Shown one piece after another: positions 1-64,000 of a DNA stretch of 64,000 bases (position 1 is the stretch's first letter; every line of letters starts with the position of its first letter). Made by a program: the position numbers and the translations under genes. The stretch comes from Schaalia vaccimaxillae DSM 15804. GTDB taxonomy: Bacteria > Actinomycetota > Actinomycetes > Actinomycetales > Actinomycetaceae. The notes beneath the pieces are model-generated. The model was not told where the DNA came from, did no database searches, and saw only the letters and a list, made by a program, of their open reading frames with translations. The stretch is from contig NZ_ATUX01000005.1 of the NCBI RefSeq assembly GCF_000420425.1, positions 62,001 through 126,000 on the forward strand, read 5' to 3'.

Positions 1-2510
1 AGTCCGTTGGTGCTGGCTTGAGCTAGTGCTGCTGCGTCATTGACACCATCGCCGACCATGGCGACGGTGCGGCCCTCATCTTGTAAAGACTTGATGACGT
101 CGCGTTTGTCCGAGGGCATGACCTGTGCGATGACGCGGTCGATGCCGACTTGGTTGGCGACGTGGCGGGCGGCGTCCTCGTTGTCCCCGGTGAGAAGGAC
201 GGGTTCGATACCGAGGTTTCGTAGCTGCTCGATTGCTGGTTTGGAAGAGTCTTTGACGGTGTCGCGGACAACCAGTACCGCTACAACCTTCGCGATAGTA
301 ACCTCCGCCGTAGCAACGTCCGCGAGGGACGCCCAAAACGCTGGCGAGGGACGCCCAAAAGTTCCGCGAGGGACGCCCAAAAGTTTGCCGAGGGACGCCC
401 ATCTTTCCCCCGAGGGACGCCCATCTTCGACCACAAGAGCATCTGAGTCTGCGGAGACGACAGCTTCAGGAGTGCGGCGATCCACAACCGTCCCCTCATA
501 CCCCGCGTTGCGGACAACCTGCTCCAATTCCTCATCCGTGTGGGGCTGCGTCAACGTGATCGTCGCCGACTCCGTTGCAAGATTGGCTGCCGCCGTTACG
601 CCAGGAAGTTTGCGAAGCTTGCGCTCCACGCGCCCCACGCAAGACGCGCAGGTCATGCCTTGAACATCCATCGAGATGACCGCAAGTGGGTGCGCGAGGT
701 CACTGGCCGCTGTCCCACCATCGCCATTTGGGCGTCCCTCGCCAGAGTTTTGGGCGTCCCTCGCGAGTTCGGGCGTGTCATGCGAGGACGCGCTCTGCGT
801 CGTGTCACCGTGCGTCGTGCCTCCCGCATCTTCGGACGCGGACGAGGACGAGCCAGCATCAACGTCCCAATTCGGCACCACTGCAGCGATAACTGCTGAT
901 GCGCCCGTCTGTTCAGCCGCCGACGCGGCCTCCAAAGAAGCTACAGGAATCTGGACTCCCAATTCAGACAACCACGATGCTCGGCCTACCAAGACAAGGT
1001 CAGTTCCGCCGTCCTCGCCCGCAACCAGCCCGGAAACACCCAAGCTCGCATGATTCGTAAAACTCTCAACGGGCGGCAACAACACGGACCTGGCTTGAGC
1101 ACCGGCGAAAATTGCGCGAGCAACCGGATGTTCTGATGCCGCCTCGACTGCTGCGGCTAGTGCGAGGGCGTCGTCCTCGTCAATGGGCGTCCCTCGAGAG
1201 AAAGATGGGCGTCCCTCGGCAAACTTTTGGGCGTCCCTCGCGAGGGAAGACGGGACGATCACCGACTCCAGCGACATTTTGCCCGTCGTCACAGTGCCGG
1301 TCTTATCCAGAACCATCGTGTCGATTGTCCGAGTCTGCTCCAAAATCTCAGCGGACTTAATGACAATGCCCAACTGCGAAGCCCGACCCGACCCCACCAA
1401 CAAAGCCGTGGGCGTCGCCAAACCCAAAGCACACGGGCACGCCACCACCAAAACGGCCACCGCAGCCGTAAACGCAGCCTGCACCGAGCCGCCCGTAACC
1501 AGCCACCCCACCAAAGTCAGGATCGCCACGACAATGACAACCGGCACAAACACCGCAGAAATACGGTCCGCCAAACGCTGGACCGGAGCTTTCCCGGCCT
1601 GCGCCTCCGTGACCATCCGGCCAATTTGAGCCAAAGTCGTCTCAGACCCCACGCGGGTCGCACGAACTGTCAAGGCACCCCACGTATTCACGGTTGCTCC
1701 AGTGACCTCATCGCCCGCCGCGACATCAACGGGTACAGACTCACCGGTCAGAAGAGACGTATCGAGGGCGGAATTGCCTTCCTCAATGCGCCCGTCGGTG
1801 GCGACCTTTTCGCCTGGGCGCACCACAAACAGGTCGCCAACTTTCAACGACGAGGCCGCAACCCGCTTTTCCTGACGTTCACCCGTTACCGGGTCTGCCA
1901 CCACCAAAGTTGCTTCTTTTGCTCCCAATTCGAGAAGCGAACGTAAAGCATCGCCGGCGCGGTACTTAACGCGGGCCTCCATCCACCTGCCGATGAGTAG
2001 GAAAACGACGATCATGCAGGCGCCCTCGAAATAGATTTCCGCGTGATGCCCGTGGACGGCGGCACGCGGGAGTAGGGACATGTGCATTGTCATGCCCAGC
2101 TGGCCGGCGCCCCCGAAAGCCAACGCCCACCAACTCCACAGGGCCGACGCGGTGACGCCAAGGGAGACCAAGGTGTCCATTGTTGTCGAGCCGTGGCGGC
2201 CCGCCTGCAGGGCAGCCTTGTGGAAGGGCCACGCGCCCCACGTTGTCACCGGGATGGACAACGCGGCGACCATCCACTGCCACCCGATGAACTGCCACGC
2301 CGGAACCATCGAGAGCACCATGGTGATAGCCGCCAACGGGGCTGTCACAATGATGTGGCGCTTGAGGACTTCGGCGTGTTTTCGGGCGCCTTCGCCAATG
2401 CGGGGTGCTGATGCGTCAGGCTCGACGGCAGTGGCTGGGCCGTGGGTACTGGTGGCGGGGGGCTGGTTGTGTGTAGCGGGTTTTGTCGAATGGGATATGG
2501 GGGAGGACAT
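1..2510 (-). CDS. copA: Copper-translocating P1B-type ATPase (partial, C-terminus off the left edge)
   Basis: Exports Cu(I) across the cytoplasmic membrane at the cost of ATP. The reading frame is open from ATG at 2510 to the window edge (about 836 residues); roughly 90-110 residues are missing. Visible in order: N-terminal membrane helices with no N-terminal metal-binding domain; a TGES actuator motif; the CPC metal-channel motif (CPCALGLATP, near residue 357); phosphorylation site DKTGT (about 400); SEHPVARAI (about 460); a GMTCASC heavy-metal-associated domain (about residues 600-670); TGDN (about 772); and MVGDGVND (about 816). Two things are odd. The metal-binding domain is nested inside the nucleotide-binding domain, and three in-frame arrays of a 22-bp repeat are translated (about residues 424-442, 582-594 and 696-730). 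It is last in the csoR-copZ-copA operon. Copper specificity is inferred from CPC and the neighbours. Confidence 0.93.
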   Translation of the reverse strand, partial: MSSPISHSTKPATHNQPPATSTHGPATAVEPDASAPRIGEGARKHAEVLKRHIIVTAPLAAITMVLSMVPAWQFIGWQWMVAALSIPVTTWGAWPFHKAALQAGRHGSTTMDTLVSLGVTASALWSWWALAFGGAGQLGMTMHMSLLPRAAVHGHHAEIYFEGACMIVVFLLIGRWMEARVKYRAGDALRSLLELGAKEATLVVADPVTGERQEKRVAASSLKVGDLFVVRPGEKVATDGRIEEGNSALDTSLLTGESVPVDVAAGDEVTGATVNTWGALTVRATRVGSETTLAQIGRMVTEAQAGKAPVQRLADRISAVFVPVVIVVAILTLVGWLVTGGSVQAAFTAAVAVLVVACPCALGLATPTALLVGSGRASQLGIVIKSAEILEQTRTIDTMVLDKTGTVTTGKMSLESVIVPSSLARDAQKFAEGRPSFSRGTPIDEDDALALAAAVEAASEHPVARAIFAGAQARSVLLPPVESFTNHASLGVSGLVAGEDGGTDLVLVGRASWLSELGVQIPVASLEAASAAEQTGASAVIAAVVPNWDVDAGSSSSASEDAGGTTHGDTTQSASSHDTPELARDAQNSGEGRPNGDGGTAASDLAHPLAVISMDVQGMTCASCVGRVERKLRKLPGVTAAANLATESATITLTQPHTDEELEQVVRNAGYEGTVVDRRTPEAVVSADSDALVVEDGRPSGERWASLGKLLGVPRGTFGRPSPAFWASLADVATAEVTIAKVVAVLVVRDTVKDSSKPAIEQLRNLGIEPVLLTGDNEDAARHVANQVGIDRVIAQVMPSDKRDVIKSLQDEGRTVAMVGDGVNDAAALAQASTNG
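323..422 (-). repeat. 22-bp tandem repeat array, 5 units, inside copA
   Basis: Five copies of the 12-bp core CGAGGGACGCCC (reverse complement of GGGCGTCCCTCG) start at 323, 345, 367, 389 and 411, exactly 22 bp apart, with variable 10-bp spacers. The array is translated in frame as part of copA. A 22-bp unit shifts phase each time, so successive copies read as GRPS, WASL and GVPR. Confidence 0.9.
730..763 (+). repeat. 22-bp tandem repeat array, 2 units, inside copA
   Basis: Two copies of GGGCGTCCCTCG start at 730 and 752. Orientation is opposite to the array at 323-422. It lies in frame in the linker before the nested metal-binding domain of copA. Confidence 0.85.
1185..1240 (+). repeat. 22-bp tandem repeat array, 3 units, inside copA
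   Basis: Three copies of GGGCGTCCCTCG start at 1185, 1207 and 1229. They are in frame in copA shortly after the DKTGT phosphorylation site, at the beginning of the nucleotide-binding domain. Confidence 0.88.
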
Positions 2511-2550
2511 GCTGGCCTCTAACGAGGTTGGGGGTGGAGTTGGAGAGGAA

Positions 2551-2796
2551 TTAGAAGTCTCGGGAGATTCCGACGAGTTCGAAGCCGGCCTCGGAGATGG
2601 CGTTGGTCAGTGCTTCGTCGTCAACGCCGTTGTCAGTAATGACGGTGACTTTGGAAGTGCCGCCGGAGTTGAGGATCACGTCGGTGTTTTTAACGCCGGG
2701 AACCTCGCTGAGTTCTTCGGTGACGGACATGACGCAGTGTTGGCAGGTCATTCCGTTCACGGCGAGTTCAACGGTGCGGTCGATTTCCATGGTCAT
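2551..2796 (-). CDS. copZ: CopZ-like copper chaperone (heavy-metal-associated domain protein)
   Basis: An 81-residue protein made of one HMA domain. The metal-binding loop reads GMTCQHC near the N-terminus and is followed by the usual beta-alpha-beta pattern to the end. HMA proteins of this size carry Cu(I) to CopA in the cytoplasm. ATG at 2796 is chosen because AGGAG lies 6 bp upstream and the HMA fold starts directly after it; the frame is open further upstream, but only through a repeat array. It sits between csoR and copA, all reading left, so it is probably co-transcribed and induced by copper through CsoR. Confidence 0.93.
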   Translation of the reverse strand: MTMEIDRTVELAVNGMTCQHCVMSVTEELSEVPGVKNTDVILNSGGTSKVTVITDNGVDDEALTNAISEAGFELVGISRDF

Positions 2797-2844
2797 GGTG
2801 TGCTCCTTGTTTGTTTGTGTATTTTGATTCGCGAGGGCGAGGAT

Positions 2845-2878
2845 GTGCGTCCCTCGCGGGAGTTTTGGGCATCCCTCG
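2845..2878 (+). repeat. 22-bp repeat array, 2 units, between csoR and copZ
   Basis: Diverged cores GTGCGTCCCTCG (2845) and GGGCATCCCTCG (2867), 22 bp apart, in the intergenic stretch between csoR and copZ. Confidence 0.8.
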
Positions 2879-2929
2879 CGGGGGCAGAGGGGAGGAGGGC
2901 GGGTGCGAAATGGTGGAAGTGAGCAAGTG

Positions 2930-3214
2930 TCAGGACTTGACGAGGCGGGCAATGGCTTTGGTTGCCTCGTCAATCTTTTCGGCCGCAGCCTCATCTGACT
3001 TGCGGGCTGCATCGACGACGCAGTGTGTCATGTGGTCTTTGAGGAGACACAAGGCAACTGAATCGAGAGCTGATTGAACGGCCGACACCTGGGTGAGGAT
3101 GTCGATGCAGTAGCCATCTTCGGACACCATGCGCTGCAGACCGCGCACCTGTCCTTCGATACGGCGCAGTCGGGCAAGATATTGATCCGTTGCTTCTGAA
3201 TAACCGTGAGCCAT
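2930..3214 (-). CDS. csoR: CsoR-family copper-sensing transcriptional repressor
   Basis: A four-helix DUF156 (CsoR/RcnR/FrmR) protein of about 94 residues. The Cu(I) ligand set of CsoR is present: Cys in EDGYC, then His and Cys in the KDHMTHC segment, spaced as in characterised CsoR. The helix-1 signature RLRRIEGQVRGLQRM is also present. In the apo form these proteins repress copper efflux genes and release DNA on binding Cu(I). ATG at 3214 has AGCAGG 6 bp upstream; ATG at 3220 is an alternative. A longer frame from 3271 would translate the operator and is rejected. First gene of the copper operon, so autoregulation is likely. Confidence 0.92.
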   Translation of the reverse strand: MAHGYSEATDQYLARLRRIEGQVRGLQRMVSEDGYCIDILTQVSAVQSALDSVALCLLKDHMTHCVVDAARKSDEAAAEKIDEATKAIARLVKS

Positions 3215-3245
3215 GTGCATCCTGCTTTCATTTTCATCATTCAAG

Positions 3246-3262
3246 ATACCCCTAGGGGGTAT
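3246..3262. promoter_or_regulatory. CsoR operator
   Basis: ATACCCCTAGGGGGTAT, a G/C-tract palindrome of the CsoR type, about 30 bp upstream of the csoR start. It probably covers the csoR-copZ-copA promoter. Confidence 0.85.
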
Positions 3263-3573
3263 GGGTGTCAACGGGGAAATCCGACAGAGTCAGATTTGAA
3301 GTCGTACAGGTGGCAGCGAGGCCCTCGGATTCGGTTCCGCTGCAGGATCACCCGCAAAATTAGACACAGTCGTTGGGTTGGCGGTCCAAGGCTAAACATA
3401 AAAACCGCGGAATTTCGCGGAAAATGCCTCAGCTCTTTTCAACTAGCGACCACGGCTGTGTCTATTTCAGCGCGTTCCCGCCGCTCGCCCAGCAAACTTC
3501 CGGGAAATAGTGGCATCCTTAGATACTAGGCAAGCAGGAGTGCCCCAGCGAGACAGGACTTGGGAGGGCAAAC
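3263..3573. other. Intergenic region between the csoR operator and the hydrolase gene
   Basis: No gene, RNA or clear repeat seen here. It must hold the promoter for the rightward hydrolase gene; GGAGG at about 3563 is that gene's ribosome binding site. Confidence 0.5.
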
Positions 3574-5327
3574 GTGTCGCACAATCACCGCGATCCGCAG
3601 CCCAATAGGTCCGATATTCCGCCATCATCCAGGTCATCAGCCTCGACTAGCACCTCTGCAAACCCTTCCCGTCCTGAGCGCTTGGAACCCAAGAAGAAAA
3701 GACGCGCTCGGATTCGCTCCAGACACTACGCGCCGCGTAGAGTGCCCCAGGGCTACGCGCCCGCCTACGCTCGTGCCAAACTCGTCCCTCTCGTCCCAGC
3801 CCTCATTGCCACCGTGGCCGTAGGCATTGCCGGTGAAGCCACACGCTTGCCTGAGAGTCTGCGTGAACAAGCCAGGAAACAAGCCCAATTCCTTGGTGGG
3901 GACATTTCGCAACGATCTCAACGAATCTTCTTTGACGAGCCCGGGCTCGACACGTTATTTGTGCGTGGGCTGGCTCGGACTGCCAAGCTTGGTGCACGAA
4001 TTGGGCGGACCTACCTTCAAGCGCAAAGTCTCTTGAATAAAACAAGGCAACGAATTGAAACTTTCCGCAATCGAGCCGACCACAACAAAGGCAATCAGCT
4101 CAACAGTCGCACGGCCCGCATCGAAGTCATGCTGGAACGAATGCCTCGCAGAGGATTTGAAGCATTGATGACTGGCATGCTCACCATGGGGGAACAGCAG
4201 TGGGAGCACTGCGAGGCGGCGACGTTCACGTCCAGGCGATTCGCGACTCAGCGGCAGAACCTCCAACCCTTAAACCTCCCAAGGGCCACCCCAAAGCCCT
4301 TCTGCGTCGGCCTGACCCTCCCAAGACCCTCGGTGACATGTGCGCCGACATCGATGACATGTATTGGTCGATGACCAAGGGACAAACGCTCAAGATCACC
4401 CGTGTCGGCCAAGATGATCGCCGCAGGTGGATCCTGTCCTTGCCGGGTACGGCCCACATGGACTTCACGTCGACTGCTAATCCGGCCGATATGGAAGCCA
4501 ACATTCGCGAGATGCTGGGACTGGCATCTGGAATCCGCGTTGGAGCAGTTGCTGCTCTCCATCAAGCTATGCGTCTGGATGGAGTGGCAGAAGATGCCCT
4601 CGCCAAAGAACCCGTGTTGGTGTGCGGCCACTCCCAAGGCGGGCTCATTGGCGTGGTGCTGGGTTCAATGGATCCAACCGAGGCGGGGGTCAATGTGATG
4701 GGAGTTCTGGGATCAGGCGCACCTGCACGAAGGATCCGTATGCGACCGGATGTGGCAATGCTGGCTGTGGCCCACGACCAAGATGTCGTTCCATCAATGG
4801 ATGGCAGCCCAGACCGAGCTCCCGATCAGAGGGTGCGCATTGGGCGCAAACTGGTTCGGCCTCGTAAAGATCCGCTCTACTACGCGCATTCGTCGGCCAC
4901 CTACACCGAAACCGTTCGCCAGCTGGAACGCAAGGTTGCGGTGGCGCCTTTCGGGCGGGTGGCGCGTACCGTTCGCAAGCTCCAAGATTTCCTTCCCACC
5001 GAGGGCGAGCCAACACGCGTGACTTTCTACGAGGTCTGGCAGGAGTTGGTTGAACCGGCCGAGTCGAGTCGTTTCGACACCTTTTTAAAGCTGGACATCG
5101 ATACCTCGTACGAGGCGGTTGACTACGGGTCCGATTATGCTCCGGCCCCTTTATTTACGCTGCCGGAATTTGACCGAGCGTCTTTCAACTTGCCAGATAT
5201 TGCATTTTCGAAGGTCTCATCCCTGGACTTGCCTAAGGTGGAACTGCCTAGAATCGACTTGGCTGCGAGCAGACGCCAGAAATCTACGAAGAACGATCCT
5301 GAGAAGAGGACACCCAACGATGAGTGA
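3574..5327 (+). pseudogene. Alpha/beta-hydrolase (lipase-like) gene, membrane-anchored, split by a frameshift
   Basis: Two reading frames together make one protein of about 583 residues. The first frame runs from GTG 3574 (GGAGG 6 bp upstream) to a stop at 4374. It encodes a basic, proline-rich N-terminus, one hydrophobic helix (about residues 70-88) and helical sequence to about 4190. The second frame is open from 4161 to 5327 and carries the catalytic region, with nucleophile elbow GHSQGG near 4629 and an Asp in HDQDVVPSMDG. A -1 shift around 4187-4205, near a run of five G, joins them. The joined length matches the intact relative at 10824-12518 (564 residues). This could be a true mutation, a sequencing error or phase variation. 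No classical slippery heptamer is present. Confidence 0.7.
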
Positions 5328-5928
5328 CGCTTCCCCGAATGGTCCCTGGCGTGAGGTGCGGCGGTGGATGCGCGCGGCACCGCCCGTGAATAAAGGCACT
5401 GCGCCCCAGGCTCCGCGTTTACCGCAGATTTCGAGCCCGTTGTTGATTGGCGCGCTGGGCTTGTCTGCGATTGGCGCAGGGGTAGCTCTGCGTGCAATGC
5501 GCCCCGCTCGCCGAGGAGGTCGGGCCGATCGCTTCACCGAATTGGTGGTGGAGGTGGTTGAGCAGGGTGTGGCCGAGGATACTCCTGCACGTCAGGTGAG
5601 GGTCGAGGTCGGGGAAGGTTTTGGAAAGCCGTCGCTTGTGACCGTGGACGTCATTGTTGCTCCGTCCGATGAAGCCAATGATGCGGATAAGGCACGCGAT
5701 CTTCTCGACCTCGTGAGTCGAGCGGTGTGGAATAACTCCGAGATCGCGCCGGTTGCGGTGCGCGCGAGGGTCCTGTTAGCACAGAACCAGAACGGCCCAG
5801 CGCTTGAAGATGAGGCGCGGGAAGTCGCGGATATGACGGTATTGGGCTTCGATGACGAGATTGCGCGCCCGGCGGATCTTTACGCTCGCTTTGGTGCGCC
5901 TGCCTCGGACCGTTCCTGGCGTCCCTGA
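5320..5928 (+). CDS. Hypothetical single-pass membrane protein
   Basis: A 202-residue protein starting at ATG 5320, which overlaps the end of the hydrolase gene by 8 bp, so the two are translationally coupled. One hydrophobic helix lies at about residues 37-56. It is followed by an Arg-rich stop-transfer stretch and a soluble acidic C-terminal domain of about 140 residues rich in Val, Asp and Glu. No family recognised. Coupling to a membrane-anchored hydrolase suggests a shared envelope role; this is inference. Confidence 0.75.
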   Translation: MSDASPNGPWREVRRWMRAAPPVNKGTAPQAPRLPQISSPLLIGALGLSAIGAGVALRAMRPARRGGRADRFTELVVEVVEQGVAEDTPARQVRVEVGEGFGKPSLVTVDVIVAPSDEANDADKARDLLDLVSRAVWNNSEIAPVAVRARVLLAQNQNGPALEDEAREVADMTVLGFDDEIARPADLYARFGAPASDRSWRP

Positions 5929-5941
5929 TTTCCTCTTTCTT

Positions 5942-6015
5942 CGCCGAGAGCAGACTTTGTGGTCGAAAATCGGCGAAAAATTGGCTAAAAACGACCATAA
6001 GGTCTGCTCTCGGCG
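5942..6015. terminator. Long hairpin between convergent genes
   Basis: Arms at 5942-5965 and 5992-6015 pair over 24 bp, with only two positions as G-T wobbles and a 26-nt loop. It sits between the end of the rightward membrane-protein gene and the end of leftward purB, so a bidirectional terminator is plausible. There is no long T run. Confidence 0.7.
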
Positions 6016-6049
6016 GGGAGGAGGCGGGGAGCAGCGGGGTGCTCGTCGA

Positions 6050-7540
6050 TTAGGCGGCGTCAGTGGGGGTGGTGCCGTCACCGCCCACCCAGCGTGCGAT
6101 CTGGGGAGCCAAACCGAAGTACGAGGCCGGGGTCAGCTCGAGCAACCGCTCCTCAACTTGGGTCGGCAGCCCCAGTGATGAGATGAAGTCGCGCATTTGC
6201 TCGGCCCCAACCTCATGCCCGCGAGTCAATTCCTTGAGACGCTCATACGGGTTGGCCATCCCTGTCGCTCCTGCGATAGCCGCCGCCCGCATCGCCTGCT
6301 GGACAGCCTCACCCAACACCGCCCAGTTCGCGTCCAAGTCAGCAGCCATACGATCCGCGTCAATTTCGACCCCGTCCAAACCTCGCACAAGGTTGTCGTA
6401 AGCCAAGACCGCGTGCCCCAGCGCCACACCAACATTGCGCTGAGTCGTCGAATCTGTCAGATCACGCTGCATGCGGGACGTAATCAACGTCGACCCCAAA
6501 GAATCCAGCAGTGCTGCTGACACCTCAAGGTTGGCCTCGGCATTCTCAAAACGAATGGGGTTGACCTTGTGCGGCATGGTGGACGATCCAGTCGAACCCT
6601 GCGCAGCAAGATTCTGGTGGAAGTACCCCATGGAGATGTACGTCCAGCAATCGGTGGCTAGATTGTGAGCAATGCGCCCGGCGCGAGCGATGTCTGAATA
6701 GAGCTCGGCCTGCCAGTCGTGGGACTCAATCTGCGTGGTCACGGGGTTCCATGTCAGGCCCAGGCCTTCAACGAACTCACGCGAGATCGCTGGCCAGTTA
6801 GCTTCGGGAACAGATACGACGTGGGCAGCCCAAGTGCCGGTGGCTCCATTGATTTTGCCCAGGTATTCGGTCGCTTCAACGCGGCGTAACTGGCGCTGCA
6901 GACGGTGTGCGAAGACTGCCATCTCCTTGCCCATGGTGACGGGCGTGGCAGGTTGGCCGTGGGTATGCGCGAGCATCGGTGCGTCGGCTCCAACCTGGGA
7001 GAAACGCACCAGGCGTTCGTGTAGTCCACGAGCTGCCGGCAGCCACACCTGCTCAACGGCTGCCTGAATGGTCAGCGCATACGCAAGGTTATTGATGTCC
7101 TCGGAAGTGCAGAAGATGTGCACAACCTCGCGCAGACCCGGCAGGCAGGTGTCCTCACCGAGCTCGGCGGCCGCGGCATCGAGGTGTTCTCCGATGAGGT
7201 ATTCGACCGCCTTGACGTCGTGGCGAGTGACGGACTCGTGCTCACTCAGGCGCTTGATTTGGTCTGCGCCGAAGTTGATGGGCAAAGCTCGCAGGTAGTC
7301 GCGTTCAGCATCGGTGAGTTCTGGCGCACCGGGCAAGACCTTGTGGTCGAGCAGATGGATGAGCCATTCGATTTCGACGTGGACCCGCGCCCGGTTCAGT
7401 CCCGCTTCTGACAGGTGATTTGCCAGGGGTTCGACGGCGCCGCGGTACCTGCCGTCGAGGGGCGAGAGGGGCTCTCCACCACCTGCGAGGTCGGTGTAGC
7501 CGTTGGCGGGAGAGAACAAGGAAGACCAGTCAGCGCTCAT
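6050..7540 (-). CDS. purB: Adenylosuccinate lyase
   Basis: Catalyses two fumarate-releasing steps: SAICAR to AICAR, and adenylosuccinate to AMP, in purine synthesis. The 496-residue length is in the range for the class that includes E. coli PurB. The fumarase/aspartase superfamily signature GSSTMPHKVNP is present, with catalytic-region segments SEHESVTRHDVKAVEY, TSEDINNLAY and HTHGQPATPVTMGKE. ATG at 7540 fits the usual N-terminus better than a GTG-type start 54 bp upstream. It is a single gene, convergent with the preceding one. Confidence 0.96.
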   Translation of the reverse strand: MSADWSSLFSPANGYTDLAGGGEPLSPLDGRYRGAVEPLANHLSEAGLNRARVHVEIEWLIHLLDHKVLPGAPELTDAERDYLRALPINFGADQIKRLSEHESVTRHDVKAVEYLIGEHLDAAAAELGEDTCLPGLREVVHIFCTSEDINNLAYALTIQAAVEQVWLPAARGLHERLVRFSQVGADAPMLAHTHGQPATPVTMGKEMAVFAHRLQRQLRRVEATEYLGKINGATGTWAAHVVSVPEANWPAISREFVEGLGLTWNPVTTQIESHDWQAELYSDIARAGRIAHNLATDCWTYISMGYFHQNLAAQGSTGSSTMPHKVNPIRFENAEANLEVSAALLDSLGSTLITSRMQRDLTDSTTQRNVGVALGHAVLAYDNLVRGLDGVEIDADRMAADLDANWAVLGEAVQQAMRAAAIAGATGMANPYERLKELTRGHEVGAEQMRDFISSLGLPTQVEERLLELTPASYFGLAPQIARWVGGDGTTPTDAA

Positions 7541-7649
7541 GGTTCCATCATTCCAGACGAGGGCGCGCCTGTGAGCCCCGGAGGCGGCTGTCACACGTCA
7601 CACTTGGGCGAGGCCGTGATTTGCCCATGGGAGTCACTACGATGGCCGG

Positions 7650-9545
7650 GTGACGTCGAGTAGGAAACCCGCCAAACCGTCCCCGTTCGCTTTGTCGACC
7701 GGGACCTTGGCACCGACGCACCCGTTTTCTGGAAAAACCCGAATTCCAGGGTTGGATGGGCTTCGTGCCATCGCCACCTTGTTCGTTCTCGCATACCATT
7801 TGCTGCCCGATGTTATTGCGTCAGGCTTCGGTGGTGTCGACATGTTCTTCGTCTTGTCGGGTTTCCTCATTACGTCCCTGCTGCTTGATGAGAAAGCCTC
7901 AACGGGGCGGATCAATCTCAAGAAGTTCTGGGTGAGGCGTCTGCGCAGACTCGTGCCCGCTGTAGTGGTCACCTGCCTGGCTGCCACGGCGATGGCGCTG
8001 ATCGTTGGAGGCGACGCACTGGTGGCGCTTCCTCGTCAAGTCGCAGGAGCGTTGACAGCAACATACAACTGGGTAGAGATCGTTCACGGCTCCTCCTATT
8101 TTGAACACGCTTCGCCGCTGTTGTTGACGAATATGTGGTCGCTGGCGGTCGAGCAGCAGTTCTATGTGGTGTGGCCTCTAATCGTGTGGGGGCTTTTGGC
8201 TTTTCCACCGAGGTACCGCATCGTTTCGGCGGCGGTCCTGGGCGCTGGTTCGGTTGCGATTCATCTGCTCACGATGGGTGATGACTTATCGCGCGCCTAT
8301 ATGGGTACGGATTCCCACCTGTGGGGCCTGATGATTGGGGCGGGTATCGCCTTTTATGTTCCTGATGCGATGACCACCAAAGACCGGCGTGATAGCAATG
8401 CCGACCGCTGGGCAATCGCCGGAATTATTGGCCTTGCGATTGATTTGGCGACCATGGTGTTGCTCCCCGAAAAGTTCATGTACCCGTGGGGCATGATTGC
8501 GGTGTCCCTAGGTTCGGGGCTGGTTGTTCGCTCACTGATCCCTGATGTGTCCGTCCAGGGGCCCGCACGGGTCCTCGCCAAGATTCTCGATTTGAAGCCT
8601 TTGACGTGGTTGGGTGAGCGCTCCTACGGCATCTACCTGTGGCATTGGCCGCTGTGGGTGTTGACTTTCTATGCGGCTCCCATGCTGAATGTGTGGGCTG
8701 TTGCGGCCCTGGTTGTCCTGGCTTCCATTGGTATGGCGGCTCTGTCTTTCCGATTCATTGAGACACCGATTCGTCTGCAGGGCTGGAAGGAATGGTGCCG
8801 TCATCTTTGGCATCATTTCCTTGATCTAAAGGTCTATGGCAGAGCAGCCGTCGGCGTTGTCACCACGATTGTCCTGTTCTTTTCAGGATGGGCGATGGCG
8901 GTTTCGCCTCCGAAGTCCAGCGCCGCCCTCGCCGTTGAAGCCGGTCGAGAAAAGGCCAGGATCCAAGCTGAAGCCCAGGCTGCACAGTCAGCGGCCGAGG
9001 CAGCCGCCCGTGAGCAGGCTGCCCAATCTGCTGCGGCAACGACGACGCCGATGGTTGCGGGTACTGACGTGACGGTGATTGGTGACTCCATTACGGTTGC
9101 GGCGATGGCTGGCCTCGAGGAGGCCTACCCCGGAATCTACACTGATGGCGAGGTTTCCCGTTCAATCGAGGACGCGCCTACGATCATCCAGAGTTTGATC
9201 GACTCGGCTTCCTTGCGTCCCTACGTGGTGGTGTCGTTGGCAACGAACACTCTTGTCACGGCGGAGCAAATCCAGGCTTTGGTTGATCAGGTGGGCCCGG
9301 ATCGGCGGCTGATTTTGGTGACGGGTTTTGGTCCGGCTCGCACAACGTGGATTCCGCCTGCTAATGATGCCATTAGGAATGCGGCGAAGACCTTCGACAA
9401 TGTGTTTGTTGCTGACTGGGGGGAGCGCATCAGCCAACATCAGGACCTTTTGGCCGGCGATGCCGTTCACCCGGCGGATGAACAGGGTGTTGCCGTTTAT
9501 GTGGCGGCGTTGACGCAAGCTTTGAACGTCGCTTCGGTGAGCTGA
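7650..9545 (+). CDS. OafA/YrhL-type acyltransferase with C-terminal SGNH domain
   Basis: A 631-residue integral membrane protein. Residues about 30-400 form the acyltransferase-3 domain: LDGLRAIAT at the start, about ten membrane helices, and WSLAVEQQFYVVWP, typical of the family. An Ala/Glu-rich coiled-coil linker follows (about 425-470). A periplasm-side SGNH/GDSL-like domain completes it, with GDS at VIGDSITV and the C-terminal DxxH motif in AGDAVHP. Such fusions O-acetylate cell-surface glycans, and in some Gram-positives peptidoglycan. The substrate here is not known. GTG at 7650 is the start used; no strong ribosome binding site is visible. Confidence 0.9.
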   Translation: MTSSRKPAKPSPFALSTGTLAPTHPFSGKTRIPGLDGLRAIATLFVLAYHLLPDVIASGFGGVDMFFVLSGFLITSLLLDEKASTGRINLKKFWVRRLRRLVPAVVVTCLAATAMALIVGGDALVALPRQVAGALTATYNWVEIVHGSSYFEHASPLLLTNMWSLAVEQQFYVVWPLIVWGLLAFPPRYRIVSAAVLGAGSVAIHLLTMGDDLSRAYMGTDSHLWGLMIGAGIAFYVPDAMTTKDRRDSNADRWAIAGIIGLAIDLATMVLLPEKFMYPWGMIAVSLGSGLVVRSLIPDVSVQGPARVLAKILDLKPLTWLGERSYGIYLWHWPLWVLTFYAAPMLNVWAVAALVVLASIGMAALSFRFIETPIRLQGWKEWCRHLWHHFLDLKVYGRAAVGVVTTIVLFFSGWAMAVSPPKSSAALAVEAGREKARIQAEAQAAQSAAEAAAREQAAQSAAATTTPMVAGTDVTVIGDSITVAAMAGLEEAYPGIYTDGEVSRSIEDAPTIIQSLIDSASLRPYVVVSLATNTLVTAEQIQALVDQVGPDRRLILVTGFGPARTTWIPPANDAIRNAAKTFDNVFVADWGERISQHQDLLAGDAVHPADEQGVAVYVAALTQALNVASVS

Positions 9546-9549
9546 CGGC

Positions 9550-10350
9550 TTACGAATACCTGCGCACGATCTGTAGCACGTCGCCGGCGTAGGAGCGCCC
9601 GAATAGGTACGCGTGGATCATCATGATGTGGAGTTGGTGTAAAGTAACGCGTTCCCGCCAGCCGTCGGCTAGGGGAGACTCTTCGTTGTAGGCGGCGAGG
9701 ATCTGCTCAAGCATGGGGCATCCGAACACTGCAAGTGCCGCCAGGTCTTCTTCAGCGTGTCCGCCCTGAGCAGCTGGGTCAATGAGGACCACTCCTTTCG
9801 GGGTCCACATGACGTTGCCGCTCCACAGGTCGCCGTGGGTTCGTGCGGCTCCGACCTCACCCTCGTTGATGTGGGCGCGGACGAGGGCGGGCTGTGGATG
9901 GTCGAAGTCACCTGAGGCCAGTCGCTCGCAAAAATCGCGGATCAAAGCACGGTCTGATGTGGAAAAAGCCGGACAGTTGACATATGGCAGGATGCGTTCG
10001 CTGGCGTAGAAAGCTCCCCACGAGGACGGTTCCGACGTTCCGCGGGGCTGTGTGGGAAGAGTTAGCGGAGCTTGCCCTATCCAGCCGTCGCCGTGGTGTC
10101 CTGCTGGTGGCGCTCCAAGGTGGGAGGCTCCCGCAGCGTGGGTGTGGGCTAATGCTCGGCCAAAATCCTGCGCCGTCTGCGCGCTTGGATTGGTGCGTTC
10201 TAGGCGTGGTTCTTCCAGCCAGGTTCTGCCATGGTCGAGGACGGGCACGATAGCGGCGCCGTCGCTGCCAGCATCCGCCAGCCACGTGAGTCCCGCTACC
10301 TCGTAATTGATACGTAGGGGACGCGGATCGGTCTTGCGGAAGGTTTCCAC
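9550..10350 (-). CDS. Fructosamine kinase family protein
   Basis: A 266-residue aminoglycoside-phosphotransferase-fold kinase. The catalytic loop THGDLWSGNVMW and the Mg-binding segment VLIDPAAQGGHAEEDLA match the fructosamine/ketosamine-3-kinase family. That family phosphorylates glycated amines for deglycation repair. GTG at 10350 has GAGGAGG 6 bp upstream. It is convergent with the acyltransferase gene, ending 4 bp from it, and stands alone in its orientation. Confidence 0.88.
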   Translation of the reverse strand: METFRKTDPRPLRINYEVAGLTWLADAGSDGAAIVPVLDHGRTWLEEPRLERTNPSAQTAQDFGRALAHTHAAGASHLGAPPAGHHGDGWIGQAPLTLPTQPRGTSEPSSWGAFYASERILPYVNCPAFSTSDRALIRDFCERLASGDFDHPQPALVRAHINEGEVGAARTHGDLWSGNVMWTPKGVVLIDPAAQGGHAEEDLAALAVFGCPMLEQILAAYNEESPLADGWRERVTLHQLHIMMIHAYLFGRSYAGDVLQIVRRYS

Positions 10351-10519
10351 AGGCTGCCTCCTCTTCGCCAGATGAAAGAAAAATACTCGCTCGCGGCGGC
10401 CGTATCCACAGTGGCGCCTGGCCTGTTCTATCCCCAGCTTTCTTGCTTGATCTTCACTGCGTGCTCATGGGTATTTAACGTCGAAAGCGCCAATTGTTCG
10501 CAACCGGAAGGAAAGTAAG

Positions 10520-10831
10520 GTGTACGAGCCAAATTCTCATGCCATCTGTAATGGTCGCGTTGAGCTTGCCAACGCAATGGTTCTTGCCAGTTCTGTGAGC
10601 GATGAGCTTGCATCAACGAACTTCCCTCATTGGCACGGTGGAGCTGGTGATGGCGCCCGAGCTGAATTGCGGCGCGTGTGTGATGCCCTACAGGAAGCAC
10701 AAGGACAGATGGTTTACGCGCGGGCCCTGGCCAATGTTCAAGCTGACGCCGTAGAGGCGGCGCGCATGAACAACCCATTCTGGGAAACATCACAGATCCT
10801 CGAATTAACGGGGCTGGCCGACCTTGGATAG
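10520..10831 (+). CDS. WXG100-like small helical protein
   Basis: A 103-residue, all-helical, Ala-rich protein with no signal peptide or membrane segment. A Trp-X-Gly turn (HWHGGAG, about residues 37-43) lies between two predicted helices, the hallmark of ESX/WXG100 proteins exported by type VII secretion. GTG start at 10520 follows GGAAAG. The end overlaps the start of the downstream hydrolase by 8 bp, so the two are coupled. No C-terminal YxxxD/E export motif is seen. No ESX secretion machinery lies in this window, so export is inference. Confidence 0.7.
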   Translation: MYEPNSHAICNGRVELANAMVLASSVSDELASTNFPHWHGGAGDGARAELRRVCDALQEAQGQMVYARALANVQADAVEAARMNNPFWETSQILELTGLADLG

Positions 10832-12518
10832 ACCATCTCCCAGAGTCGTGGTCTCAAGTTCAACGACTCAAGTCGATACCGATGCCTTGGTGCAAGAAAC
10901 GTTGGCGCTGCGTCAACAACTTGGTCCGTTGATGCGCTGCCTCGCCGAACTCGATGCAGCCTACGAGCAATGCAACGCAATCTGGGGTAGCCCGTATCAA
11001 GACACAGCCAGGCTTTCGTTGACGATCAGCGCTGCCCGCACAGACCTTGCGGCGGTGCGCGCCCAGCTGGCTCAGCTTGCCGACAAGACGGCCTACAGTG
11101 CCGTCGTCTATGCCAGTGCCGAACACGACGCCGCCCACTTTGAGCAAGTCTGGCGTGCCGTCACCGACGAAGGATCCCACCCGTGGAACACGGGCTGGGG
11201 CACCGTCTACGACGCGCAATCCGCTATGACTGCGTTCAACCTGAAACCCAGCTGGCTCACGAACATTCTGATCCACCCTGGAATCGCAGGGATTTCACTA
11301 GTCGCATTCATCCTCAAAGACATCGAAGAATTCGTGAAAGGCACGGGGGACGGGTATGTGGGCCTGCGAGCCCAATACAACATCAATGCTTTATCTAAGC
11401 GTGTCGTTGACGGCGCAGCCCTCACGCCTGATTTATCGGGCTTAGAAGAGAGTAGCGACGCTGCGGTAGCTGCGGCGCTCGCGGCAGGATGGATTGGTGG
11501 ATTTGGGCAGTTACGGTCCGGCAGGACGCTAGGTGTCTATGTTTCCCACAGAGATTCGTCCTCGCCCTCGAGGAAACTATCGTTCCTGGCGAGTACAGGG
11601 AAAGAACGTCCTCAGGGCATTGTTTTAGGCGCAGACCCGTTCGGCCTGCTCACCTTTGTTTCGACCCTTGGGGTATTTTCGTCCAGGTCAGGGGTTCCAG
11701 CAGCACACGTCAGCCAGACGGCTCAGAGGCGTGCCCGTGGACGACTTGCGCCTGCCCAGGCACCAACCTCGTCCCCAACACCAACGCAGCCGTCACAACT
11801 CCTTGGTGAAATCGCCAAGGTTGGTGGAGATGAAAGTAATGGCCAGATTCGGATTCTTGAGCATTCGACTCCGGCAGTCGATGGGACGTCCACGAAGTCG
11901 TGGAGCGTGGTTATTCGGGGAACTCAGGTGTGGGCGCCGGGATCGTCGAACGTCCAAGACTTGGCGACGAACCTTCAAGCAGTGGCCCGTCAGCCTTCAG
12001 ATCAGTCAGCTGCGGTGTTAGAAGCGATGAGACTTGCAGGGATCGAAAAAGGCGAGCCTGTGGAGTTTGTTGGCCATTCTCAAGGGGGCATCATCGCCGC
12101 TCAGCTGGCCGCAGATGAGGCAGTTAACGACCACTATTCGGTGGCCTCGGTATTGACGGCTGCGTCTCCGACAGCAGGATTTACCCCCAGCCCAGGAGTC
12201 AAAGTGTTGTCTTTGGAGAATACTCGCGACATTGTTCCGGCGTTGGATGGTGCGGCCAACCAGACAGTCCCCGGTATCACCACCGTGTCTTTTGACGGTG
12301 ACGGGTTGGCGGACGGCAGGTCGTCGGTTCCGTCGGCCCACAGCCTGGATGTGTACCTCTCTCTCATGTCCCAAATCGAAGGGGACGAAGACGCCGGTGC
12401 CGGTCTTGATGAGGTTCACGCCTGGCAGCGCAGCCGCAGCTTTATGTTGGGATTAAACGAATCAACGACCACCACGGCGCATATCTTCGACACGCATCGG
12501 GTGACTGAGTCGGGATAA
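10824..12518 (+). CDS. Alpha/beta-hydrolase (lipase-like) with N-terminal helical domain
   Basis: A 564-residue protein. Residues about 10-130 are helical, with a Trp-Gly turn (IWGSPYQ), and resemble a second ESX-like helical pair. A hydrophobic Ala/Gly-rich middle follows. The C-terminal hydrolase domain carries nucleophile elbow GHSQGG (about residue 416), an Asp in NTRDIVPALDG and a His near SVPSAHSLDVY as a plausible triad. The start is TTG 10824 overlapping the previous stop; GTG 10848 is an alternative. It has the same architecture as the broken gene at 3574-5327 and resembles the DUF1023 system at 16738-18721. Likely a secreted or surface esterase; substrate unknown. Confidence 0.78.
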   Translation: MDRPSPRVVVSSSTTQVDTDALVQETLALRQQLGPLMRCLAELDAAYEQCNAIWGSPYQDTARLSLTISAARTDLAAVRAQLAQLADKTAYSAVVYASAEHDAAHFEQVWRAVTDEGSHPWNTGWGTVYDAQSAMTAFNLKPSWLTNILIHPGIAGISLVAFILKDIEEFVKGTGDGYVGLRAQYNINALSKRVVDGAALTPDLSGLEESSDAAVAAALAAGWIGGFGQLRSGRTLGVYVSHRDSSSPSRKLSFLASTGKERPQGIVLGADPFGLLTFVSTLGVFSSRSGVPAAHVSQTAQRRARGRLAPAQAPTSSPTPTQPSQLLGEIAKVGGDESNGQIRILEHSTPAVDGTSTKSWSVVIRGTQVWAPGSSNVQDLATNLQAVARQPSDQSAAVLEAMRLAGIEKGEPVEFVGHSQGGIIAAQLAADEAVNDHYSVASVLTAASPTAGFTPSPGVKVLSLENTRDIVPALDGAANQTVPGITTVSFDGDGLADGRSSVPSAHSLDVYLSLMSQIEGDEDAGAGLDEVHAWQRSRSFMLGLNESTTTTAHIFDTHRVTESG

Positions 12519-12610
12519 GTGCCTAATCGGCGTGTGCTCTCAAGACCTTTGAGGGCGAGGTGGTGGTCACGAGGTCGCGTTGGTGGCGCAGCGGTGCTAC
12601 CGTGACGGAC

Positions 12611-12682
12611 GTGACACGGGGTGCCACCGGCTGAGAACACACCCGTTGAACCTGTCCAGTTAAGACTGACGAAGGGATGTCG
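12611..12682 (+). promoter_or_regulatory. TPP riboswitch (THI element)
   Basis: Conserved elements appear in order: ACGGGGTGCC, GGCTGAGA, ACCCGTTGAACCTG, and GACGAAGGGA just before the thiM start. The closeness of the last element to the ATG suggests control of translation initiation by sequestering the ribosome binding site when thiamine pyrophosphate is bound. Confidence 0.95.
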
Positions 12683-12683
12683 C

Positions 12684-13487
12684 ATGCTCAATCACGCGAC
12701 CGCTGCAACCGTACTCGACGCCGTTCGCGGCTCTACTCCACTGGTTTCGTGCATTACGAATACCGTGGTCCAAAACTTCACCGCTAACGCTCTGCTGGCA
12801 GTGGGTGCAGCCCCCGCAATGGTTGACATTGTGGGCGAGGCCGGCCCCTTTGCCACTGTTGCCTCGGGCCTTCTGATCAACTTGGGAACTCCCAATCCTG
12901 AGCAGCGTGAGGCCGCGGTCGAAGCCGCCCAAGCTGCCACAGAAGCGGGTACTCCGTGGGTTCTTGATCCGGTCGCTATTGGAGCACTGACCCACCGCAC
13001 CGCTTTGGCGAACGTGTTGGCAGACATGAGGCCCGCAGCCGTGCGCGGTAACGCCTCCGAAATCATTGCCCTCGCGGGTGAGGGCGGGGGCGGGCGTGGG
13101 GTTGAGTCCGCAGACGAGGTCGACTCTGCTCTTGAGGCTGCTCGATCTATCGCTGAGCGCTTCGGTTCGGTCGTGGCCATTTCCGGGGCGACCGATGCGA
13201 TTATCTCGACCGAGGGAATCATCCGAGTGGGTGGTGGGTCTGAAATGTTGACCCGAGTTACCGGCGGCGGGTGCACTTTGGGCGCCATGATTGCCGCATT
13301 CATTGCGGCGGGACGCAGCGTCGGTGTGAGCGACTTCGAATCGGTGGCTGCCTGTCACACCGTCTACTCTGCTGCCGCAGAAATTGCTGTCGAGGGCGCC
13401 GCTGGTCCGGGTTCTTTTGCTGCGCGTTTCCTGGATGCGCTCTACACGGTGAGCGGTGCAGACCTGGATCGGATTCCCTTGTCATGA
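12684..13487 (+). CDS. thiM: Hydroxyethylthiazole kinase
   Basis: Phosphorylates 4-methyl-5-(2-hydroxyethyl)thiazole, salvaging the thiazole half of thiamine. The protein is 267 residues, the usual length. Family motifs: [33 protein letters not shown] and the GGGCTLGA anion-hole segment containing the catalytic Cys. ATG at 12684 follows the riboswitch element AAGGGA; the longer frame through the riboswitch is rejected. First gene of the thiM-thiE-thiD-tenA operon, overlapping thiE by 4 bp. Confidence 0.96.
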
Positions 13488-14161
13488 GCGTTGGAACATC
13501 CACTAGGCCAGCCCCTGATCTGACTTGCTATCTGGTCACCGACGAGGCCCTGTGTGCCAGCGTGGGGCGCAGCGTTTTAGACACGGTGAAAGCTGCCGTC
13601 GAGGGCGGAGTCACCTGTGTGCAATTGCGCGCCAAGGACGCTAATGGCGGGCCTTTCTTAGAAGATGTCCTGGAAGTGGCCGAAGCTGTCGGACACCAGG
13701 TTCCCATCATCGTCAATGACCGTGTCGATGTGTTCTTGGCTGCTCGCGCTTTGGGAGCCAAGGTTGCAGGAGTCCACGTTGGGCAGGCTGACCTGCCGGC
13801 TAGCGTGGTGCGCCGACTCATTGGCGACGACGCATACCTTGGGCTGTCCGTGGGCACTGCCGAGGAAGCCCGCATTGCTGCCGAGGAAGGCTCCGCCGAC
13901 CATGTTGGGTTGTCGGTACTGCGCTCGACCTCGACAAAAACAGACACCCCGGATGTGCTCGGGTATGAGGGTTGCGCCGAACTTGCTGACCTGGTCAACA
14001 TGCCGTCGTGCGCGATAGGCGGGGTCACCGTGGCTGATACGGGTGCTCTGGTGCAGGCCGGGGTCGATGGCTCTGCCATTGTGTCCGCGATCTGCTGCGC
14101 GCCCGACCCGGGGGCTGCTTGCGCCGAAGTTGTTGCCGCATGGAAGGAAGCCCGTCAATGA
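13484..14161 (+). CDS. thiE: Thiamine-phosphate synthase
   Basis: Joins HMP-pyrophosphate and thiazole phosphate to give thiamine monophosphate. A 225-residue TIM-barrel protein with [51 protein letters not shown] and CAIGGVT as recognisable family segments. In most ThiE proteins the segment after VG reads G(P)IFPT. Here it reads LSVLRST, a variation near the substrate phosphate site. ATG at 13484 overlaps the thiM stop (ATGA). Confidence 0.94.
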
Positions 14162-14961
14162 CAGGAGCCGTAAAAACACTGACCATTGCCGGTTCTGACC
14201 CCAGCGGTGGTGCCGGAATCCAAGCTGACATGAAAGCCATGAGTGCCAACGGAGCGTATGCGATGAGCGTCATCACCGCTCTGACTGCTCAGTCCACGCG
14301 GGGTGTGGCAGGGGTTCACGCGGTTCCCGTCGACTTTGTGCGCCTCCAACTCGATACGCTGCTGGCAGATATCACCCCGGATGCGACGAAGATTGGCATG
14401 CTGGCCACCAGCGAACTGGCCGACCTCGTCGGCGAGTATTTGCCCAAGCTATCCAACACGGTGCTTGATCCCGTCATGATCGCTACGTCAGGCGACAGGC
14501 TCCTGGACGAGGACGCGATCGCCGCAGTGATGCAGTTATGTACCCAGGCTGACATCATTACTCCCAACCTGCCCGAAGCTGCGGCTCTGCTTGGCTGCGA
14601 CCCCGCGACTTGCGTTGACGAGCTGGTTGCCCAGGCGCAGGCACTGCACGCACAGGGGGTGCGGCGTGCCCTCGTCAAAGGCGGACACCTGGATGCTGAT
14701 GCGACTGACGTTTACATTGACGACGATGGGCCGGTGCTGTTGACCGGCAGGCGCATTGACACGGAAAACACGCACGGTACGGGGTGTTCCTTGTCGTCAG
14801 CGATTGCGGCGCTTCGGCCCCAATCGTCCTCATGGTTAGAGGCTGTGCGGGGAGCGAAAGCCTTCTTGACTGAGGCTATTGCCCATGCCGACACCCTCCA
14901 CGTTGGGCGCGGTCATGGGCCTGTCCATCATTTTCACGCACTGTGGCAAAAGGAGGCCTGA
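14158..14961 (+). CDS. thiD: Hydroxymethylpyrimidine/phosphomethylpyrimidine kinase
   Basis: Phosphorylates HMP and HMP-phosphate in turn, supplying the pyrimidine for ThiE. A 267-residue ribokinase-fold protein: N-terminal TIAGSDPSGGAGIQADMK, DPVMIATSGDRLL, TPNLPEA, VKGGH, and the C-terminal catalytic ENTHGTGCSLSSAIAA. ATG 14158 overlaps the thiE stop by 4 bp. The downstream tenA starts immediately after, so all four genes form one unit. Confidence 0.96.
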   Translation: MTGAVKTLTIAGSDPSGGAGIQADMKAMSANGAYAMSVITALTAQSTRGVAGVHAVPVDFVRLQLDTLLADITPDATKIGMLATSELADLVGEYLPKLSNTVLDPVMIATSGDRLLDEDAIAAVMQLCTQADIITPNLPEAAALLGCDPATCVDELVAQAQALHAQGVRRALVKGGHLDADATDVYIDDDGPVLLTGRRIDTENTHGTGCSLSSAIAALRPQSSSWLEAVRGAKAFLTEAIAHADTLHVGRGHGPVHHFHALWQKEA

Positions 14962-14962
14962 C

Positions 14963-15607
14963 ATGACTTTCAGCGAAGAACTCTGGGCCAGAATTGCGCC
15001 CATTCGCAACGCTATTGATGACTTGCCCTTCGTTAAAGGTTTGGGCGATGGCACCTTGGAGCGAGACAAGTTCGACTACTACATGGTCCAAGATGCTCTC
15101 TACCTGGGGGTGTATGGGCGAGCTTTGGCCGGACTGGCTTTGATGACGGACGATCCGGATGACATGGTGTTTTGGGCGGATTGTGCGAAGAACTCAATCC
15201 TTGTTGAAAGGCAGTTGCACGCTTCCCACATTGACGTCATGGAAGCGGCGACTCCGTCTCCTGCTTGCTTGGCGTACACGAGCTATCTACTGGCGTCACA
15301 AACTAGCGACTATGCGGTGGCGGCCGCGGCGATTTTGCCGTGCTTCTGGATTTACCAGGATGTGGGTGACGCGCTTTTGGAGGCAGCAGGTGACTTGGAT
15401 GGACATGAATATGGGGACTGGATTGGCACCTACGCGGATCCGGTGTTCGCTGAGCAGACTCAGCGTGTGTGTTCCATCATCGACCGTCTAGCTGACGAGG
15501 GCAGGCCTCAGCTGCGTGAGCGCATGGCTCAAGCCTTTGAGCAGGCGTCACGCTATGAGTGGATGTTCTGGGACGCAGCGTGGCGAAAGGAAACGTGGCC
15601 CGTCTGA
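14963..15607 (+). CDS. tenA: TenA-family aminopyrimidine aminohydrolase
   Basis: TenA hydrolyses 4-amino-5-aminomethyl-2-methylpyrimidine from degraded thiamine to HMP, feeding ThiD. A 214-residue all-helical protein with FVKGLGDGTLERDKFDYYMVQD near the N-terminus, the catalytic-Cys segment LPCFWIYQDVG and a C-terminal YEWMFWDAAW. ATG 14963 sits one base after the thiD stop. With thiM, thiE and thiD under the riboswitch this makes a salvage operon; no thiC or thiG is present in the window. Confidence 0.94.
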   Translation: MTFSEELWARIAPIRNAIDDLPFVKGLGDGTLERDKFDYYMVQDALYLGVYGRALAGLALMTDDPDDMVFWADCAKNSILVERQLHASHIDVMEAATPSPACLAYTSYLLASQTSDYAVAAAAILPCFWIYQDVGDALLEAAGDLDGHEYGDWIGTYADPVFAEQTQRVCSIIDRLADEGRPQLRERMAQAFEQASRYEWMFWDAAWRKETWPV

Positions 15608-15611
15608 CGGT

Positions 15612-16001
15612 TCAGCTGTTCTGACGTTTCTTGGGAGCGATGGCTGCTGAAACAAGAGCCGCGATGACAGCAGTGATGAGGCCGCCCAAAATGCAAGACC
15701 AGAAGCCGCCGGTCTGGAAAGGGAAGCCGAGTTGGACTGAGAACCAACCGGTGAGCATGAACATCAGCGCGTTGGTCACGATTGCGAACAGCCCGAAGGT
15801 CAGGATGTACAGGGTAAAAGTTAGCGTCTTGACGATCGGTTTGATCAGCGAGTTCACCACTGTGAAGATCAGGGCGATGATTGCCAGGGTCAAGATGGTG
15901 GTGCCTATATCGGTGCCCTCAGGAATTGAGATTGAGGGGACGAGTAGTGCGGCTACCCACAGTCCCGACATCGTGGCGACGAGTCGTGCAATGAAGTCCA
16001 T
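15612..16001 (-). CDS. Phage_holin_4_2 / YvlD-family membrane protein
   Basis: A 129-residue protein with four predicted membrane helices. The NSLIKPIVKTLTFTLYILTF-type segment is typical of this family, which despite its Pfam name is a common chromosomal bacterial membrane protein of unknown role. A basic tail (APKKRQNS) ends it. It is convergent with tenA, 4 bp apart. There is no phage context. Confidence 0.85.
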   Translation of the reverse strand: MDFIARLVATMSGLWVAALLVPSISIPEGTDIGTTILTLAIIALIFTVVNSLIKPIVKTLTFTLYILTFGLFAIVTNALMFMLTGWFSVQLGFPFQTGGFWSCILGGLITAVIAALVSAAIAPKKRQNS

Positions 16002-16120
16002 ACCGTCATTGTCGTCTCTGATGCTTGGAATCGCCTGCCCAGACCTCAGGGCTTGGGGTTTGAACTGTCACACCACCGGTGATGCCTGCGTGGGGACCTG
16101 CGCCATTAGTCTGCGTGTTT

Positions 16121-16741
16121 TCACTGTTGGCCTGACTGGCCTGATTGGGTGGGCTGGGGGTTGTTGAGTGTGATGCCTCGGTTTTCGAGTTCGGTGATGA
16201 TGTTGCGGCCTGGGATGAATTGGTCGGGTTGGGTGGTGGACCCGTCAGTAGGCCGACAACCAGAGGAGTATCTGACAAAGAGTATGTTTTGGTCTTTGAT
16301 GAAGTCTGCTGAGACGTCGCCGCTTGATTCGGTTGCGTACCAGACCATGTAGGACGACTGGTTGTCTGTTGTTCCGTAGACAGGGGTGATCAGGCCTGCT
16401 GGTTTGAGGTAGGTCTTGGATAGTTCATCGACGATGTTCGGATCTACGTAGCGGAACTTGAAACGTGGGCCTTCGATGCGCCAGCCTTCGCAGTCGAGGC
16501 TGTGCATGTATCTGTCGCCTTTGTATTGTGCGGTGTTGTCTGCGTGTTGGGCGATGGCTGTGATGAAGTTGATGATGGCTGGTTCTGTGGTGCGCTGGTA
16601 TTCCTCAATGGTGGGGCGTTCTTCGACCGGGATGTCACCGTCCCAAAAAATCTGCTCGAAGGGGTCTTGGCGCGAACAGGCACTAATGCCAAGCGCTAGA
16701 AGTCCTACAGTGATAAACACTAGTATTTGTCGAACCGTCAC
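16121..16741 (-). CDS. Putative lipoprotein
   Basis: A 206-residue protein with a hydrophobic N-terminal segment and a lipobox (LGISAC, Cys about residue 22), so probably lipid-anchored outside the membrane. The rest is soluble, ending in a Gln/Ser-rich tail. No family recognised. Its ATG overlaps the stop of the upstream DUF1023 hydrolase gene by 4 bp, so it belongs to the same unit (18721 to 16121). Confidence 0.8.
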   Translation of the reverse strand: MTVRQILVFITVGLLALGISACSRQDPFEQIFWDGDIPVEERPTIEEYQRTTEPAIINFITAIAQHADNTAQYKGDRYMHSLDCEGWRIEGPRFKFRYVDPNIVDELSKTYLKPAGLITPVYGTTDNQSSYMVWYATESSGDVSADFIKDQNILFVRYSSGCRPTDGSTTQPDQFIPGRNIITELENRGITLNNPQPTQSGQSGQQ

Positions 16742-17934
16742 CGCCCACCTCCAACGATTTTCGCTATTTGCCTCAAGGTCTCCGTTCCCGGATCTAAGTA
16801 GGTCGAATGGTTCGCAAATCCACGGCTATGAGGATCATACGAGGGTGAACCTGTTGCATCTCCGGTGATGTGGGTAATGTCTGGCATTCTCATCGGGTTT
16901 GTTCCGAATGCCCAATCCGGCCCGATTCCCTGAACCAGATCACCAGTGGGGACTCCCGATACATAGGCATGACCAGGGACAACACCATACTCGTCAGCAG
17001 AATTCGCTGAACCCCCAGGGGAACCGAACATGACGAAATCATCTACAACCTTCGGGACAATCTGGGTCATTGCCCGGGCCGATGTTGTTGATCCATACGA
17101 GTGACCCAGAAGGGTGAGATGAGGATCTGTTGAGCCATTATGAATACGAGAGTTATGAATCCCCTCCAAGAACGGAGTCAGGGACTCAGCGCCGCGGGTT
17201 GCTTTATCAGTAGAGACGACGCTGAAGTCAGGTGTTTCGAGCGATTGGGGAGCCTCGTAACCCAGCCATGCCACAACAGCAACCTCATCAACATCTACTG
17301 GCGTGGTTACTCTTAGTCTCTGCGCTGCACCCGTGTAGTACTCCAGCGAATCACGCACATTAGTCCCCATTCCCGGAACCAACACCGCCACATGCTCCGC
17401 CGTATGCACATCGCCTATACCTACAGCGGCCTTCAACCGCACACCCTTCGGATCCAACGTCAACAACGAATACGGTGCCGACGAAGTTGATCCGACTAGC
17501 AAACTCTTAACCGCCTCAAGCTCCGCAAGCTGCTTTTCAATCACAGCAAGCGGCTGATGAACGGGATACGGCTTGCCCGTTGCCCGCAATGCCTTAATCG
17601 CGTCAATGTCACGCTGTGCCTTGGCAATCAACCGTTCCAACATCAAACGATTCGCCCGATCCCTGGCCCACGTAGGTACCCCATCCAAGTTACCCACCGC
17701 ATCAGGATGCGAAGAGATCAACCTGGAACGCTGCAACTGCGAAAGCGAAGCCCACCATAGGCTCACCTCTTGAATAGACCACGTTGGATCAGGAACAACA
17801 GGCAAACCCCGTGAACAAGAAGAGTCCTGCGTGTCACACGATGAATACGAACCATAAGCAATAGCACGCATCCGAGCCAACAAAGTGTCATCAACACTAC
17901 GAGCCTTTTCAACGGCATCCCTGACAGCAGCCAT
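16738..17934 (-). CDS. DUF1023 alpha/beta hydrolase
   Basis: A 398-residue protein with the DUF1023 (Abhydrolase_8) signature. Segments VLVPGMGTNV, VAWLGYEAP, nucleophile elbow GHSYGS and FGSPGG appear in order, and the C-terminal NHSTYLDP supplies a plausible catalytic His. Proteins of this family normally carry an N-terminal ESX-like helical region. Here that region is the separate frame at 17980-18339, which lies in the same frame and is separated only by TAA at 17980-17982. The sequence between that stop and ATG 17934 has no start codon but looks coding (a Glu/Arg-rich helix). So this may be one interrupted gene. No good ribosome binding site precedes 17934. Confidence 0.82.
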   Translation of the reverse strand: MAAVRDAVEKARSVDDTLLARMRAIAYGSYSSCDTQDSSCSRGLPVVPDPTWSIQEVSLWWASLSQLQRSRLISSHPDAVGNLDGVPTWARDRANRLMLERLIAKAQRDIDAIKALRATGKPYPVHQPLAVIEKQLAELEAVKSLLVGSTSSAPYSLLTLDPKGVRLKAAVGIGDVHTAEHVAVLVPGMGTNVRDSLEYYTGAAQRLRVTTPVDVDEVAVVAWLGYEAPQSLETPDFSVVSTDKATRGAESLTPFLEGIHNSRIHNGSTDPHLTLLGHSYGSTTSARAMTQIVPKVVDDFVMFGSPGGSANSADEYGVVPGHAYVSGVPTGDLVQGIGPDWAFGTNPMRMPDITHITGDATGSPSYDPHSRGFANHSTYLDPGTETLRQIAKIVGGGR

Positions 17935-17979
17935 AGCATGGTGGCGCAGCGTATTTAACCGCTCACGCTCCTCATTTCG

Positions 17980-18339
17980 TTAAAAATCAGGATCAGACAC
18001 CACGCCTTCAGCCGATATACCTACGCGTGCATCAACCGCACAAGCCCGAGCCTTACGAACCAACACCTCAACTTGCGCCACACCAGCGGCAGCCTGCGCC
18101 ATTGCCATCATCAACTCAGTGACATCACGAACCTGTCGATCAAGACACTGCGAAATCTGACCAACCCGAGACTTCATCGCATCGACAACCCTGCCCTCAG
18201 AAGACACACGATCCCGTAAAAACGCCAGCTCATCAAGGGCATCAACTCCGCGCTGGCGCTCAGTCCTCAACAAGTCCGCGACCTCGTACACCGGCGCACT
18301 AGACCAATACTCGATATCCGCCCATCGCACGTCAGACAT
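17980..18339 (-). CDS. ESX-like helical N-terminal domain of the DUF1023 hydrolase (separate frame)
   Basis: A 119-residue helical protein starting at ATG 18339, overlapping the upstream gene's stop. A Trp pair near the N-terminus (VRWADIEYW) and three long heptad-like helices resemble the N-terminal part of other DUF1023 proteins. It ends at TAA 17980-17982, in the same frame as the hydrolase that follows. It is either a stand-alone small protein or the front half of an interrupted hydrolase gene. Confidence 0.65.
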   Translation of the reverse strand: MSDVRWADIEYWSSAPVYEVADLLRTERQRGVDALDELAFLRDRVSSEGRVVDAMKSRVGQISQCLDRQVRDVTELMMAMAQAAAGVAQVEVLVRKARACAVDARVGISAEGVVSDPDF

Positions 18340-18721
18340 TGGATGGCCCCAGCCTCGCCGCCAAACGCGCAAAACGCTGGGTCGGATCCGTCACAGCCGT
18401 AATCGACTCTATAGCCACCACATGATTCGGATTGAACAGGCGCACGGCCTCGTCCTCGTTCATCTTCACCGCAACAACACTGCGCGCCACATTCTGACCA
18501 AAAACCGACATGTCACGACTGCGAGCGCGGAAGTCGTCATCCATCTGTGCGGCAGTATCGCGAATCGCGTTGACGCTCGACCCACCGGCAAGCCCGGCAG
18601 CCACCTGCCCGACAGCATCGCCAATCATGATCCTGGAAAGATCGTTAGCGATCTGTTGAGCGTGCGCCGCTGCCCGCTCCAGATCACCGTCGACGATGTG
18701 GAGCGCATCATTTCCGCCCAC
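18332..18721 (-). CDS. ESX/WXG100-like helical protein
   Basis: A 129-residue helical, Ala- and Asp-rich protein with no signal or membrane segment. The N-terminal pattern (LHIVDGDLERAAAHAQQIA, then a Gly-rich turn and a second helix) is that of small type VII secretion-like proteins that precede DUF1023 hydrolases. Start is GTG 18721 with GAGGGAT upstream. First gene of the leftward unit 18721-16121. Confidence 0.65.
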   Translation of the reverse strand: MGGNDALHIVDGDLERAAAHAQQIANDLSRIMIGDAVGQVAAGLAGGSSVNAIRDTAAQMDDDFRARSRDMSVFGQNVARSVVAVKMNEDEAVRLFNPNHVVAIESITAVTDPTQRFARLAARLGPSNV

Positions 18722-18818
18722 TGCGCCTATCCCTCAATATGGAAGCCGAATTCGTGATGATGCTCATCATAAAGTAAAAGCGTTCCCGCGAAAATAGGTG
18801 GCCGAGTGTCGAAGCCGA

Positions 18819-19664
18819 TCAGCCCACTATTAATACTGCTGTTAGAACCGCGCACCACAGGGTTTCGCTCAGACCCAAAACAATGGGCTTAAAAGGTTTC
18901 CGGCTGCGCTGCGCGACCGGGAAGACCCAAGCCCGAATGATCAGTACAACCCAGACCGCGCCGATGCCAAGGGGTAGATCCAAGCCCACCATGCACCCGC
19001 CAACCAATAAACCGCTCGCAATGTGGTAGATGATCGAGGCTCGCGCCCAGCGAATATCTCCTCGCCCTCGGATCATCGAACGCACAAAGAGCACAGTCCC
19101 GAAAAAGTACAGCACCAGGATTGCGGTCGATGTCCAGATGCGTACTCCCTGGTCGCCGCCAGACAGGCTGTGTGGCACCACATCCGTAAAAGCTCCGCCG
19201 CCAACTGACAGGCTTGCAGCAACCGGCGCGACCAGGCAAGAAATGACAATGCTCAGGGCTCGTGTCACCAACGCCCGTTCTTGACGTCGGAATATGAGTC
19301 CGATGGTTGCAGCGGCTAGGGGAAGGTAGAGCCAGGCCCAGCTCAGCAGTGCCGGTCGGACAATCACGAGGGCGAGGCCGAGGACGCAGGTGACGCTGGT
19401 GTGCGACAACAAGGCAAGATGAACTGGCTTGCGACGCCGTACAGGAGTCTTTGCCCAGACCTCAACGACATTGAACGCGAGGAATGCCGCGAGCCAGGCT
19501 GCGGCGAGGAGGATGTGGATTGGGTGAGCGCCTGCGTGAGTAATGCCGATGAGCAGCGGAGATGCGGCCATGGCCCAGGCGCCGTGTTGGTCGGGTATCC
19601 ATCCTGCGCGGACGAGGGCGCGGCTACGCGAAGTGCTCTTCTTTGGTGATGCTGCGCCGACCAT
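18819..19664 (-). CDS. YwiC-like membrane protein
   Basis: A 281-residue protein with eight or nine hydrophobic helices. The N-terminal PDQHGAWAM motif followed by a membrane helix is characteristic of the YwiC-like family. The function of that family is not established; links to nitrate respiration genes exist in some bacteria, but none are seen here. It is divergent from the BASS transporter gene, 79 bp apart. Confidence 0.85.
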   Translation of the reverse strand: MVGAASPKKSTSRSRALVRAGWIPDQHGAWAMAASPLLIGITHAGAHPIHILLAAAWLAAFLAFNVVEVWAKTPVRRRKPVHLALLSHTSVTCVLGLALVIVRPALLSWAWLYLPLAAATIGLIFRRQERALVTRALSIVISCLVAPVAASLSVGGGAFTDVVPHSLSGGDQGVRIWTSTAILVLYFFGTVLFVRSMIRGRGDIRWARASIIYHIASGLLVGGCMVGLDLPLGIGAVWVVLIIRAWVFPVAQRSRKPFKPIVLGLSETLWCAVLTAVLIVG

Positions 19665-19743
19665 GCACTAAGACTAAGGCGTACCTAAGCATCAATGAAA
19701 GCTCCTCTGTTGTGGCCATAGTCTGAGACGCCAAGTCCAAATA

Positions 19744-20763
19744 GTGAATGATCGCGGAACCATGGAAACCATGTCCGCATCAAACGCACAACACAGTCCA
19801 TCCAGCCAACAGCACGGCAATAGCCAAACCCGGGAAGACGCCCAGGCCCGCATCGCCGTCACCGTCTTCCCCGTCCTCGTCATCATCGCGTTCCTGCTCG
19901 CCCTCTTCATGCCCACAACCTTCGCACCGATGGCCGCCTACACGAACTGGGCGCTCGGCATCATCATGTTCGGCATGGGACTGACCCTGACCGTCCCCGA
20001 CTTTGCGCTGGTCGTCAAAAGGCCGCTGCCCGTCCTCATCGGCGTCCTCGCCCAATTCATCATCATGCCGACCATTGCCTTCCTGCTCGTCACCGTCTTC
20101 AACCTGCCCGAGGCAGTAGCTGTCGGCGTGATCCTGGTCGGTTGCGCCCCCGGAGGAACCTCCTCCAACGTCATCTCCTACCTATCTAAAGGCGACGTCG
20201 CCCTCTCAGTCACCATGACGTCAATCTCCACACTCCTGGCACCCCTCATGACTCCGGTCCTGACCAAAATGCTGGCAGGCGCCGCCATGGAAGTGTCCGT
20301 TTCCGCAATGGCTATGTCGATCGTCAAAATGGTGCTCGTGCCCGTCATCGGCGGCCTCGTTATCCGCCTCATTGCCGCCCGCTTTGTCGAAAAGATCCTC
20401 CCGGCCCTGCCGTGGATCTCAGTCCTGGGTATCTGCTACGTCGTCATGGCCGTCGTCTCTAAGTCTGCCGACAAGATCCTCACCGCTGGCCTGATGATTC
20501 TGCTTGTCGTTGTCTGCCACAACCTGCTTGGCTACCTCCTCGGATACTTCGCAGGCAAGATTGGCCGCGGTAATGAACGCGCCTGCCGTACCACCTCTGT
20601 CGAGGTCGGCATGCAAAATTCCGGCTTGGCTGCGACCTTGGCCGCCACCCACTTCAGTGCCACCCCCGAAACGGCTCTGCCCGGCGCAATCTTCTCCGTC
20701 TGGCACAACATTTCCGGCGCACTGCTGGCCATGTACTACCGTCGTCGCCCGCTCAAGGACTGA
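19744..20763 (+). CDS. Bile acid:sodium symporter (BASS) family transporter
   Basis: A 339-residue protein with a hydrophilic N-terminus and about nine or ten membrane helices. The family segment VGCAPGGTSSNVISYLSKGDVALSV is split over the membrane crossover region, and VEVGMQNSGLA lies near the C-terminus. BASS proteins move organic acids with sodium. The substrate here cannot be read from sequence; many bacterial members carry pantoate-like acids or taurocholate. GTG 19744 is one possible start; ATG 19762 is equally likely. Confidence 0.9.
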   Translation: MNDRGTMETMSASNAQHSPSSQQHGNSQTREDAQARIAVTVFPVLVIIAFLLALFMPTTFAPMAAYTNWALGIIMFGMGLTLTVPDFALVVKRPLPVLIGVLAQFIIMPTIAFLLVTVFNLPEAVAVGVILVGCAPGGTSSNVISYLSKGDVALSVTMTSISTLLAPLMTPVLTKMLAGAAMEVSVSAMAMSIVKMVLVPVIGGLVIRLIAARFVEKILPALPWISVLGICYVVMAVVSKSADKILTAGLMILLVVVCHNLLGYLLGYFAGKIGRGNERACRTTSVEVGMQNSGLAATLAATHFSATPETALPGAIFSVWHNISGALLAMYYRRRPLKD

Positions 20764-20790
20764 CCTCGTCAGCTCTCTCAACTGCTGAAT

Positions 20791-20835
20791 CGAATCGGGG
20801 CTGTAGGCGCATCTCGCGTCCGCAGCCCCGATTCG
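20791..20835. terminator. Terminator hairpin between convergent genes
   Basis: A 13-bp perfect stem (arms 20791-20803 and 20823-20835, CGAATCGGGGCTG) with a 19-nt loop. It lies after the BASS transporter and before the end of the leftward ABC ATPase. It may serve both directions. Confidence 0.8.
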
Positions 20836-20869
20836 TTGAATTCCTAGCAGATGGGTGAGAACTGCCCTT

Positions 20870-21559
20870 TCATCGTTCCGTGAGTTTGCCGTCCTCCATG
20901 ACGAGGATGCGATCGCACACCTTTGTCAGTCTCTCATCATGAGTGACCATCACCGTGGCCTTAGCGCGCTCATGGGTTTGCTCAGCAAGAATCTGCGCCA
21001 CATCCATTGCCCTTCGAGTATCGAGGGCGGCTGTTGGCTCATCGGCCAAAATGAGGTCCGGATCGTGGTAGAGGGCAACTGCAATTGCTGTGCGTTGGCG
21101 CTCACCACCCGACAGGTCACCAGGGTAAGACTGGCGATATTTGGCAATTCCCAGGGCCTCCAAAAGTTCGTCGCGGCGCTTGAGGTCTGAACGGCTTCGA
21201 GCCACCCGATCATGCAGCAAGAACTGGTCCTCAACCTTGAGGAAAGGCACCAGCGATGCTGCCTGCAAAATGAAACCGATACGACTGTGACGCACCCGCG
21301 CCCGCTTCTTTTCGGGAAGCGTGGAAAATTCTTCTCCCCCAATCGTCACCTCACCCTGACTGGGAGTGCGCAAGCCCCCCATAATCGTCAAAAGCGTGGA
21401 CTTACCGGACCCCGATGGCCCAAGGATCGCAATGAATTCTCCGGCGTGAATCGTCAGGTCGGTGGGGTGCAAGGCCGTAATCTCTTCATCACCCTGAGTG
21501 AAAGTCTTGGCTGCGTCGCGAATTTCTAGCAGAGCCGGGCCTTTTGATGAAGTGCTCAT
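20870..21559 (-). CDS. ABC transporter ATP-binding protein (MacB/LolD type)
   Basis: A 229-residue nucleotide-binding subunit. Walker A is GPSGSGKST, signature LSGGERQR, Walker B DLILADEPT, and the H-loop VTHDE. The short length and partner belong to the exporter class working with FtsX-like permeases. It overlaps the permease gene by 4 bp (the permease lies upstream and its stop overlaps this ATG). The substrate is unknown; candidates are lipids, peptides or antimicrobial compounds. Confidence 0.93.
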   Translation of the reverse strand: MSTSSKGPALLEIRDAAKTFTQGDEEITALHPTDLTIHAGEFIAILGPSGSGKSTLLTIMGGLRTPSQGEVTIGGEEFSTLPEKKRARVRHSRIGFILQAASLVPFLKVEDQFLLHDRVARSRSDLKRRDELLEALGIAKYRQSYPGDLSGGERQRTAIAVALYHDPDLILADEPTAALDTRRAMDVAQILAEQTHERAKATVMVTHDERLTKVCDRILVMEDGKLTER

Positions 21560-22731
21560 TGGATTGCCTCCACAGGGTCAATGCGGGCAACAACTCTGAC
21601 CGAGATCAACCCGCCGATCAGCGACACGATAATGAACGCAGCAGTGATGAGGATTGAGAGCGAAATATTAGCGCGGAAAGGTACCGCCGCGGGCAACACA
21701 AGGCCCGAAGCAACGGTCAGTGCCAGGCCAATTGCCACGCCCGTCGTCACCAACAGTCCCGTCTGCGCGGCCCCAGCGCGGATCAGATACGAGGTCGGTA
21801 CGCCGCGGGCCTTGAGAATGCCCAGCACCGGCCGCTTTTGCAACGTCAGTACGTAGATGAAAATGCCTAACACGAAGCTCGCGATGACAATGAGAGACGC
21901 GATCATCAATGTGAAGGTCAGGATCTGGACCGAATATCCGGGCAGCTTTGAAATGAAGTCATCGGCGGCGATGGCCTCGGCCTCGTTGTCTGCCAGGTCT
22001 GCGGCGAGCGTGGCGTCAGTGGAGTTCTCTGGATCAATCGCTTCGGGGACGACGAGGGCGCTGGCCACAGTCATACCGTCAGCAATCGCGTGTTCTGCTA
22101 GGGCCTGGCGATCGACGAGGACGATAGGGGCGGCCTGATACGTGTAGTCGTCAACGCTACCCACGATGGTCCACTCGTGATCAAAACCAGAGATCTTAAA
22201 AGAATCACCAACGGCCCAGCCTTCTTGTGTCAGGCTTGAGTCGATGAGGACCTCTGAGTCAGGGTCTTCAATGTTGCGTCCGTCGATCACGTCGGGCATC
22301 AAAGCTGAATCGGTGCCCAGTCCCCAGGCGTAGGCATCGGTCTTGACCAGACCGTCCTTATTGGGCTCGGCATTATTGCGACCTGCGGGAGCCTCGCCCT
22401 CGAGCACAGCAGGCGACGACAAGAGGACCTCAACGTCACTGCGCCCGCCCTCGTCCAAAACGGCCAAGAGTTTGTTGACGGTCTCTAGGTCCATGCGGGA
22501 TGCCTGCATGGAACCGTCGGCGCTGTCCATGAGCACGATGGAGCCGGTGTTCCACTGGTCGATGGCGGCCCGGTAAGAGTGCGCTAAACCTGTGGCCAGG
22601 GAGACCAAGAAGAAGGTCAGGTAGGCCAAGAGCACAATCGATGTGGTGATGAGGGTGAATCTGGTCGGCTGATGCCGAATTTCACGTAAAGCCAGGAACA
22701 TAGAGTCCTTCCAGGTGGGCACGATGCCCAA
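21556..22731 (-). CDS. FtsX-like ABC transporter permease
   Basis: A 391-residue protein with one membrane helix near residues 25-50, a large extracellular domain (about 55-265) and three C-terminal helices, the layout of FtsX/MacB-type permeases. The cytoplasmic segment LQKRPVLGILKARGVPTSYLI after the second helix is the usual coupling region. It forms an exporter with the ATPase gene that overlaps its end. Confidence 0.9.
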   Translation of the reverse strand: MGIVPTWKDSMFLALREIRHQPTRFTLITTSIVLLAYLTFFLVSLATGLAHSYRAAIDQWNTGSIVLMDSADGSMQASRMDLETVNKLLAVLDEGGRSDVEVLLSSPAVLEGEAPAGRNNAEPNKDGLVKTDAYAWGLGTDSALMPDVIDGRNIEDPDSEVLIDSSLTQEGWAVGDSFKISGFDHEWTIVGSVDDYTYQAAPIVLVDRQALAEHAIADGMTVASALVVPEAIDPENSTDATLAADLADNEAEAIAADDFISKLPGYSVQILTFTLMIASLIVIASFVLGIFIYVLTLQKRPVLGILKARGVPTSYLIRAGAAQTGLLVTTGVAIGLALTVASGLVLPAAVPFRANISLSILITAAFIIVSLIGGLISVRVVARIDPVEAIQ

Positions 22732-22931
22732 TGTCTTTAAGAGTAGGTGACTGTCCGTCCGTCAGCGGTGTGGCTTCGCTGACATCACGCCACCGAGGCG
22801 ATGCCGAAACCCACTGTTATGCGGTGACGCCGGTTCGTCTACGCACAGGCGCGGACGTGTAAGGGTGGATTTCGATGTATGCCGGTGGATCTCGGCGCAG
22901 ATTTGAGCGCGACCGTTGTGCCAAACTCCGA
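22732..22931. other. Gene-free stretch between the ABC permease and the tRNA terminator
   Basis: I see no gene or repeat. It must contain the promoter of the leftward ABC operon. Confidence 0.45.
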
Positions 22932-22970
22932 CCAAAAATAAAAACCGCGGACCCTGGGAAGGATCCGCGG
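22932..22970 (-). terminator. Rho-independent terminator of tRNA-Pro
   Basis: On the minus strand a 10-bp stem (CCGCGGATCC paired with GGGTCCGCGG, one wobble) with a 6-nt loop is followed directly by TTTTTATTTTT. It lies 12 bp past the tRNA 3' end. Confidence 0.92.
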
Positions 22971-22982
22971 CTCTTGCACGAG

Positions 22983-23056
<74 letters not shown>

Positions 23057-23157
23057 TGCGACCGTTTGAGTATAGCCACGCGTTGCGCCTCGACCAAAAC
23101 TAAGACGCCACCTGGACCTGCAGGATCGGTCACAGCGCAGGCGTTCAAGCGCAAAGC

Positions 23158-24105
23158 TCAGGCTGAACGCACCGTAATGAGTGAAACCTCGGGCCGGGTC
23201 GCGATACGCACGGGCGCAAAAGGCGAAGTGCCCAAACCAGCCGAGACATGCAACCACGCTTGGGAGTCGTCAACACTCCAATGATGGAGCCCCTTTGCAT
23301 ACTGGCGGTCAATGTCGCAATTAGTGATGATCGCACCGTAGAACGGCAAACCGATCTGGCCGCCGTGCGTGTGACCAGCCAAGATCAGATCCGATCCTGC
23401 GCGCGTGAGCGCATTGACGACGCGCAAGTAAGGCGAGTGAGTTACGCCCAGGCGCAGCGTCGTCGGCTGATCCCAAGACGAACTAGGTTCAACAATCCGA
23501 TCACGATTGATGTGCGCATCATCAGCGCCCAACAACCCAACCTCTAAATCGCCACCTTCGGCGGGTACACGAATAACATCAGCACGGTTCGTTAGATCCG
23601 CCCACCCGGCGTCACGTAAGAAAGTTGCTAACTCAGTCCAGGGCAGGTCAGGAACAGTGCGTTCTTTGATCTTCGAAGCACCAAAGAGATAGCTGCCCCA
23701 GTTCTTGCGGTGAGGTGAATAGTAGTCATTCGAACCAAAAACGAATGCCCCAGGGTAAGTCAGGAATGGTTCATAGGCACGCGTAACCAGGTCAATACCG
23801 TGCTCGTCACCAAAGTTGTCACCCGTTGCGATTACGGCGTCGAAATGCTCAGTGCGTGCGACCTCGTCGAGGAAATCAATGAGGAACTCTTGGCCAGGAA
23901 AAAGGTGCAGATCGGCAATCTGTAACAGTGTGACATCCGGGATTTGGCGATCAGCAGGAAGCTGGATGTCGTAGCGGCGAATCGTAGGCGTACGGCGCTC
24001 CACCTGACCCCAGGCTAGGGCTCCAGCACCCAGTCCGATACCGGCTAGCGATGCAGCGCCGACGACGCGGCCGACACGCGCAATGCCTCGAAGTGCCCCA
24101 TTCAC
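23158..24105 (-). CDS. Membrane-associated metallophosphoesterase
   Basis: A 315-residue calcineurin-like phosphoesterase. All metal-binding blocks are visible: QIADLHLFPG, ATGDNFGD, FGSNDYY, and GHTHGGQIGLP near the C-terminus. A hydrophobic N-terminal helix (about residues 10-33) anchors it. It resembles the actinobacterial protein encoded beside ponA2 (Rv3683 in M. tuberculosis). Its start overlaps the ponA2 stop by 4 bp, so it is co-transcribed with it. Confidence 0.92.
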   Translation of the reverse strand: MNGALRGIARVGRVVGAASLAGIGLGAGALAWGQVERRTPTIRRYDIQLPADRQIPDVTLLQIADLHLFPGQEFLIDFLDEVARTEHFDAVIATGDNFGDEHGIDLVTRAYEPFLTYPGAFVFGSNDYYSPHRKNWGSYLFGASKIKERTVPDLPWTELATFLRDAGWADLTNRADVIRVPAEGGDLEVGLLGADDAHINRDRIVEPSSSWDQPTTLRLGVTHSPYLRVVNALTRAGSDLILAGHTHGGQIGLPFYGAIITNCDIDRQYAKGLHHWSVDDSQAWLHVSAGLGTSPFAPVRIATRPEVSLITVRSA

Positions 24106-26273
24106 TCTTCCTCGTCCTCTTCTTCTTTTTCGGTCTCTGCCTGGTTGTTGGCATTCTGACGGCCGCCGCGTTCTTCTTTTTCTTGCTGCGCGGGAGTTGG
24201 CCTGACGGGTTCAACAATCGGGGTTCCGATACTGGCCGAAGGCATAGCCTCAATCGGTGTGCCTGCCAAAGCGGCTGACATATACGGGGCCCAAATGTTC
24301 TGGCCTACGAAGGTTTCACCGTAAATCGCCGAGTAGTAAATGCCATTGATAGTCACGTACTGGACGGGGGTGTTTGAAGCATCTGCGTGACCGACCCATG
24401 CTGAGGTTGCCAAGGACGGGGTGAAGCCAGTGAGCCAAGTGTTCGAGTTACCGTCAGTCGTACCCGACTTCGCACCAAATTCTCGGCCGTCAGCAATGTG
24501 CGTCGAGCGGTAGTACTGGCTTGCCGAGGCCGTCAGCAGGGTCGCAGTCTTATTAGCAACCTCCGCAGACACCACCTCTTTGCAGCTTGCTTGATACTCC
24601 TTGAGAGTGTTTTCGTCACGGTCCACCACTGTGGTCATCGACTGGGGAGCACACAGTTTGCCTTCATTGGCCAAGGCGGCAAAAGCGCTAGCAACCTCCA
24701 AGGGAGAGGCTGTCGAAGAACCAATAATGTTGGCAGGGTATGCGGCAGTGACCTCTCCGTTCTCGCTGATGCCAAAGTCGTAGGCGGTTTGGAAAATATC
24801 GCAGAAGTCCACGCGCGACGCCATATTGACGAAGGCCTGGTTCACAGAAAGGCCGGTGGCTTTCAAGACGTTCATTGCTCCGTCTTTTCCTGCGAGGTCA
24901 TTCACCGTATACGGGTCGGTGTAGATCGGAGCTCCATCACATGAGAACGCGGAGGAGCCGTAGGTGCGGTTGCGCGACCCCACCGATTGGTATGCGCTGT
25001 GGCCTTCCTTGAACCACTGAATGAGGGTGAAGACCTTGAAAGTCGAGCCGACTTGGAATTCGCCATCCGCGCCATAATTCGACATGGTTTCGCCCTCACC
25101 GACACCGTATTCGGTGTTCTGCGACATCGCCAGGACCTTGCCGGTTTTTGGTTCAACCGAGACGAGCGCATTGTCGAGGCCCGACGGGTCTGCAATCGGG
25201 ATAGCCCCAGTTAAGGAATCATATGCAGCTTGCTGCTTAGTCGGATCAAGAGTGGTACGAATGGTGATGCCGCCGGTCTTTAGGAGATGTTCGCGTTCGG
25301 CCTGGGTCTTGCCGAATGCCTCGTCAGCGAGGAACTGAGAGAGCACAAAGTCGCAGAAATATGCGTTCTTCGAGCTGCCGCCTGAGCATCCTTCAGGATT
25401 GACATTAGGTTTGAGCATATCGGTGACATTGGTGGCCAAGCCCTGATCGAACTCCTCATCTGTGATTGAGCCCTGATTGTGCATCACTTCGAGGACGGTG
25501 TCTCGGCGTTCCTGTGCTGCTTCAGGGTAGGACAGAGGGTCATATTCGACTGGCGACTGGACGAGGCCGGCCAGCAGTGATGCTTCAAGGTAGGTTAGTT
25601 CGGATGCTGACTTAGAAAAGTAGCGTTGTGCGGCCGCTTCGACACCGTAGGTAATGGGCCCAAAGGGCGCGATATTGAGGTATCCGGTAAGAATCTGCTC
25701 CTTGTCCATCTGCTGTTCGATGGCCATCGCATACTTAATTTCGCGGAGCTTACGTTCCGTTGTCTGTTCAGTTGCCGCAGTAACTTGGTCTGCGTCTCCT
25801 TCAAGGTAGCCGCGTTCAGACAGCGCGTTGCGGACGAACTGCTGGGTGATGGTCGAGGCGCCTTGGGTGCCTGCGCCGCCGAGATTATTGACGAGGGCGC
25901 GTGCCATACCTGTTGGGTCCACACCGTGATGCTCATAAAATCGCCGGTCCTCGATGGCAATAATGGCATCTTTCATCTGCTGTGAGATTTGATCGCTTTG
26001 CACGATGATGCGTTGCTTGTCGTAAAAGCGTGCAATCACGGCTCCCGACGCGTCAAGCATCTGTGATTCTTCTGCCGGGTCGACGACTGAAATATCGTCT
26101 GGCAGTTCATTGAACACAGAGGGAACGGACTTAGCTGCCAGAGCAGTGGGTCCCACTGCTGGGACCAGCATGCCCGCTCCGACGATTCCCATGAGCACTG
26201 CGACGCTGACAAAAGCGAGCAGAAGTGCTATGAGTTGCGCGGGGCGCATTAGACGGGGGTGCGACTCAGACAT
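24102..26273 (-). CDS. ponA2: Bifunctional penicillin-binding protein, PonA2 type (class A)
   Basis: Polymerises and cross-links peptidoglycan at the outer face of the membrane. Transmembrane helix at about residues 14-40. The GT51 glycosyltransferase domain carries EDRRFYEHHGVD and QGASTITQQFVRN. The transpeptidase domain carries STFK (catalytic Ser, in GSTFKVFTL), SVN (in LSVNQAF) and KSGTTDGNSNTW. Length is about 723 residues. The C-terminus is a Glu-rich tail rather than the PASTA domain found in mycobacterial PonA2. ATG 26273 is chosen; TTG 26300 is possible. It is divergent from whiB. Confidence 0.94.
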   Translation of the reverse strand: MSESHPRLMRPAQLIALLLAFVSVAVLMGIVGAGMLVPAVGPTALAAKSVPSVFNELPDDISVVDPAEESQMLDASGAVIARFYDKQRIIVQSDQISQQMKDAIIAIEDRRFYEHHGVDPTGMARALVNNLGGAGTQGASTITQQFVRNALSERGYLEGDADQVTAATEQTTERKLREIKYAMAIEQQMDKEQILTGYLNIAPFGPITYGVEAAAQRYFSKSASELTYLEASLLAGLVQSPVEYDPLSYPEAAQERRDTVLEVMHNQGSITDEEFDQGLATNVTDMLKPNVNPEGCSGGSSKNAYFCDFVLSQFLADEAFGKTQAEREHLLKTGGITIRTTLDPTKQQAAYDSLTGAIPIADPSGLDNALVSVEPKTGKVLAMSQNTEYGVGEGETMSNYGADGEFQVGSTFKVFTLIQWFKEGHSAYQSVGSRNRTYGSSAFSCDGAPIYTDPYTVNDLAGKDGAMNVLKATGLSVNQAFVNMASRVDFCDIFQTAYDFGISENGEVTAAYPANIIGSSTASPLEVASAFAALANEGKLCAPQSMTTVVDRDENTLKEYQASCKEVVSAEVANKTATLLTASASQYYRSTHIADGREFGAKSGTTDGNSNTWLTGFTPSLATSAWVGHADASNTPVQYVTINGIYYSAIYGETFVGQNIWAPYMSAALAGTPIEAMPSASIGTPIVEPVRPTPAQQEKEERGGRQNANNQAETEKEEEDEEE

Positions 26274-26366
26274 AGGTACAGGATACGTTGTTGACGACAA
26301 TCCATGGCTGGAAGAACACTGAGGGAAAATGTCAGGAATATCTGTCAGTTTGAATTAGGAAATGTC

Positions 26367-26382
26367 TGTGTGTATGGTCACA
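26367..26382. promoter_or_regulatory. Putative Crp/GlxR binding site upstream of whiB
   Basis: TGTGTGTATGGTCACA matches the actinobacterial Crp/GlxR pattern TGTGA-N6-TCACA at 9 of 10 fixed positions. It lies 36 bp before the whiB start, in the ponA2/whiB divergent region. The Crp gene itself is 0.8 kb away. Confidence 0.6.
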
Positions 26383-26418
26383 TGTGGATCTCGAAGGCGA
26401 GTGAACCGGAGAATATCG

Positions 26419-26754
26419 ATGACGAGTTTCGACGACGACCAGAGCTGGGTCGCCAAAGCTCTTTGTGCAGGCTATGAGCCCGATGCTCTCTTCGTCCAGG
26501 GCGCGACGCAGCGGCAGGTACGCCTACGCTGCCTCCAATGCGAGGTTCGGCTCGAATGCCTAGCTGATGCGCTTGAATCCGAAGCCAACTTTGGTGTCTG
26601 GGGTGGCTTGACTGAACGTGAACGTCGCGCAATTCTACGTCACTATCGCGATGTCAGTGACTGGTATGAGTGGCTCGCCAATTCGAAGGATCCCCTCGCA
26701 GAAGAGATTCGAGCCCCTAAAGTTCCGCGAGTCTTGGCTCACGTGCGCGGCTAG
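26419..26754 (+). CDS. WhiB-family iron-sulfur transcription factor
   Basis: A 111-residue protein with the four conserved Cys of WhiB proteins (ALC, then RCLQC and RLEC, giving C-X2-C-X5-C), which bind a 4Fe-4S cluster sensitive to oxygen or NO. The GVWGGLTERERR turn follows, with basic residues toward the C-terminus. Its place beside ponA2 matches whiB4 of mycobacteria, but WhiB subclass is inferred from context only. ATG 26419 starts the domain; an ATG at 26362 in the same frame would put the Crp-like site inside the gene. Confidence 0.93.
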   Translation: MTSFDDDQSWVAKALCAGYEPDALFVQGATQRQVRLRCLQCEVRLECLADALESEANFGVWGGLTERERRAILRHYRDVSDWYEWLANSKDPLAEEIRAPKVPRVLAHVRG

Positions 26755-26804
26755 TCGACTTATTTCATCTTCTGTCGATCTTCGTCAAGCCATAGGATGT
26801 GGCT

Positions 26805-26966
26805 ATGACTAAATGGGAGTATTCAACGATTCCGCTATTGACCCATGCGACGAAAGCAATCCTCGATCAGTGGGGCGCTGACGGCTGGGAGCTCGTTCAG
26901 GTGATTCCGGGGCCAACGGGTTCGGAAAATCTTGTTGCCTATCTCAAGCGTCCAATCGAAGACTGA
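26805..26966 (+). CDS. DUF4177 small protein
   Basis: A 53-residue protein from ATG 26805 to TGA 26964-26966. It opens MTKWEYSTIPL and contains DQWGADGWELVQVIPG, the DUF4177 pattern. A protein of this size sits in the same position between whiB4 and crp in mycobacteria (Rv3678A-like). Function unknown. It follows whiB by 50 bp on the same strand. Confidence 0.82.
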   Translation: MTKWEYSTIPLLTHATKAILDQWGADGWELVQVIPGPTGSENLVAYLKRPIED

Positions 26967-26976
26967 ATCCGTTTTT

Positions 26977-27064
26977 GGCGGTTGTGCGTCGGCCCGCCCG
27001 CTCACCGATTTCGCTTCGCGAATCGGTTCGAAGCCCGACCAGGCCCCACCGACGCACAACCGCC
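26977..27064. repeat. 88-bp structured inverted repeat
   Basis: A perfect 16-bp outer stem (GGCGGTTGTGCGTCGG, arms 26977-26992 and 27049-27064) encloses a second 7-bp stem (ACCGATT at 27004-27010 with AATCGGT at 27021-27027). It starts 11 bp after the DUF4177 stop and is followed by a separate terminator at 27109-27141. Confidence 0.8.
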
Positions 27065-27108
27065 GAGAGCGGGAGAGTAGCCCGCTGGCTGATTCTTGAA
27101 ATACGACT

Positions 27109-27141
27109 CGGCCCAGTAACTCTTTCCGAGTTACTGGGCCG
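27109..27141. terminator. Terminator hairpin downstream of crp
   Basis: A 14-bp perfect stem (arms 27109-27122 and 27128-27141) with a 5-nt loop, 22 bp past the crp stop codon on the minus strand. It may also stop transcription from the whiB side. Confidence 0.85.
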
Positions 27142-27163
27142 AAGTGTTTAAGAAGAGATGTGG

Positions 27164-27847
27164 TTAGCGGGCTCGGCGAGCCAAGCGATCCACATCCAGC
27201 AGGGTCACTGCGCGACCCTCAAGGCGGATCCAACCGCGCGACACGAAGTCCGCAAGGGACTTGTTGACGGTCTCACGAGAAGCGCCAACCAATTGGGCCA
27301 ACTCTTCCTGAGTGAGATCGTGAGGAACATGAACGCCCTTGTCAGTCGCGTTACCGAAACGGTCTGCCAGATCCAACAGAGCTTTAGCGACACGGCCTGG
27401 AACGTCAGAGAACACCAAGTCAGACAGGGACTCATTCGTGCGACGCAGACGCTGAGCCAGCGCCCGCAGCATGTGCTTAGCAAGAGCCGGGTTCTGATCG
27501 AGAATCTCCATCAAATCCTTGTGCTCAAGTTGGAGCAACGAAGCTGGCGACACAGCGGTGGCCGTGGTTGAACGGGGACCCGGATCGAAGAGGGTGAGCT
27601 CGCCGATAATCTCGCCCGGGCCAAGAACAGCCAAGAGCGACTCGCGCCCATCATTTGAAGTGTGGCCGAGCTTCACTTTGCCTTCGGTCACGATGTAGAG
27701 ACGATCCCCCGGATCACCCTCGTCAAAGAGGACCTCGCCACGACGCAACGTCGTGTGGCCCATCTTCTGCTGAAGTGAAATCTGCTGTTCCTCATCGAGG
27801 CCACCAAAGAGCGGGACCTGGGAGATGAAATTTCCGTCACCGATCAT
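27164..27847 (-). CDS. crp: Crp/Fnr-family transcriptional regulator (Crp/GlxR type)
   Basis: A 227-residue protein. The N-terminal cyclic-nucleotide domain carries GEVLFDEGDPGDRLYIV and the cAMP phosphate-binding cassette PGEIIGELTLFDPGPRSTTATA. The C-terminal winged helix has recognition helix LVGASRETVNKSLADF. Length and sequence fit GlxR of corynebacteria and Rv3676 of M. tuberculosis, global cAMP-responsive regulators. ATG 27847 has GGAG upstream and begins the known N-terminus. It is transcribed alone. Confidence 0.95.
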   Translation of the reverse strand: MIGDGNFISQVPLFGGLDEEQQISLQQKMGHTTLRRGEVLFDEGDPGDRLYIVTEGKVKLGHTSNDGRESLLAVLGPGEIIGELTLFDPGPRSTTATAVSPASLLQLEHKDLMEILDQNPALAKHMLRALAQRLRRTNESLSDLVFSDVPGRVAKALLDLADRFGNATDKGVHVPHDLTQEELAQLVGASRETVNKSLADFVSRGWIRLEGRAVTLLDVDRLARRAR

Positions 27848-28113
27848 CGTCAGGTGAACTCCAATCTGCTCGCACCCAGCGGGAGCGGGCGTCGGGAAAG
27901 CTGTCCGAGCGCATACGCAAGAATCAAAATGTGACCCTTTGCAGTTCCACGCGTCACATCCATTATGCCCCCTGGCGCTCCAGAACACCCACTAACGGCG
28001 CAAACGGGTCGAGTGTTCAGCCTCGACCTACAGATCAACGCACGTGCGACCACCCCCATTGGACTGCGCAAAATGCAGCTAAACCCTGGCGGCATCAAGC
28101 TCCAATAAAGGCC
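27848..28113. other. crp upstream region
   Basis: No gene seen. It holds the leftward crp promoter. Isolated half-sites TGTGAC (about 27928) and GTCACA (about 27954) are too far apart to form one standard Crp site. Confidence 0.45.
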
Positions 28114-28154
28114 GAATCCCCGCAAGATTCCAAAGGAAACACGCGGGGATTCGA
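28114..28154 (-). terminator. Terminator hairpin after the acidic membrane-protein gene
   Basis: An 11-bp perfect stem (CGAATCCCCGC, arms 28114-28124 and 28144-28154) with a 19-nt loop, 19 bp downstream of the leftward gene ending at 28173. Confidence 0.75.
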
Positions 28155-28172
28155 TCCTGTTAGTGCAAAGAA

Positions 28173-29630
28173 TTAACGCAGCCCGGCAGCCTTTTCTGCA
28201 CGTCGACGCTCGCGGGCAGTGAAGAACGCGCCCGTTGGATTAACTTTCTCAACCTCAGCGCGCAGCGCTTCCTCTGCGCGTCCTCGACGACGACCGGAGT
28301 GCGACACAGCGCCCAAACACATCAGAGCCACCCCCAGCACCAGCATGCGGCCCGAATAACCCGAAGCCTGCAGGTGGTGGGTCAGATTCTGGCCGAACGC
28401 CCCCAAAAGACTGAAATCGTTCAAGAACCTCATCGCAGGCAAAACAGAGGTCGCCGTCAAGCCGGGCACCACCAACCAGGGAATGCCTGCGATCGTCGTG
28501 ATCACACCCATCACCCACGCGCCCAGCGAGGAACGCAATGCCAACACGACCACAAGGATCGCCAACGCAAGGCCACCCAATAATTCACCAACAGCGGCGA
28601 AGTTCGCGACACCAGTGACCATCGCATTATTGTCCGCAAGAGTCATCCGCGCTCCAGCATCAGCTAGGAGATACCAAGCAATCGGAACGAGCAGGATCGA
28701 GCAGATGAGCGACCACAAATGAGCTCTAGTGCGCGACGGCACCATCGCAATAACAGTTGCGCCCTCAAAGAGAGCATCATCCAAGGAACGCGGTGTCGAG
28801 TCGATGCTGCTTGAGGAAGAGGACTCGCGGCGCGGTTTCCACGTCGTCTCCAGCTCGGGTTCTCCATTGGGCGGAGTCGCGGTCATCAGAGCGCGACGCT
28901 GCTGCGTGGTGTTGGAGATGAGAGGCTCCTCGTCCACGGTAGACGTTTCGGCGACCTGTCCGTCGACCGAATCATCCTCAAGGGCAGTCTGCGCGGCGAC
29001 AGCGTCTTGCGCATCCGCATCGGGCTCAGCATCCTCAGCGGGCGGCGCCGGATCAACGAGGGCGGGTGCGTCCTCGTTGACATCAGCAGCATCCTCTTCG
29101 TCAATGCGGTGAGCCAGGAAATCTCCCGTGACCGGATTGCTTTGAGGATCGTCGTCGGCAAATACCGGCGGCAGGTCGTCCTCGTCCTCTTCGGGCTTGA
29201 TGACGGGGATAGTGGTCGTGTGCGAACCAATGGTCACAGGCTCAATCTGGTTGGTTTCCAGCGGCGCTGACGAGTCTCCGATGATTTCCTCGTCGGTGCC
29301 TGCCACGGCCTCGCCCGACAGATCGACCTCTTCGCCGGTCAGGGGCTGATCACGCACGGACGACCAAATGTCTGCCGAGTCTGGCGAAGACTGCGAAGCC
29401 GCGGCAACTGAGACGTTGGCTCCCTCAGCTTCGTTGAAGCCCTCCGATTCTTCGAACTCGTCAGCTTCTTCAGAATGCTCCTGGGTGGGTGAAACCTCTT
29501 CGGCGCCCATGTCTGCGTCGATGGGTTCGAATACAAACTCAGGTTCGACGGCCAGACCGTCCTCGGTGTGCGAACCTGGCGTGTCTTCGCTGTCAGGCCT
29601 CGCGTTACCTTCGAATTCTTGATCAGACAT
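28173..29630 (-). CDS. Hypothetical protein: long acidic N-terminus plus four-helix membrane domain
   Basis: A 485-residue protein. Residues 1-290 are low-complexity, dominated by Glu, Asp, Ala, Ser and Pro, and probably disordered in the cytoplasm. Residues about 300-455 hold four hydrophobic helices, and a short basic tail ends it. No family recognised with confidence; similar acidic-tail membrane proteins are common in actinobacteria. AGGAG lies just upstream of ATG 29630. The next gene upstream (29686-30630) is also a membrane protein on the same strand. Confidence 0.75.
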   Translation of the reverse strand: MSDQEFEGNARPDSEDTPGSHTEDGLAVEPEFVFEPIDADMGAEEVSPTQEHSEEADEFEESEGFNEAEGANVSVAAASQSSPDSADIWSSVRDQPLTGEEVDLSGEAVAGTDEEIIGDSSAPLETNQIEPVTIGSHTTTIPVIKPEEDEDDLPPVFADDDPQSNPVTGDFLAHRIDEEDAADVNEDAPALVDPAPPAEDAEPDADAQDAVAAQTALEDDSVDGQVAETSTVDEEPLISNTTQQRRALMTATPPNGEPELETTWKPRRESSSSSSIDSTPRSLDDALFEGATVIAMVPSRTRAHLWSLICSILLVPIAWYLLADAGARMTLADNNAMVTGVANFAAVGELLGGLALAILVVVLALRSSLGAWVMGVITTIAGIPWLVVPGLTATSVLPAMRFLNDFSLLGAFGQNLTHHLQASGYSGRMLVLGVALMCLGAVSHSGRRRGRAEEALRAEVEKVNPTGAFFTARERRRAEKAAGLR

Positions 29631-29685
29631 GAGTTCCTCCTGCTCGATGCCTCACGATAACGGCGAAAAGCGTGTGATCGCGGGA

Positions 29686-30630
29686 TTAATCTCCGGCAAT
29701 GCGCGGATCACTAGGGGACTGATTCATCACGGCAGAGGCGTCCTCGCCCTCGTCGTCACCGATGCGCGCCCAGAACAGGCCGATCGTCGAGGTCGCCAGC
29801 GCCAACCCCAACGAGGTTGCTACCGGAGCAGCCATCGCCACTTGGGTACTTAAAGAAGCACCGGGCGTGACGACGTGTCCGGTAAGAGACGACCACAAGG
29901 GCTGAAAAAGATAGCTGGGAAGAACCAGCACAAGCCACGCGGCCAACTGTGGTCCCGTTAAAGACCAGCGCGCGACGAAAGCCACCGCAGCTAAGAGAAC
30001 AGTCACAATGAGCGGGAAAATGGGTTCAAGAACTCGCTCAGCGATGACACCAGACAAACCTTGAGCGGCTACTGCAGTGGTGTCTGTGGGGGCAACGTGA
30101 ATAAGGAGCATCATTGCTATGAGCGCCAGCGGTAGAGCCAGGGATGCCACCCATGCGTGAGGATGGCTGCGCAGCCGCTTCAAAGAATGTACCTGGCGAG
30201 CAGGGGCATCGCGAAGCGTCAAAATGAAAGCGCACGTTGCGCCCGCCATGATGCCCACCACGATGACGGGGTAAAGATTCCAGGACATGGATGCTGACAT
30301 GTCGGGCCGATCCACAACTGAAGCCATGAGGAAAGGCACCGTTAAACGACCGGACAACTGCAATGCGCCCACGACGATTGAGGCAAGGAATGTGACGATC
30401 ATGCCTGCCGGTGAACGGTCTGAACTGATCGAGACAAGGGCCAGCAAAATGGAGGCCAAAGCCATCCCTACCAGCCCTTCTACCGACGCAAGAGGCTGCC
30501 CCAAGGCTGTCATTGTCTGCACATCCGCCATCGATGAACCCATGAGGACCAGCGCCAAAGGGGCGAAGAAGAATGCGAAAACAGCCGAACGCAGGTGGGA
30601 TGATGCCTCGAACCTATCGAACCGTGTCAT
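29686..30630 (-). CDS. Hypothetical polytopic membrane protein
   Basis: A 314-residue protein with about eight hydrophobic helices and few charged loops (RDAPARQVHSLKRLRSHPH is the main one). No transporter or enzyme motif recognised. It starts at ATG 30630 and probably shares a transcript with the acidic membrane protein 55 bp downstream. The tad operon is divergent from it. Confidence 0.72.
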   Translation of the reverse strand: MTRFDRFEASSHLRSAVFAFFFAPLALVLMGSSMADVQTMTALGQPLASVEGLVGMALASILLALVSISSDRSPAGMIVTFLASIVVGALQLSGRLTVPFLMASVVDRPDMSASMSWNLYPVIVVGIMAGATCAFILTLRDAPARQVHSLKRLRSHPHAWVASLALPLALIAMMLLIHVAPTDTTAVAAQGLSGVIAERVLEPIFPLIVTVLLAAVAFVARWSLTGPQLAAWLVLVLPSYLFQPLWSSLTGHVVTPGASLSTQVAMAAPVATSLGLALATSTIGLFWARIGDDEGEDASAVMNQSPSDPRIAGD

Positions 30631-30718
30631 AACCTCAGTATCCCTACTGATCCTGGGAGAGGCCTTGAGGCAGCGCCCAGGTGCTCGCCCTTCGGCCCCT
30701 CACCTTTAGGGTGGGGGA

Positions 30719-31555
30719 GTGACCATTGAAGATCTTGTCGACCCGGCCCCCGCCCTCGTTGCCGTAGCAGCCCGCCGACCTGAAGTTTCTGCAGCTTTCG
30801 ACGCCGCATCTCAAGCGCTCACACAGTTGCGTTTCCACGAAGGCTTGCGCCGCAGGTGGCAGGAGGCACGCGCCGAGGCTGCAGTGCGCGAAGCGACCGG
30901 ACTTGCGATCATGGCGGGGGTGAGAATCACCGTTGACGACATGCGAGTTCTGTCTATGCGTCAACCCGGGGACACCGAAGAACGATTGGATCCTGGCCAG
31001 CAGTTGGCTTTGGGAATCTGGCGCTCTCAATGGAACATGGTGTCAAGTTTCGACCCGATCAATCAGCGGATTCCCGTACGACGCAGCCTTCGCCCTTTTC
31101 CAGCTCTGACTGCCAGCGTGCACCGCGACATTTGCTCAGCTCAAGTTGAATCGGGGCTCACGTCCTCTCGTTCGGTTGCTATTCCCTCCGATTCGATGAC
31201 CATGATGCGCGCTGGGGAGTATGTGCGAGCAGATATGCCTGCATTGGCGTGTGCGGGAGCGCTCCTTGCTCACTTCCGTTTCCGGCAGGTGTTTTCGCCG
31301 GCGTCGGTGGCGGTAGGAGGCGCTTTGGCTCGTTGGGTCTTGGTGTCACGCGGAGTTGACCCCACCGCAGTGGCAGTCATTTCGGCTTTGGATGCACAAG
31401 ACCAGTCCGGTGCCGCTCGTGAGTTGGCGGGCTGGGTATCGGCGGACGAGGCCGGAGTTGGGCGTTGGCTCATTCGAGTAGCTCAAAGCGTTGCTTATGG
31501 GGCCGAGGTCGGGCGCGACGTTGCCTTACGAGTACAAGCGGGCCGTTTAGGTTAA
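30719..31555 (+). CDS. Conserved hypothetical protein at the head of the tad locus
   Basis: A 278-residue soluble, Ala/Arg-rich helical protein with no signal peptide. Recognisable segments include RRWQEARAEAAVREA near the N-terminus and an Ala-rich C-terminal half. I cannot assign a family with certainty; similar proteins occur beside tad genes in Actinomycetales. GTG 30719 is the start. It is separated from the Ssd-like gene by 126 bp. Confidence 0.65.
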   Translation: MTIEDLVDPAPALVAVAARRPEVSAAFDAASQALTQLRFHEGLRRRWQEARAEAAVREATGLAIMAGVRITVDDMRVLSMRQPGDTEERLDPGQQLALGIWRSQWNMVSSFDPINQRIPVRRSLRPFPALTASVHRDICSAQVESGLTSSRSVAIPSDSMTMMRAGEYVRADMPALACAGALLAHFRFRQVFSPASVAVGGALARWVLVSRGVDPTAVAVISALDAQDQSGAARELAGWVSADEAGVGRWLIRVAQSVAYGAEVGRDVALRVQAGRLG

Positions 31556-31681
31556 GGGCGCAGCGAAACTGGTTGTACCGGAGTAGGCCGAGGCCCAATC
31601 CACAGGGGCGGCGTGTCGGCGCTATCCACAGGTTGGCGCGCGATGCTTCCTCACAGGCTGCCAATGAGCTGTCCTGGAGTG

Positions 31682-32854
31682 ATGAAGAAGAGCACACCAT
31701 TTGAAGGGACGCGCCAAACAAAGCGGATTCAGGAATCAGAATCTTTTGACCAGGTTCTGGTGAGGATGGACGCGCTTGTGGGAAGCCAAGTTGGTCTCGC
31801 CGACGCGGTCATATCCATGTGCGGTGCGAAACGGTGGACCCCAGGGCAGCGTCGCCCCGACCTCGTCCTCGTAAATGACCAAGAGACACGAACACCAGCC
31901 GCAGCTCCTTCCGTGTCGAGCCTTGATACCCCATGCGATGCACCAGATTCGTGGGCAATACCGACGGTCAGTGTGGGACCTTGCGGCCAGATTCAACTGC
32001 CCGGAGATGAAGCAATCCTTGCCCAAATCATTGACTCCATCCCCGCCAAAGAAGCAGAGCTTGTGGCTCACAGTAGCCAATTGCCGAGGCGCGTAGAACA
32101 CCAGCCTCCCCTCGTGATCGTGGTGGCAGGTTGGCAAGGCGGTGTTGGCGCGAGCCTTTTAGCTGCACGGCTAGCGCGCGGATCTGGACACCGAGGAAGC
32201 AAACATGAGCGCAGTCGCGTCCTCGTGACCCTTGGCGACGGGATCCACCCCACAGGAAAAACGCCAGATCAGGGTCCAAATGGTGTGGCATGGGCAGACT
32301 TGAGAACCGAAGAAGCTGTTTTCCCAAAAACCCTGATCGACCTCCTCCCCGTCATTGACGAGGTGCCGGTGCTGACCGCTGATCACAGAGCAGGAGCAAT
32401 GGGCAACGACCCCAGGCTGATCCCCCTTATTGACGCCTGCCTGTCAGGCGTTGAATCCGACCGCAGCCAGGCGACCGAACGAGGAGTTGTTATCGACGCG
32501 GGACAGTGGAATGACGCAATCGAGCAAGTCGCCGCCGCCCGAGCGGACATGCTCATTCTTGTAGGACGGGGAGATCAGGACAGCCTGGCACGTCTAGCCC
32601 GAACGCAAGGCAGACGACAAGACAACACACCCACCTATTTGGTGCACACTTGCGATCACCCCAGTCCCCTCCTTCAAGGCCTAGCAGGACCCGACGACCA
32701 CGTCATGGCCCATCCGCTGCTTACCGAAACGCGCCACCGAACGAAACTCAGATCGAACTTGGCGTCGCGCAGGGCTATCGAACAGATCTGGCGCGAAGCG
32801 CGACAAATACGACGCCAAGCGTGGGCGAGACAGTGGAGGGAAGAAGAATCATGA
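31682..32854 (+). CDS. CpaE/Ssd-like protein of the tad locus
   Basis: About 390 residues. After a degenerate N-terminal receiver-like part comes a MinD/ParA-type fold: VIVVAGWQGGVGASLLAARLA in place of the deviant Walker A, and later VVIDAGQW and ILVGRGDQDSLARLART. Both signature lysines (KGGxGK) are replaced, as in actinobacterial Ssd (Rv3660c), so ATP hydrolysis is doubtful. Such proteins localise Tad machinery or affect septation. The start is unsure: ATG 31682, ATG 31664 or GTG 31613. Its stop overlaps the tadA ATG. Confidence 0.78.
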   Translation: MKKSTPFEGTRQTKRIQESESFDQVLVRMDALVGSQVGLADAVISMCGAKRWTPGQRRPDLVLVNDQETRTPAAAPSVSSLDTPCDAPDSWAIPTVSVGPCGQIQLPGDEAILAQIIDSIPAKEAELVAHSSQLPRRVEHQPPLVIVVAGWQGGVGASLLAARLARGSGHRGSKHERSRVLVTLGDGIHPTGKTPDQGPNGVAWADLRTEEAVFPKTLIDLLPVIDEVPVLTADHRAGAMGNDPRLIPLIDACLSGVESDRSQATERGVVIDAGQWNDAIEQVAAARADMLILVGRGDQDSLARLARTQGRRQDNTPTYLVHTCDHPSPLLQGLAGPDDHVMAHPLLTETRHRTKLRSNLASRRAIEQIWREARQIRRQAWARQWREEES

Positions 32855-34137
32855 AGATCTTGCGCCCCCGCCCCCAACCTGTGGCTACGCCCAACACCCG
32901 CAGCTTGGGGATACAGAACCCAGGTGAATACAGTCCAAAAGATCAGGCGCTACGACTCTTTGCTCGACAGCAAACAGACGTCGATGCGATCCGCGCCAGT
33001 GCCCGTCCCGGAGCGGGCGTCGTTGAAATGTCTGAATCCCTTGTACACCTACGCTCTTTAGCGTCGGGTGTCGGCCCACAACTTGCCCCCATCCTTTCCA
33101 ACCCCGACGTCACCGATGTACTGATCAACTCCGCGCAGGTCTGGGTCGATCGCGGAGCAGGACTAGAACGTAGCCCTATCGATCTTGGTAACGAAAGAGA
33201 TGTACGAAGCCTCGCCATCCATATGGCCGCCGCATGTGGGCGCAGGCTCGACGAGGCCAGTCCCATCGTCGATGGGACATTGCCGTCGGGAGTGCGCCTC
33301 CATGCTGTCCTCGAACCTTTGTCCACCTGCGGCACCATCATTTCGCTCAGAACCTCCACATCCGGTGGACTGGGCTTGGACGCCATGGAAGAGTCTGGCA
33401 GCGTGTGTCCTCCCATGGCGCGGATCCTGCGAGCGCTAGTGCACGAGCGTGCCAACGTTCTTGTATCGGGTGCCACCGGGTCAGGCAAAACCACCCTGCT
33501 GGCAGCCCTTCTGGGGTTGGTGCCCGCCGACGAACGAATCATCTGTATCGAAGAGATCACTGAGCTGCGGCCCAATCACCCTCACGTTGTAAACCTGTGC
33601 GAACGCCGCCCCAATGTTCAGGGAGCCGGAGCCGTCACACTGTCTGACCTGGTGCGCGCCGCCATGCGTATGCGCCCCGACAGGCTAGTGCTGGGTGAAT
33701 GTCGAGGCCCCGAAGTCCGTGACGTCCTCACAGCTCTGAACACTGGCCACGACGGAGGGTGGGCGACCATTCACGCCAATGGAGTAGACGAGGTACCCGC
33801 ACGTCTGGAGGCTCTTGGAGCGCTCGCGGATATGGGGGAGAGGGCGGTTGCAGCCCAGGCCGTCGCTGCTTTCGATGCGGTGGTGCACATGCGTCGTCGC
33901 CCTCGTAGTTCTCTTGGACACAGTGAGACTAGTGAAGGTGGTACGGGAATTGTCGAGTCCGCAGATGGTGGAGGCCCAGGACGATGGGTGTCTCAGATAG
34001 GAGTCCTGGGTAGACAGGGCGGTGAACTTGTGTGTTCTCTCGCGTGCAGCGCAGATGCTGAAGGAAACGTCGACTATGGGCCTGGATGGCAGGCCTTAGC
34101 AGCCTGTCTTGCTTTGACGGACGATTTGGGGCACTGA
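32851..34137 (+). CDS. tadA: TadA/CpaF secretion ATPase
   Basis: A 428-residue hexameric ATPase that powers Flp/Tad pilus assembly at the inner face of the membrane. Walker A is GATGSGKTTLLAALLG, the Asp/Glu box is IICIEEITELRPNHPH, Walker B is RPDRLVLGECRGPEV, and the His box is HDGGWATIHAN. ATG 32851 overlaps the preceding stop (ATGA) and tadBC starts 2 bp after its end, so translation is coupled. Confidence 0.94.
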   Translation: MKILRPRPQPVATPNTRSLGIQNPGEYSPKDQALRLFARQQTDVDAIRASARPGAGVVEMSESLVHLRSLASGVGPQLAPILSNPDVTDVLINSAQVWVDRGAGLERSPIDLGNERDVRSLAIHMAAACGRRLDEASPIVDGTLPSGVRLHAVLEPLSTCGTIISLRTSTSGGLGLDAMEESGSVCPPMARILRALVHERANVLVSGATGSGKTTLLAALLGLVPADERIICIEEITELRPNHPHVVNLCERRPNVQGAGAVTLSDLVRAAMRMRPDRLVLGECRGPEVRDVLTALNTGHDGGWATIHANGVDEVPARLEALGALADMGERAVAAQAVAAFDAVVHMRRRPRSSLGHSETSEGGTGIVESADGGGPGRWVSQIGVLGRQGGELVCSLACSADAEGNVDYGPGWQALAACLALTDDLGH

Positions 34138-34138
34138 G

Positions 34139-35386
34139 ATGACCAGGGACTTATATCTTGCATTGATGCTTGGTGCAGGTGGGGTGTTGGGTTACACCGT
34201 GGTGTCCGTACTGGATCTGCGCCGCCGAGCCCGTCAACTGGCTTATTGGCTCAGAGGCGGAACCAAATCCTCACAATTACCTGTTACATGGTGGGCTGGG
34301 CCAGACTCGAGCTTCTTTCCTTCACTAAGGGCGGGAAAGTGGCTTGACCGAAGCCGCCGAAGTCCGCCGCGTGGGCGCGACCTGGCGTTAATGATTGCCG
34401 AGGTTGCCGCGCGCCTCAACGCAGGCTCCCCCGTATCCCAAGCCTGGGCGAGTACCTGGGAAAGACTAGGCGCGGTCCCGCAATTTAACGGCATTGACGA
34501 GGACGGGGTGCCCAGGGTGATCACTGAGCTAGCGGTCCGACCCAACATTAAAACTGCCGGCAGTGTGAGCGAATTGATGGATGCTTTGTCTGCGGGCTCT
34601 GCCGCGGCGTGTGCCCGTAGGCGAGCTTGTCGCGCGATTGAGGCCGCGTGCCGTTTCACCTCAGAATTGGGAGCGCCACTGGCGCAGGTCCTTGATGTCA
34701 TTGCCGATGGTGTCGATGAGTCTGAGGCTGCCGAGGACGCGAGGCGAATTGCGGCCTCGGGACCTCGTGCATCAGCCAGGGTGCTGACAGCATTGCCCCT
34801 CATAGGAGTAGCGGTTGGAGTCGCTATGGGAGCTGATCCGCTTCATCGTTTTTTCGATGGAGGTATTGGGACCGCCTGCGCAGTCATTGGGTCAGTTTGT
34901 TTGATCGCTGGGCATGTTGTGTCGCGCAAAATGTTGAATCGGATTCGTCGTATCGATGAAGCCATCGATCCAGCAATTATTGCGGACTTGGCCATCGCTG
35001 GACTTGAATCGGGGGCCTCCATTCCAACCGTGTGTCACGGTTTGGGTGTTGCGATTGGGGAGCCTGAATTGTCGCGAATTTCCCGAGAGCTGCGGCTGGG
35101 TGTTGCTTGGGCGCAGGCGTGGCAAGAGTGCCCGGATAATGCTCAGATTGTCGCCAGGTCATTGGAAGCCGCGTGGCTGGATGGCATGTCACCGGTTCCT
35201 CTTCTTGATCGAGCTGCCACGCAAATGCGTTCTCGACGAGTGGCGGACGCGAAATCCAAAGCCGAAGAACTTGGGGTCAAACTCGTTGCGCCACTGGGCA
35301 TCCTTTTGCTCCCTGCCTTTGTGGCTTTGGGGCTTGCTCCCATTCTCATTCACCTGGCCGCTCAAGGTTTTGGCGGAATCTGGTGA
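34139..35386 (+). CDS. Fused TadB-TadC inner-membrane pilus platform protein
   Basis: A 415-residue protein containing two type II secretion F (T2SSF) repeats. The first lies at about residues 80-235, with ALMIAEVAARLNAGSPVSQAW then two helices (LPLIGVAVGVAMGA and ACAVIGSVCLIAGHVV). The second lies at about 270-410, with ADLAIAGLESGASIPTVCHG and a final helix pair. Most Tad loci encode TadB and TadC as separate proteins of about 300 residues each; here one shortened chain carries both. It acts with TadA to extrude Flp pilin. Confidence 0.82.
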   Translation: MTRDLYLALMLGAGGVLGYTVVSVLDLRRRARQLAYWLRGGTKSSQLPVTWWAGPDSSFFPSLRAGKWLDRSRRSPPRGRDLALMIAEVAARLNAGSPVSQAWASTWERLGAVPQFNGIDEDGVPRVITELAVRPNIKTAGSVSELMDALSAGSAAACARRRACRAIEAACRFTSELGAPLAQVLDVIADGVDESEAAEDARRIAASGPRASARVLTALPLIGVAVGVAMGADPLHRFFDGGIGTACAVIGSVCLIAGHVVSRKMLNRIRRIDEAIDPAIIADLAIAGLESGASIPTVCHGLGVAIGEPELSRISRELRLGVAWAQAWQECPDNAQIVARSLEAAWLDGMSPVPLLDRAATQMRSRRVADAKSKAEELGVKLVAPLGILLLPAFVALGLAPILIHLAAQGFGGIW

Positions 35387-35521
35387 AAACCGAATCGTGT
35401 ATCCACAGGCGAACTGGAGTGGCTTGTTTCCACAGATTCTTTTGGAGCTATCGACTGGTATGGGTCGAGGCCGCGAGTCTGGAATCCCGGGGAACACCGG
35501 GAAGACGAATAGGAGACTCTC

Positions 35522-35770
35522 ATGAAGATCATCGATCGAATCGACCAAAGTGCTATCCACGCTCAGGTAGCCGCGGCGGCTGCCCTCAATAGGGTTGAAG
35601 AGACTGCCTCGCCGCGGTCACAAGATTCAGAAGAAGGCTCAACCACTGTCGAGTACGCCATTGGTGCAGTTGCGACCGCAGGTTTAGCAGGGCTGTTGGT
35701 GGTGGTGCTGAAATCGGGTGCCGTTAAAGGGCTCATCCAGGGCATCATCGAATCGGCGCTGTCGCTCTAA
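35522..35770 (+). CDS. DUF4244 Flp-like pilin
   Basis: An 82-residue protein. A hydrophilic leader of about 40 residues ends in EEGSTTVEYAIG, a class III prepilin-like cleavage region (Gly then a Glu at +5). A single hydrophobic helix (about 46-66) follows, with a short tail. Probably the major pilin subunit of the tad locus. AGGAGA upstream; its TAA overlaps the next ATG (TAATG). Confidence 0.88.
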   Translation: MKIIDRIDQSAIHAQVAAAAALNRVEETASPRSQDSEEGSTTVEYAIGAVATAGLAGLLVVVLKSGAVKGLIQGIIESALSL

Positions 35771-36228
35771 TGTGTCACGGACGAGGCCGACTGTCCCAGA
35801 GGCGAAGATATTCGCTGCAGGGGACTGTGTGTGGCCGCTTGCGAAGCGTTGTGCAACAGCGAAGTTGGTGGCGCAAGAGATCGCTACCCGACGAATGTGG
35901 CTCAGTCACAGTGGAATTGGCAATTGGTTTCATTGCCATCACAGTGATGATTGCTGTGATCGCAGTGATCGCTGGCATCGGAGTCACTCGGGCTGCCTTG
36001 TGTTCGTCTGTTCGCGAGGCGGCTCGGGCAGCTTCGGTGGGCGGCGACGCGGTTGCTGACGGGCGACGCGCCTACACGCTTACTGGACCACAGCCCAGGA
36101 TCAACGTAAGTCGATCTGATCGTTGGGTGACGGTCACGGCCTCTGTCCCATACTCGGGGCTTGCAAGTCTTGGTGGTGGTCAGGCTACTTGTACGGCGAG
36201 TACGACTCTTGAACATGATGTTCCATGA
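35770..36228 (+). CDS. TadE-like minor pilin
   Basis: A 152-residue protein. The motif ECGSVTVELAIGF followed by a hydrophobic helix (about residues 48-72) is TadE-like; the mature part has two Cys. The leader is long (about 42 residues, Arg-rich), so a later start is possible, but TAATG coupling to the pilin gene supports ATG 35770. Probably inserted in the membrane as a pseudopilin. Confidence 0.82.
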   Translation: MCHGRGRLSQRRRYSLQGTVCGRLRSVVQQRSWWRKRSLPDECGSVTVELAIGFIAITVMIAVIAVIAGIGVTRAALCSSVREAARAASVGGDAVADGRRAYTLTGPQPRINVSRSDRWVTVTASVPYSGLASLGGGQATCTASTTLEHDVP

Positions 36229-36593
36229 AACGCCTAGATGATGAAGAAGGGTCAGGCACGATCGCCGTCATAGCGGTGGTTTTGGTTGCTTCTTTACTTG
36301 CGGCTGTCGTGCTCGTGTGGGCAATGGCTACCGCGTATCGCAGCAAGCTCCAGATGGTCGCCGATTTTTCAGCCTTGGCCGGAGCAGATGTATCTGCGAC
36401 TGCCCAATGGGAGGAAGTTGGATCGCGTCCATGCCAGAGTGCCACTGAGGTTGCGCGTCGCAGTGGTGTTGAGGTTGCGCAATGTTGGGTGTCAGGTGTC
36501 GATACGTACGTCATTGTGGAGCTTGACTACGAGGTAGCAGGCTTTGATATCGGCTTGTCTGCTCGGGCGAGGGCGGGAGTTGATGTTGATTGA
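36225..36593 (+). CDS. TadG/Rv3654c-like pilus-associated protein
   Basis: A 122-residue protein that opens with a short leader and EEGSGTIAVIAVVL, a pseudopilin-like cleavage region and membrane helix (about residues 12-36). FSALAGADVSA follows, typical of the actinobacterial Rv3654c family, with two Cys in the exterior domain. It overlaps the TadE-like gene by 4 bp. Last gene of the tad operon. Confidence 0.82.
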   Translation: MKRLDDEEGSGTIAVIAVVLVASLLAAVVLVWAMATAYRSKLQMVADFSALAGADVSATAQWEEVGSRPCQSATEVARRSGVEVAQCWVSGVDTYVIVELDYEVAGFDIGLSARARAGVDVD

Positions 36594-36778
36594 CGTACTG
36601 GTTGAATACGCCCGTTCAGTGGAAGGGAAAATTCCCAGAGAACTTTCAGGTGGGTTCAATGCTTCTACAAGGACAGGTGCGTAGCGTAATAGTCATCAAG
36701 CCGAGGAGCTGGAACCCAGAAGGGTTTGTGAAGCTCAAGAAAGGGATGCATCGGGACGAACTTGCACTGTGTTGATGG

Positions 36779-36822
36779 GATACCACAAGGGGCCGACCTC
36801 CGGGTCGGCCCCTTGTGGTATC
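36779..36822. terminator. Terminator of the tad operon
   Basis: A 20-bp perfect stem (arms 36779-36798 and 36803-36822) with a 4-nt loop TCCG. It is the longest perfect hairpin I found. It lies 186 bp past the last tad gene and 105 bp before the end of the leftward helicase gene. Confidence 0.88.
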
Positions 36823-36863
36823 TAGACGGCACCGTCTGTGCGCTCTCTCTATTCCCCGCCCCG

Positions 36864-36897
36864 CGAAGGACGCCCAAAACTCCCGCGAAGGACGCCC
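36864..36897 (-). repeat. 22-bp repeat array, 2 units
   Basis: Two copies of CGAAGGACGCCC start at 36864 and 36886 (22 bp apart), in the intergenic region between the tad terminator and the helicase gene. Confidence 0.85.
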
Positions 36898-36926
36898 AAA
36901 ATCAGTGCGCCGCAGCCTAAGCAAAC

Positions 36927-39509
36927 TCAGACACCCGGGCAACGCTGCACCAACAACTCCAAAACACTCACAGCGCCAGCCTTAGACAAAGGCTCGTTCC
37001 CATTGCCGCACTTCGGAGACTGCACGCAGCGGGGGCACCCGTCCTCGCACGGACAATCCCTCACGGATTCAAGTGTGGACCTCACCCAGTCGACAGCGCG
37101 GGCAAAACCCTCCTGTGAATGCCCGGCTCCACCGCGGAAGGCATCGTGAACAAACACGGTTGGCCGCCCAGTATCGTCATGCTCCGCCGTTGACAAACCA
37201 CCCAGGTCCCAGCGGTCGCAGGTGGCAATCAACGGCAACATAGCAATCATCGCGTGCTCGGCCGCATGTAACGCCCCAGGAACGTCATCGTCAGCCAATC
37301 TCATGACAGACAACGCTCCGGGCTCCAAAGTGAACCAAGCCGACTTCGTGGGCAGCGTGCGCGTGGGCAGAGACAACTCGCTATTGCGAATGAATTCCAG
37401 GCCCGGTAGTCGCAGCAAGTCATAGTCCGTCACCCGCGACGACACATCCGTTCGTCCGAAGTACCAGGTCACCAAACCATCGGGACTGCGCCACTCTTGC
37501 TCGACCTCAACGACGTGCACCGAGACGTGCTGCTTCGCCCTCGTGCGCAACGGAGTGCGTACTTCCTCCACGACTGCCACCCGCTGTCGATCCTCGCGCC
37601 CGCTGCGTGGGGGGATTAAAGACGAGGGCGAACCGTGTTCCGCTGACGCGTCTGAGCTGTCATGGTGTGGCGAAGAAACAGGCTCCATCATGGATGACAA
37701 TGACAATACGTGGAAGGTTCGCCCCTGATGCAGGTAAACGGCGTCGGGGAACACCTGAGCATCGGCTGCGCCCTCGTCAACCGTTCCAATGACTGCGCCC
37801 GAACGCGTGTCCACGATCTGAACCTCGCCAGAGCTTCCCCTCAAATCCGTAAGATCGGAAGGACGCTCATGGCGCGTTGCGTTCCAGTACCAGCCGCTCG
37901 TGCGCCGCCGCAGGTAACCCTCCTGCGTTAACTGGTCGGCCAACGAGGCCACTGATTCGCCGAAGAACTCACGATCATCCGCTGCGCCCGCGTCAACCGC
38001 ATCACGGCCTGTACGCAAGGGAAGCTCGGCGGCAGCCGCACACAGATGAGGCGCCAAAACCCAAGGATTCATCGGATCGATCACGGCGGCCTCAACAGCA
38101 CCCAAAACCTCGTCAGGATGCCGCACTAGATAAGCATCCAACGGATTGTCTGAGGCAATAAGCACAGACAACCCCGGATTTCCGGCGCGGCCTGCCCGGC
38201 CCATCTGCTGCAGGAGAGAGGCCCGCGTTCCAGGCCAACCCGCGGTGACTGTCGCATCCAACCCGGACACATCCAGTCCCAATTCCAAAGCGGAGGTGGT
38301 CGCCAACGCCAAGATGCCTCCGCTGCGTAGCCCCTGTTCGAGAGCGCGACGCTCCTCGGGCAGATATCCGCCCCGATAGGCTGCGACTCTGCCAGCCAAA
38401 GCAGAACCTCGCGCGGACAAACGATCACGAACCTGCGCGGCCACGGCCTCGGCCCCGCCACGAGAACGAACAAAGGTCAGTAGACGCGCGCCCTTCTCCA
38501 CGAGCACCGCTGTCAGGCCTGCCGCTTCTGACTGAGCGGATCGCCTGGTCACCGGCGCTTCCAAAACGCTAATCTCACCCGCCAGCGCCTGCAAAAACTG
38601 CGAAATATCAACCTCGGAATCGTCCGCGATGAGAGCCGGCTGCCACAAAGCAAGGTGGTGTGCACCAGCAGGGGAACCATCCTCGCTGACCGCACGACAC
38701 GGGCGCCCAGTCATGGCTGAACCCACAACTTCCGGGTCGCGCACCGTTGCCGACAGCATGATGACAGTTGGTTGTGTGCCCAAATGTTGGGCAATGCGAA
38801 GCAGCCTGCGCATGACGAGGGCGATGTGGCTGCCGGTAACGCCCCGCCAGTGATGCAACTCGTCAATGACGATGTACCGTAACGACGCTAAGAATCGGGT
38901 CCAGCGTTGATGCGATGGCAACATCACATGATGCAGATAATCAGGGTTGGTCAGCAGGATGTCTGCATTGGCTCGTGCCCAATCTTTCGCTTCTCGAGGC
39001 GTATCTCCGTCTGCCGTCGCGGCCCGCACATGGCGCAGGGGATTGACTCCAACGGAAAGCGGATTGCCCCCGTCAGAATTGGCAGACGAGGACGAAGCAG
39101 CGGCGAGCAACTTGTCAAGGCTTGCCAATTGATCTGCGGCGAGAGCCTTCGTTGGCGACATGTATAAGCACGTAGGGCGCCGGTGGATCGCAGAAATGCG
39201 TGAAGACGATTCGGCTGCCACCAGGTCCGACAGGATTGGCGTCCATGCGACCAAAGACTTACCTGAGCCGGTGCCCGTGGCAACAACCACGTCGCGGCCA
39301 CCTTGAACCAAGTCCAAGCCTTCACGCTGGTGGGACCACGGGCGGCTTGCGCCACGCGCCTGCCAAGCGGCGGCGACCTCGTCGGCGACCCACGTCGGCC
39401 AGTCGGCTAAATGTTCGCGGCGCGCCTCGACTGTATGCAGATGAACAAGGCGGTCATCACTGGAGCTCAGCTGGCGCAGTACGTCAACTAGATCGTGCGC
39501 CCCGGTCAT
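36927..39509 (-). CDS. DEAD/DEAH-box helicase with DUF1998 zinc-binding C-terminus (MrfA-like)
   Basis: An 860-residue superfamily 2 helicase. Q-motif region [11 protein letters not shown]; motif [11 protein letters not shown]; motif II DELHHW; motif III SATVRD; helicase-C motifs [14 protein letters not shown] and [10 protein letters not shown]. The C-terminal DUF1998 region carries Cys clusters in [17 protein letters not shown], as in MrfA-type DNA repair helicases that use a 4-Cys metal site. The mycobacterial homologue (Rv3649) is also near the tad-like genes. ATG 39509 overlaps the YbjN stop by 4 bp. Confidence 0.93.
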
Positions 39510-40018
39510 GCGTCAGACGGGTCCTTCGTAGCCAGCTCATCGTCCTGCGGATCAACCCAACCTAGGGTCTGAGATGCGCATTGCTTCATGTAGGTAATCG
39601 CCTCAATACCCGTCGAGATACCTGCACCAATCGCGTCGCGCAATTGAGCCTTAGAAATCCCCGCAGCCGTGTCGACAACGAAATCGGCGCACACCTGGAC
39701 TGAGTCGACCTCGTCCGGCATCGAATAAACGGTGGGGAAGTATTTTTCTCTATTCCAGTTATCTGCGGCGGCAAAAATCTGTTGCAGCGACGATTCCGGC
39801 GTCAGGCCGGTGTCCCACATGGCGCGGATCGACAGGAAACGTCCCGCTCCGTCGAAAGACACCAAGAAAGGCACGCGATCAAAAACGGCGCCTGCCGCCC
39901 GCTCCTTTTCTATAACGTCAAGGTCGTAGCCCATCTCGTGAACTTCTGCCACGACCCGCTCAAAGTCCGCCGGGTAGGGGGTGGTGTCGTCGGAAGGCAC
40001 AGCAAAAGGAGCGGCCAT
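39506..40018 (-). CDS. YbjN-domain protein
   Basis: A 170-residue soluble protein of the YbjN (type III chaperone-like) fold: [23 protein letters not shown] followed by a helix and [11 protein letters not shown] are typical. Function unknown in actinobacteria; often found in pairs. ATG 40018 has GAGAGGAG 7 bp upstream. It lies between the second YbjN gene and the helicase as one leftward unit. Confidence 0.85.
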
Positions 40019-40019
40019 G

Positions 40020-40541
40020 TCAGTTCTCCTCTCCAAACGCAGCCCCGGCTTCGTCCTCGGCAGCCCAATCTACGAAACTTGGTAGAGAGTGCTCGAGGTC
40101 AGCGAAGAACCCCATGATCATCGACATCGAGGTTTCAAAGAAATTATCGAGCTGCTTTTGCGTGACACCGGAAATGGTCACGAGGTTCGATTCGGCGATC
40201 AGGCCGTAGCGTTGCCCGTCCTCGAAAGGTGCCAGATATGCCTTGGGGCCAGTGCGTGTGGCGTTGCAGTGGGCGACCTCGTCAACGAGGGCGGAAAACT
40301 GCACGTTATCAGTGGCAATTCCGCGCCACTGTGCTCGCAGCTGCAGAATCTGCGGGTTTGTGGCATTCCAGAAATAGACGGCGTTTCGAGCAGGGCAGGC
40401 CAACTCCCCGGCCTCGTATTCTCCGAAGTGCACATTGCGGTCGGTGAGCATCTCACGGATGCGCTCAGTGCTCAGAGGACAAGGTGCCGCCACGGGAACT
40501 CCTGGTGTTGATGTTGGCCGGAGGTCTAACTGGGCTTCCAC
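40020..40541 (-). CDS. YbjN-domain protein (second copy)
   Basis: A 173-residue protein of the same fold as its neighbour, with AVYFWNATNPQILQLRAQWRG as the central beta segment and a C-terminal helix containing FFETSMSMIMGFFADLE. Identity to the neighbour is low, so an old duplication. Start GTG 40541 lacks a clear ribosome binding site; GTG and ATG codons further in are possible. Its stop is 1 bp before the next gene's ATG. Confidence 0.8.
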   Translation of the reverse strand: MEAQLDLRPTSTPGVPVAAPCPLSTERIREMLTDRNVHFGEYEAGELACPARNAVYFWNATNPQILQLRAQWRGIATDNVQFSALVDEVAHCNATRTGPKAYLAPFEDGQRYGLIAESNLVTISGVTQKQLDNFFETSMSMIMGFFADLEHSLPSFVDWAAEDEAGAAFGEEN

Positions 40542-40673
40542 TCTATAGGAGGGCTTGGCTGTGAGCGCGTTGGGCGGGGTGATGTCACGAGCCCTAGGTT
40601 GAGGCTGGTTGTCACGCTCATCATGAGATTCGACCGTCTGGAATGCGAGCCCGCGAAAATATAGGCTAAACGG

Positions 40674-41027
40674 ATGAATGACATGGTTCGTGTTGTGCGT
40701 CTGGTGTTTGCCTCCGCATGGCTGATACTCGGATTGTGGACATGGGGTGCGGAAGATGGCATCCAGAACGATTCTGACCTCGCATGGCTGGGGTTCATGG
40801 TGTTGCTTGGACTGATGGGGGCAACCGTCTTTTGGACGCGAAAAGGGGGCGCCAGGTTGATCGGTGCCGGTGGCAGCGTCGGATGCATAATCGCGACCGT
40901 GGGACAGTTCAGCCCCTGGCAGACGTGGCTGAGTGTCGGTTGGCTAGGGGTCTCCGGATGTGGATTAGCGATCTTGCTGCTCGAAGTCCTGTCTCCGAAA
41001 TCCTCCGATAGATCATCTCCGAGCTGA
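40674..41027 (+). CDS. Small membrane protein, unknown function
   Basis: A 117-residue protein with four hydrophobic helices and short loops. No motif recognised. Its end overlaps the end of the convergent gene by 15 bp. Confidence 0.6.
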   Translation: MNDMVRVVRLVFASAWLILGLWTWGAEDGIQNDSDLAWLGFMVLLGLMGATVFWTRKGGARLIGAGGSVGCIIATVGQFSPWQTWLSVGWLGVSGCGLAILLLEVLSPKSSDRSSPS

Positions 41028-41534
41028 CGCAGCCCTTCTGATGATATCTGCGACTTGTGTGACGTCCTGTTCGAGGACGAACTGGGGATAGCGTCGTTTA
41101 CCTCGTTTGGGGCTGTGCAGTATGAGCCATTTCTTTGATTCAGTGCCTTTGATTGTTACTTCGACGGAATCAAGTGGCCAGATTTCGCTTGAGCGCCCGG
41201 GTTGGGCCGGGAAGATCAACGAATTGTCATTGAGAGCAAACGCGTATGTGACGCCGAATGTGAGAGAGTTCGAGTTCGCATGAGCTGCGATCCAGGCGCG
41301 GCGATACCGTGCTGTATTGAGTAACACCAGTGCTAATCCGCTGACAATTATCAGGCCGAGTATGATCTCGGCGGACCACTCTTTCTTCATAAAAGAGAGC
41401 GCGGAGGCAATGCACACGAGCAGCAGGAGAGCAGTTCCTGCCATACGCAACGCGTTGACATTGCGGCGTGCTTTGGCCAGTGGGACTGGTTTGATGGTCC
41501 CTGCGTCACTGAGTTCGAATCGAATCTGCTCCAT
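41013..41534 (-). CDS. Membrane protein with two helices and a PH/YcxB-like domain
   Basis: A 173-residue protein: hydrophilic start, two membrane helices (about residues 30-75), then a beta-rich cytoplasmic domain (NSLTFGVTYAFALNDNSLIF to the end) resembling bacterial PH-like YcxB domains. Function unknown. Confidence 0.65.
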   Translation of the reverse strand: MEQIRFELSDAGTIKPVPLAKARRNVNALRMAGTALLLLVCIASALSFMKKEWSAEIILGLIIVSGLALVLLNTARYRRAWIAAHANSNSLTFGVTYAFALNDNSLIFPAQPGRSSEIWPLDSVEVTIKGTESKKWLILHSPKRGKRRYPQFVLEQDVTQVADIIRRAASARR

Positions 41535-41637
41535 GTGCGAAGTCTAGAACAGCCCTTGGTCAGCCACACAGGGGGTGCAGGGATTAAGAGATCATCCTCC
41601 CTTCTATTTTAGGTGGAGAACGGGTTAAGGTGGGTCA

Positions 41638-42702
41638 GTGACCTACTTTAATCAGGCGATCGTTGCCGCTGGTGCTGAAGATCTTTTAGACCTGCGTAGT
41701 GATATGGGCAAAGCTTTGACCTACGGGGACACATATTTGGGTGACCTTGGTAGGCGTTCTGGTGGCTTCATCTTCTCCAGGATGTTGTCAGAACATGAGG
41801 TGTCCGTTGCGAAGTTCGAATCGCTGGTGCATTCGAGTCGTAGACTCTTGGGCAATGCCAAAGATCACTTGGATGACACGATCGACGCATATGTGACGGC
41901 TGAGGCCGGGAATGTTGATGAGATCATCAGAATGTGGTCTGCCCTCGAAGCAGATCCGGGCAGCCAACCCCTCGGTCCGGCTCCTGCCGGTAGCCCGACC
42001 TCGGGCCGACTACCGTCTGAGGTACTTACGCCTCCTGACGGGACGACTGACCACTGGATTTGGAATGTGCTGAGTTGGCCCGATTATCTGTCCTTTGGTA
42101 CATGGATCCGTAAGATCATCAGCTGGGTTGGCGAACTTTTCGGGATCGATGACCTGTGGATGTGGCTGTGGGAGTGGCTCGGCGGCGATTTCAATAAGAT
42201 TGCCGATGTTGGGGATGCGTGGGAGAAGCTGGGTGACTGCTTCTCGGAACTGAGTTCGGAACTGAGTACGCGTATGCAGGTCATGTTCACCGGCTGGAAC
42301 GATTCAGACGACGCCACCGCCGCGGGCCTTTACTTTACGAAGGCTGTTGAAGTTCTGGGCTCATGCGAAAATCCTCTCAGCCAGCTAGGTGACCTCTACC
42401 GGTACATTGCGTTCTCATCTTTCGGCTTTTTTCAAGCGATCTACTCTGCTGTTGATGCTGCGATCGATGCGGCGATTGCGGCCTTGTTGGGATTCGGAAG
42501 TATTGCTGAAGCTATAGCGGCACTCTTCACTGGCGGCGCTACCGCAATTGCCGCAGTGATCTCAGCTTTTGCCTCGATTGTCGCCCAAATGAGTTCCTTC
42601 TGGGGGTGGATGATGACCGCGGTTTACGCTATCGTCGGGCTGGCTAGTCTCTTGGGGGTCGCCACTACTGATGTGGAGTGGGTTGTCCTACCGGAAGGAT
42701 GA
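41638..42702 (+). CDS. Probable type VII secretion-like substrate with hydrophobic C-terminal domain
   Basis: A 354-residue protein. Residues 1-100 are helical and contain YVTAE, fitting the YxxxD/E export motif, after the helix RRLLGNAKDHLDDTIDAY. A Pro/Gly linker (about 103-135) follows, then a Trp-rich region with WMWLWEWLGG. The last 100 residues are a nearly uncharged Ala/Ile/Phe-rich stretch. This layout (export helix pair, linker, hydrophobic C-terminus) resembles effectors carried by ESX/LXG systems, but no toxin family is recognised. GTG 41638 follows AAGGTGGG. It is paired with the next gene. Confidence 0.65.
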   Translation: MTYFNQAIVAAGAEDLLDLRSDMGKALTYGDTYLGDLGRRSGGFIFSRMLSEHEVSVAKFESLVHSSRRLLGNAKDHLDDTIDAYVTAEAGNVDEIIRMWSALEADPGSQPLGPAPAGSPTSGRLPSEVLTPPDGTTDHWIWNVLSWPDYLSFGTWIRKIISWVGELFGIDDLWMWLWEWLGGDFNKIADVGDAWEKLGDCFSELSSELSTRMQVMFTGWNDSDDATAAGLYFTKAVEVLGSCENPLSQLGDLYRYIAFSSFGFFQAIYSAVDAAIDAAIAALLGFGSIAEAIAALFTGGATAIAAVISAFASIVAQMSSFWGWMMTAVYAIVGLASLLGVATTDVEWVVLPEG

Positions 42703-42715
42703 TCAAGGAGGCAAT

Positions 42716-43228
42716 ATGGGAATGCCAGACATGAACCCGCTAGCCGCGAAGCTGATGGGGGGCGCAGACTTCCGTCGGAAGTTGAAGCAGCAGCTAGAAG
42801 ACGCTGCTGATGCAACAGATGACCCGAGTTACCGTCAGCGCTTGTTGGATGTAGCAAACGGAAAACGTCCCCTACGTACCTTGCTCGCAGATCCAGCGTT
42901 CGCCGATCAAGTTGGTATGCGAACGCCGCAAGATGGAGACAAAGCGGAGGCAGAGTTTCGCAGCCGCTTAGCGCAGTCACGTCAAGATCCAGACTCCCCA
43001 TGGAGGGGAACTTCGGAGGAAGTTCAGGAAAACATCAAGGATCGTCTTACATCGCTCGGGGTTCCTATTGCTGATACGGAAGAGCTCAAGTCCGTCTTTG
43101 AGGAAGCAGTCTCTTTGCGGGATCGAGCCGAGTCAGTGATTCGTGACGAGGAATCGAATGGCTGGGGTGGGTCAGTTGAGCGACTCGCCGAACGTGATGC
43201 GCAGGCACAAGGACGCCAGCCTGGCTGA
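42716..43228 (+). CDS. Hypothetical soluble partner of the upstream secreted-like protein
   Basis: A 170-residue charged, helical, soluble protein with no signal peptide. AGGAGG lies 4 bp before ATG 42716, a very strong ribosome binding site. It starts 13 bp after the upstream gene, so co-expressed. It could be a cognate chaperone or immunity protein; this is inference only. Confidence 0.65.
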   Translation: MGMPDMNPLAAKLMGGADFRRKLKQQLEDAADATDDPSYRQRLLDVANGKRPLRTLLADPAFADQVGMRTPQDGDKAEAEFRSRLAQSRQDPDSPWRGTSEEVQENIKDRLTSLGVPIADTEELKSVFEEAVSLRDRAESVIRDEESNGWGGSVERLAERDAQAQGRQPG

Positions 43229-43331
43229 CCTTCGTATCCTTGGTGATACTAGATTCATGGGTCTCTCATCGAATTAGCCAAGCGAGATGCCCGGTGCTTC
43301 ATGGGGCAATTGAGGCTGTAGAGAGGGCAAT

Positions 43332-44567
43332 ATGATGAACGACGGTGACTTCAGCTCTGTGGATCCTTCCCTCTCCGCCACTTTTACCCCAGGTGTTAAC
43401 CCCGCAGGCATGCCAGGTTTGGGTGTGTCCTCACCTGCGTCGGAGTCGTCCGACGCGAGAGAAGTCAAGTCCTCGCAGCGTCGCCCAGCTGACGTGCGCC
43501 CTCGTGGTCAAGCAGCTCGAGCAGGTAACGGTCGAAACGATTCGGCTCCTACAAATCTGGCTGAGCCGGACCCAGAGGCCACCGATGTCATTGCTTCGGA
43601 TTCTCATATAAGCGCTGGATCGTCTGCGGGCAGAAGCCGGAGTCGGCCATCTGCTGATCAGGAAGTGCGCGCAAGCGGCCGACCTCGAAGCACCACTATT
43701 TCGGTGGATGCTGCCTGGTATCGACGACGCTTGGTCCGCAGACTTTTTGGTGCTGTCCTGTGTGTTGTCGGAGTCGTTGCGACGTCCTATGTCGCTGTAT
43801 CCACGCGCACCGGCCAAGCTATTGACACGGTATTCATGGAAGCGATCATGCGTTGGTCGGAGCACGCTGGGGGATTCGGTGCCCTCATGACGGGCATTGT
43901 TTCGGTTCCTGCAATCGTCCTTGTTGCTGTGGTGGTGGCTCTTATTGCCGCGATTCGTCGTCGGCCAACTTTGGCTGGGCGAGCCCTGTCGATGGTGGTG
44001 CTTGCCAACGCTTCCACGCAGTTGCTCAAGTTGGTGATCGATCGACCGAACTTGGGGATCACCACTGCCGTTGGCAATTCTTTGCCGTCGGGGCATGTGA
44101 CGGTAGCTGTGTCGATTTCGTTGGCGTTGGTGGTCATCGCGCCGCAGTGGTTGCGTGCGCCGGCGGCATGGGCTGGATGGTTATGGACGTCGCTCATGGG
44201 AGTGTCGGTCATGATGTCGGCGTGGCACCGCATTGCCGATGTGGTGGCGGCGGTTTTGGTGTGCGGCGTGTGGGCTTTGTTGCTCACTCCGATTGAGCAT
44301 CGGCGCCGTCATGCGCCGATCATGCACCGAGCGATGGTGATTATTGCGTTGGTTGCGGGGGTTGCGGCCGTGGCTCTGGCGGCTGGCGCTCTCTTTGGTG
44401 TTGATTTGGCGGCGGTGGCAACTCCGGGCGGTAGCGGGTACGGGTTCAGTGCTTTCCTTGCGGCACATCCGACGAGGGCGGGGCTGCTTGCCGTGTCTGG
44501 GTCGCTGGGGCTTTTCGCTGTGGTTGGCCTGGTCATTCACGAGGTTGACCGCCTGTGCACTGACTGA
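43332..44567 (+). CDS. PAP2-superfamily membrane phosphatase
   Basis: A 411-residue protein. Residues 1-135 are Ser/Pro-rich and probably disordered. Six or seven membrane helices follow. The phosphatase motifs appear as KLVIDRPNLG, NSLPSGHVT and WHRIADVVAA, matching K-x6-RP, PSGH and SR-x5-H-x3-D in relaxed form. Members dephosphorylate lipid phosphates such as undecaprenyl pyrophosphate. A CTCF-like tail is absent. GAGAGGG is 4 bp upstream of ATG 43332. Confidence 0.85.
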   Translation: MMNDGDFSSVDPSLSATFTPGVNPAGMPGLGVSSPASESSDAREVKSSQRRPADVRPRGQAARAGNGRNDSAPTNLAEPDPEATDVIASDSHISAGSSAGRSRSRPSADQEVRASGRPRSTTISVDAAWYRRRLVRRLFGAVLCVVGVVATSYVAVSTRTGQAIDTVFMEAIMRWSEHAGGFGALMTGIVSVPAIVLVAVVVALIAAIRRRPTLAGRALSMVVLANASTQLLKLVIDRPNLGITTAVGNSLPSGHVTVAVSISLALVVIAPQWLRAPAAWAGWLWTSLMGVSVMMSAWHRIADVVAAVLVCGVWALLLTPIEHRRRHAPIMHRAMVIIALVAGVAAVALAAGALFGVDLAAVATPGGSGYGFSAFLAAHPTRAGLLAVSGSLGLFAVVGLVIHEVDRLCTD

Positions 44568-44596
44568 GTCTTCCGCCCGCCCCCCCCGATTTCCCC

Positions 44597-44651
44597 CGAG
44601 GGACGCACATCTTTCTCTCGAGGGACGCCCATCTTTTCCCGAAGGACGTCC
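44597..44651 (-). repeat. 22-bp repeat array, 3 units
   Basis: Cores CGAGGGACGCAC (44597), CGAGGGACGCCC (44619) and CGAAGGACGTCC (44640); spacing 22 then 21 bp. It is oriented opposite to the array at 44762. Confidence 0.85.
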
Positions 44652-44761
44652 AAGCGTGTTGTCGAGGCCGGATCTAGCTTGTTTGCAGCTTCTCGAATCT
44701 CCGTGGTCGGGCTAGGCGGGAGTCAGGTCGCGATTGGTTGCGGCAGATTAAAGGCGGATAT

Positions 44762-44817
44762 GGGCGTCCTTCGGCAAACTTTTGGGCGTCCCTCGCGGGA
44801 GTTTTGGGCGTCCCTCG
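44762..44817 (+). repeat. 22-bp repeat array, 3 units
   Basis: Cores start at 44762 (GGGCGTCCTTCG), 44784 and 44806 (GGGCGTCCCTCG), exactly 22 bp apart. With the array at 44597-44651 it forms an inverted pair around about 110 bp. Confidence 0.88.
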
Positions 44818-44920
44818 CGGAGAGGATGGCGGGTCTAAGGTCCTAAGAAAGTGAGTGTGTGGGTCGTGTTCGCGCAATCTGAGCGAGGCGCGCCGAGCGT
44901 GCGTAGATTTTTCTCTTGCG

Positions 44921-44967
44921 CACTACATACAGTGGTCACTGTTCGTCAGGGCCACTAGATGCAGTGG
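44921..44967 (+). promoter_or_regulatory. Tandem NrdR boxes upstream of nrdDG
   Basis: CACTACATACAGTG (44921-44934) and CCACTAGATGCAGTGG (44952-44967) fit the NrdR box pattern ACACWATATATWGTGT in relaxed form. Their centres are about 32 bp apart, three helical turns, the usual NrdR spacing. NrdR represses ribonucleotide reductase operons when dATP is high. Confidence 0.78.
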
Positions 44968-45135
44968 TTAATGACGGATGGCTCCACTAGATCTCCCGAT
45001 CTTGCCAAAGCCTGCGACAAGCACCATTTGCCACCATGCCACGATATGGCGGCAACGGGCGCCCTCGTGATCGGCATGTGGTCAGGACAAAAGTAGAGCC
45101 TTCCCCAACACACCACGACTGAGGAAAGTGGCCCC

Positions 45136-47016
45136 ATGGATCAGCGCGCCCAGACTGCATTACCCCGCTACGACGTCGACGCCATCAGCACCGTCGAGGA
45201 ATACCTCGACCGCTCCGACTGGCGAGTCAACGCCAACGCCAACCAGGGCTACTCCCTGGGCGGCATGATCCTCAACTCCGCCGGCAAAATCACCGCCAAC
45301 TACTGGCTCGAACAGATCTACACCCCCGAAATTGGCCACGCGCACCGCGAAGGTGACTACCACATCCATGACCTCGACATGTTCGCTGGATACTGCGCCG
45401 GATGGTCCCTCAAACGCCTCATCCAAGAAGGATTCAACGGCGTGGGCGGCGCCATCGCCTCCGCGCCACCCACGCACTTCTCCTCAGCATGCGGCCAAAT
45501 CGTCAACTTCCTGGGAACGCTCCAAAACGAATGGGCCGGCGCCCAAGCCTTCTCGTCCTTCGACACCTACATGGCACCCTTCGTGCGCCTGGACAAGATG
45601 GAATACAAAGACATCGTCCAGTGCATGCAAGAACTCATCTACAACCTCAACGTGCCCAGCCGCTGGGGCTCCCAGTGCCCCTTCACTAACCTCACCTTCG
45701 ACTGGACCTGCCCAGACGACCTGCGAGACGAATACCCCCTCATTGGCGACGAGGTCGTTGACTTCACCTACGGCGAGCTCCAGCACGAAATGGACCTCAT
45801 CAACCAAGCCTTCATCGAAGTCATGATCGGCGGCGACGCAGACGGACGCGTCTTCACCTTCCCGATCCCCACCTACAACATCACCCCCGACTTTGACTGG
45901 GACACCCCCAACGCCGACCTTCTCTTTGAGATGACCGCAAAGTACGGCCTGCCCTACTTCCAAAACTTCATTAACTCCGACCTAGACCCGCACATGATCC
46001 GCTCCATGTGCTGCCGCCTCCAGCTCGACCTGCGCGAACTGCTCAAGCGCGGCAATGGGCTCTTCGGTTCGGCCGAACTCACCGGTTCTATCGGTGTAGT
46101 CACCGTCAATATGGCCCGGCTGGGCTACTTGCATCAAGGAGACGAGGTCGCCCTCGTTGCGCGCCTGGACGAACTCATCGACCTGGCTTCCCAATCCCTG
46201 GAACGCAAACGCGAAACCATCCAATTCCATATGGACCACGGCCTGTTCCCCTACTCCAAGCGCTACCTGGGAACGTTGGATAACCACTTCTCAACCATCG
46301 GCGTTAACGGCATGAATGAGATGGTCCGAAACTTCTCTGGCGACGAATATGACATGACCGACCAGCGCGGATTCGACCTGTGCGTGCGCATCCTCGACCA
46401 CGTGCGTGACCGCATGGTCGAACTGCAGGAAGCCACCGGCCACATGTACAACCTGGAGGCCACCCCCGCCGAAGGCACCACCTACCGTTTTGCCAAGGAA
46501 GACCGCAAGCGTTTCGCCGGTATCATCCAGGCGGGAACCGCCGACCAGCCGTACTACACGAACTCCTCGCAGCTGCCCGTGGGCTACACCGACGATCCTT
46601 TCCAAGCTCTCGAAGACCAGGAAGTCCTGCAAGGCAAATACACGGGTGGAACCGTTTTGCACCTGTACATGGGCGAACGCATGTCCACAGGCGAAGCCTG
46701 CAAGCAGATGGTGCGCCGCTCGCTGACTGCCTTCAAGGTTCCTTACATTACGATCACCCCGACCTTCTCGATCTGCCCGGTGCACGGCTACCTGGCCGGC
46801 GAGCACTTCCACTGCGAGAAGTGCGCCGAGGCTCATCCCGATCGCGAACCTCAGGCGTGCGAGGTGTGGACGCGCGTCATGGGTTACTTCCGTCCCGTGC
46901 AGTCCTTCAATATCGGCAAGAAGGGCGAGTACGCGGAGCGTCAAATGTTCTCCGAGGCCGCTGCTGATTCTCACGGCGAACTCGTCTCCGCCTTCCCGCC
47001 GGTTGGACAGCGCTGA
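45136..47016 (+). CDS. nrdD: Anaerobic (class III) ribonucleoside-triphosphate reductase
   Basis: Reduces ribonucleoside triphosphates to deoxy forms without oxygen, using a glycyl radical. The 626-residue chain has MCCRLQLD (about residue 290, holding the probable thiyl Cys), GSIGVVTVNMARLGY, a C-terminal metal knuckle (CPVHGY...HFHCEKC) and the glycyl radical loop RVMGYFRP (Gly about 582). These match phage T4 positions Cys290 and Gly580. There is no N-terminal ATP-cone, unlike E. coli NrdD, so dATP activity control at that site is absent. It is followed 9 bp later by the activase gene. Confidence 0.96.
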   Translation: MDQRAQTALPRYDVDAISTVEEYLDRSDWRVNANANQGYSLGGMILNSAGKITANYWLEQIYTPEIGHAHREGDYHIHDLDMFAGYCAGWSLKRLIQEGFNGVGGAIASAPPTHFSSACGQIVNFLGTLQNEWAGAQAFSSFDTYMAPFVRLDKMEYKDIVQCMQELIYNLNVPSRWGSQCPFTNLTFDWTCPDDLRDEYPLIGDEVVDFTYGELQHEMDLINQAFIEVMIGGDADGRVFTFPIPTYNITPDFDWDTPNADLLFEMTAKYGLPYFQNFINSDLDPHMIRSMCCRLQLDLRELLKRGNGLFGSAELTGSIGVVTVNMARLGYLHQGDEVALVARLDELIDLASQSLERKRETIQFHMDHGLFPYSKRYLGTLDNHFSTIGVNGMNEMVRNFSGDEYDMTDQRGFDLCVRILDHVRDRMVELQEATGHMYNLEATPAEGTTYRFAKEDRKRFAGIIQAGTADQPYYTNSSQLPVGYTDDPFQALEDQEVLQGKYTGGTVLHLYMGERMSTGEACKQMVRRSLTAFKVPYITITPTFSICPVHGYLAGEHFHCEKCAEAHPDREPQACEVWTRVMGYFRPVQSFNIGKKGEYAERQMFSEAAADSHGELVSAFPPVGQR

Positions 47017-47025
47017 CCTTTCCCT

Positions 47026-47868
47026 ATGAGGTCGCCTAGTTCGTCAAGTCACGAGGTCGGCCCCGTCCCGCTCGGTATGCCCGAGCGCGAGGGCGGGGCC
47101 CGTCCTCGTACTTCCAGATTGGCGGCCAATGCCCGGGGGCGCCGGATCCCGACCGCTTTCACACCCGACGACCTGCAGATCGCGGGACTCGTGCCGATGT
47201 CGACGGTGGATTGGCCGGGAAAGTTTGCAGCATCCCTGTTCTTGCAGGGGTGCCCATGGCTGTGTCCCTACTGCCAAAACAGCGCGATCATCGATCCGAA
47301 GATTCCTGGCGTTGTGGCATGGTCTGCGCTGGAGGACTTACTGGCACGGCGACACGGTTTGCTAGATGGCGTCGTCTTTTCTGGTGGCGAAGCGACCCGC
47401 CAGATTGCACTTGGCGCGGGAATGCGAAGGGTGCGAGAACTTGGATTCGGCGTCGGCCTGCATACGGCTGGACCCTATCCGACACGGCTGCGTGAACTGC
47501 TCGACGAGGGGTTGGTCGATTGGGTAGGTATCGACGTCAAAGCCATGGCGGACAACTACGAGACCGTGGCCGGCAGGCCGGGAGCGGGAGCCAAGGCATG
47601 GGAGTCGTTGGGCATCGTCTTGGATCATGGCGAGGTCGACCATGAGGTCCGGTTGACCGTGTACCCCGATGGGCCACGCGACGGCCTGGAGGTTGCACAT
47701 CGAGCGCTTGAAGCTGGGGCGAGGGTCTTTGCTTTGCAGCAGGCTCGCCAGGTTGGTACGCCCAATGGTTTTTCTTCCCAAGCTCACGGCTGGGATGACC
47801 AGGTTCAGGCGTTAGCGGCTGATATCGAGTTGTTGGGCTTTGAACGCTTCGTATACCGCCCGGCCTAA
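47026..47868 (+). CDS. nrdG: Anaerobic ribonucleotide reductase activating protein (radical SAM)
   Basis: Generates the glycyl radical on NrdD by cleaving S-adenosylmethionine. The 4Fe-4S motif is CPWLCPYC (C-X3-C-X2-C, about residues 76-83), followed by FSGGEAT. The N-terminus is about 40 residues longer than usual before LQIAGLVPMSTVDWPGK, so ATG 47026 may not be the true start; no good ribosome binding site precedes it. At 280 residues it is longer than the 155-residue E. coli form and closer to the PflA-like actinobacterial form. Confidence 0.93.
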   Translation: MRSPSSSSHEVGPVPLGMPEREGGARPRTSRLAANARGRRIPTAFTPDDLQIAGLVPMSTVDWPGKFAASLFLQGCPWLCPYCQNSAIIDPKIPGVVAWSALEDLLARRHGLLDGVVFSGGEATRQIALGAGMRRVRELGFGVGLHTAGPYPTRLRELLDEGLVDWVGIDVKAMADNYETVAGRPGAGAKAWESLGIVLDHGEVDHEVRLTVYPDGPRDGLEVAHRALEAGARVFALQQARQVGTPNGFSSQAHGWDDQVQALAADIELLGFERFVYRPA

Positions 47869-47933
47869 TGATCGGTGGGTCTCGGGATAAGGTGGCGGCA
47901 TTGAATCCCGTCAAACCGACGTCAGGAGCGATG

Positions 47934-49268
47934 ATGGCTGACGACTTGAACATCGAGAATCCGCAGGCTGCTGTCCAAGATCCTGCGGCCGACGCTGAGA
48001 CTCTTCGCCAGATTGCGTACCGGTATCCGCACTTGCGTGCGGCTGTGGCCGCGCATCCGAAGGCCTACCAGGGACTGCTCGATTGGATGGCAGCCTTTGG
48101 TGACCCCGGGGTTCTTCGAGCCATCGAGTCACGCTCCGCAGCATCGAGTCCTGTGGATTCGGGTGCTGTGGTGGCCGATGTCGAGGCCTCTGACGAGACC
48201 TTTGTCGCTGAGGATTCGCCTCAGGAATTCGATGGTGAAGCAACCCAGATGATGGCATCGATTGACGAGGACTTCGATCAGCCTGCTGCTGGTCCTGTTC
48301 AGCGCGCGTCAATCTTTAAGAATGCTCCGCAGGATGCAACCGCGGTCATTCCAGATCAGTATGGAGTTTCCGCTCAGGGTGGGATACAACAGGGTTCCTG
48401 GCAACAAGGATCGGCTGCATACGTTGCGCACGCTGCCCCGAATAGTCCTCAGCAGTGGCTATCTGAGCCCAGTGCAGGTGCCGGCGCTGGTGCCGGCGCT
48501 GGTGTCGGCGCAGCGGGGGCAGGATTTGGCGGTGCGGGTGGAGCGGCTCCCTCGACGAGCAATCAACCTGCGCCCTCCTACTCTGCGTCGCCTCAAGCTG
48601 GTTTCGGTGGACCTGCTTCCTCCCAGGCAAGGCCGCAGCGTCTGGCAAAGTCGAATAAGGGACTTGTCGCTACGCTCGTTGGGCTGGTTGTGCTCGCCCT
48701 CGTTCTACTTGTTGCGGTCGCTTATGTTTTCACGGACGGTTTTGGCACGGGGAAGGAACCCGCGCCCTCGGCCGGAAGTGAGCAGAGCGCTCCTGCTACT
48801 GATACTGCCGAGCCTAAAGAACCAGCGGTCGTTGACGAGCCAGAGTCTGATCCTGCTCCGGTCGAGGAAGAAGACAAGTATCCGGCGCCTGCTAATGCGC
48901 GTCAGATCACGAGCTTTAAGACACCCTCGGGCAACATCGCTTGCGTCCTTAACACTGATCAGACTGTCTGCCAGATCTTTAAGACAGAGTGGTCCGGTAC
49001 GGGCTATGGCGAATGCAATCAGGCTGGGGGAGCGCTGATCGTTGAAGAAAAATCTGCAGCGAATAGCTGTGCTCAGGGAGACACTGCGTTAGTGACAGAT
49101 CAGCTCGAATATGGAGAATACGCCGTGTCGGGCGACTTCGTGTGTTCGTCCACGATGGACGGTGTGAGTTGTTGGAACACCAAGTCCGGGGCGTCTTTCG
49201 CATTGGCTCGCGGTGGCTGGATGACCGGCCTGGCAGGTGAGATCACGCCGGATAAGTACACCTGGTAG
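47934..49268 (+). CDS. LRV-domain single-pass membrane protein
   Basis: About 444 residues. The N-terminal 70 residues match a variant leucine-rich (LRV) repeat domain common in actinobacteria (LRQIAYRYPHLRAAVAAHP). A low-complexity region follows (Ser/Gln, then alternating Ala-Gly), with a membrane helix (about 245-268) and an acidic Pro/Glu linker. The extracellular domain of about 130 residues has six Cys spaced as disulfide pairs (GNIACVLNTDQTVCQ, SCAQGD, FVCSS, VSCWN). Likely a surface sensor or structural protein; no function known. AGGAG sits 5 bp before ATG 47934; ATG 47931 is an alternative. Confidence 0.8.
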   Translation: MADDLNIENPQAAVQDPAADAETLRQIAYRYPHLRAAVAAHPKAYQGLLDWMAAFGDPGVLRAIESRSAASSPVDSGAVVADVEASDETFVAEDSPQEFDGEATQMMASIDEDFDQPAAGPVQRASIFKNAPQDATAVIPDQYGVSAQGGIQQGSWQQGSAAYVAHAAPNSPQQWLSEPSAGAGAGAGAGVGAAGAGFGGAGGAAPSTSNQPAPSYSASPQAGFGGPASSQARPQRLAKSNKGLVATLVGLVVLALVLLVAVAYVFTDGFGTGKEPAPSAGSEQSAPATDTAEPKEPAVVDEPESDPAPVEEEDKYPAPANARQITSFKTPSGNIACVLNTDQTVCQIFKTEWSGTGYGECNQAGGALIVEEKSAANSCAQGDTALVTDQLEYGEYAVSGDFVCSSTMDGVSCWNTKSGASFALARGGWMTGLAGEITPDKYTW

Positions 49269-49311
49269 AGATTCTTTTCCCGACGGGGAATGTTAATCTC
49301 CTAGAGCTTGA

Positions 49312-49941
49312 TCAGGGTCCCAAAAGCGCTAGAGGAACGACGCCTATTCCGTCGTCTCTGCGATAAGCGTCTGGACCAGTGTTGATAATGATTGCATCGG
49401 CAATGCGATTCCCCATCAGTGTGCGTAGCCATTGCAGGTGCTTGCCATCTCGTCGATCCACTGCGGATGCAAGTTTTACTTCGATGGCAACAACCCGTCC
49501 ATCTGGCCTGATGACGACTAGATCTACCTCGTGATCACCGTTGCGGGTGCGAATGTGTCCTACTGTGGCTTCTGCAGCCTGCGCTGCGACGCGAACGCAT
49601 AGTGTCGTAAGAGATTCAAATAGTGGACCAATCATTCCTCCTTCTGGTGTGCGCAGGGGGTGACCTTGTCCATCAAGAAGTGAGTCGATGTCGAGGCCAA
49701 GGAGTCTGGCTGCCAGGTCGAGATCAGCGAGGTGGTGTTTAGGTGATACCCCGAAGCGCGTCATGATATTGCCAGTTGGAGTCCATGCAGCTACAGGGTC
49801 CAGAAGCCACAGGGACGTGAGAATATCTCTGTAAACCCCAGCGGTGACTCGGGTGGGTTTGTCGACTTCTCCCGGGGTTGCAGCATCAAGAATTTGCGAG
49901 TACGAGGCAGTTGATGAGCTTGCTGAGGCGTAGGTTCTCAA
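49312..49941 (-). pseudogene. Remnant of an AAA-type ATPase with DUF4143 domain
   Basis: About 209 residues corresponding only to the C-terminal DUF4143 half of ATP-binding proteins that normally run to about 400 residues. It begins in the middle of the family pattern (AWLRTY), has YRDILTSLWLLDPVAAW and the nuclease-like block EVDLVVIRPDGRVVAIEVKLA, and ends normally. The N-terminal AAA domain with Walker motifs is missing. The frame is open only back to 49978. An ATG at 49976 in another frame begins MEYRRPI, like the usual start of such proteins, suggesting an internal deletion. No ribosome binding site precedes TTG 49941. Confidence 0.72.
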
Positions 49942-49977
49942 CCATGCCAGGAGGAATTGGCCGCCTGTATTCCATGC

Positions 49978-50046
49978 TTAAATTATACATTTAGCAGCAA
50001 TTAAACTATGCACTTAGCAGTATTTGAATTTTACAAGTAGCATTTT
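49978..50046 (-). repeat. Three AT-rich 23-bp direct repeats (operator- or promoter-like)
   Basis: Imperfect copies start at 49978, 50001 and 50024, each of the form TTAAAYTATRCAYTTAGCAG. On the minus strand each holds TGYATARTTTAA, like an extended -10 element. They lie immediately upstream of the DUF4143 remnant and are far more AT-rich than their surroundings. Confidence 0.7.
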
Positions 50047-50106
50047 CGTTGGCGATGTAGATATTCATCAACGCTATCGCTATGGCCCTCCCTGGACAAA
50101 CCTTTT

Positions 50107-50184
50107 GGACGTCTCTCGGGGGACTTTTGGGCGTCCTTCGCGAGAAAGATGTGCGTCCCTCGCGGTGGTTTTGTGCGTCCCTCG
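50107..50184 (+). repeat. 22-bp repeat array, 4 units
   Basis: Cores start at 50107 (diverged, GGACGTCTCTCG), 50129 (GGGCGTCCTTCG), 50151 and 50173 (GTGCGTCCCTCG), each 22 bp apart. It lies in the intergenic region downstream of the acyl-CoA dehydrogenase gene. Confidence 0.85.
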
Positions 50185-50277
50185 CGGCGCAGAGGGAGGG
50201 GGCCAGGTGGCCGTGGGCTACTGCCGGTGACTTTCAGCTAGTTTTCAATCGGTCCAGCTGCTTTGTCATCCGTCCAG

Positions 50278-51423
50278 CTACTTCTCAATGGGTCCCAGGA
50301 TCGCATTGGCCCACGCGTTGTGCAGGGATTCTTGATCTGAAGGCTGGAATAAGCCTGCCAAAGCATCACGGTACAAGCGTGACAACTCATGCTTGGAGTA
50401 GTAGGAAGATCCTCCGCATGCGCGAATAGCCTGCTCGGTGGCGCGCAGCGTCGCCTCGGCCGCAGCATTCTTCGCCGCTGACAACTGTGGCATCCAGATG
50501 GGGCCTCGATCGACACCAGCCTCGATATCACGCGCCAACTCGCGAATCTGCGGGCCCACCGCATTCATCGCCAGGGCGGCCTCGGCAATACGCCAACGAA
50601 TATCAGGATCGTTGGCATACACGGTCTGATTCTTCACCGACTTGCGGGTCTTGACGTGCTCGGCAGCGACCTCGACCGCCCGCTCGCCAACCCCCTGGTA
50701 GGTTGCGGCTAGAAGGATCTCGAAGTTAGAGAAGATGCCGAAAACCACCGGATCCTTGGAAGGCCCAGGTTCGCAGCGCGTCAGAATCCGATCCGCCCGC
50801 GCATGTGCGCCCTCGAGAACGGTCGTATTGGACTGGGTGGCTCGCATCCCCAGTGTGTCCCAGTCGTCCTTGATTGAAAAGCCGCCGTCCTCACGATTGA
50901 GGATTGCGAAGACAGAGTGGGGACCGTCCTCGCCAGAATCGTCGCGCCCGAAAGTCATCAGGCGAGTCCAGGCGGGCGCCAACGAGTTGAAAATTTTTGT
51001 TCCGGTGAAGCGATAGCCGCCCTCGCCGTCGGGTTCAGCTTGGGTAATGGAGCCGAAGAGGACGAGGTCGTTGCCAGGCTCGGAGATCCCGAAGCCGTAA
51101 AGTTCACCGGCCGCGGCCTCGCGCAAAATGATCTCTCCGCGTTCGTTTCCGTTGCGCACCAGGTGGCGGCCCAAGCCGACGATAATTTGATGCATATTGA
51201 TACCCAAAGCGGTTCCCGGAGCAGCTTTTGCCAAGCGAGTCTGTTCGGCGGCGATCTGCTCCAAATCCAGTCCCGCACCCCCAAACTCTTGCGGAACAAA
51301 AGCAGCGAAGTAGCCGGCAGCTTTGAGGTCGGTGTAATCGTCAGCGGGGAAAGTGTTTTCCAGATCGTGAGTCGCTGCGCGCTCGTGGATCGTGGCAAGC
51401 AATTCATCGCTGAGGAACGCCAT
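50278..51423 (-). CDS. Acyl-CoA dehydrogenase family protein
   Basis: A 381-residue flavoprotein of the acyl-CoA dehydrogenase fold. N-terminal helices end in FVPQEFGGAGLDLEQIA. The FAD-binding middle domain has GFGISEPGNDL and GYRFTGTKIFNSLAPA. The C-terminal helical domain ends with CGGSSYYSKHELSRLYRDA. The CGGxxY/F-xxxPLxRxYRD region resembles non-beta-oxidation members such as DszC/SfnB-like oxygenases as much as true dehydrogenases, so the substrate is open. AAAGGA precedes ATG 51423. It stands alone. Confidence 0.85.
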   Translation of the reverse strand: MAFLSDELLATIHERAATHDLENTFPADDYTDLKAAGYFAAFVPQEFGGAGLDLEQIAAEQTRLAKAAPGTALGINMHQIIVGLGRHLVRNGNERGEIILREAAAGELYGFGISEPGNDLVLFGSITQAEPDGEGGYRFTGTKIFNSLAPAWTRLMTFGRDDSGEDGPHSVFAILNREDGGFSIKDDWDTLGMRATQSNTTVLEGAHARADRILTRCEPGPSKDPVVFGIFSNFEILLAATYQGVGERAVEVAAEHVKTRKSVKNQTVYANDPDIRWRIAEAALAMNAVGPQIRELARDIEAGVDRGPIWMPQLSAAKNAAAEATLRATEQAIRACGGSSYYSKHELSRLYRDALAGLFQPSDQESLHNAWANAILGPIEK

Positions 51424-51589
51424 GAGAAATCCTTTCAAGGGCGACTAAGGTGATCCTTAATCTAGTAGGCCTTTGGACTTGGGGCCACCGATAGAACGAG
51501 CCGATGAATAGTCGAGTAGACAGTCAAACATTCGTATTTGCGGACCGTACTGGTGCGAGGTCGGCCGTGCGTCGAGTAGGTTGGTCCCC

Positions 51590-52309
51590 GTGAGCCCCAA
51601 GATTGCACCCATGAGTCCGCGGCAGCGTTTCCTCAAAGAACGTCAACGCAAGCAGAACCTGACCTTCGCTGTACTCGGCGTAACGATGGCTGTGCTGTTC
51701 GTCCTCGCTTCCTTGGTGTTCTCGGGGCTTTTGCCGGTTCCTTTCGGCAATGAGTTCAACAAGAAAATTGAATTCGCTGCCGTAGGTGATCTTGTCTGCC
51801 CATCTCCTGGCGCCATGCCGGTGGATCCGGCATCGGTTAAAGTTCAGGTGCTCAACACAACGTCAAGGCAAGGTATCGCCTCCCAAGCTACGCAGATGCT
51901 TATTGCGGCTGGATACACTCCGGTAGACCCCGGTAACTCCGTTGGTGAATATGCCGGGACAGTTGAGATCAACGCTGGTCCGAAGGCGGTCAATGCTGCC
52001 TACACGCTGGCGCGTTTCTTCCCCAATGCGAAAGTTATCCTCACCGAAGCCACTGATGACACCGTTTTTGTGATGCTTGGGACCTTCTACGACGGTGCTC
52101 TAAACGATGATGATCTCAAGCGCATCATGGAAACGCAAGAACCCTTAACCGCTCCCCAAGACTGCCTGTACTTGGAGTCTGACTGGGCCAAAGCCCAAGA
52201 GGTTGGGGAATCGGATACCGAAGCTGGTAGCGAGTCTGATGCTCAGAAGGATCAGTCTTCAGCCGATCAGTCGTCTGTGCAGCAGTCGGGAGTCCAATCA
52301 GGGGGCTAG
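51590..52309 (+). CDS. LytR_C-domain membrane protein
   Basis: A 239-residue protein: basic N-terminus, one membrane helix (about residues 24-46), then a LytR C-terminal domain (VKVQVLNTTSRQGIASQATQ to the TFYDG region) outside the cell. A Ser/Gln/Asp-rich tail follows. This domain occurs with or without the LytR-CpsA-Psr ligase domain; here it is alone. Likely a cell-envelope protein. GTG 51590 is used; ATG 51611 is possible. Confidence 0.82.
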   Translation: MSPKIAPMSPRQRFLKERQRKQNLTFAVLGVTMAVLFVLASLVFSGLLPVPFGNEFNKKIEFAAVGDLVCPSPGAMPVDPASVKVQVLNTTSRQGIASQATQMLIAAGYTPVDPGNSVGEYAGTVEINAGPKAVNAAYTLARFFPNAKVILTEATDDTVFVMLGTFYDGALNDDDLKRIMETQEPLTAPQDCLYLESDWAKAQEVGESDTEAGSESDAQKDQSSADQSSVQQSGVQSGG

Positions 52310-52395
52310 ATCTGGCTGATCTACCAGCCGTACTGGATGCCTTTTCGTCAAACGAATAGGGCGTCCGTGTTGAGGCCAGATGTTAGTGTCGGATC

Positions 52396-53127
52396 GTGCG
52401 TCGAAAGATCTTCATTTACGGGTCGTGTGTTGCCCGCGATATCGTTCGTGTGACAAGACGTTTTGAGGTCTCTCAGTACGTTGCTCGCCAGACGATTACT
52501 TCGGGTTTTAGTCCGCCTCTTGCGATTGATGCCGACCTGAGCTCGGTTGGAAGCAACTTCAGCCGGAAAGCATTGCAGGGGGATTTGGCCTCGAATGTTG
52601 GTCAAACTTTGCGACGGTACGCAGTAGAGTCAGACGCGATCATCATTGACATTGCAACGGAACACTGGGGAGTGACCAGACTTGAAGGTGACGCCTATCT
52701 GACGTTGAGCACCGAATTAGCGAAGTCAGGCCTTCTTGCGCGAGTCTCTCATTCGCCCGCGATTGTGATCGGTTCGGACCGCCACTTCGGTCTGTTCAAG
52801 CGAGGTGCAGCAACTCTTAAACGTCAGCTGGACGCGCTCGATGCCAGCCGTAAGACGCTTGTCCTTTGCGCACCTTTTGCGCGCGAGACAACAGACGGAG
52901 AACCTGTGCCGCCGTCAAAGAACAAGACTGCAGCCGAATTGAACTCCCTCATGGTTCCTTATGTTGAAGAACTTCAACGACTCGGGTTTCAGCTGGGCAA
53001 AACTCCACCCAAAGAACTCGTCGTTTCGACAAAAGACCATCAATGGGGTCCTGCCCTGTACCACTATGTTGATGAGATGTACGAGTGGTGGGCTGATGAG
53101 ATTGATCAGTTTATTGACACGCTCTGA
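52396..53127 (+). CDS. DUF6270 family protein
   Basis: A 243-residue soluble protein. It opens KIFIYGSCVARDIV, the GSC-x-ARD motif of DUF6270, and ends with KDHQWGPALYHYVDEMYEWW holding a conserved His. The fold looks SGNH-hydrolase-like. Related proteins are found with surface polysaccharide genes. Start GTG 52396. Confidence 0.75.
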   Translation: MRRKIFIYGSCVARDIVRVTRRFEVSQYVARQTITSGFSPPLAIDADLSSVGSNFSRKALQGDLASNVGQTLRRYAVESDAIIIDIATEHWGVTRLEGDAYLTLSTELAKSGLLARVSHSPAIVIGSDRHFGLFKRGAATLKRQLDALDASRKTLVLCAPFARETTDGEPVPPSKNKTAAELNSLMVPYVEELQRLGFQLGKTPPKELVVSTKDHQWGPALYHYVDEMYEWWADEIDQFIDTL

Positions 53128-53136
53128 TTTTCACTT

Positions 53137-54375
53137 TTAGTCGAGGGTTCCCTCGTCGTTGATCGCGCGTAGTAGGGTATAGCCGTCGTGTCCAAACCAG
53201 ACGGGGATCGAGGGCGGAATCTCGTAAAGAGCTTCGGGGACAAGAGCATCGAAGGACCCGTGGGACATGAACTGTTCAATTTCTGAGAGTGAACGGATCG
53301 CGATCCCCGCGACATGATCGGGATATTGACGCGCAAATTCCGCGTAAATCTCAGGGTCGCGTTGGCCGTCGTCGCCAACAAGGACCCACTTAATCCATGG
53401 CATTGTGCGCGTTAGTTTGCGCAGCTCGCGACGCTTATGTTCTCTACCTGACCGGAACCAACCAGTATTCGAAGGGCCAAAATCAGTCATCAGGAAACCA
53501 CCGTTGGGGTAGCCACCACGCTCGAGAAAATCTCGAAGCGTTGGAACCACATTCCATGCTCCAGTCGACAGATACATGACAGGCATTGTCAGCTTGGTGC
53601 CATCCTGACCAACGGGCGTCAGCTGCTTGCGCGTAATTGCTGACAAGAGTTTTGACATCCCCGGCACGGCTTCGCGTGAGGAAACCCGGTCAACGAAGGA
53701 GTATTTCGCGGCAGTTAGAAGTCGCGGAAGCATCGTGACGATCACCGTGTCGTCAATGTCAGACACGACTCCGTACTGCTCTTGTTGGCCGACGATGCGC
53801 AGCTTGACGGGGACGGGATGGCCCGCGCGGATCCGGTCCATTCCACTTGCCGTGACGGTTGTGGTACTACGAGGTCGGGTTTGCGCCCCTGCCAGATCGT
53901 CTCCTTCGCGCAGCCCCATCGCGTTGACGTCGCCCTCGTGGAGCACTTGGATCCAGGCGGTGTGGTTTCCGGCTGCGAGCCCGTGTCCGGCAACCGTCAG
54001 ATCGATGTATCCGCCGCGGTCGGCGAAGGTCACTCGACGGGCCTGTCCTACAGTGACAAGGACGGGTTGGCGGGGGACCTGAGCGTCGAAGAATTGACGC
54101 CAGCCGCGCCGATCTTTGAGCCATAAGCGTTGGTCGCGTTGGCGTTCCATAATGACTCGACCCAAGATTCTGGCCCGAGTGGTTGATCCGTGTCCGCCGA
54201 AAGCGACGACTCCGGGGTGAAAACCCCAGTCGTAGAGTGTGCGTGCAATGGTCGTGGAGCCAAATTCACCGGCTGCGTTGGCAACGGAAAGCGCCAGTGA
54301 CGGCGTCTCATCGTCGATGACGGGGCGCAGTCGGGCTACTCGTCGGAGAAAATGTCGCAGGCTCACGCATGTCAT
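53137..54375 (-). CDS. App1-family phosphatase (DUF2183)
   Basis: A 412-residue protein. The C-terminal half carries the App1 catalytic motif [10 protein letters not shown] (DxDxT), [33 protein letters not shown] and [15 protein letters not shown], all typical of the HAD-like App1 phosphatases of bacteria and yeast. The latter use phosphatidate. The N-terminal half is a beta-rich domain that normally precedes it. It is convergent with the DUF6270 gene. Confidence 0.9.
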
Positions 54376-54477
54376 TGTGCCCGATGAGTTGGACTTATGG
54401 GTGAACCGGATGTGGCCTGCGGCTTCTTATCCAGCCGTACTATCTGTGTGCGAATGCCGCGTAGGTACGCGGATCGG

Positions 54478-55557
54478 TCATTGTCGAGGGGGCTGTGTTG
54501 AAGCCCTGACAACGAGGCCGGGTTGGAACTTTTTATGGGAGATCCGCGCCGAATCCTGCCCTGAAGCCAGGAGCATTTCAACGGCTTCGACGCCGAGTTC
54601 TTCCATGGGTTGGCGGATTGTGGTCAGCGGCACCGACATTTCCGATGCGATCGCAATGTCGTCGAAGCCGACTACAGACACGTCCTTGGGAATAGAAAGG
54701 TGCAGGTCGCGTAGTACGGAGACGACACCGAAGGCGATGAGATCATTGGCGCAGAAAATTGCGGTCGGGAAGTCTGCAGGGAGGGTTGGTGGGGCCTCGT
54801 CGGAGGCGGCGAGGTCGATCCCCGCGCCGGTCAGTAGGCTTCGTGAGCTCATGCGGCCGGCCTCGGCGGTAAAGTCCTCGCCCTCGTGGGCAACGAGTTG
54901 GATCTGGTGCTCCGGGTGTTTGGCTTGGAAAGCATCAATGGCATCTTGGACGCCGAGGGAACGTTGGCGGGCCTGACGAACCGTGTGCGGCCCGTTGAAG
55001 AAGGCGATATTGCGGTGTCCGAGGTTAAGGAGGTGCTCGATGGCGAGGGCGGCTCCGGCGCGGTCATCGATGGAGATGGAGGGCATATCCTCGGTGTTTC
55101 CGGGGAAGTCGAAGAGGACGACGGGGATGCCGCGTTTGACGATCTCGTGAGCGACCTCGAGATTTTCGTCGGCTGGGGTCAGCAGGATGCCTCTGACGGC
55201 TTGGCCGGCGAGGGCGCGCAGGAGTTCGGCCTCGGTGTGTTCATCTGCGTGGGTGGAGGATAGGGACATGACGCAGCCTGCTTGGCGTAGGCGTTGTTCC
55301 ATTCCTGCTGCTGCCTGCATGAAGAATGGGTTCGTCAGGTCGAAAACAGCGACCCCAACCAGGGGGGAGACTCCACGACGTAGAGCTTGAGCGGTTGGGT
55401 TGGGGACGTAGCCGAGTTTGTAGATGGCGGCTTCGACCCGTTCACGCACGTCGTCGCGTACGGTCCCTCTGCCATTGATGACATTGGAGACGGAGCCAAC
55501 GCTGACCCCTGCTAGGGCTGCGACATCTTTGACTCCTGGAGCCTTATTGGCGGGCAT
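54478..55557 (-). CDS. LacI-family repressor, probably of the rhamnose operon
   Basis: A 359-residue regulator. Helix-turn-helix VKDVAALAGVSVGSVSNVING with hinge AIYKLGYVPNPTAQALRR at the N-terminus. A sugar-binding periplasmic-type domain follows, with VVGFDDIAIASEMSVPLTTIRQP near the C-terminus. ATG 55557 starts the domain directly; an upstream start would add 33 unconserved residues. It is divergent from the rhamnose transporter operon across a 253-bp region with three matching palindromes. L-rhamnose or L-rhamnulose as the inducer is inference. Confidence 0.9.
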   Translation of the reverse strand: MPANKAPGVKDVAALAGVSVGSVSNVINGRGTVRDDVRERVEAAIYKLGYVPNPTAQALRRGVSPLVGVAVFDLTNPFFMQAAAGMEQRLRQAGCVMSLSSTHADEHTEAELLRALAGQAVRGILLTPADENLEVAHEIVKRGIPVVLFDFPGNTEDMPSISIDDRAGAALAIEHLLNLGHRNIAFFNGPHTVRQARQRSLGVQDAIDAFQAKHPEHQIQLVAHEGEDFTAEAGRMSSRSLLTGAGIDLAASDEAPPTLPADFPTAIFCANDLIAFGVVSVLRDLHLSIPKDVSVVGFDDIAIASEMSVPLTTIRQPMEELGVEAVEMLLASGQDSARISHKKFQPGLVVRASTQPPRQ

Positions 55558-55684
55558 TTCTTGGTCCCTCTGTACTGACGTTTGTCCGGTGGTGAATTCC
55601 AGGAATAGTCCTGGTTGTGCTGCTATAGACCCATTTAACACGTGTATGTGGCGCAAAGGAATCCGGGTTTGGGGGCAATGTAGA

Positions 55685-55730
55685 CGAAACGATTCATTTT
55701 GGAAAGGTCACGATTTGAATCGCGTTTCAA
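55685..55730. promoter_or_regulatory. Two LacI-type operators in the rha divergent region
   Basis: CGAAACGATTCA (55685-55696, one mismatch from TGAAACGATTCA) and the palindrome TTGAATCGCGTTTCAA (55715-55730), between the repressor gene and the transporter operon. Confidence 0.72.
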
Positions 55731-55737
55731 TTCTGTG

Positions 55738-55788
55738 TTGACATACGCGGCGAAACCGTGCCAGACTCCAGATCACTGAATCGTTTCA
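55738..55788 (+). promoter_or_regulatory. Promoter and operator of rhaTPQS
   Basis: TTGACA at 55738-55743 is a good -35. A weak -10 (CAGACT) lies about 18 bp later. The operator TGAATCGTTTCA follows at 55777-55788, about where transcription should start. Binding there would block the operon. Confidence 0.65.
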
Positions 55789-55810
55789 ACCTCAACGTGG
55801 AGGTGGTCGC

Positions 55811-57325
55811 GTGCAACGCGAAACTACTCAGCCCGTTGTCTCCTTGCAGCATGCAGTAAAGAAGTTTGGAAACTTCGTTGCGATGGCAAATGGATGCATC
55901 GAGCTGTATGCGGGCGAGATCCACGCCCTGGCCGGCGAAAATGGCGCAGGCAAATCCACTCTGGTCAAGGTCCTCGCAGGCATTCATCAGCCAAATGCTG
56001 GTGAGTTTCTTGTTGACGGCCAGCCTGCCGTCTTCAAAACCCCAGCCGAGTCCAAGGCCGCCGGAATCTCGGTCATCTACCAGGAACCGACCCTCTTCCC
56101 CGATCTGAGCGTCGCAGAGAATATCTTCATCGGCCGCCAGCCCGCCAAGGCCCTTGGCATGATCGACCACGCAAAGATGCGCGCCGATGCCCAAGATCTC
56201 TTCGACCGCCTCGAAGTTGATATCGATCCGGCCATGTCAGCAGAAGGCTTGTCCATCGCCGATCAGCAGATCCTCGAGATTGCCAAAGCGATCTCCCTGG
56301 ATGCCAAGGTCCTTATCATGGACGAACCGACTGCTGCACTTTCGGGCCACGAGGTCGAACGCCTCTTCACTATTGCTCGTTCGCTGCGTGACCGCGGCGC
56401 AGCCCTGATGTTTATCTCCCACCGGATGGATGAAATCTTCGGCCTGTGCGATCGCGTGACAATCATGCGCGACGGCAACTACGTCTCTACGCGCATGCTG
56501 TCAGAAACCGACGAGCCACAGTTGGTTCGGGACATGGTTGGCCGCTCGGTCGAACAGCTCTTCCCCAAACTTGAAGCCGAGATCGGAGACGTTGTCCTCA
56601 AGGTTGACGGGCTCACCCGCACCGGTGTGTTCGAGGACGTATCCTTCGAAGTGCGGTCCGGTGAGATTGTTGGCCTGGCAGGCCTGGTCGGTGCAGGCCG
56701 CTCGGAAGTTGCGCGCGCCATTATGGGTATCGACAAGGCTGACAGCGGTACGGTCGAAGCTTTCGGCAAGAAGCTACGCAATGCCGACACGGTCGGGGCC
56801 ATCAAGGCTGGCCTCGGTTTTGTGCCCGAGGATCGTCGTAAGCAAGGCCTGGTGATGAACCTGTCGGTGCTTCGTAACACCACCTTGACACTGCGTGACA
56901 AGCTCGCCAAAGCGGGCCTCATCAATGACGCGACCGAAGCTCAAACCGCCGAAGAATGGTCCAAGAAGCTCGAGGTCAAGACCTCCAGCCAGTACAACCC
57001 GGTTTCCTCCCTTTCGGGCGGCAACCAGCAGAAAGTTGTTCTGGCCAAGTGGCTGGCTACCGACCCCAGGATCCTCATCGTTGACGAACCAACGCGAGGC
57101 ATTGACGTCGGCACCAAGTCCGAGGTTCACCGTCTGCTGTCCACTCTGGCCCAGTCCGGCGTTGCCATCATCATGATTTCCTCCGAACTGCCCGAGGTGT
57201 TGGGTATGTCTGACCGCGTCCTCGTCATGTGCGAAGGCCGCATCACCGGCGAATTCTCACGTGAAGAAGCCAATTCAGAGAATGTCATGACCGCGGCCAC
57301 CGATCACACGAAGGCGGCATCATGA
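55811..57325 (+). CDS. rhaT: L-rhamnose ABC transporter ATP-binding protein (double ATPase)
   Basis: A 504-residue protein of the sugar-import (CUT2) type with two nucleotide-binding domains. The first has Walker A GENGAGKST, signature LSIADQQILEIAKA and Walker B VLIMDEPTA. The second has a degenerate Walker A (AGLVGAGRSE), signature LSGGNQQKVVLAKWL and LIVDEPTRG, as in RbsA. GTG 55811 has GGAGG 7 bp upstream. It overlaps the permease gene by 4 bp. Rhamnose as substrate comes from the linked catabolic genes. Confidence 0.93.
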   Translation: MQRETTQPVVSLQHAVKKFGNFVAMANGCIELYAGEIHALAGENGAGKSTLVKVLAGIHQPNAGEFLVDGQPAVFKTPAESKAAGISVIYQEPTLFPDLSVAENIFIGRQPAKALGMIDHAKMRADAQDLFDRLEVDIDPAMSAEGLSIADQQILEIAKAISLDAKVLIMDEPTAALSGHEVERLFTIARSLRDRGAALMFISHRMDEIFGLCDRVTIMRDGNYVSTRMLSETDEPQLVRDMVGRSVEQLFPKLEAEIGDVVLKVDGLTRTGVFEDVSFEVRSGEIVGLAGLVGAGRSEVARAIMGIDKADSGTVEAFGKKLRNADTVGAIKAGLGFVPEDRRKQGLVMNLSVLRNTTLTLRDKLAKAGLINDATEAQTAEEWSKKLEVKTSSQYNPVSSLSGGNQQKVVLAKWLATDPRILIVDEPTRGIDVGTKSEVHRLLSTLAQSGVAIIMISSELPEVLGMSDRVLVMCEGRITGEFSREEANSENVMTAATDHTKAAS

Positions 57326-58341
57326 GCACCGCAATCGCAGCCCCTAAAAAAACCAGCCCTCTGCGCAAGTTCTTCACTCAGCGCGAGATTCCCGTCATCG
57401 TGGCTTTGCTCGCCCTGGTCATCATCACCTGGGCCCTCAACCCTCGATTCCTCACCCCCCAGGGTGTTAAGGACCTCCTGCTCAACGCGACCATCGCGAT
57501 GCTGATGGCGGCAGGGCAGTCGCTCATTATTTCGAGCGAGGGCGTCGACCTGTCCGTCGGTGCGATCCTTGGTTTCTCAGCGTTCTTCACGGGATTCCTC
57601 TTCGCCGAGGTTCCCAACATCCCGATCATCGTCGTCTTTATTGCAGGAAGCCTGCTGGGCGCGATACTCGGTGCAATTAACGGTACGTTGGTGACGAAGG
57701 CAAAGGTGCCAGCCATGGTCATCACCTTGGGCACCATGTACGTGTTCCGAGGAGCCCTGAACTGGTGGGCCGGATCCACCCAGTACTTCGCCGGTGACCG
57801 TCCCCATTCCTTTGGTGAGATGGGTGTGGCCACAGTCTTCGGATTCCCCGTACTGACACTCCTTGCCATCGGTGTGATCGCTCTGGTGTCGATCTACCAG
57901 CGTTACTTCCGTTCCGGTCGTGACCTCTACGCCATCGGATCCGACCGCGAGGCCGCCGCCGTCTACGGCATTCCCGTCGGCAAGCGCGTGTTCTCCGCGT
58001 TCGTTATCAACGGTGCCCTCGTTGGACTGGGTGGCGTGCTCTACGCCTCCCGATTCAATGCCATGGGAGCCACGACCGGTACCGGCATGGAACTCGACAT
58101 TGTTGCGGCCTGTGTCGTCGGCGGTGTGGCCATGACCGGCGGTGTCGGTTGGGCCTACGGCGCGGCGATCGGTGCCCTGCTGCTCAACACCATGACCTCG
58201 GCGCTGACAGCAGTGGGGGTGTCGAAGTTCTGGCAGAAGGCCGTCGTCGGCATGCTCATCATCGTCGCCATCCTCATTGATCGGATCTCCACGATCCGTC
58301 GCCAGGAGGCCTTGCGTAAGAAGGGAGCGGCAACATCATGA
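57322..58341 (+). CDS. rhaP: L-rhamnose ABC transporter permease
   Basis: A 339-residue CUT2 permease with eight to ten helices. SEGVDLSVGAILGFSA and the EAA-like loop AIGSDREAAAVYGIPVGKRVF are typical of RbsC-type proteins. ATG overlaps the ATPase stop (ATGA), and its end overlaps the next permease. It forms the membrane channel together with RhaQ. Confidence 0.92.
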   Translation: MSTAIAAPKKTSPLRKFFTQREIPVIVALLALVIITWALNPRFLTPQGVKDLLLNATIAMLMAAGQSLIISSEGVDLSVGAILGFSAFFTGFLFAEVPNIPIIVVFIAGSLLGAILGAINGTLVTKAKVPAMVITLGTMYVFRGALNWWAGSTQYFAGDRPHSFGEMGVATVFGFPVLTLLAIGVIALVSIYQRYFRSGRDLYAIGSDREAAAVYGIPVGKRVFSAFVINGALVGLGGVLYASRFNAMGATTGTGMELDIVAACVVGGVAMTGGVGWAYGAAIGALLLNTMTSALTAVGVSKFWQKAVVGMLIIVAILIDRISTIRRQEALRKKGAATS

Positions 58342-59357
58342 GCACCGCTAGAACCCAGACGAAGAAACAGGGCAGCGAAGTTATGCGTCGCCTGTGGGTA
58401 TCCAGGGATACCAAGATGGCCCTGATCCTCATTGCAGCCGTCCTTCTCGCCCTCGTATTGATCCCGCGATTTGGCCAACCCAGGACCCTGACATTCCTGA
58501 CCCTGGACGTGGCCACCACCCTCCTCATGGCCCTGCCCATGACGCTGGTGATGGTTAATGCCGATATTGACCTATCCGTCGCCTCCACCGCAGGTCTGAT
58601 CTCAGCGGTCATGGGTGTTCTGGTCCAATCCGGCATGAACTTCTGGCTCGTCGTTGTGGTCTGCCTGCTTGTGGGTATCGCCTGCGGTGCCTTCAATGGC
58701 ATCATCACCGCATACGTCGGGATCCCAGCCCTAGCGGTCACCATCGGTACCCTTTCTCTCTACCGAGGCCTGGCTCTGGTGGTCATCGGCGATAACTCGA
58801 TCTCCGCTTTCCCCGAGTGGGCAACCAGCTTCGCCACCGGTAGCTTTGGTGCAACGGGGATCCCGTATGTGTCTGTGCCTCTGGCGATCTTTGTCCTCGC
58901 CTTCTGGATTCTTCTGCACAAGACTCCCTACGGACGAGGCCTGTACGCCCTCGGACATTCGCAAGAAGCGGCGCGCTTCGTTGGTATTGATACGAAGAAG
59001 TCACGCATGATTGCCCTGACTCTCTCAGGCTTCATGGCAGCGGTGGCAGGTATCTTCTACACGCTTCGCTACTCAGCCTCCAAGTCCGACAACGTCGAAG
59101 GCTTGGAACTGACCGTCATTGCCGCGATCGTCTTTGGTGGCGTCTCGGTCTTCGGTGGTAAAGGCTCGATCTGGGGTTCGCTCTTCGGTGTCTTCACCGT
59201 CGGTGTCCTCAACTACGCTCTACGTCTCAACCGCATCCCAGAGGTCGTCCTTGTGATGATCACCGGTCTGCTCCTCATCGGATCCGTTGTGGCTCCCTCG
59301 ATTGTCAACGCCTTCAAGGAATGGCGATCGAAGTCGCAGCGATCCACCGCCAAGTAA
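58338..59357 (+). CDS. rhaQ: L-rhamnose ABC transporter permease (second)
   Basis: A 339-residue CUT2 permease, homologous to the preceding one: NADIDLSVASTAGLISA and YALGHSQEAARFVGIDTKKSRM hold the conserved helix and coupling loop. The two together fit the heterodimeric RhaP-RhaQ pair of rhizobial rhamnose importers. It overlaps rhaP by 4 bp. Confidence 0.92.
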   Translation: MSTARTQTKKQGSEVMRRLWVSRDTKMALILIAAVLLALVLIPRFGQPRTLTFLTLDVATTLLMALPMTLVMVNADIDLSVASTAGLISAVMGVLVQSGMNFWLVVVVCLLVGIACGAFNGIITAYVGIPALAVTIGTLSLYRGLALVVIGDNSISAFPEWATSFATGSFGATGIPYVSVPLAIFVLAFWILLHKTPYGRGLYALGHSQEAARFVGIDTKKSRMIALTLSGFMAAVAGIFYTLRYSASKSDNVEGLELTVIAAIVFGGVSVFGGKGSIWGSLFGVFTVGVLNYALRLNRIPEVVLVMITGLLLIGSVVAPSIVNAFKEWRSKSQRSTAK

Positions 59358-59413
59358 CTGCACACTCACCCACAACACTGGCGCGACCGCGCCGACTGAA
59401 AGGAAAGACGAAG

Positions 59414-60499
59414 ATGTCTCGACTCAACCGCAGCGTCGCTGCATTTGGAGCCATGGCCATCATGGCCTCCATGTCCCTGGCCGCATGCTCGGGAGGCGCC
59501 GACACCACCACCGATAGCACCGCCTCGGGCTCCACCGAAAAGCCCGCAGCCACAGCTGACGGCAGCTACGACGTTGCCGACGCCACGATCACTCAGATCC
59601 CCAAGCAGCTCAATAACCCCTTCTCCGACGTCATGCTAGGTGGAGGCAGCGAAGCTGCCAAGGAACTTGGATTTGCCGATGCCCAGGTTGTTGGCCCGCT
59701 CGAGGCCTCGTCCTCGTCTCAGGTGTCCTTCATCAACACCGAGATCCAGGCCGGAACCAACGTCCTGGTCATTGCAGCCAACGACCCCGATGCGGTGTGC
59801 CCTGCGCTGAAGGATGCACGTAGCGCAGGCACCAAGGTTGTCACCTTCGACTCCGATGCTTCCGAGGATTGCCGTGACCTGTTCATCAACCAGGTCGATT
59901 CCAAGCAGGTTGCGCTAACCATGCTCGAGATGGTCTCCGAGCAGATCGGCGGCGAAGGCAACATCGCCATCCTGTCCGCTACCGCGACCGCGACGAACCA
60001 GAACGCCTGGATCAAGTTCATGGAGGAAGAGATTGCCTCCAACGACGCTTACAAGGGCATCACCATCGTTGACAAGGTTTACGGCGACGACGAGGACACC
60101 AAGTCCTTCCAGGAGACCCAGGGTCTCCTCCAGGCTCACCCCGACCTGGACGCCATCGTTTCGCCGACCACCGTTGGTATCGCGGCGGCTGCCCGCTACC
60201 TGTCGACCTCCGAGTACAAGGGAAAGGTTGTCCTGACCGGCCTGGGCCTGCCCAACGAAATGCGCTCCTTCATCAAGGATGAGACCGTCAAGGAATTCGC
60301 TCTGTGGGATCCCGCCCAGCTTGGCTACGTGGCCACCTACGCAGGTGCTGCTCTGCACTCGGGTGCTATCACCGGCGCCGTGGGTGACACCTTCACCGCT
60401 GGTTCCCTGGGTGAGCGTACCGTTGAAGAGGGTGGCGTTGTCCTGGTGGGTGACCCGGTCAAGTTCAACGCTGACAACATTGATGACTACGACTTCTGA
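59414..60499 (+). CDS. rhaS: L-rhamnose-binding lipoprotein of the ABC importer
   Basis: A 361-residue extracellular receptor. A lipoprotein signal peptide ends in the lipobox SLAACSGG (Cys about 23), then a Thr/Ser-rich linker and a type I periplasmic-binding fold with segments NTEIQAGTNVLVIAANDPDA and DAIVSPTTVGIAAAARYL. This is the naming used for rhizobial rhaSTPQ; it is unrelated to E. coli RhaS. GGAAAG precedes ATG 59414. A terminator-like hairpin follows. Confidence 0.9.
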   Translation: MSRLNRSVAAFGAMAIMASMSLAACSGGADTTTDSTASGSTEKPAATADGSYDVADATITQIPKQLNNPFSDVMLGGGSEAAKELGFADAQVVGPLEASSSSQVSFINTEIQAGTNVLVIAANDPDAVCPALKDARSAGTKVVTFDSDASEDCRDLFINQVDSKQVALTMLEMVSEQIGGEGNIAILSATATATNQNAWIKFMEEEIASNDAYKGITIVDKVYGDDEDTKSFQETQGLLQAHPDLDAIVSPTTVGIAAAARYLSTSEYKGKVVLTGLGLPNEMRSFIKDETVKEFALWDPAQLGYVATYAGAALHSGAITGAVGDTFTAGSLGERTVEEGGVVLVGDPVKFNADNIDDYDF

Positions 60500-60519
60500 T
60501 CCTCGATAGTCCAAGTGGC

Positions 60520-60550
60520 GGGGCGGCTGGGGATATTCCCCGACCGCCCC
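60520..60550 (+). terminator. Hairpin after rhaS
   Basis: GGGGCGG (60520-60526) pairs with CCGCCCC (60544-60550), and GGGG pairs with CCCC inside, around loop ATATT. There is a 2x2 internal bulge and no T run. It may end or attenuate transport-gene transcription before the rhaM promoter. Confidence 0.65.
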
Positions 60551-60645
60551 TGCTGCTCAGAGGCCAAGCCCTTTTGTGGGCGGGTTTGGTTGAGGCAGAA
60601 CGGCCTTGCAGCGGCTTGAACATGCTTGAAAAAGTGCGTATGCCC

Positions 60646-60675
60646 TTGACAAGGTGAAACGATTCATTTTATAGT
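60646..60675 (+). promoter_or_regulatory. Promoter with embedded operator upstream of rhaM
   Basis: TTGACA (60646-60651), 18-bp spacer, TATAGT (60670-60675). The operator TGAAACGATTCA (60655-60666) lies within the spacer, where a repressor would occlude RNA polymerase. It is the exact reverse complement of the site at 55777. Confidence 0.85.
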
Positions 60676-60714
60676 TGCGGCTAACAGTTCCTATTCAATG
60701 ACGAAGGAGGATAC

Positions 60715-61080
60715 ATGGCCGAGTTCCCAGATCTTGACAGCCTTCTGGACAGCAATGAACAGCAGTCGCCAACACGCCAATGCTTCCTGCTGAGAGTCCG
60801 CCCCGAGATGCTCGCCGAATACGTCGACGTCCACCAGCGAGTCTGGGACGAAATGCGCCAAGCCCTCACCGACAGCGGATGGCGCAACTACTCACTCTTC
60901 CTCGAAAAAGAAACAGGACTATGTGTCGGATACTTCGAATCCGATGACGTCGACGCAGCGCAAAAAGCCATGGCAGACACCGAAGTTAACACCCGGTGGC
61001 AAACGGCAATGGCCAAATACTTCCAGCCCAACGGTGGAGGCAGCGCCCAGATCCTGCCCCAATACTTCTACCTTCCCTAA
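60715..61080 (+). CDS. rhaM: L-rhamnose mutarotase
   Basis: Interconverts the alpha and beta anomers of L-rhamnose. A 121-residue protein in which the RhaM block is clear: LRVRPEMLAEYVDVHQRVWDEM, with the catalytic-region His and GWRNYSLFLE, then GYFESDDVDAAQKAM. Slightly longer at the N-terminus than the 104-residue E. coli protein. GAAGGAGG is just before ATG 60715. First gene of the catabolic unit rhaM-rhaI-rhaB. Confidence 0.92.
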   Translation: MAEFPDLDSLLDSNEQQSPTRQCFLLRVRPEMLAEYVDVHQRVWDEMRQALTDSGWRNYSLFLEKETGLCVGYFESDDVDAAQKAMADTEVNTRWQTAMAKYFQPNGGGSAQILPQYFYLP

Positions 61081-61149
61081 ACAGCGGAACCCGGGCGGCC
61101 TCGCCCTCGTCCCCACACACCACGAAATAAACCTCTGAGGAGAAACCCC

Positions 61150-62328
61150 ATGGTCGCCCTATCTGACCTCACCGCCGAGCAGCGCCGCCTACTCAATGAA
61201 CAAACCATCGAAGTCCCCTCGTGGGCCTACGGCAACTCCGGCACCCGCTTCAAGGTATTCAGCACCCCCGGAACACCTCGCGACCCCTTCGAAAAGATTG
61301 CAGACGCTGCCCAGGTCCACAAGTACACCGGCCTAGCCCCCCGAGTCTCCCTGCACATCCCGTGGGACAAGGTCGACGACTTTACCAAGCTGCGCCAGTA
61401 CGCCGAAGAACTCGGCGTCCAGCTTGGCACCATCAACTCCAACGTGTTCCAGGACAACGACTACAAGTTCGGCTCCCTGACCAACACCGACGAAAAGATC
61501 CGCGCCAAGGCCATCGCCCACCACGTCGAATGCATCGACGTCATGCGCGCCACCGGATCCAAGACCCTCAAGATCTGGCTGCCTGACGGCACCAACTATC
61601 CCGGCCAGGACTCCATGCGCGTGCGCCAAGACCTGCTGGCAGACTCCCTGGCCCAGATCTACAAGGAACTCGACGACGACCAGCAGCTCCTCCTCGAATA
61701 CAAGTTCTTCGAGCCCTACTTCTACACCACCGATGTGCCCGACTGGGGCACCTCGCTGGCCCACTGCCTCGCCCTGGGTGAGCGCGCCGTCGTCTGCCTC
61801 GACACCGGCCACCACGCCCCCAATACCAACATCGAATTCATCGTCATGCAGCTGCTGCGAGCCGGACGCCTGGGTGCTTTCGACTTCAATTCGCGCTTCT
61901 ACGCAGACGACGACCTGATCGTCGGCGCCGCTGACCCGTTCCAGCTCTTCCGCATCATGCGTGAAATCGTCACCGCGAACGCGCTGGACAAGGACTCGGG
62001 CGTCAACTTCATGCTCGACCAGTGCCACAACCTCGAGGAAAAGATCCCCGGCCAGATCCGCTCCGTCATCAACGTCCAGGAAGCCACCGCCAAGGCCCTG
62101 CTCGTCGACGAGGATGCCCTCAAGAAGGCTCAGCTCGAACACGACGTCATTGCAGCCAATGACATCCTCATGGATGCCTTCTGGACTGACGTTCGCCCGC
62201 TGCTGTGCGAACTGCGTGAAGAAAAGGGTCTCGAGGCCGAGCCACTGGCAGCCTTCAACGCCTCCGGCTACCTTGCCAAGATTGCCGAAGAACGCGTGGG
62301 TGGCCAGCAGGCCAGCTGGGGCGCCTGA
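61150..62328 (+). CDS. rhaI: L-rhamnose isomerase (RhaI type)
   Basis: Converts L-rhamnose to L-rhamnulose. A 392-residue xylose-isomerase-like TIM barrel. Metal-ligand segments visible are LLLEYKFFEPYFY, VVCLDTGHHAPNTNIEF and FDFNSRFYADDDL. This is the RhaI family of Pseudomonas and actinobacteria rather than E. coli RhaA. GAGGAG precedes ATG 61150. It is followed by a strong hairpin and rhaB. Confidence 0.94.
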   Translation: MVALSDLTAEQRRLLNEQTIEVPSWAYGNSGTRFKVFSTPGTPRDPFEKIADAAQVHKYTGLAPRVSLHIPWDKVDDFTKLRQYAEELGVQLGTINSNVFQDNDYKFGSLTNTDEKIRAKAIAHHVECIDVMRATGSKTLKIWLPDGTNYPGQDSMRVRQDLLADSLAQIYKELDDDQQLLLEYKFFEPYFYTTDVPDWGTSLAHCLALGERAVVCLDTGHHAPNTNIEFIVMQLLRAGRLGAFDFNSRFYADDDLIVGAADPFQLFRIMREIVTANALDKDSGVNFMLDQCHNLEEKIPGQIRSVINVQEATAKALLVDEDALKKAQLEHDVIAANDILMDAFWTDVRPLLCELREEKGLEAEPLAAFNASGYLAKIAEERVGGQQASWGA

Positions 62329-62410
62329 TCACCACTGACACCTAAGGCCGCTCCGCCCAAAGTATTGAACCGGATGGCAGCGAATCCCACTATGGGGACA
62401 CATTGCGATG

Positions 62411-62453
62411 GAGGGCCGTCCCGCACCCCGGCACGGGTGCGCGGGACGGCCTC
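62411..62453 (+). terminator. Intra-operon hairpin between rhaI and rhaB
   Basis: Arms GGCCGTCCCGC (62414-62424) and GCGGGACGGCC (62441-62451) form an 11-bp stem, extended by GAGG/CTC with one bulge. ACCC/GGGT also pairs inside. No T run. It could partly terminate transcription or protect the upstream mRNA. Confidence 0.7.
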
Positions 62454-62491
62454 ATTCGTGCCAACGCCGTGACCACGAAACGAGAAATAAT

Positions 62492-63991
62492 ATGACTTGG
62501 ACCGTTGCAGCAGTTGACCTAGGAGCCTCATCCGGGCGCGTCTTGCGTACCGTATTCAATGAGGGCGTCCTGAGCGTCGAGGAATGCGGGCGCTTCCCCA
62601 ATGGCCCGGTGCGCGTTCCTGTCAACGGCGGCGACGACTTCGAGTGGGACATTCTTGCTCTGTGGACGGGCGTGCGTCAGGGCCTGGCCGAGGCTGCGCG
62701 CCGAGGACCCGTTGATGCCATTGGCATCGACACCTGGGCTGTGGACTACGGCCTGCTGGATGTCGATGGACGCCTCGTCGGCAACCCTCAGTGTTACCGC
62801 TCCCCGCGCACGGCGGACGCCGTTGATGCCGTCTACGCGGTGATGAACGCCGACGTGCTCTATGCTCGCAACGGTCTGCAGTTCCAGCCCTTCAACTCGA
62901 TGTTCCAACTCATTGCCGACAAGGAACAGGCCCGTGCCCGTGAGGGCGTCAAAATGCTAATGATCCCCGACCTTCTTGGCTATTGGTTGACAGGTCGGCG
63001 TGTCTGCGAGGTGACGAATGCATCGACGACCGGCCTCGTAGATCCCCACACCCGCTGCTGGGACCCCGAGGTTCTCGCACTCCTCGCTGAGCACTTTGGC
63101 GTCGATGTGCCCGGTCTCCTGCCCGAACTCGTCGAACCCGGCGAAATCGTCGGCCCCGTGCGCCTGGACGGTGTTGACCTGCGGACCTCTGCGGGTGAGC
63201 CGACTCCTTTGGTTGCTGTGGGGACTCACGATACCGCGTCGGCTGTGGCAGCAGTTCCTGCAGTCGACGGCAAGCGCTTCGGTTTCGTGTCATCAGGTAC
63301 TTGGTCGCTAGTTGGCACTGAATTGGATGAGCCGGTGCTTTCTGCCGACTCGCGCGCCGCGAACTTTACGAACGAACTAGGGGTGGACGGCACTGTGCGA
63401 TACCTTAAAAACATCATGGGCATGTGGGTTCAGCAAGAGTGCCTGCGACAGTGGCGAGCCCAAGGAGACGCAGACCTATCCTGGCCCATCCTGGACGCTG
63501 AAACGGATGCGGCCCAGCCCATGCGAACGCTCTTCGACATCAATGACCCCGAGTTCTTCGCGCCCGGAGACATGCTAGGGCGGATCAACGCCTGGTGTGC
63601 GAAGGTCGGTGAGCCCTTGCCTGAGAACCGCGGGCAGCTGCTGCGCTCGATCACCGAGTCACTTGTGGTTGCCTACCGGCGGGCACTGCGCGAAGCCTCG
63701 GAGCTATCGGGCCGCCTCCTCGAGGTTATCCACATCGTTGGCGGCGGCTCGAAGAATGCCCTCCTGTGCCAGGGGACCGCCGACGCAACCGGGCTCCCCG
63801 TGGTTGCAGGCCCAGTTGAGGGAACGGCCTTTGGCAATATGATCGTGCAGCTACGGGCTGTTGGGGCTCTTGAAGGCAGCCTGTCGGATCTGCGTGTGGT
63901 GGTTGCTGCGTCTGAGACGGTGACCCGGTATGAACCGCGGCCCGAGGCAATGGCAGACTGGGATGCCGCCGAGAAGCGGGTGTGTGGCTAG
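62492..63991 (+). CDS. rhaB: Rhamnulokinase
   Basis: Phosphorylates L-rhamnulose to L-rhamnulose 1-phosphate. A 499-residue FGGY-family kinase: N-terminal VAAVDLGASSGRV, VDAIGIDTWAVDYGLLD, the hinge segment VAVGTHDTASAVAAVP, and C-terminal VIHIVGGGSKNALLCQGTAD. ATG 62492 begins the domain. The next pathway enzyme (aldolase) is not in the window, which ends 9 bp after this stop. Confidence 0.95.
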   Translation: MTWTVAAVDLGASSGRVLRTVFNEGVLSVEECGRFPNGPVRVPVNGGDDFEWDILALWTGVRQGLAEAARRGPVDAIGIDTWAVDYGLLDVDGRLVGNPQCYRSPRTADAVDAVYAVMNADVLYARNGLQFQPFNSMFQLIADKEQARAREGVKMLMIPDLLGYWLTGRRVCEVTNASTTGLVDPHTRCWDPEVLALLAEHFGVDVPGLLPELVEPGEIVGPVRLDGVDLRTSAGEPTPLVAVGTHDTASAVAAVPAVDGKRFGFVSSGTWSLVGTELDEPVLSADSRAANFTNELGVDGTVRYLKNIMGMWVQQECLRQWRAQGDADLSWPILDAETDAAQPMRTLFDINDPEFFAPGDMLGRINAWCAKVGEPLPENRGQLLRSITESLVVAYRRALREASELSGRLLEVIHIVGGGSKNALLCQGTADATGLPVVAGPVEGTAFGNMIVQLRAVGALEGSLSDLRVVVAASETVTRYEPRPEAMADWDAAEKRVCG

Positions 63992-64000
63992 GCCCCGGCA

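Follow-up and report, generated by a model that had tools for sequence, protein, structure and literature searches.

Copper-pump metal-binding domains (MBDs) are described as terminal in the available text of PMC11970713, where their role in sensing, inhibition or delivery is debated. The locus studied here raises the question of why a copper ATPase should carry its only such domain, an HMA, inside the nucleotide-binding domain (N-domain), how the HMA came to lie there and what it might do from that position. The stretch of DNA analysed, hereafter the window, is 64,000 nucleotides long (positions 62001-126000 of contig C5 in genome G000), and the gene was completed from bases beyond its left edge.

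The copA gene is read from the minus strand, with its ATG at window position 2510, and encodes 928 aa in an intact frame with no internal stop (locus L003:3724-6510). Its last 277 bases, which take in the last 92 codons and the stop, lie to the left of the window, which holds aa 1-836. The product scores above the curated cut-off of TIGR01511, the P1B-1 copper-translocating P-type ATPases (492.8 vs 397 bits), and misses that of the equivalog PRK10671, copper-exporting ATPase CopA (461.5 vs 1316 bits). Along the protein, TGE (aa 255), CPC (358), DKTG (402), SEHP (459), GMTCASC (618), TGDN (774) and GDGVND (820) follow one another; apart from GMTCASC, these motifs in this order form what we take to be the P1B-1 signature. 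FFYNV and MACSS were also found, presumably the late-helix signature (YN, MxxSS) that goes with a P1B-1 assignment. An Rfam scan of window positions 1-6000 returned nothing at gathering thresholds. Motifs and profile matches together mark this CopA as a predicted Cu(I)-exporting P1B ATPase within a csoR-copZ-copA cluster, laid out as follows.

1..2510, minus strand: copA, predicted Cu(I)-exporting P1B ATPase by its TIGR01511 match
36..53, minus strand: GDGVND motif, aa 820-825
180..191, minus strand: TGDN motif, aa 774-777
1125..1136, minus strand: SEHP ATP-binding motif, aa 459-462
1296..1307, minus strand: DKTG phosphorylation site, aa 402-405 (motif)
1431..1439, minus strand: CPC transmembrane metal site, aa 358-360 (motif)
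2551..2796, minus strand: CopZ-like copper chaperone, a separate single-HMA protein of 81 aa directly upstream of copA (PF00403, E 1.8e-12; NF047957, 60.7 bits, under the cut-off of 85)
2930..3271, minus strand: CsoR/RicR-like copper-sensing repressor, upstream of the copZ-like gene (NF052430 RicR, E 7.5e-37, 125.8 bits, under the cut-off of 175)

The sole Pfam HMA of the protein is a PF00403 match at aa 614-672, located after DKTG and SEHP and before TGDN and GDGVND (E 5.6e-15 in the genome search; E 7.9e-14 in the protein scan, as one matched stretch), well past what chance would give. Its membership is backed by 52.2 bits against 24.8 and by the predicted fold. No HMA was found at the N-terminus before the first helix, and the protein scan found none at either terminus. 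The domain sits within the last hairpin of the N-domain, which is opened to contain linker 2, the HMA and linker 3 in that order. In most inspected N-type CopA proteins of the family, a tight turn connects the same two strands, as in VAVGWDGAARGILIVAD; a tight-turn example covering the last two N-domain strands of an N-type family CopA reads TVVAVGWDGAARGILIVADTVK.

255..290, minus strand: N-domain strand after the insert, KVVAVLVVRD, leading back towards the P-domain, aa 741-752 (DSSP of model)
300..488, minus strand: linker 3, aa 675-737, mostly low model confidence (pLDDT < 50 at aa 684-723; genus identity 0.36)
489..677, minus strand: nested HMA domain, aa 612-674 (PF00403 and model)
639..659, minus strand: GMTCASC copper-binding motif, aa 618-624
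678..872, minus strand: linker 2, aa 547-611, low model confidence (pLDDT < 50 at aa 555-605; genus identity 0.26)
876..899, minus strand: N-domain strand before the insert, AVIAAVV region, aa 538-545 (DSSP of model)
1161..1265, minus strand: linker 1, aa 416-450, a variable stretch that separates DKTG from SEHP (identity 0.33 across the genus)

The AlphaFold model of window residues 1-836 (mean pLDDT 79.5, pTM 0.63) gives the HMA the secondary structure E610-617, H622-633, E638-643, E648-653, H659-668 and E672-679, with pLDDT blocks of 92-97 across aa 611-680. The complete CopA of Actinomyces marseillensis, which has shorter linkers, was modelled with the same layout (pLDDT 88.7, pTM 0.80); for HMA depth, both model alignments were supplemented with N-terminal HMA segments from other loci. 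A well-formed HMA on low-confidence linkers, with the N-domain hairpin intact, is the predicted arrangement, and neither the window model (aa 1-836) nor that of A. marseillensis places the HMA reliably on the headpiece. The best Foldseek PDB matches of the A. marseillensis model are copper ATPases; CopA structures (4bbj, 3rfu, 7r0g, 3j09) are among these and among the PDB sequence matches of the window protein.

The original prediction, drawn from the DNA letters, had described a complete HMA late in the nucleotide-binding domain of a CopA with none at its N-terminus, flanked by two strands that ordinary CopA joins by a tight turn. The profile match and the models agree with this description: the two strands it named, AVIAAVV (aa ~538-545) and KVVAVLVVRD (aa ~741-752), form the hairpin in the model, the HMA is predicted to fold, and the tight turn is true of most inspected family proteins of N-type. 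Its span of 440-885 takes in linker 2 and some of linker 3 along with the HMA; the domain proper covers 489-677.

Conservation was measured as mean pairwise identity among 28 genus sequences. The HMA reaches 0.73 at a constant length of 63, comparable figures being 0.70 for the A-domain, 0.71 for the last N-strand plus P-domain, 0.74-0.80 for the transmembrane parts and 0.55 for the N-domain. Linkers 2 and 3 stand at 0.26 and 0.36, with lengths of 28-69 and 27-82 aa, and are, on these alignments, little constrained. Both cysteines of the CxxC are kept in 53/53 nested rows, and the nested HMA looks to be maintained as a working copper site. The motif reads GMTCASC in 45 of these rows, GMSCAAC in five, GMTCAAC in two and GMTCGSC in one; the eight rows with CAAC or CGSC retain both cysteines.

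The layout is widespread in the genus. A CopA-like match at E <= 1e-30 occurs in all 35 genus genomes and a nested HMA in 33 of them. An N-terminal HMA is absent from all 32 nested genomes that have the N-terminal part in view; G032, the remaining nested genome, has its contig cut at the N-terminal part, and the single HMA match of the genome is the nested one. Two genus genomes are undecidable, G001 having an N-run over the place and G031, 88% complete, giving no HMA match. In the nested genome G008, copA is split into two frames.

Across the family Actinomycetaceae, a search profile built from 12 nested segments, with one contiguous HMA-to-P-domain match as the criterion, identified 61 genomes, and ORF inspection added G211, giving 62/213; since the profile missed G211, this count is a lower bound. 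The nested HMA was confirmed in reading frame for all 62 except G147. Nine of the 36 family genera are represented: g1 (33/35), g10 (4/4), g17 (11/11), g20 (1/1), g21 (1/1), g24 (2/4), g25 (2/2), g30 (5/6) and g35 (3/3). The g30 exception, G187, carries an N-terminal-type gene of a different branch, near g13 and g15. No nested HMA was seen in the CopA loci of the other 27 genera, inspected in two sets (11 and 16) with at least one genome per genus; many loci of the 16-genus set are cut before the N-terminus, so these bear only on the absence of a nested HMA.

The nested and N-terminal positions have so far been found to exclude each other. Complete retrieval of 40 family loci gave 23 nested and 17 N-terminal ones and none with both; 38 of the 40 also hold a separate small CopZ-like HMA ORF. 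The 146 classified CopA rows, which count two genomes twice (L034/L024 and L035/L030), comprise 53 nested, 42 with one N-terminal HMA, 33 with two, 17 with an N- plus a C-terminal HMA and one with none, and 0/146 combine an N-terminal with a nested HMA.

Within the samples that follow, searches further afield revealed no second origin beyond the family. None of 77 outgroup loci (L037-L113), taken from the named genome collection, has a nested HMA; the frame of L040 ends before the place and L043 has no HMA. With the best eight candidates at most scored per genome, an order sample of 396 genomes produced nine matches at E <= 1e-42, all in the same family, and a phylum sample of 396 genomes produced a match in G000 only at a strict cut-off. 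Among the best 5000 plasmid records, none matched 80% of the query at a single place. The top plasmid row, from Methylobacterium nodulans (60%), was rejected because the HMA after its P-domain lies in a frame of its own past the gene end. Nested HMAs outside the sampled groups are possible.

Two trees address where the domain came from and how often it moved. In the HMA tree, made from 95 rows and 59 columns by a quick method, with the majority of inner forks left open, the CopZ domains come together with a support of 99, and nested and N-terminal CopA HMAs are intermixed on the other side. This grouping indicates that the nested HMA is a relocated domain of CopA's own type and not a CopZ domain; an inserted copZ copy was therefore rejected as its source. 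The core tree, from which the HMA was left out (62 rows, 583 columns), has some long branches and a chosen outgroup that is not one side of a branch. It places all its 37 nested rows inside one group of 39 (100/99), whose other two members, Bowdeniella nasicola and G167 (g24), are N-terminal, and this group adjoins genus g3 (99/98). The layout label must change three times on it, two of the changes being forced by starred branches.

A single clade of all nested rows is rejected (p-AU 7e-135), and neither a clade of nested rows without g24 (p 0.565) nor one of nested rows plus G167 (p 0.275) is rejected. In quick trees, G167 groups with the nested G164/G165 at 100 for the front and back parts of the gene alike, which leaves a chimeric G167 gene unsupported, and its N-terminal HMA groups with the nested HMAs of G164/G165 at 97. 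Clade tests and G167 groupings together make it well supported that the HMA position changed at least twice in these genes, through either two nestings or one nesting and one return. The hairpin itself is lengthened in three of four inspected g3 genes, all of N-terminal type (G044 is the exception), and G167 carries about 60 aa of low-complexity sequence in it, which fits the permissive loop that had been proposed for this site.

The linkers of the window gene also hold short repeats, which the original prediction had suggested might have helped to move the domain.

324..423, plus strand: five 22-bp repeat units in linker 3, antisense to copA (exact repeat)
729..762, minus strand: two 22-bp repeat units in linker 2 (exact repeat)
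1184..1239, minus strand: three 22-bp repeat units in linker 1 (exact repeat)
2844..2877, minus strand: two degenerate 22-bp repeat units between csoR and copZ (by sequence)

All ten exact units in copA fall within its three variable linkers, and across the whole window exact 12-mers were seen 13 times against 0.01 expected by shuffling. A comparison across the genus, restricted to the exact pattern, found the two-unit tandem 52 times in G000 and not at all in the other 34 genomes, with no matches for a reversed control pattern; an 11-mer core occurs once in L183, the sole case among the other loci of the classified CopA set. Folding of the five-unit array as DNA gave a z-score of 1.25 and no special structure. 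The exact tandem repeat is thus present in one of 35 genus genomes, whereas the nested HMA is present in 33, as well as in eight other genera, so the linkers were there before the repeats entered them, and repeat-driven transposition was rejected as the origin of the nested HMA. Most likely, the repeats arrived after the HMA had been placed and mark sites where the protein tolerates insertions.

As to function, we consider it the best explanation, at a probability of about 0.6, that a single regulatory MBD has moved from the N-terminus into the turn of the last N-domain beta-hairpin and has kept the role proposed for N-terminal MBDs; the relocation is read from sequence, the fold is predicted and the role is reasoned by analogy. 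In its apo form, the nested HMA would dock on the surface of the A- and N-domains and hold ATP turnover down. Cu(I), free or brought by CopZ, would load the CxxC, and the loaded HMA would let go so that the pump could run. Two long, flexible linkers attach the HMA to the N-domain and would thereby keep it close to its presumed docking surface, which would make the usual link to the first transmembrane helix dispensable.

This mechanism draws on what has been proposed for ordinary CopA. Without copper, the N-terminal site contacts the N-domain and is proposed to reduce ATP hydrolysis, according to the available sections of PMC7558416. Inhibition is attributed to a flexible N-terminal tail in the available text of PMC11970713; the nested MBD has no such tail in the form described there, which counts against the explanation. 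Removal of the terminal MBD left AfCopA activity unaffected, halved that of SsZntA and nearly abolished that of LpCopA in the same portions of PMC11970713, and it influenced AfCopA turnover in those of PMC7558416. As far as these sources go, such conflicting effects leave the regulation unsettled even for ordinary CopA.

It is unlikely that copper on the nested HMA gates nucleotide binding directly, altering ATP affinity through the hairpin in a mode closed to terminal MBDs. The models do put the insert within the N-domain hairpin itself, and the layout recurs in nine genera. However, linkers of such length (28-69 and 27-82 aa), which drift in sequence and have low pLDDT, argue against rigid mechanical coupling of the HMA to the hairpin.

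A delivery station, at which the nested HMA receives Cu(I) from CopZ and hands it on to the membrane entry site, is improbable. It would suit the small CopZ-like ORF found in 38/40 whole family loci, which in the window lies directly upstream of copA, as well as the universal CxxC of the nested rows, and yeast Ccc2 is reported to use its MBD in this way (PMC11970713, available text). Yet for delivery, a tether at the N-domain has no evident advantage over one at the first transmembrane helix. Moreover, the AfCopA transmembrane domain is loaded directly by CopZ in the same text, and AfCopA membrane-site loading is independent of the N-terminal sites in the available part of PMC7558416.

Equally improbable is a relocation without functional consequence, in which a domain of unchanged role simply landed in a permissive loop. 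The repeated change of position, the lengthened hairpins of three of four inspected genes in the sister genus g3 and the low-complexity insert of G167 would be expected from it, but the HMA is strongly conserved in its new place and the N-terminal copy is absent from every nested gene with its N-terminal part in view.

A chimeric assembly, or a separate HMA gene joined to copA by mistake, has only the oddity of the layout in its favour and is already refuted, since the same conserved layout is common to 62/213 independent family genomes, with the HMA part of copA and not a separate gene in those 62, and since quick trees of the front and of the back part of the window gene each place it with g1 and g30 rows (supports 80 and 85).

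Beyond the preferred reading of a relocated regulatory MBD, a broader one may be entertained tentatively, with the odds against it: the HMA could be a module that moved at least twice between two slots of one gene, the N-terminus and the N-domain hairpin, never occupying both, with the nested slot giving a distinct mode of regulation, through which copper would act on the very nucleotide-binding domain that tethers the HMA.

Comparison with known systems sets this CopA apart in one respect. P1B-1 CopA proteins with an N-terminal HMA, such as LpCopA and AfCopA (PDB 4bbj, 3rfu, 7r0g, 3j09), have the same membrane core and the same A-, P- and N-domain motifs, but the MBD of the window protein lies inside the N-domain hairpin and not at a terminus. 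P1B ATPases with N- and C-terminal HMAs (17/76 outgroup rows, e.g. L062 of Lachnospiraceae and L096 of Spirochaetaceae) likewise have an HMA away from the N-terminus; their extra HMA, however, is still terminal and is added to an N-terminal one. CopZ and other single-HMA chaperones share the fold and the CxxC of the nested HMA, yet group separately (support 99). Plant HMA6 and HMA8 share the variation in N-domain loop length among P1B ATPases, but the available part of PMC5089723 describes disordered loops and no inserted folded domain. No description of a nested HMA was found in the open-access literature searched.

By sequence, the CopA described here is a P1B copper ATPase without one customary feature, the terminal MBD. 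One N-domain hairpin emerges as a place where a complete folded domain can be accommodated, and labels or sensors could usefully be put there. An entire clade retains the HMA but tethers it to the ATP-binding domain and no longer to the membrane end, and g24 species differ among themselves in the position of the HMA. Under delivery models, where the domain is tethered should affect its access to the entry site, whereas in docking models it is closeness to the A/N surface that matters. This natural rearrangement can therefore help to tell the two kinds of model apart.

A family of short repeats with a 22-bp period and the core GAGGGACGCCCA recurs across the window, some of its units carrying one mismatch. 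It forms arrays of two to five units each, which occur on both strands at the following window positions:

324-423, array within a copA linker
729-762, array within a copA linker
1184-1239, array within a copA linker
2844-2877, further array
36865-36898, further array
44598-44631, further array
44761-44816, further array
50128-50183, further array

In a genome search, the exact two-unit pattern returned 52 matches in S. vaccimaxillae DSM 15804 and none across the 34 congener genomes searched. Within copA, the copies are confined to the linkers, where they stand in either orientation and keep the reading frame.

An HMA-bearing fragment lies on the Methylobacterium nodulans plasmid pMNOD02 (L223:4530-4900), after a P1B ATPase gene and a short way ahead of an IS6-family transposase gene; it has no entry in the PLSDB gene table.

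In the family Actinomycetaceae, copA of Pauljensenia hongkongensis HKU8 (L036 / L025) occupies two frames, split between an N-domain strand and the nested HMA, which may reflect a sequencing error or a true break. A nested CopA-like gene of genus g21 (genome G161, L154) has the membrane motif CAC in place of CPC.

Genus g24 includes a CopA (genome G167, L168) with an N-terminal HMA, whose N-domain hairpin, the one that houses the HMA in nested CopA, lacks an HMA and holds a different peptide repeat of SPERSDPSA-like units. In another genome of this genus (G166; L234, L207), CopA likewise has an N-terminal HMA, and only 112 aa separate DKTG from GDGVND. Judging from so short a spacing, the N-domain seems to be absent, and the gene is perhaps defective.
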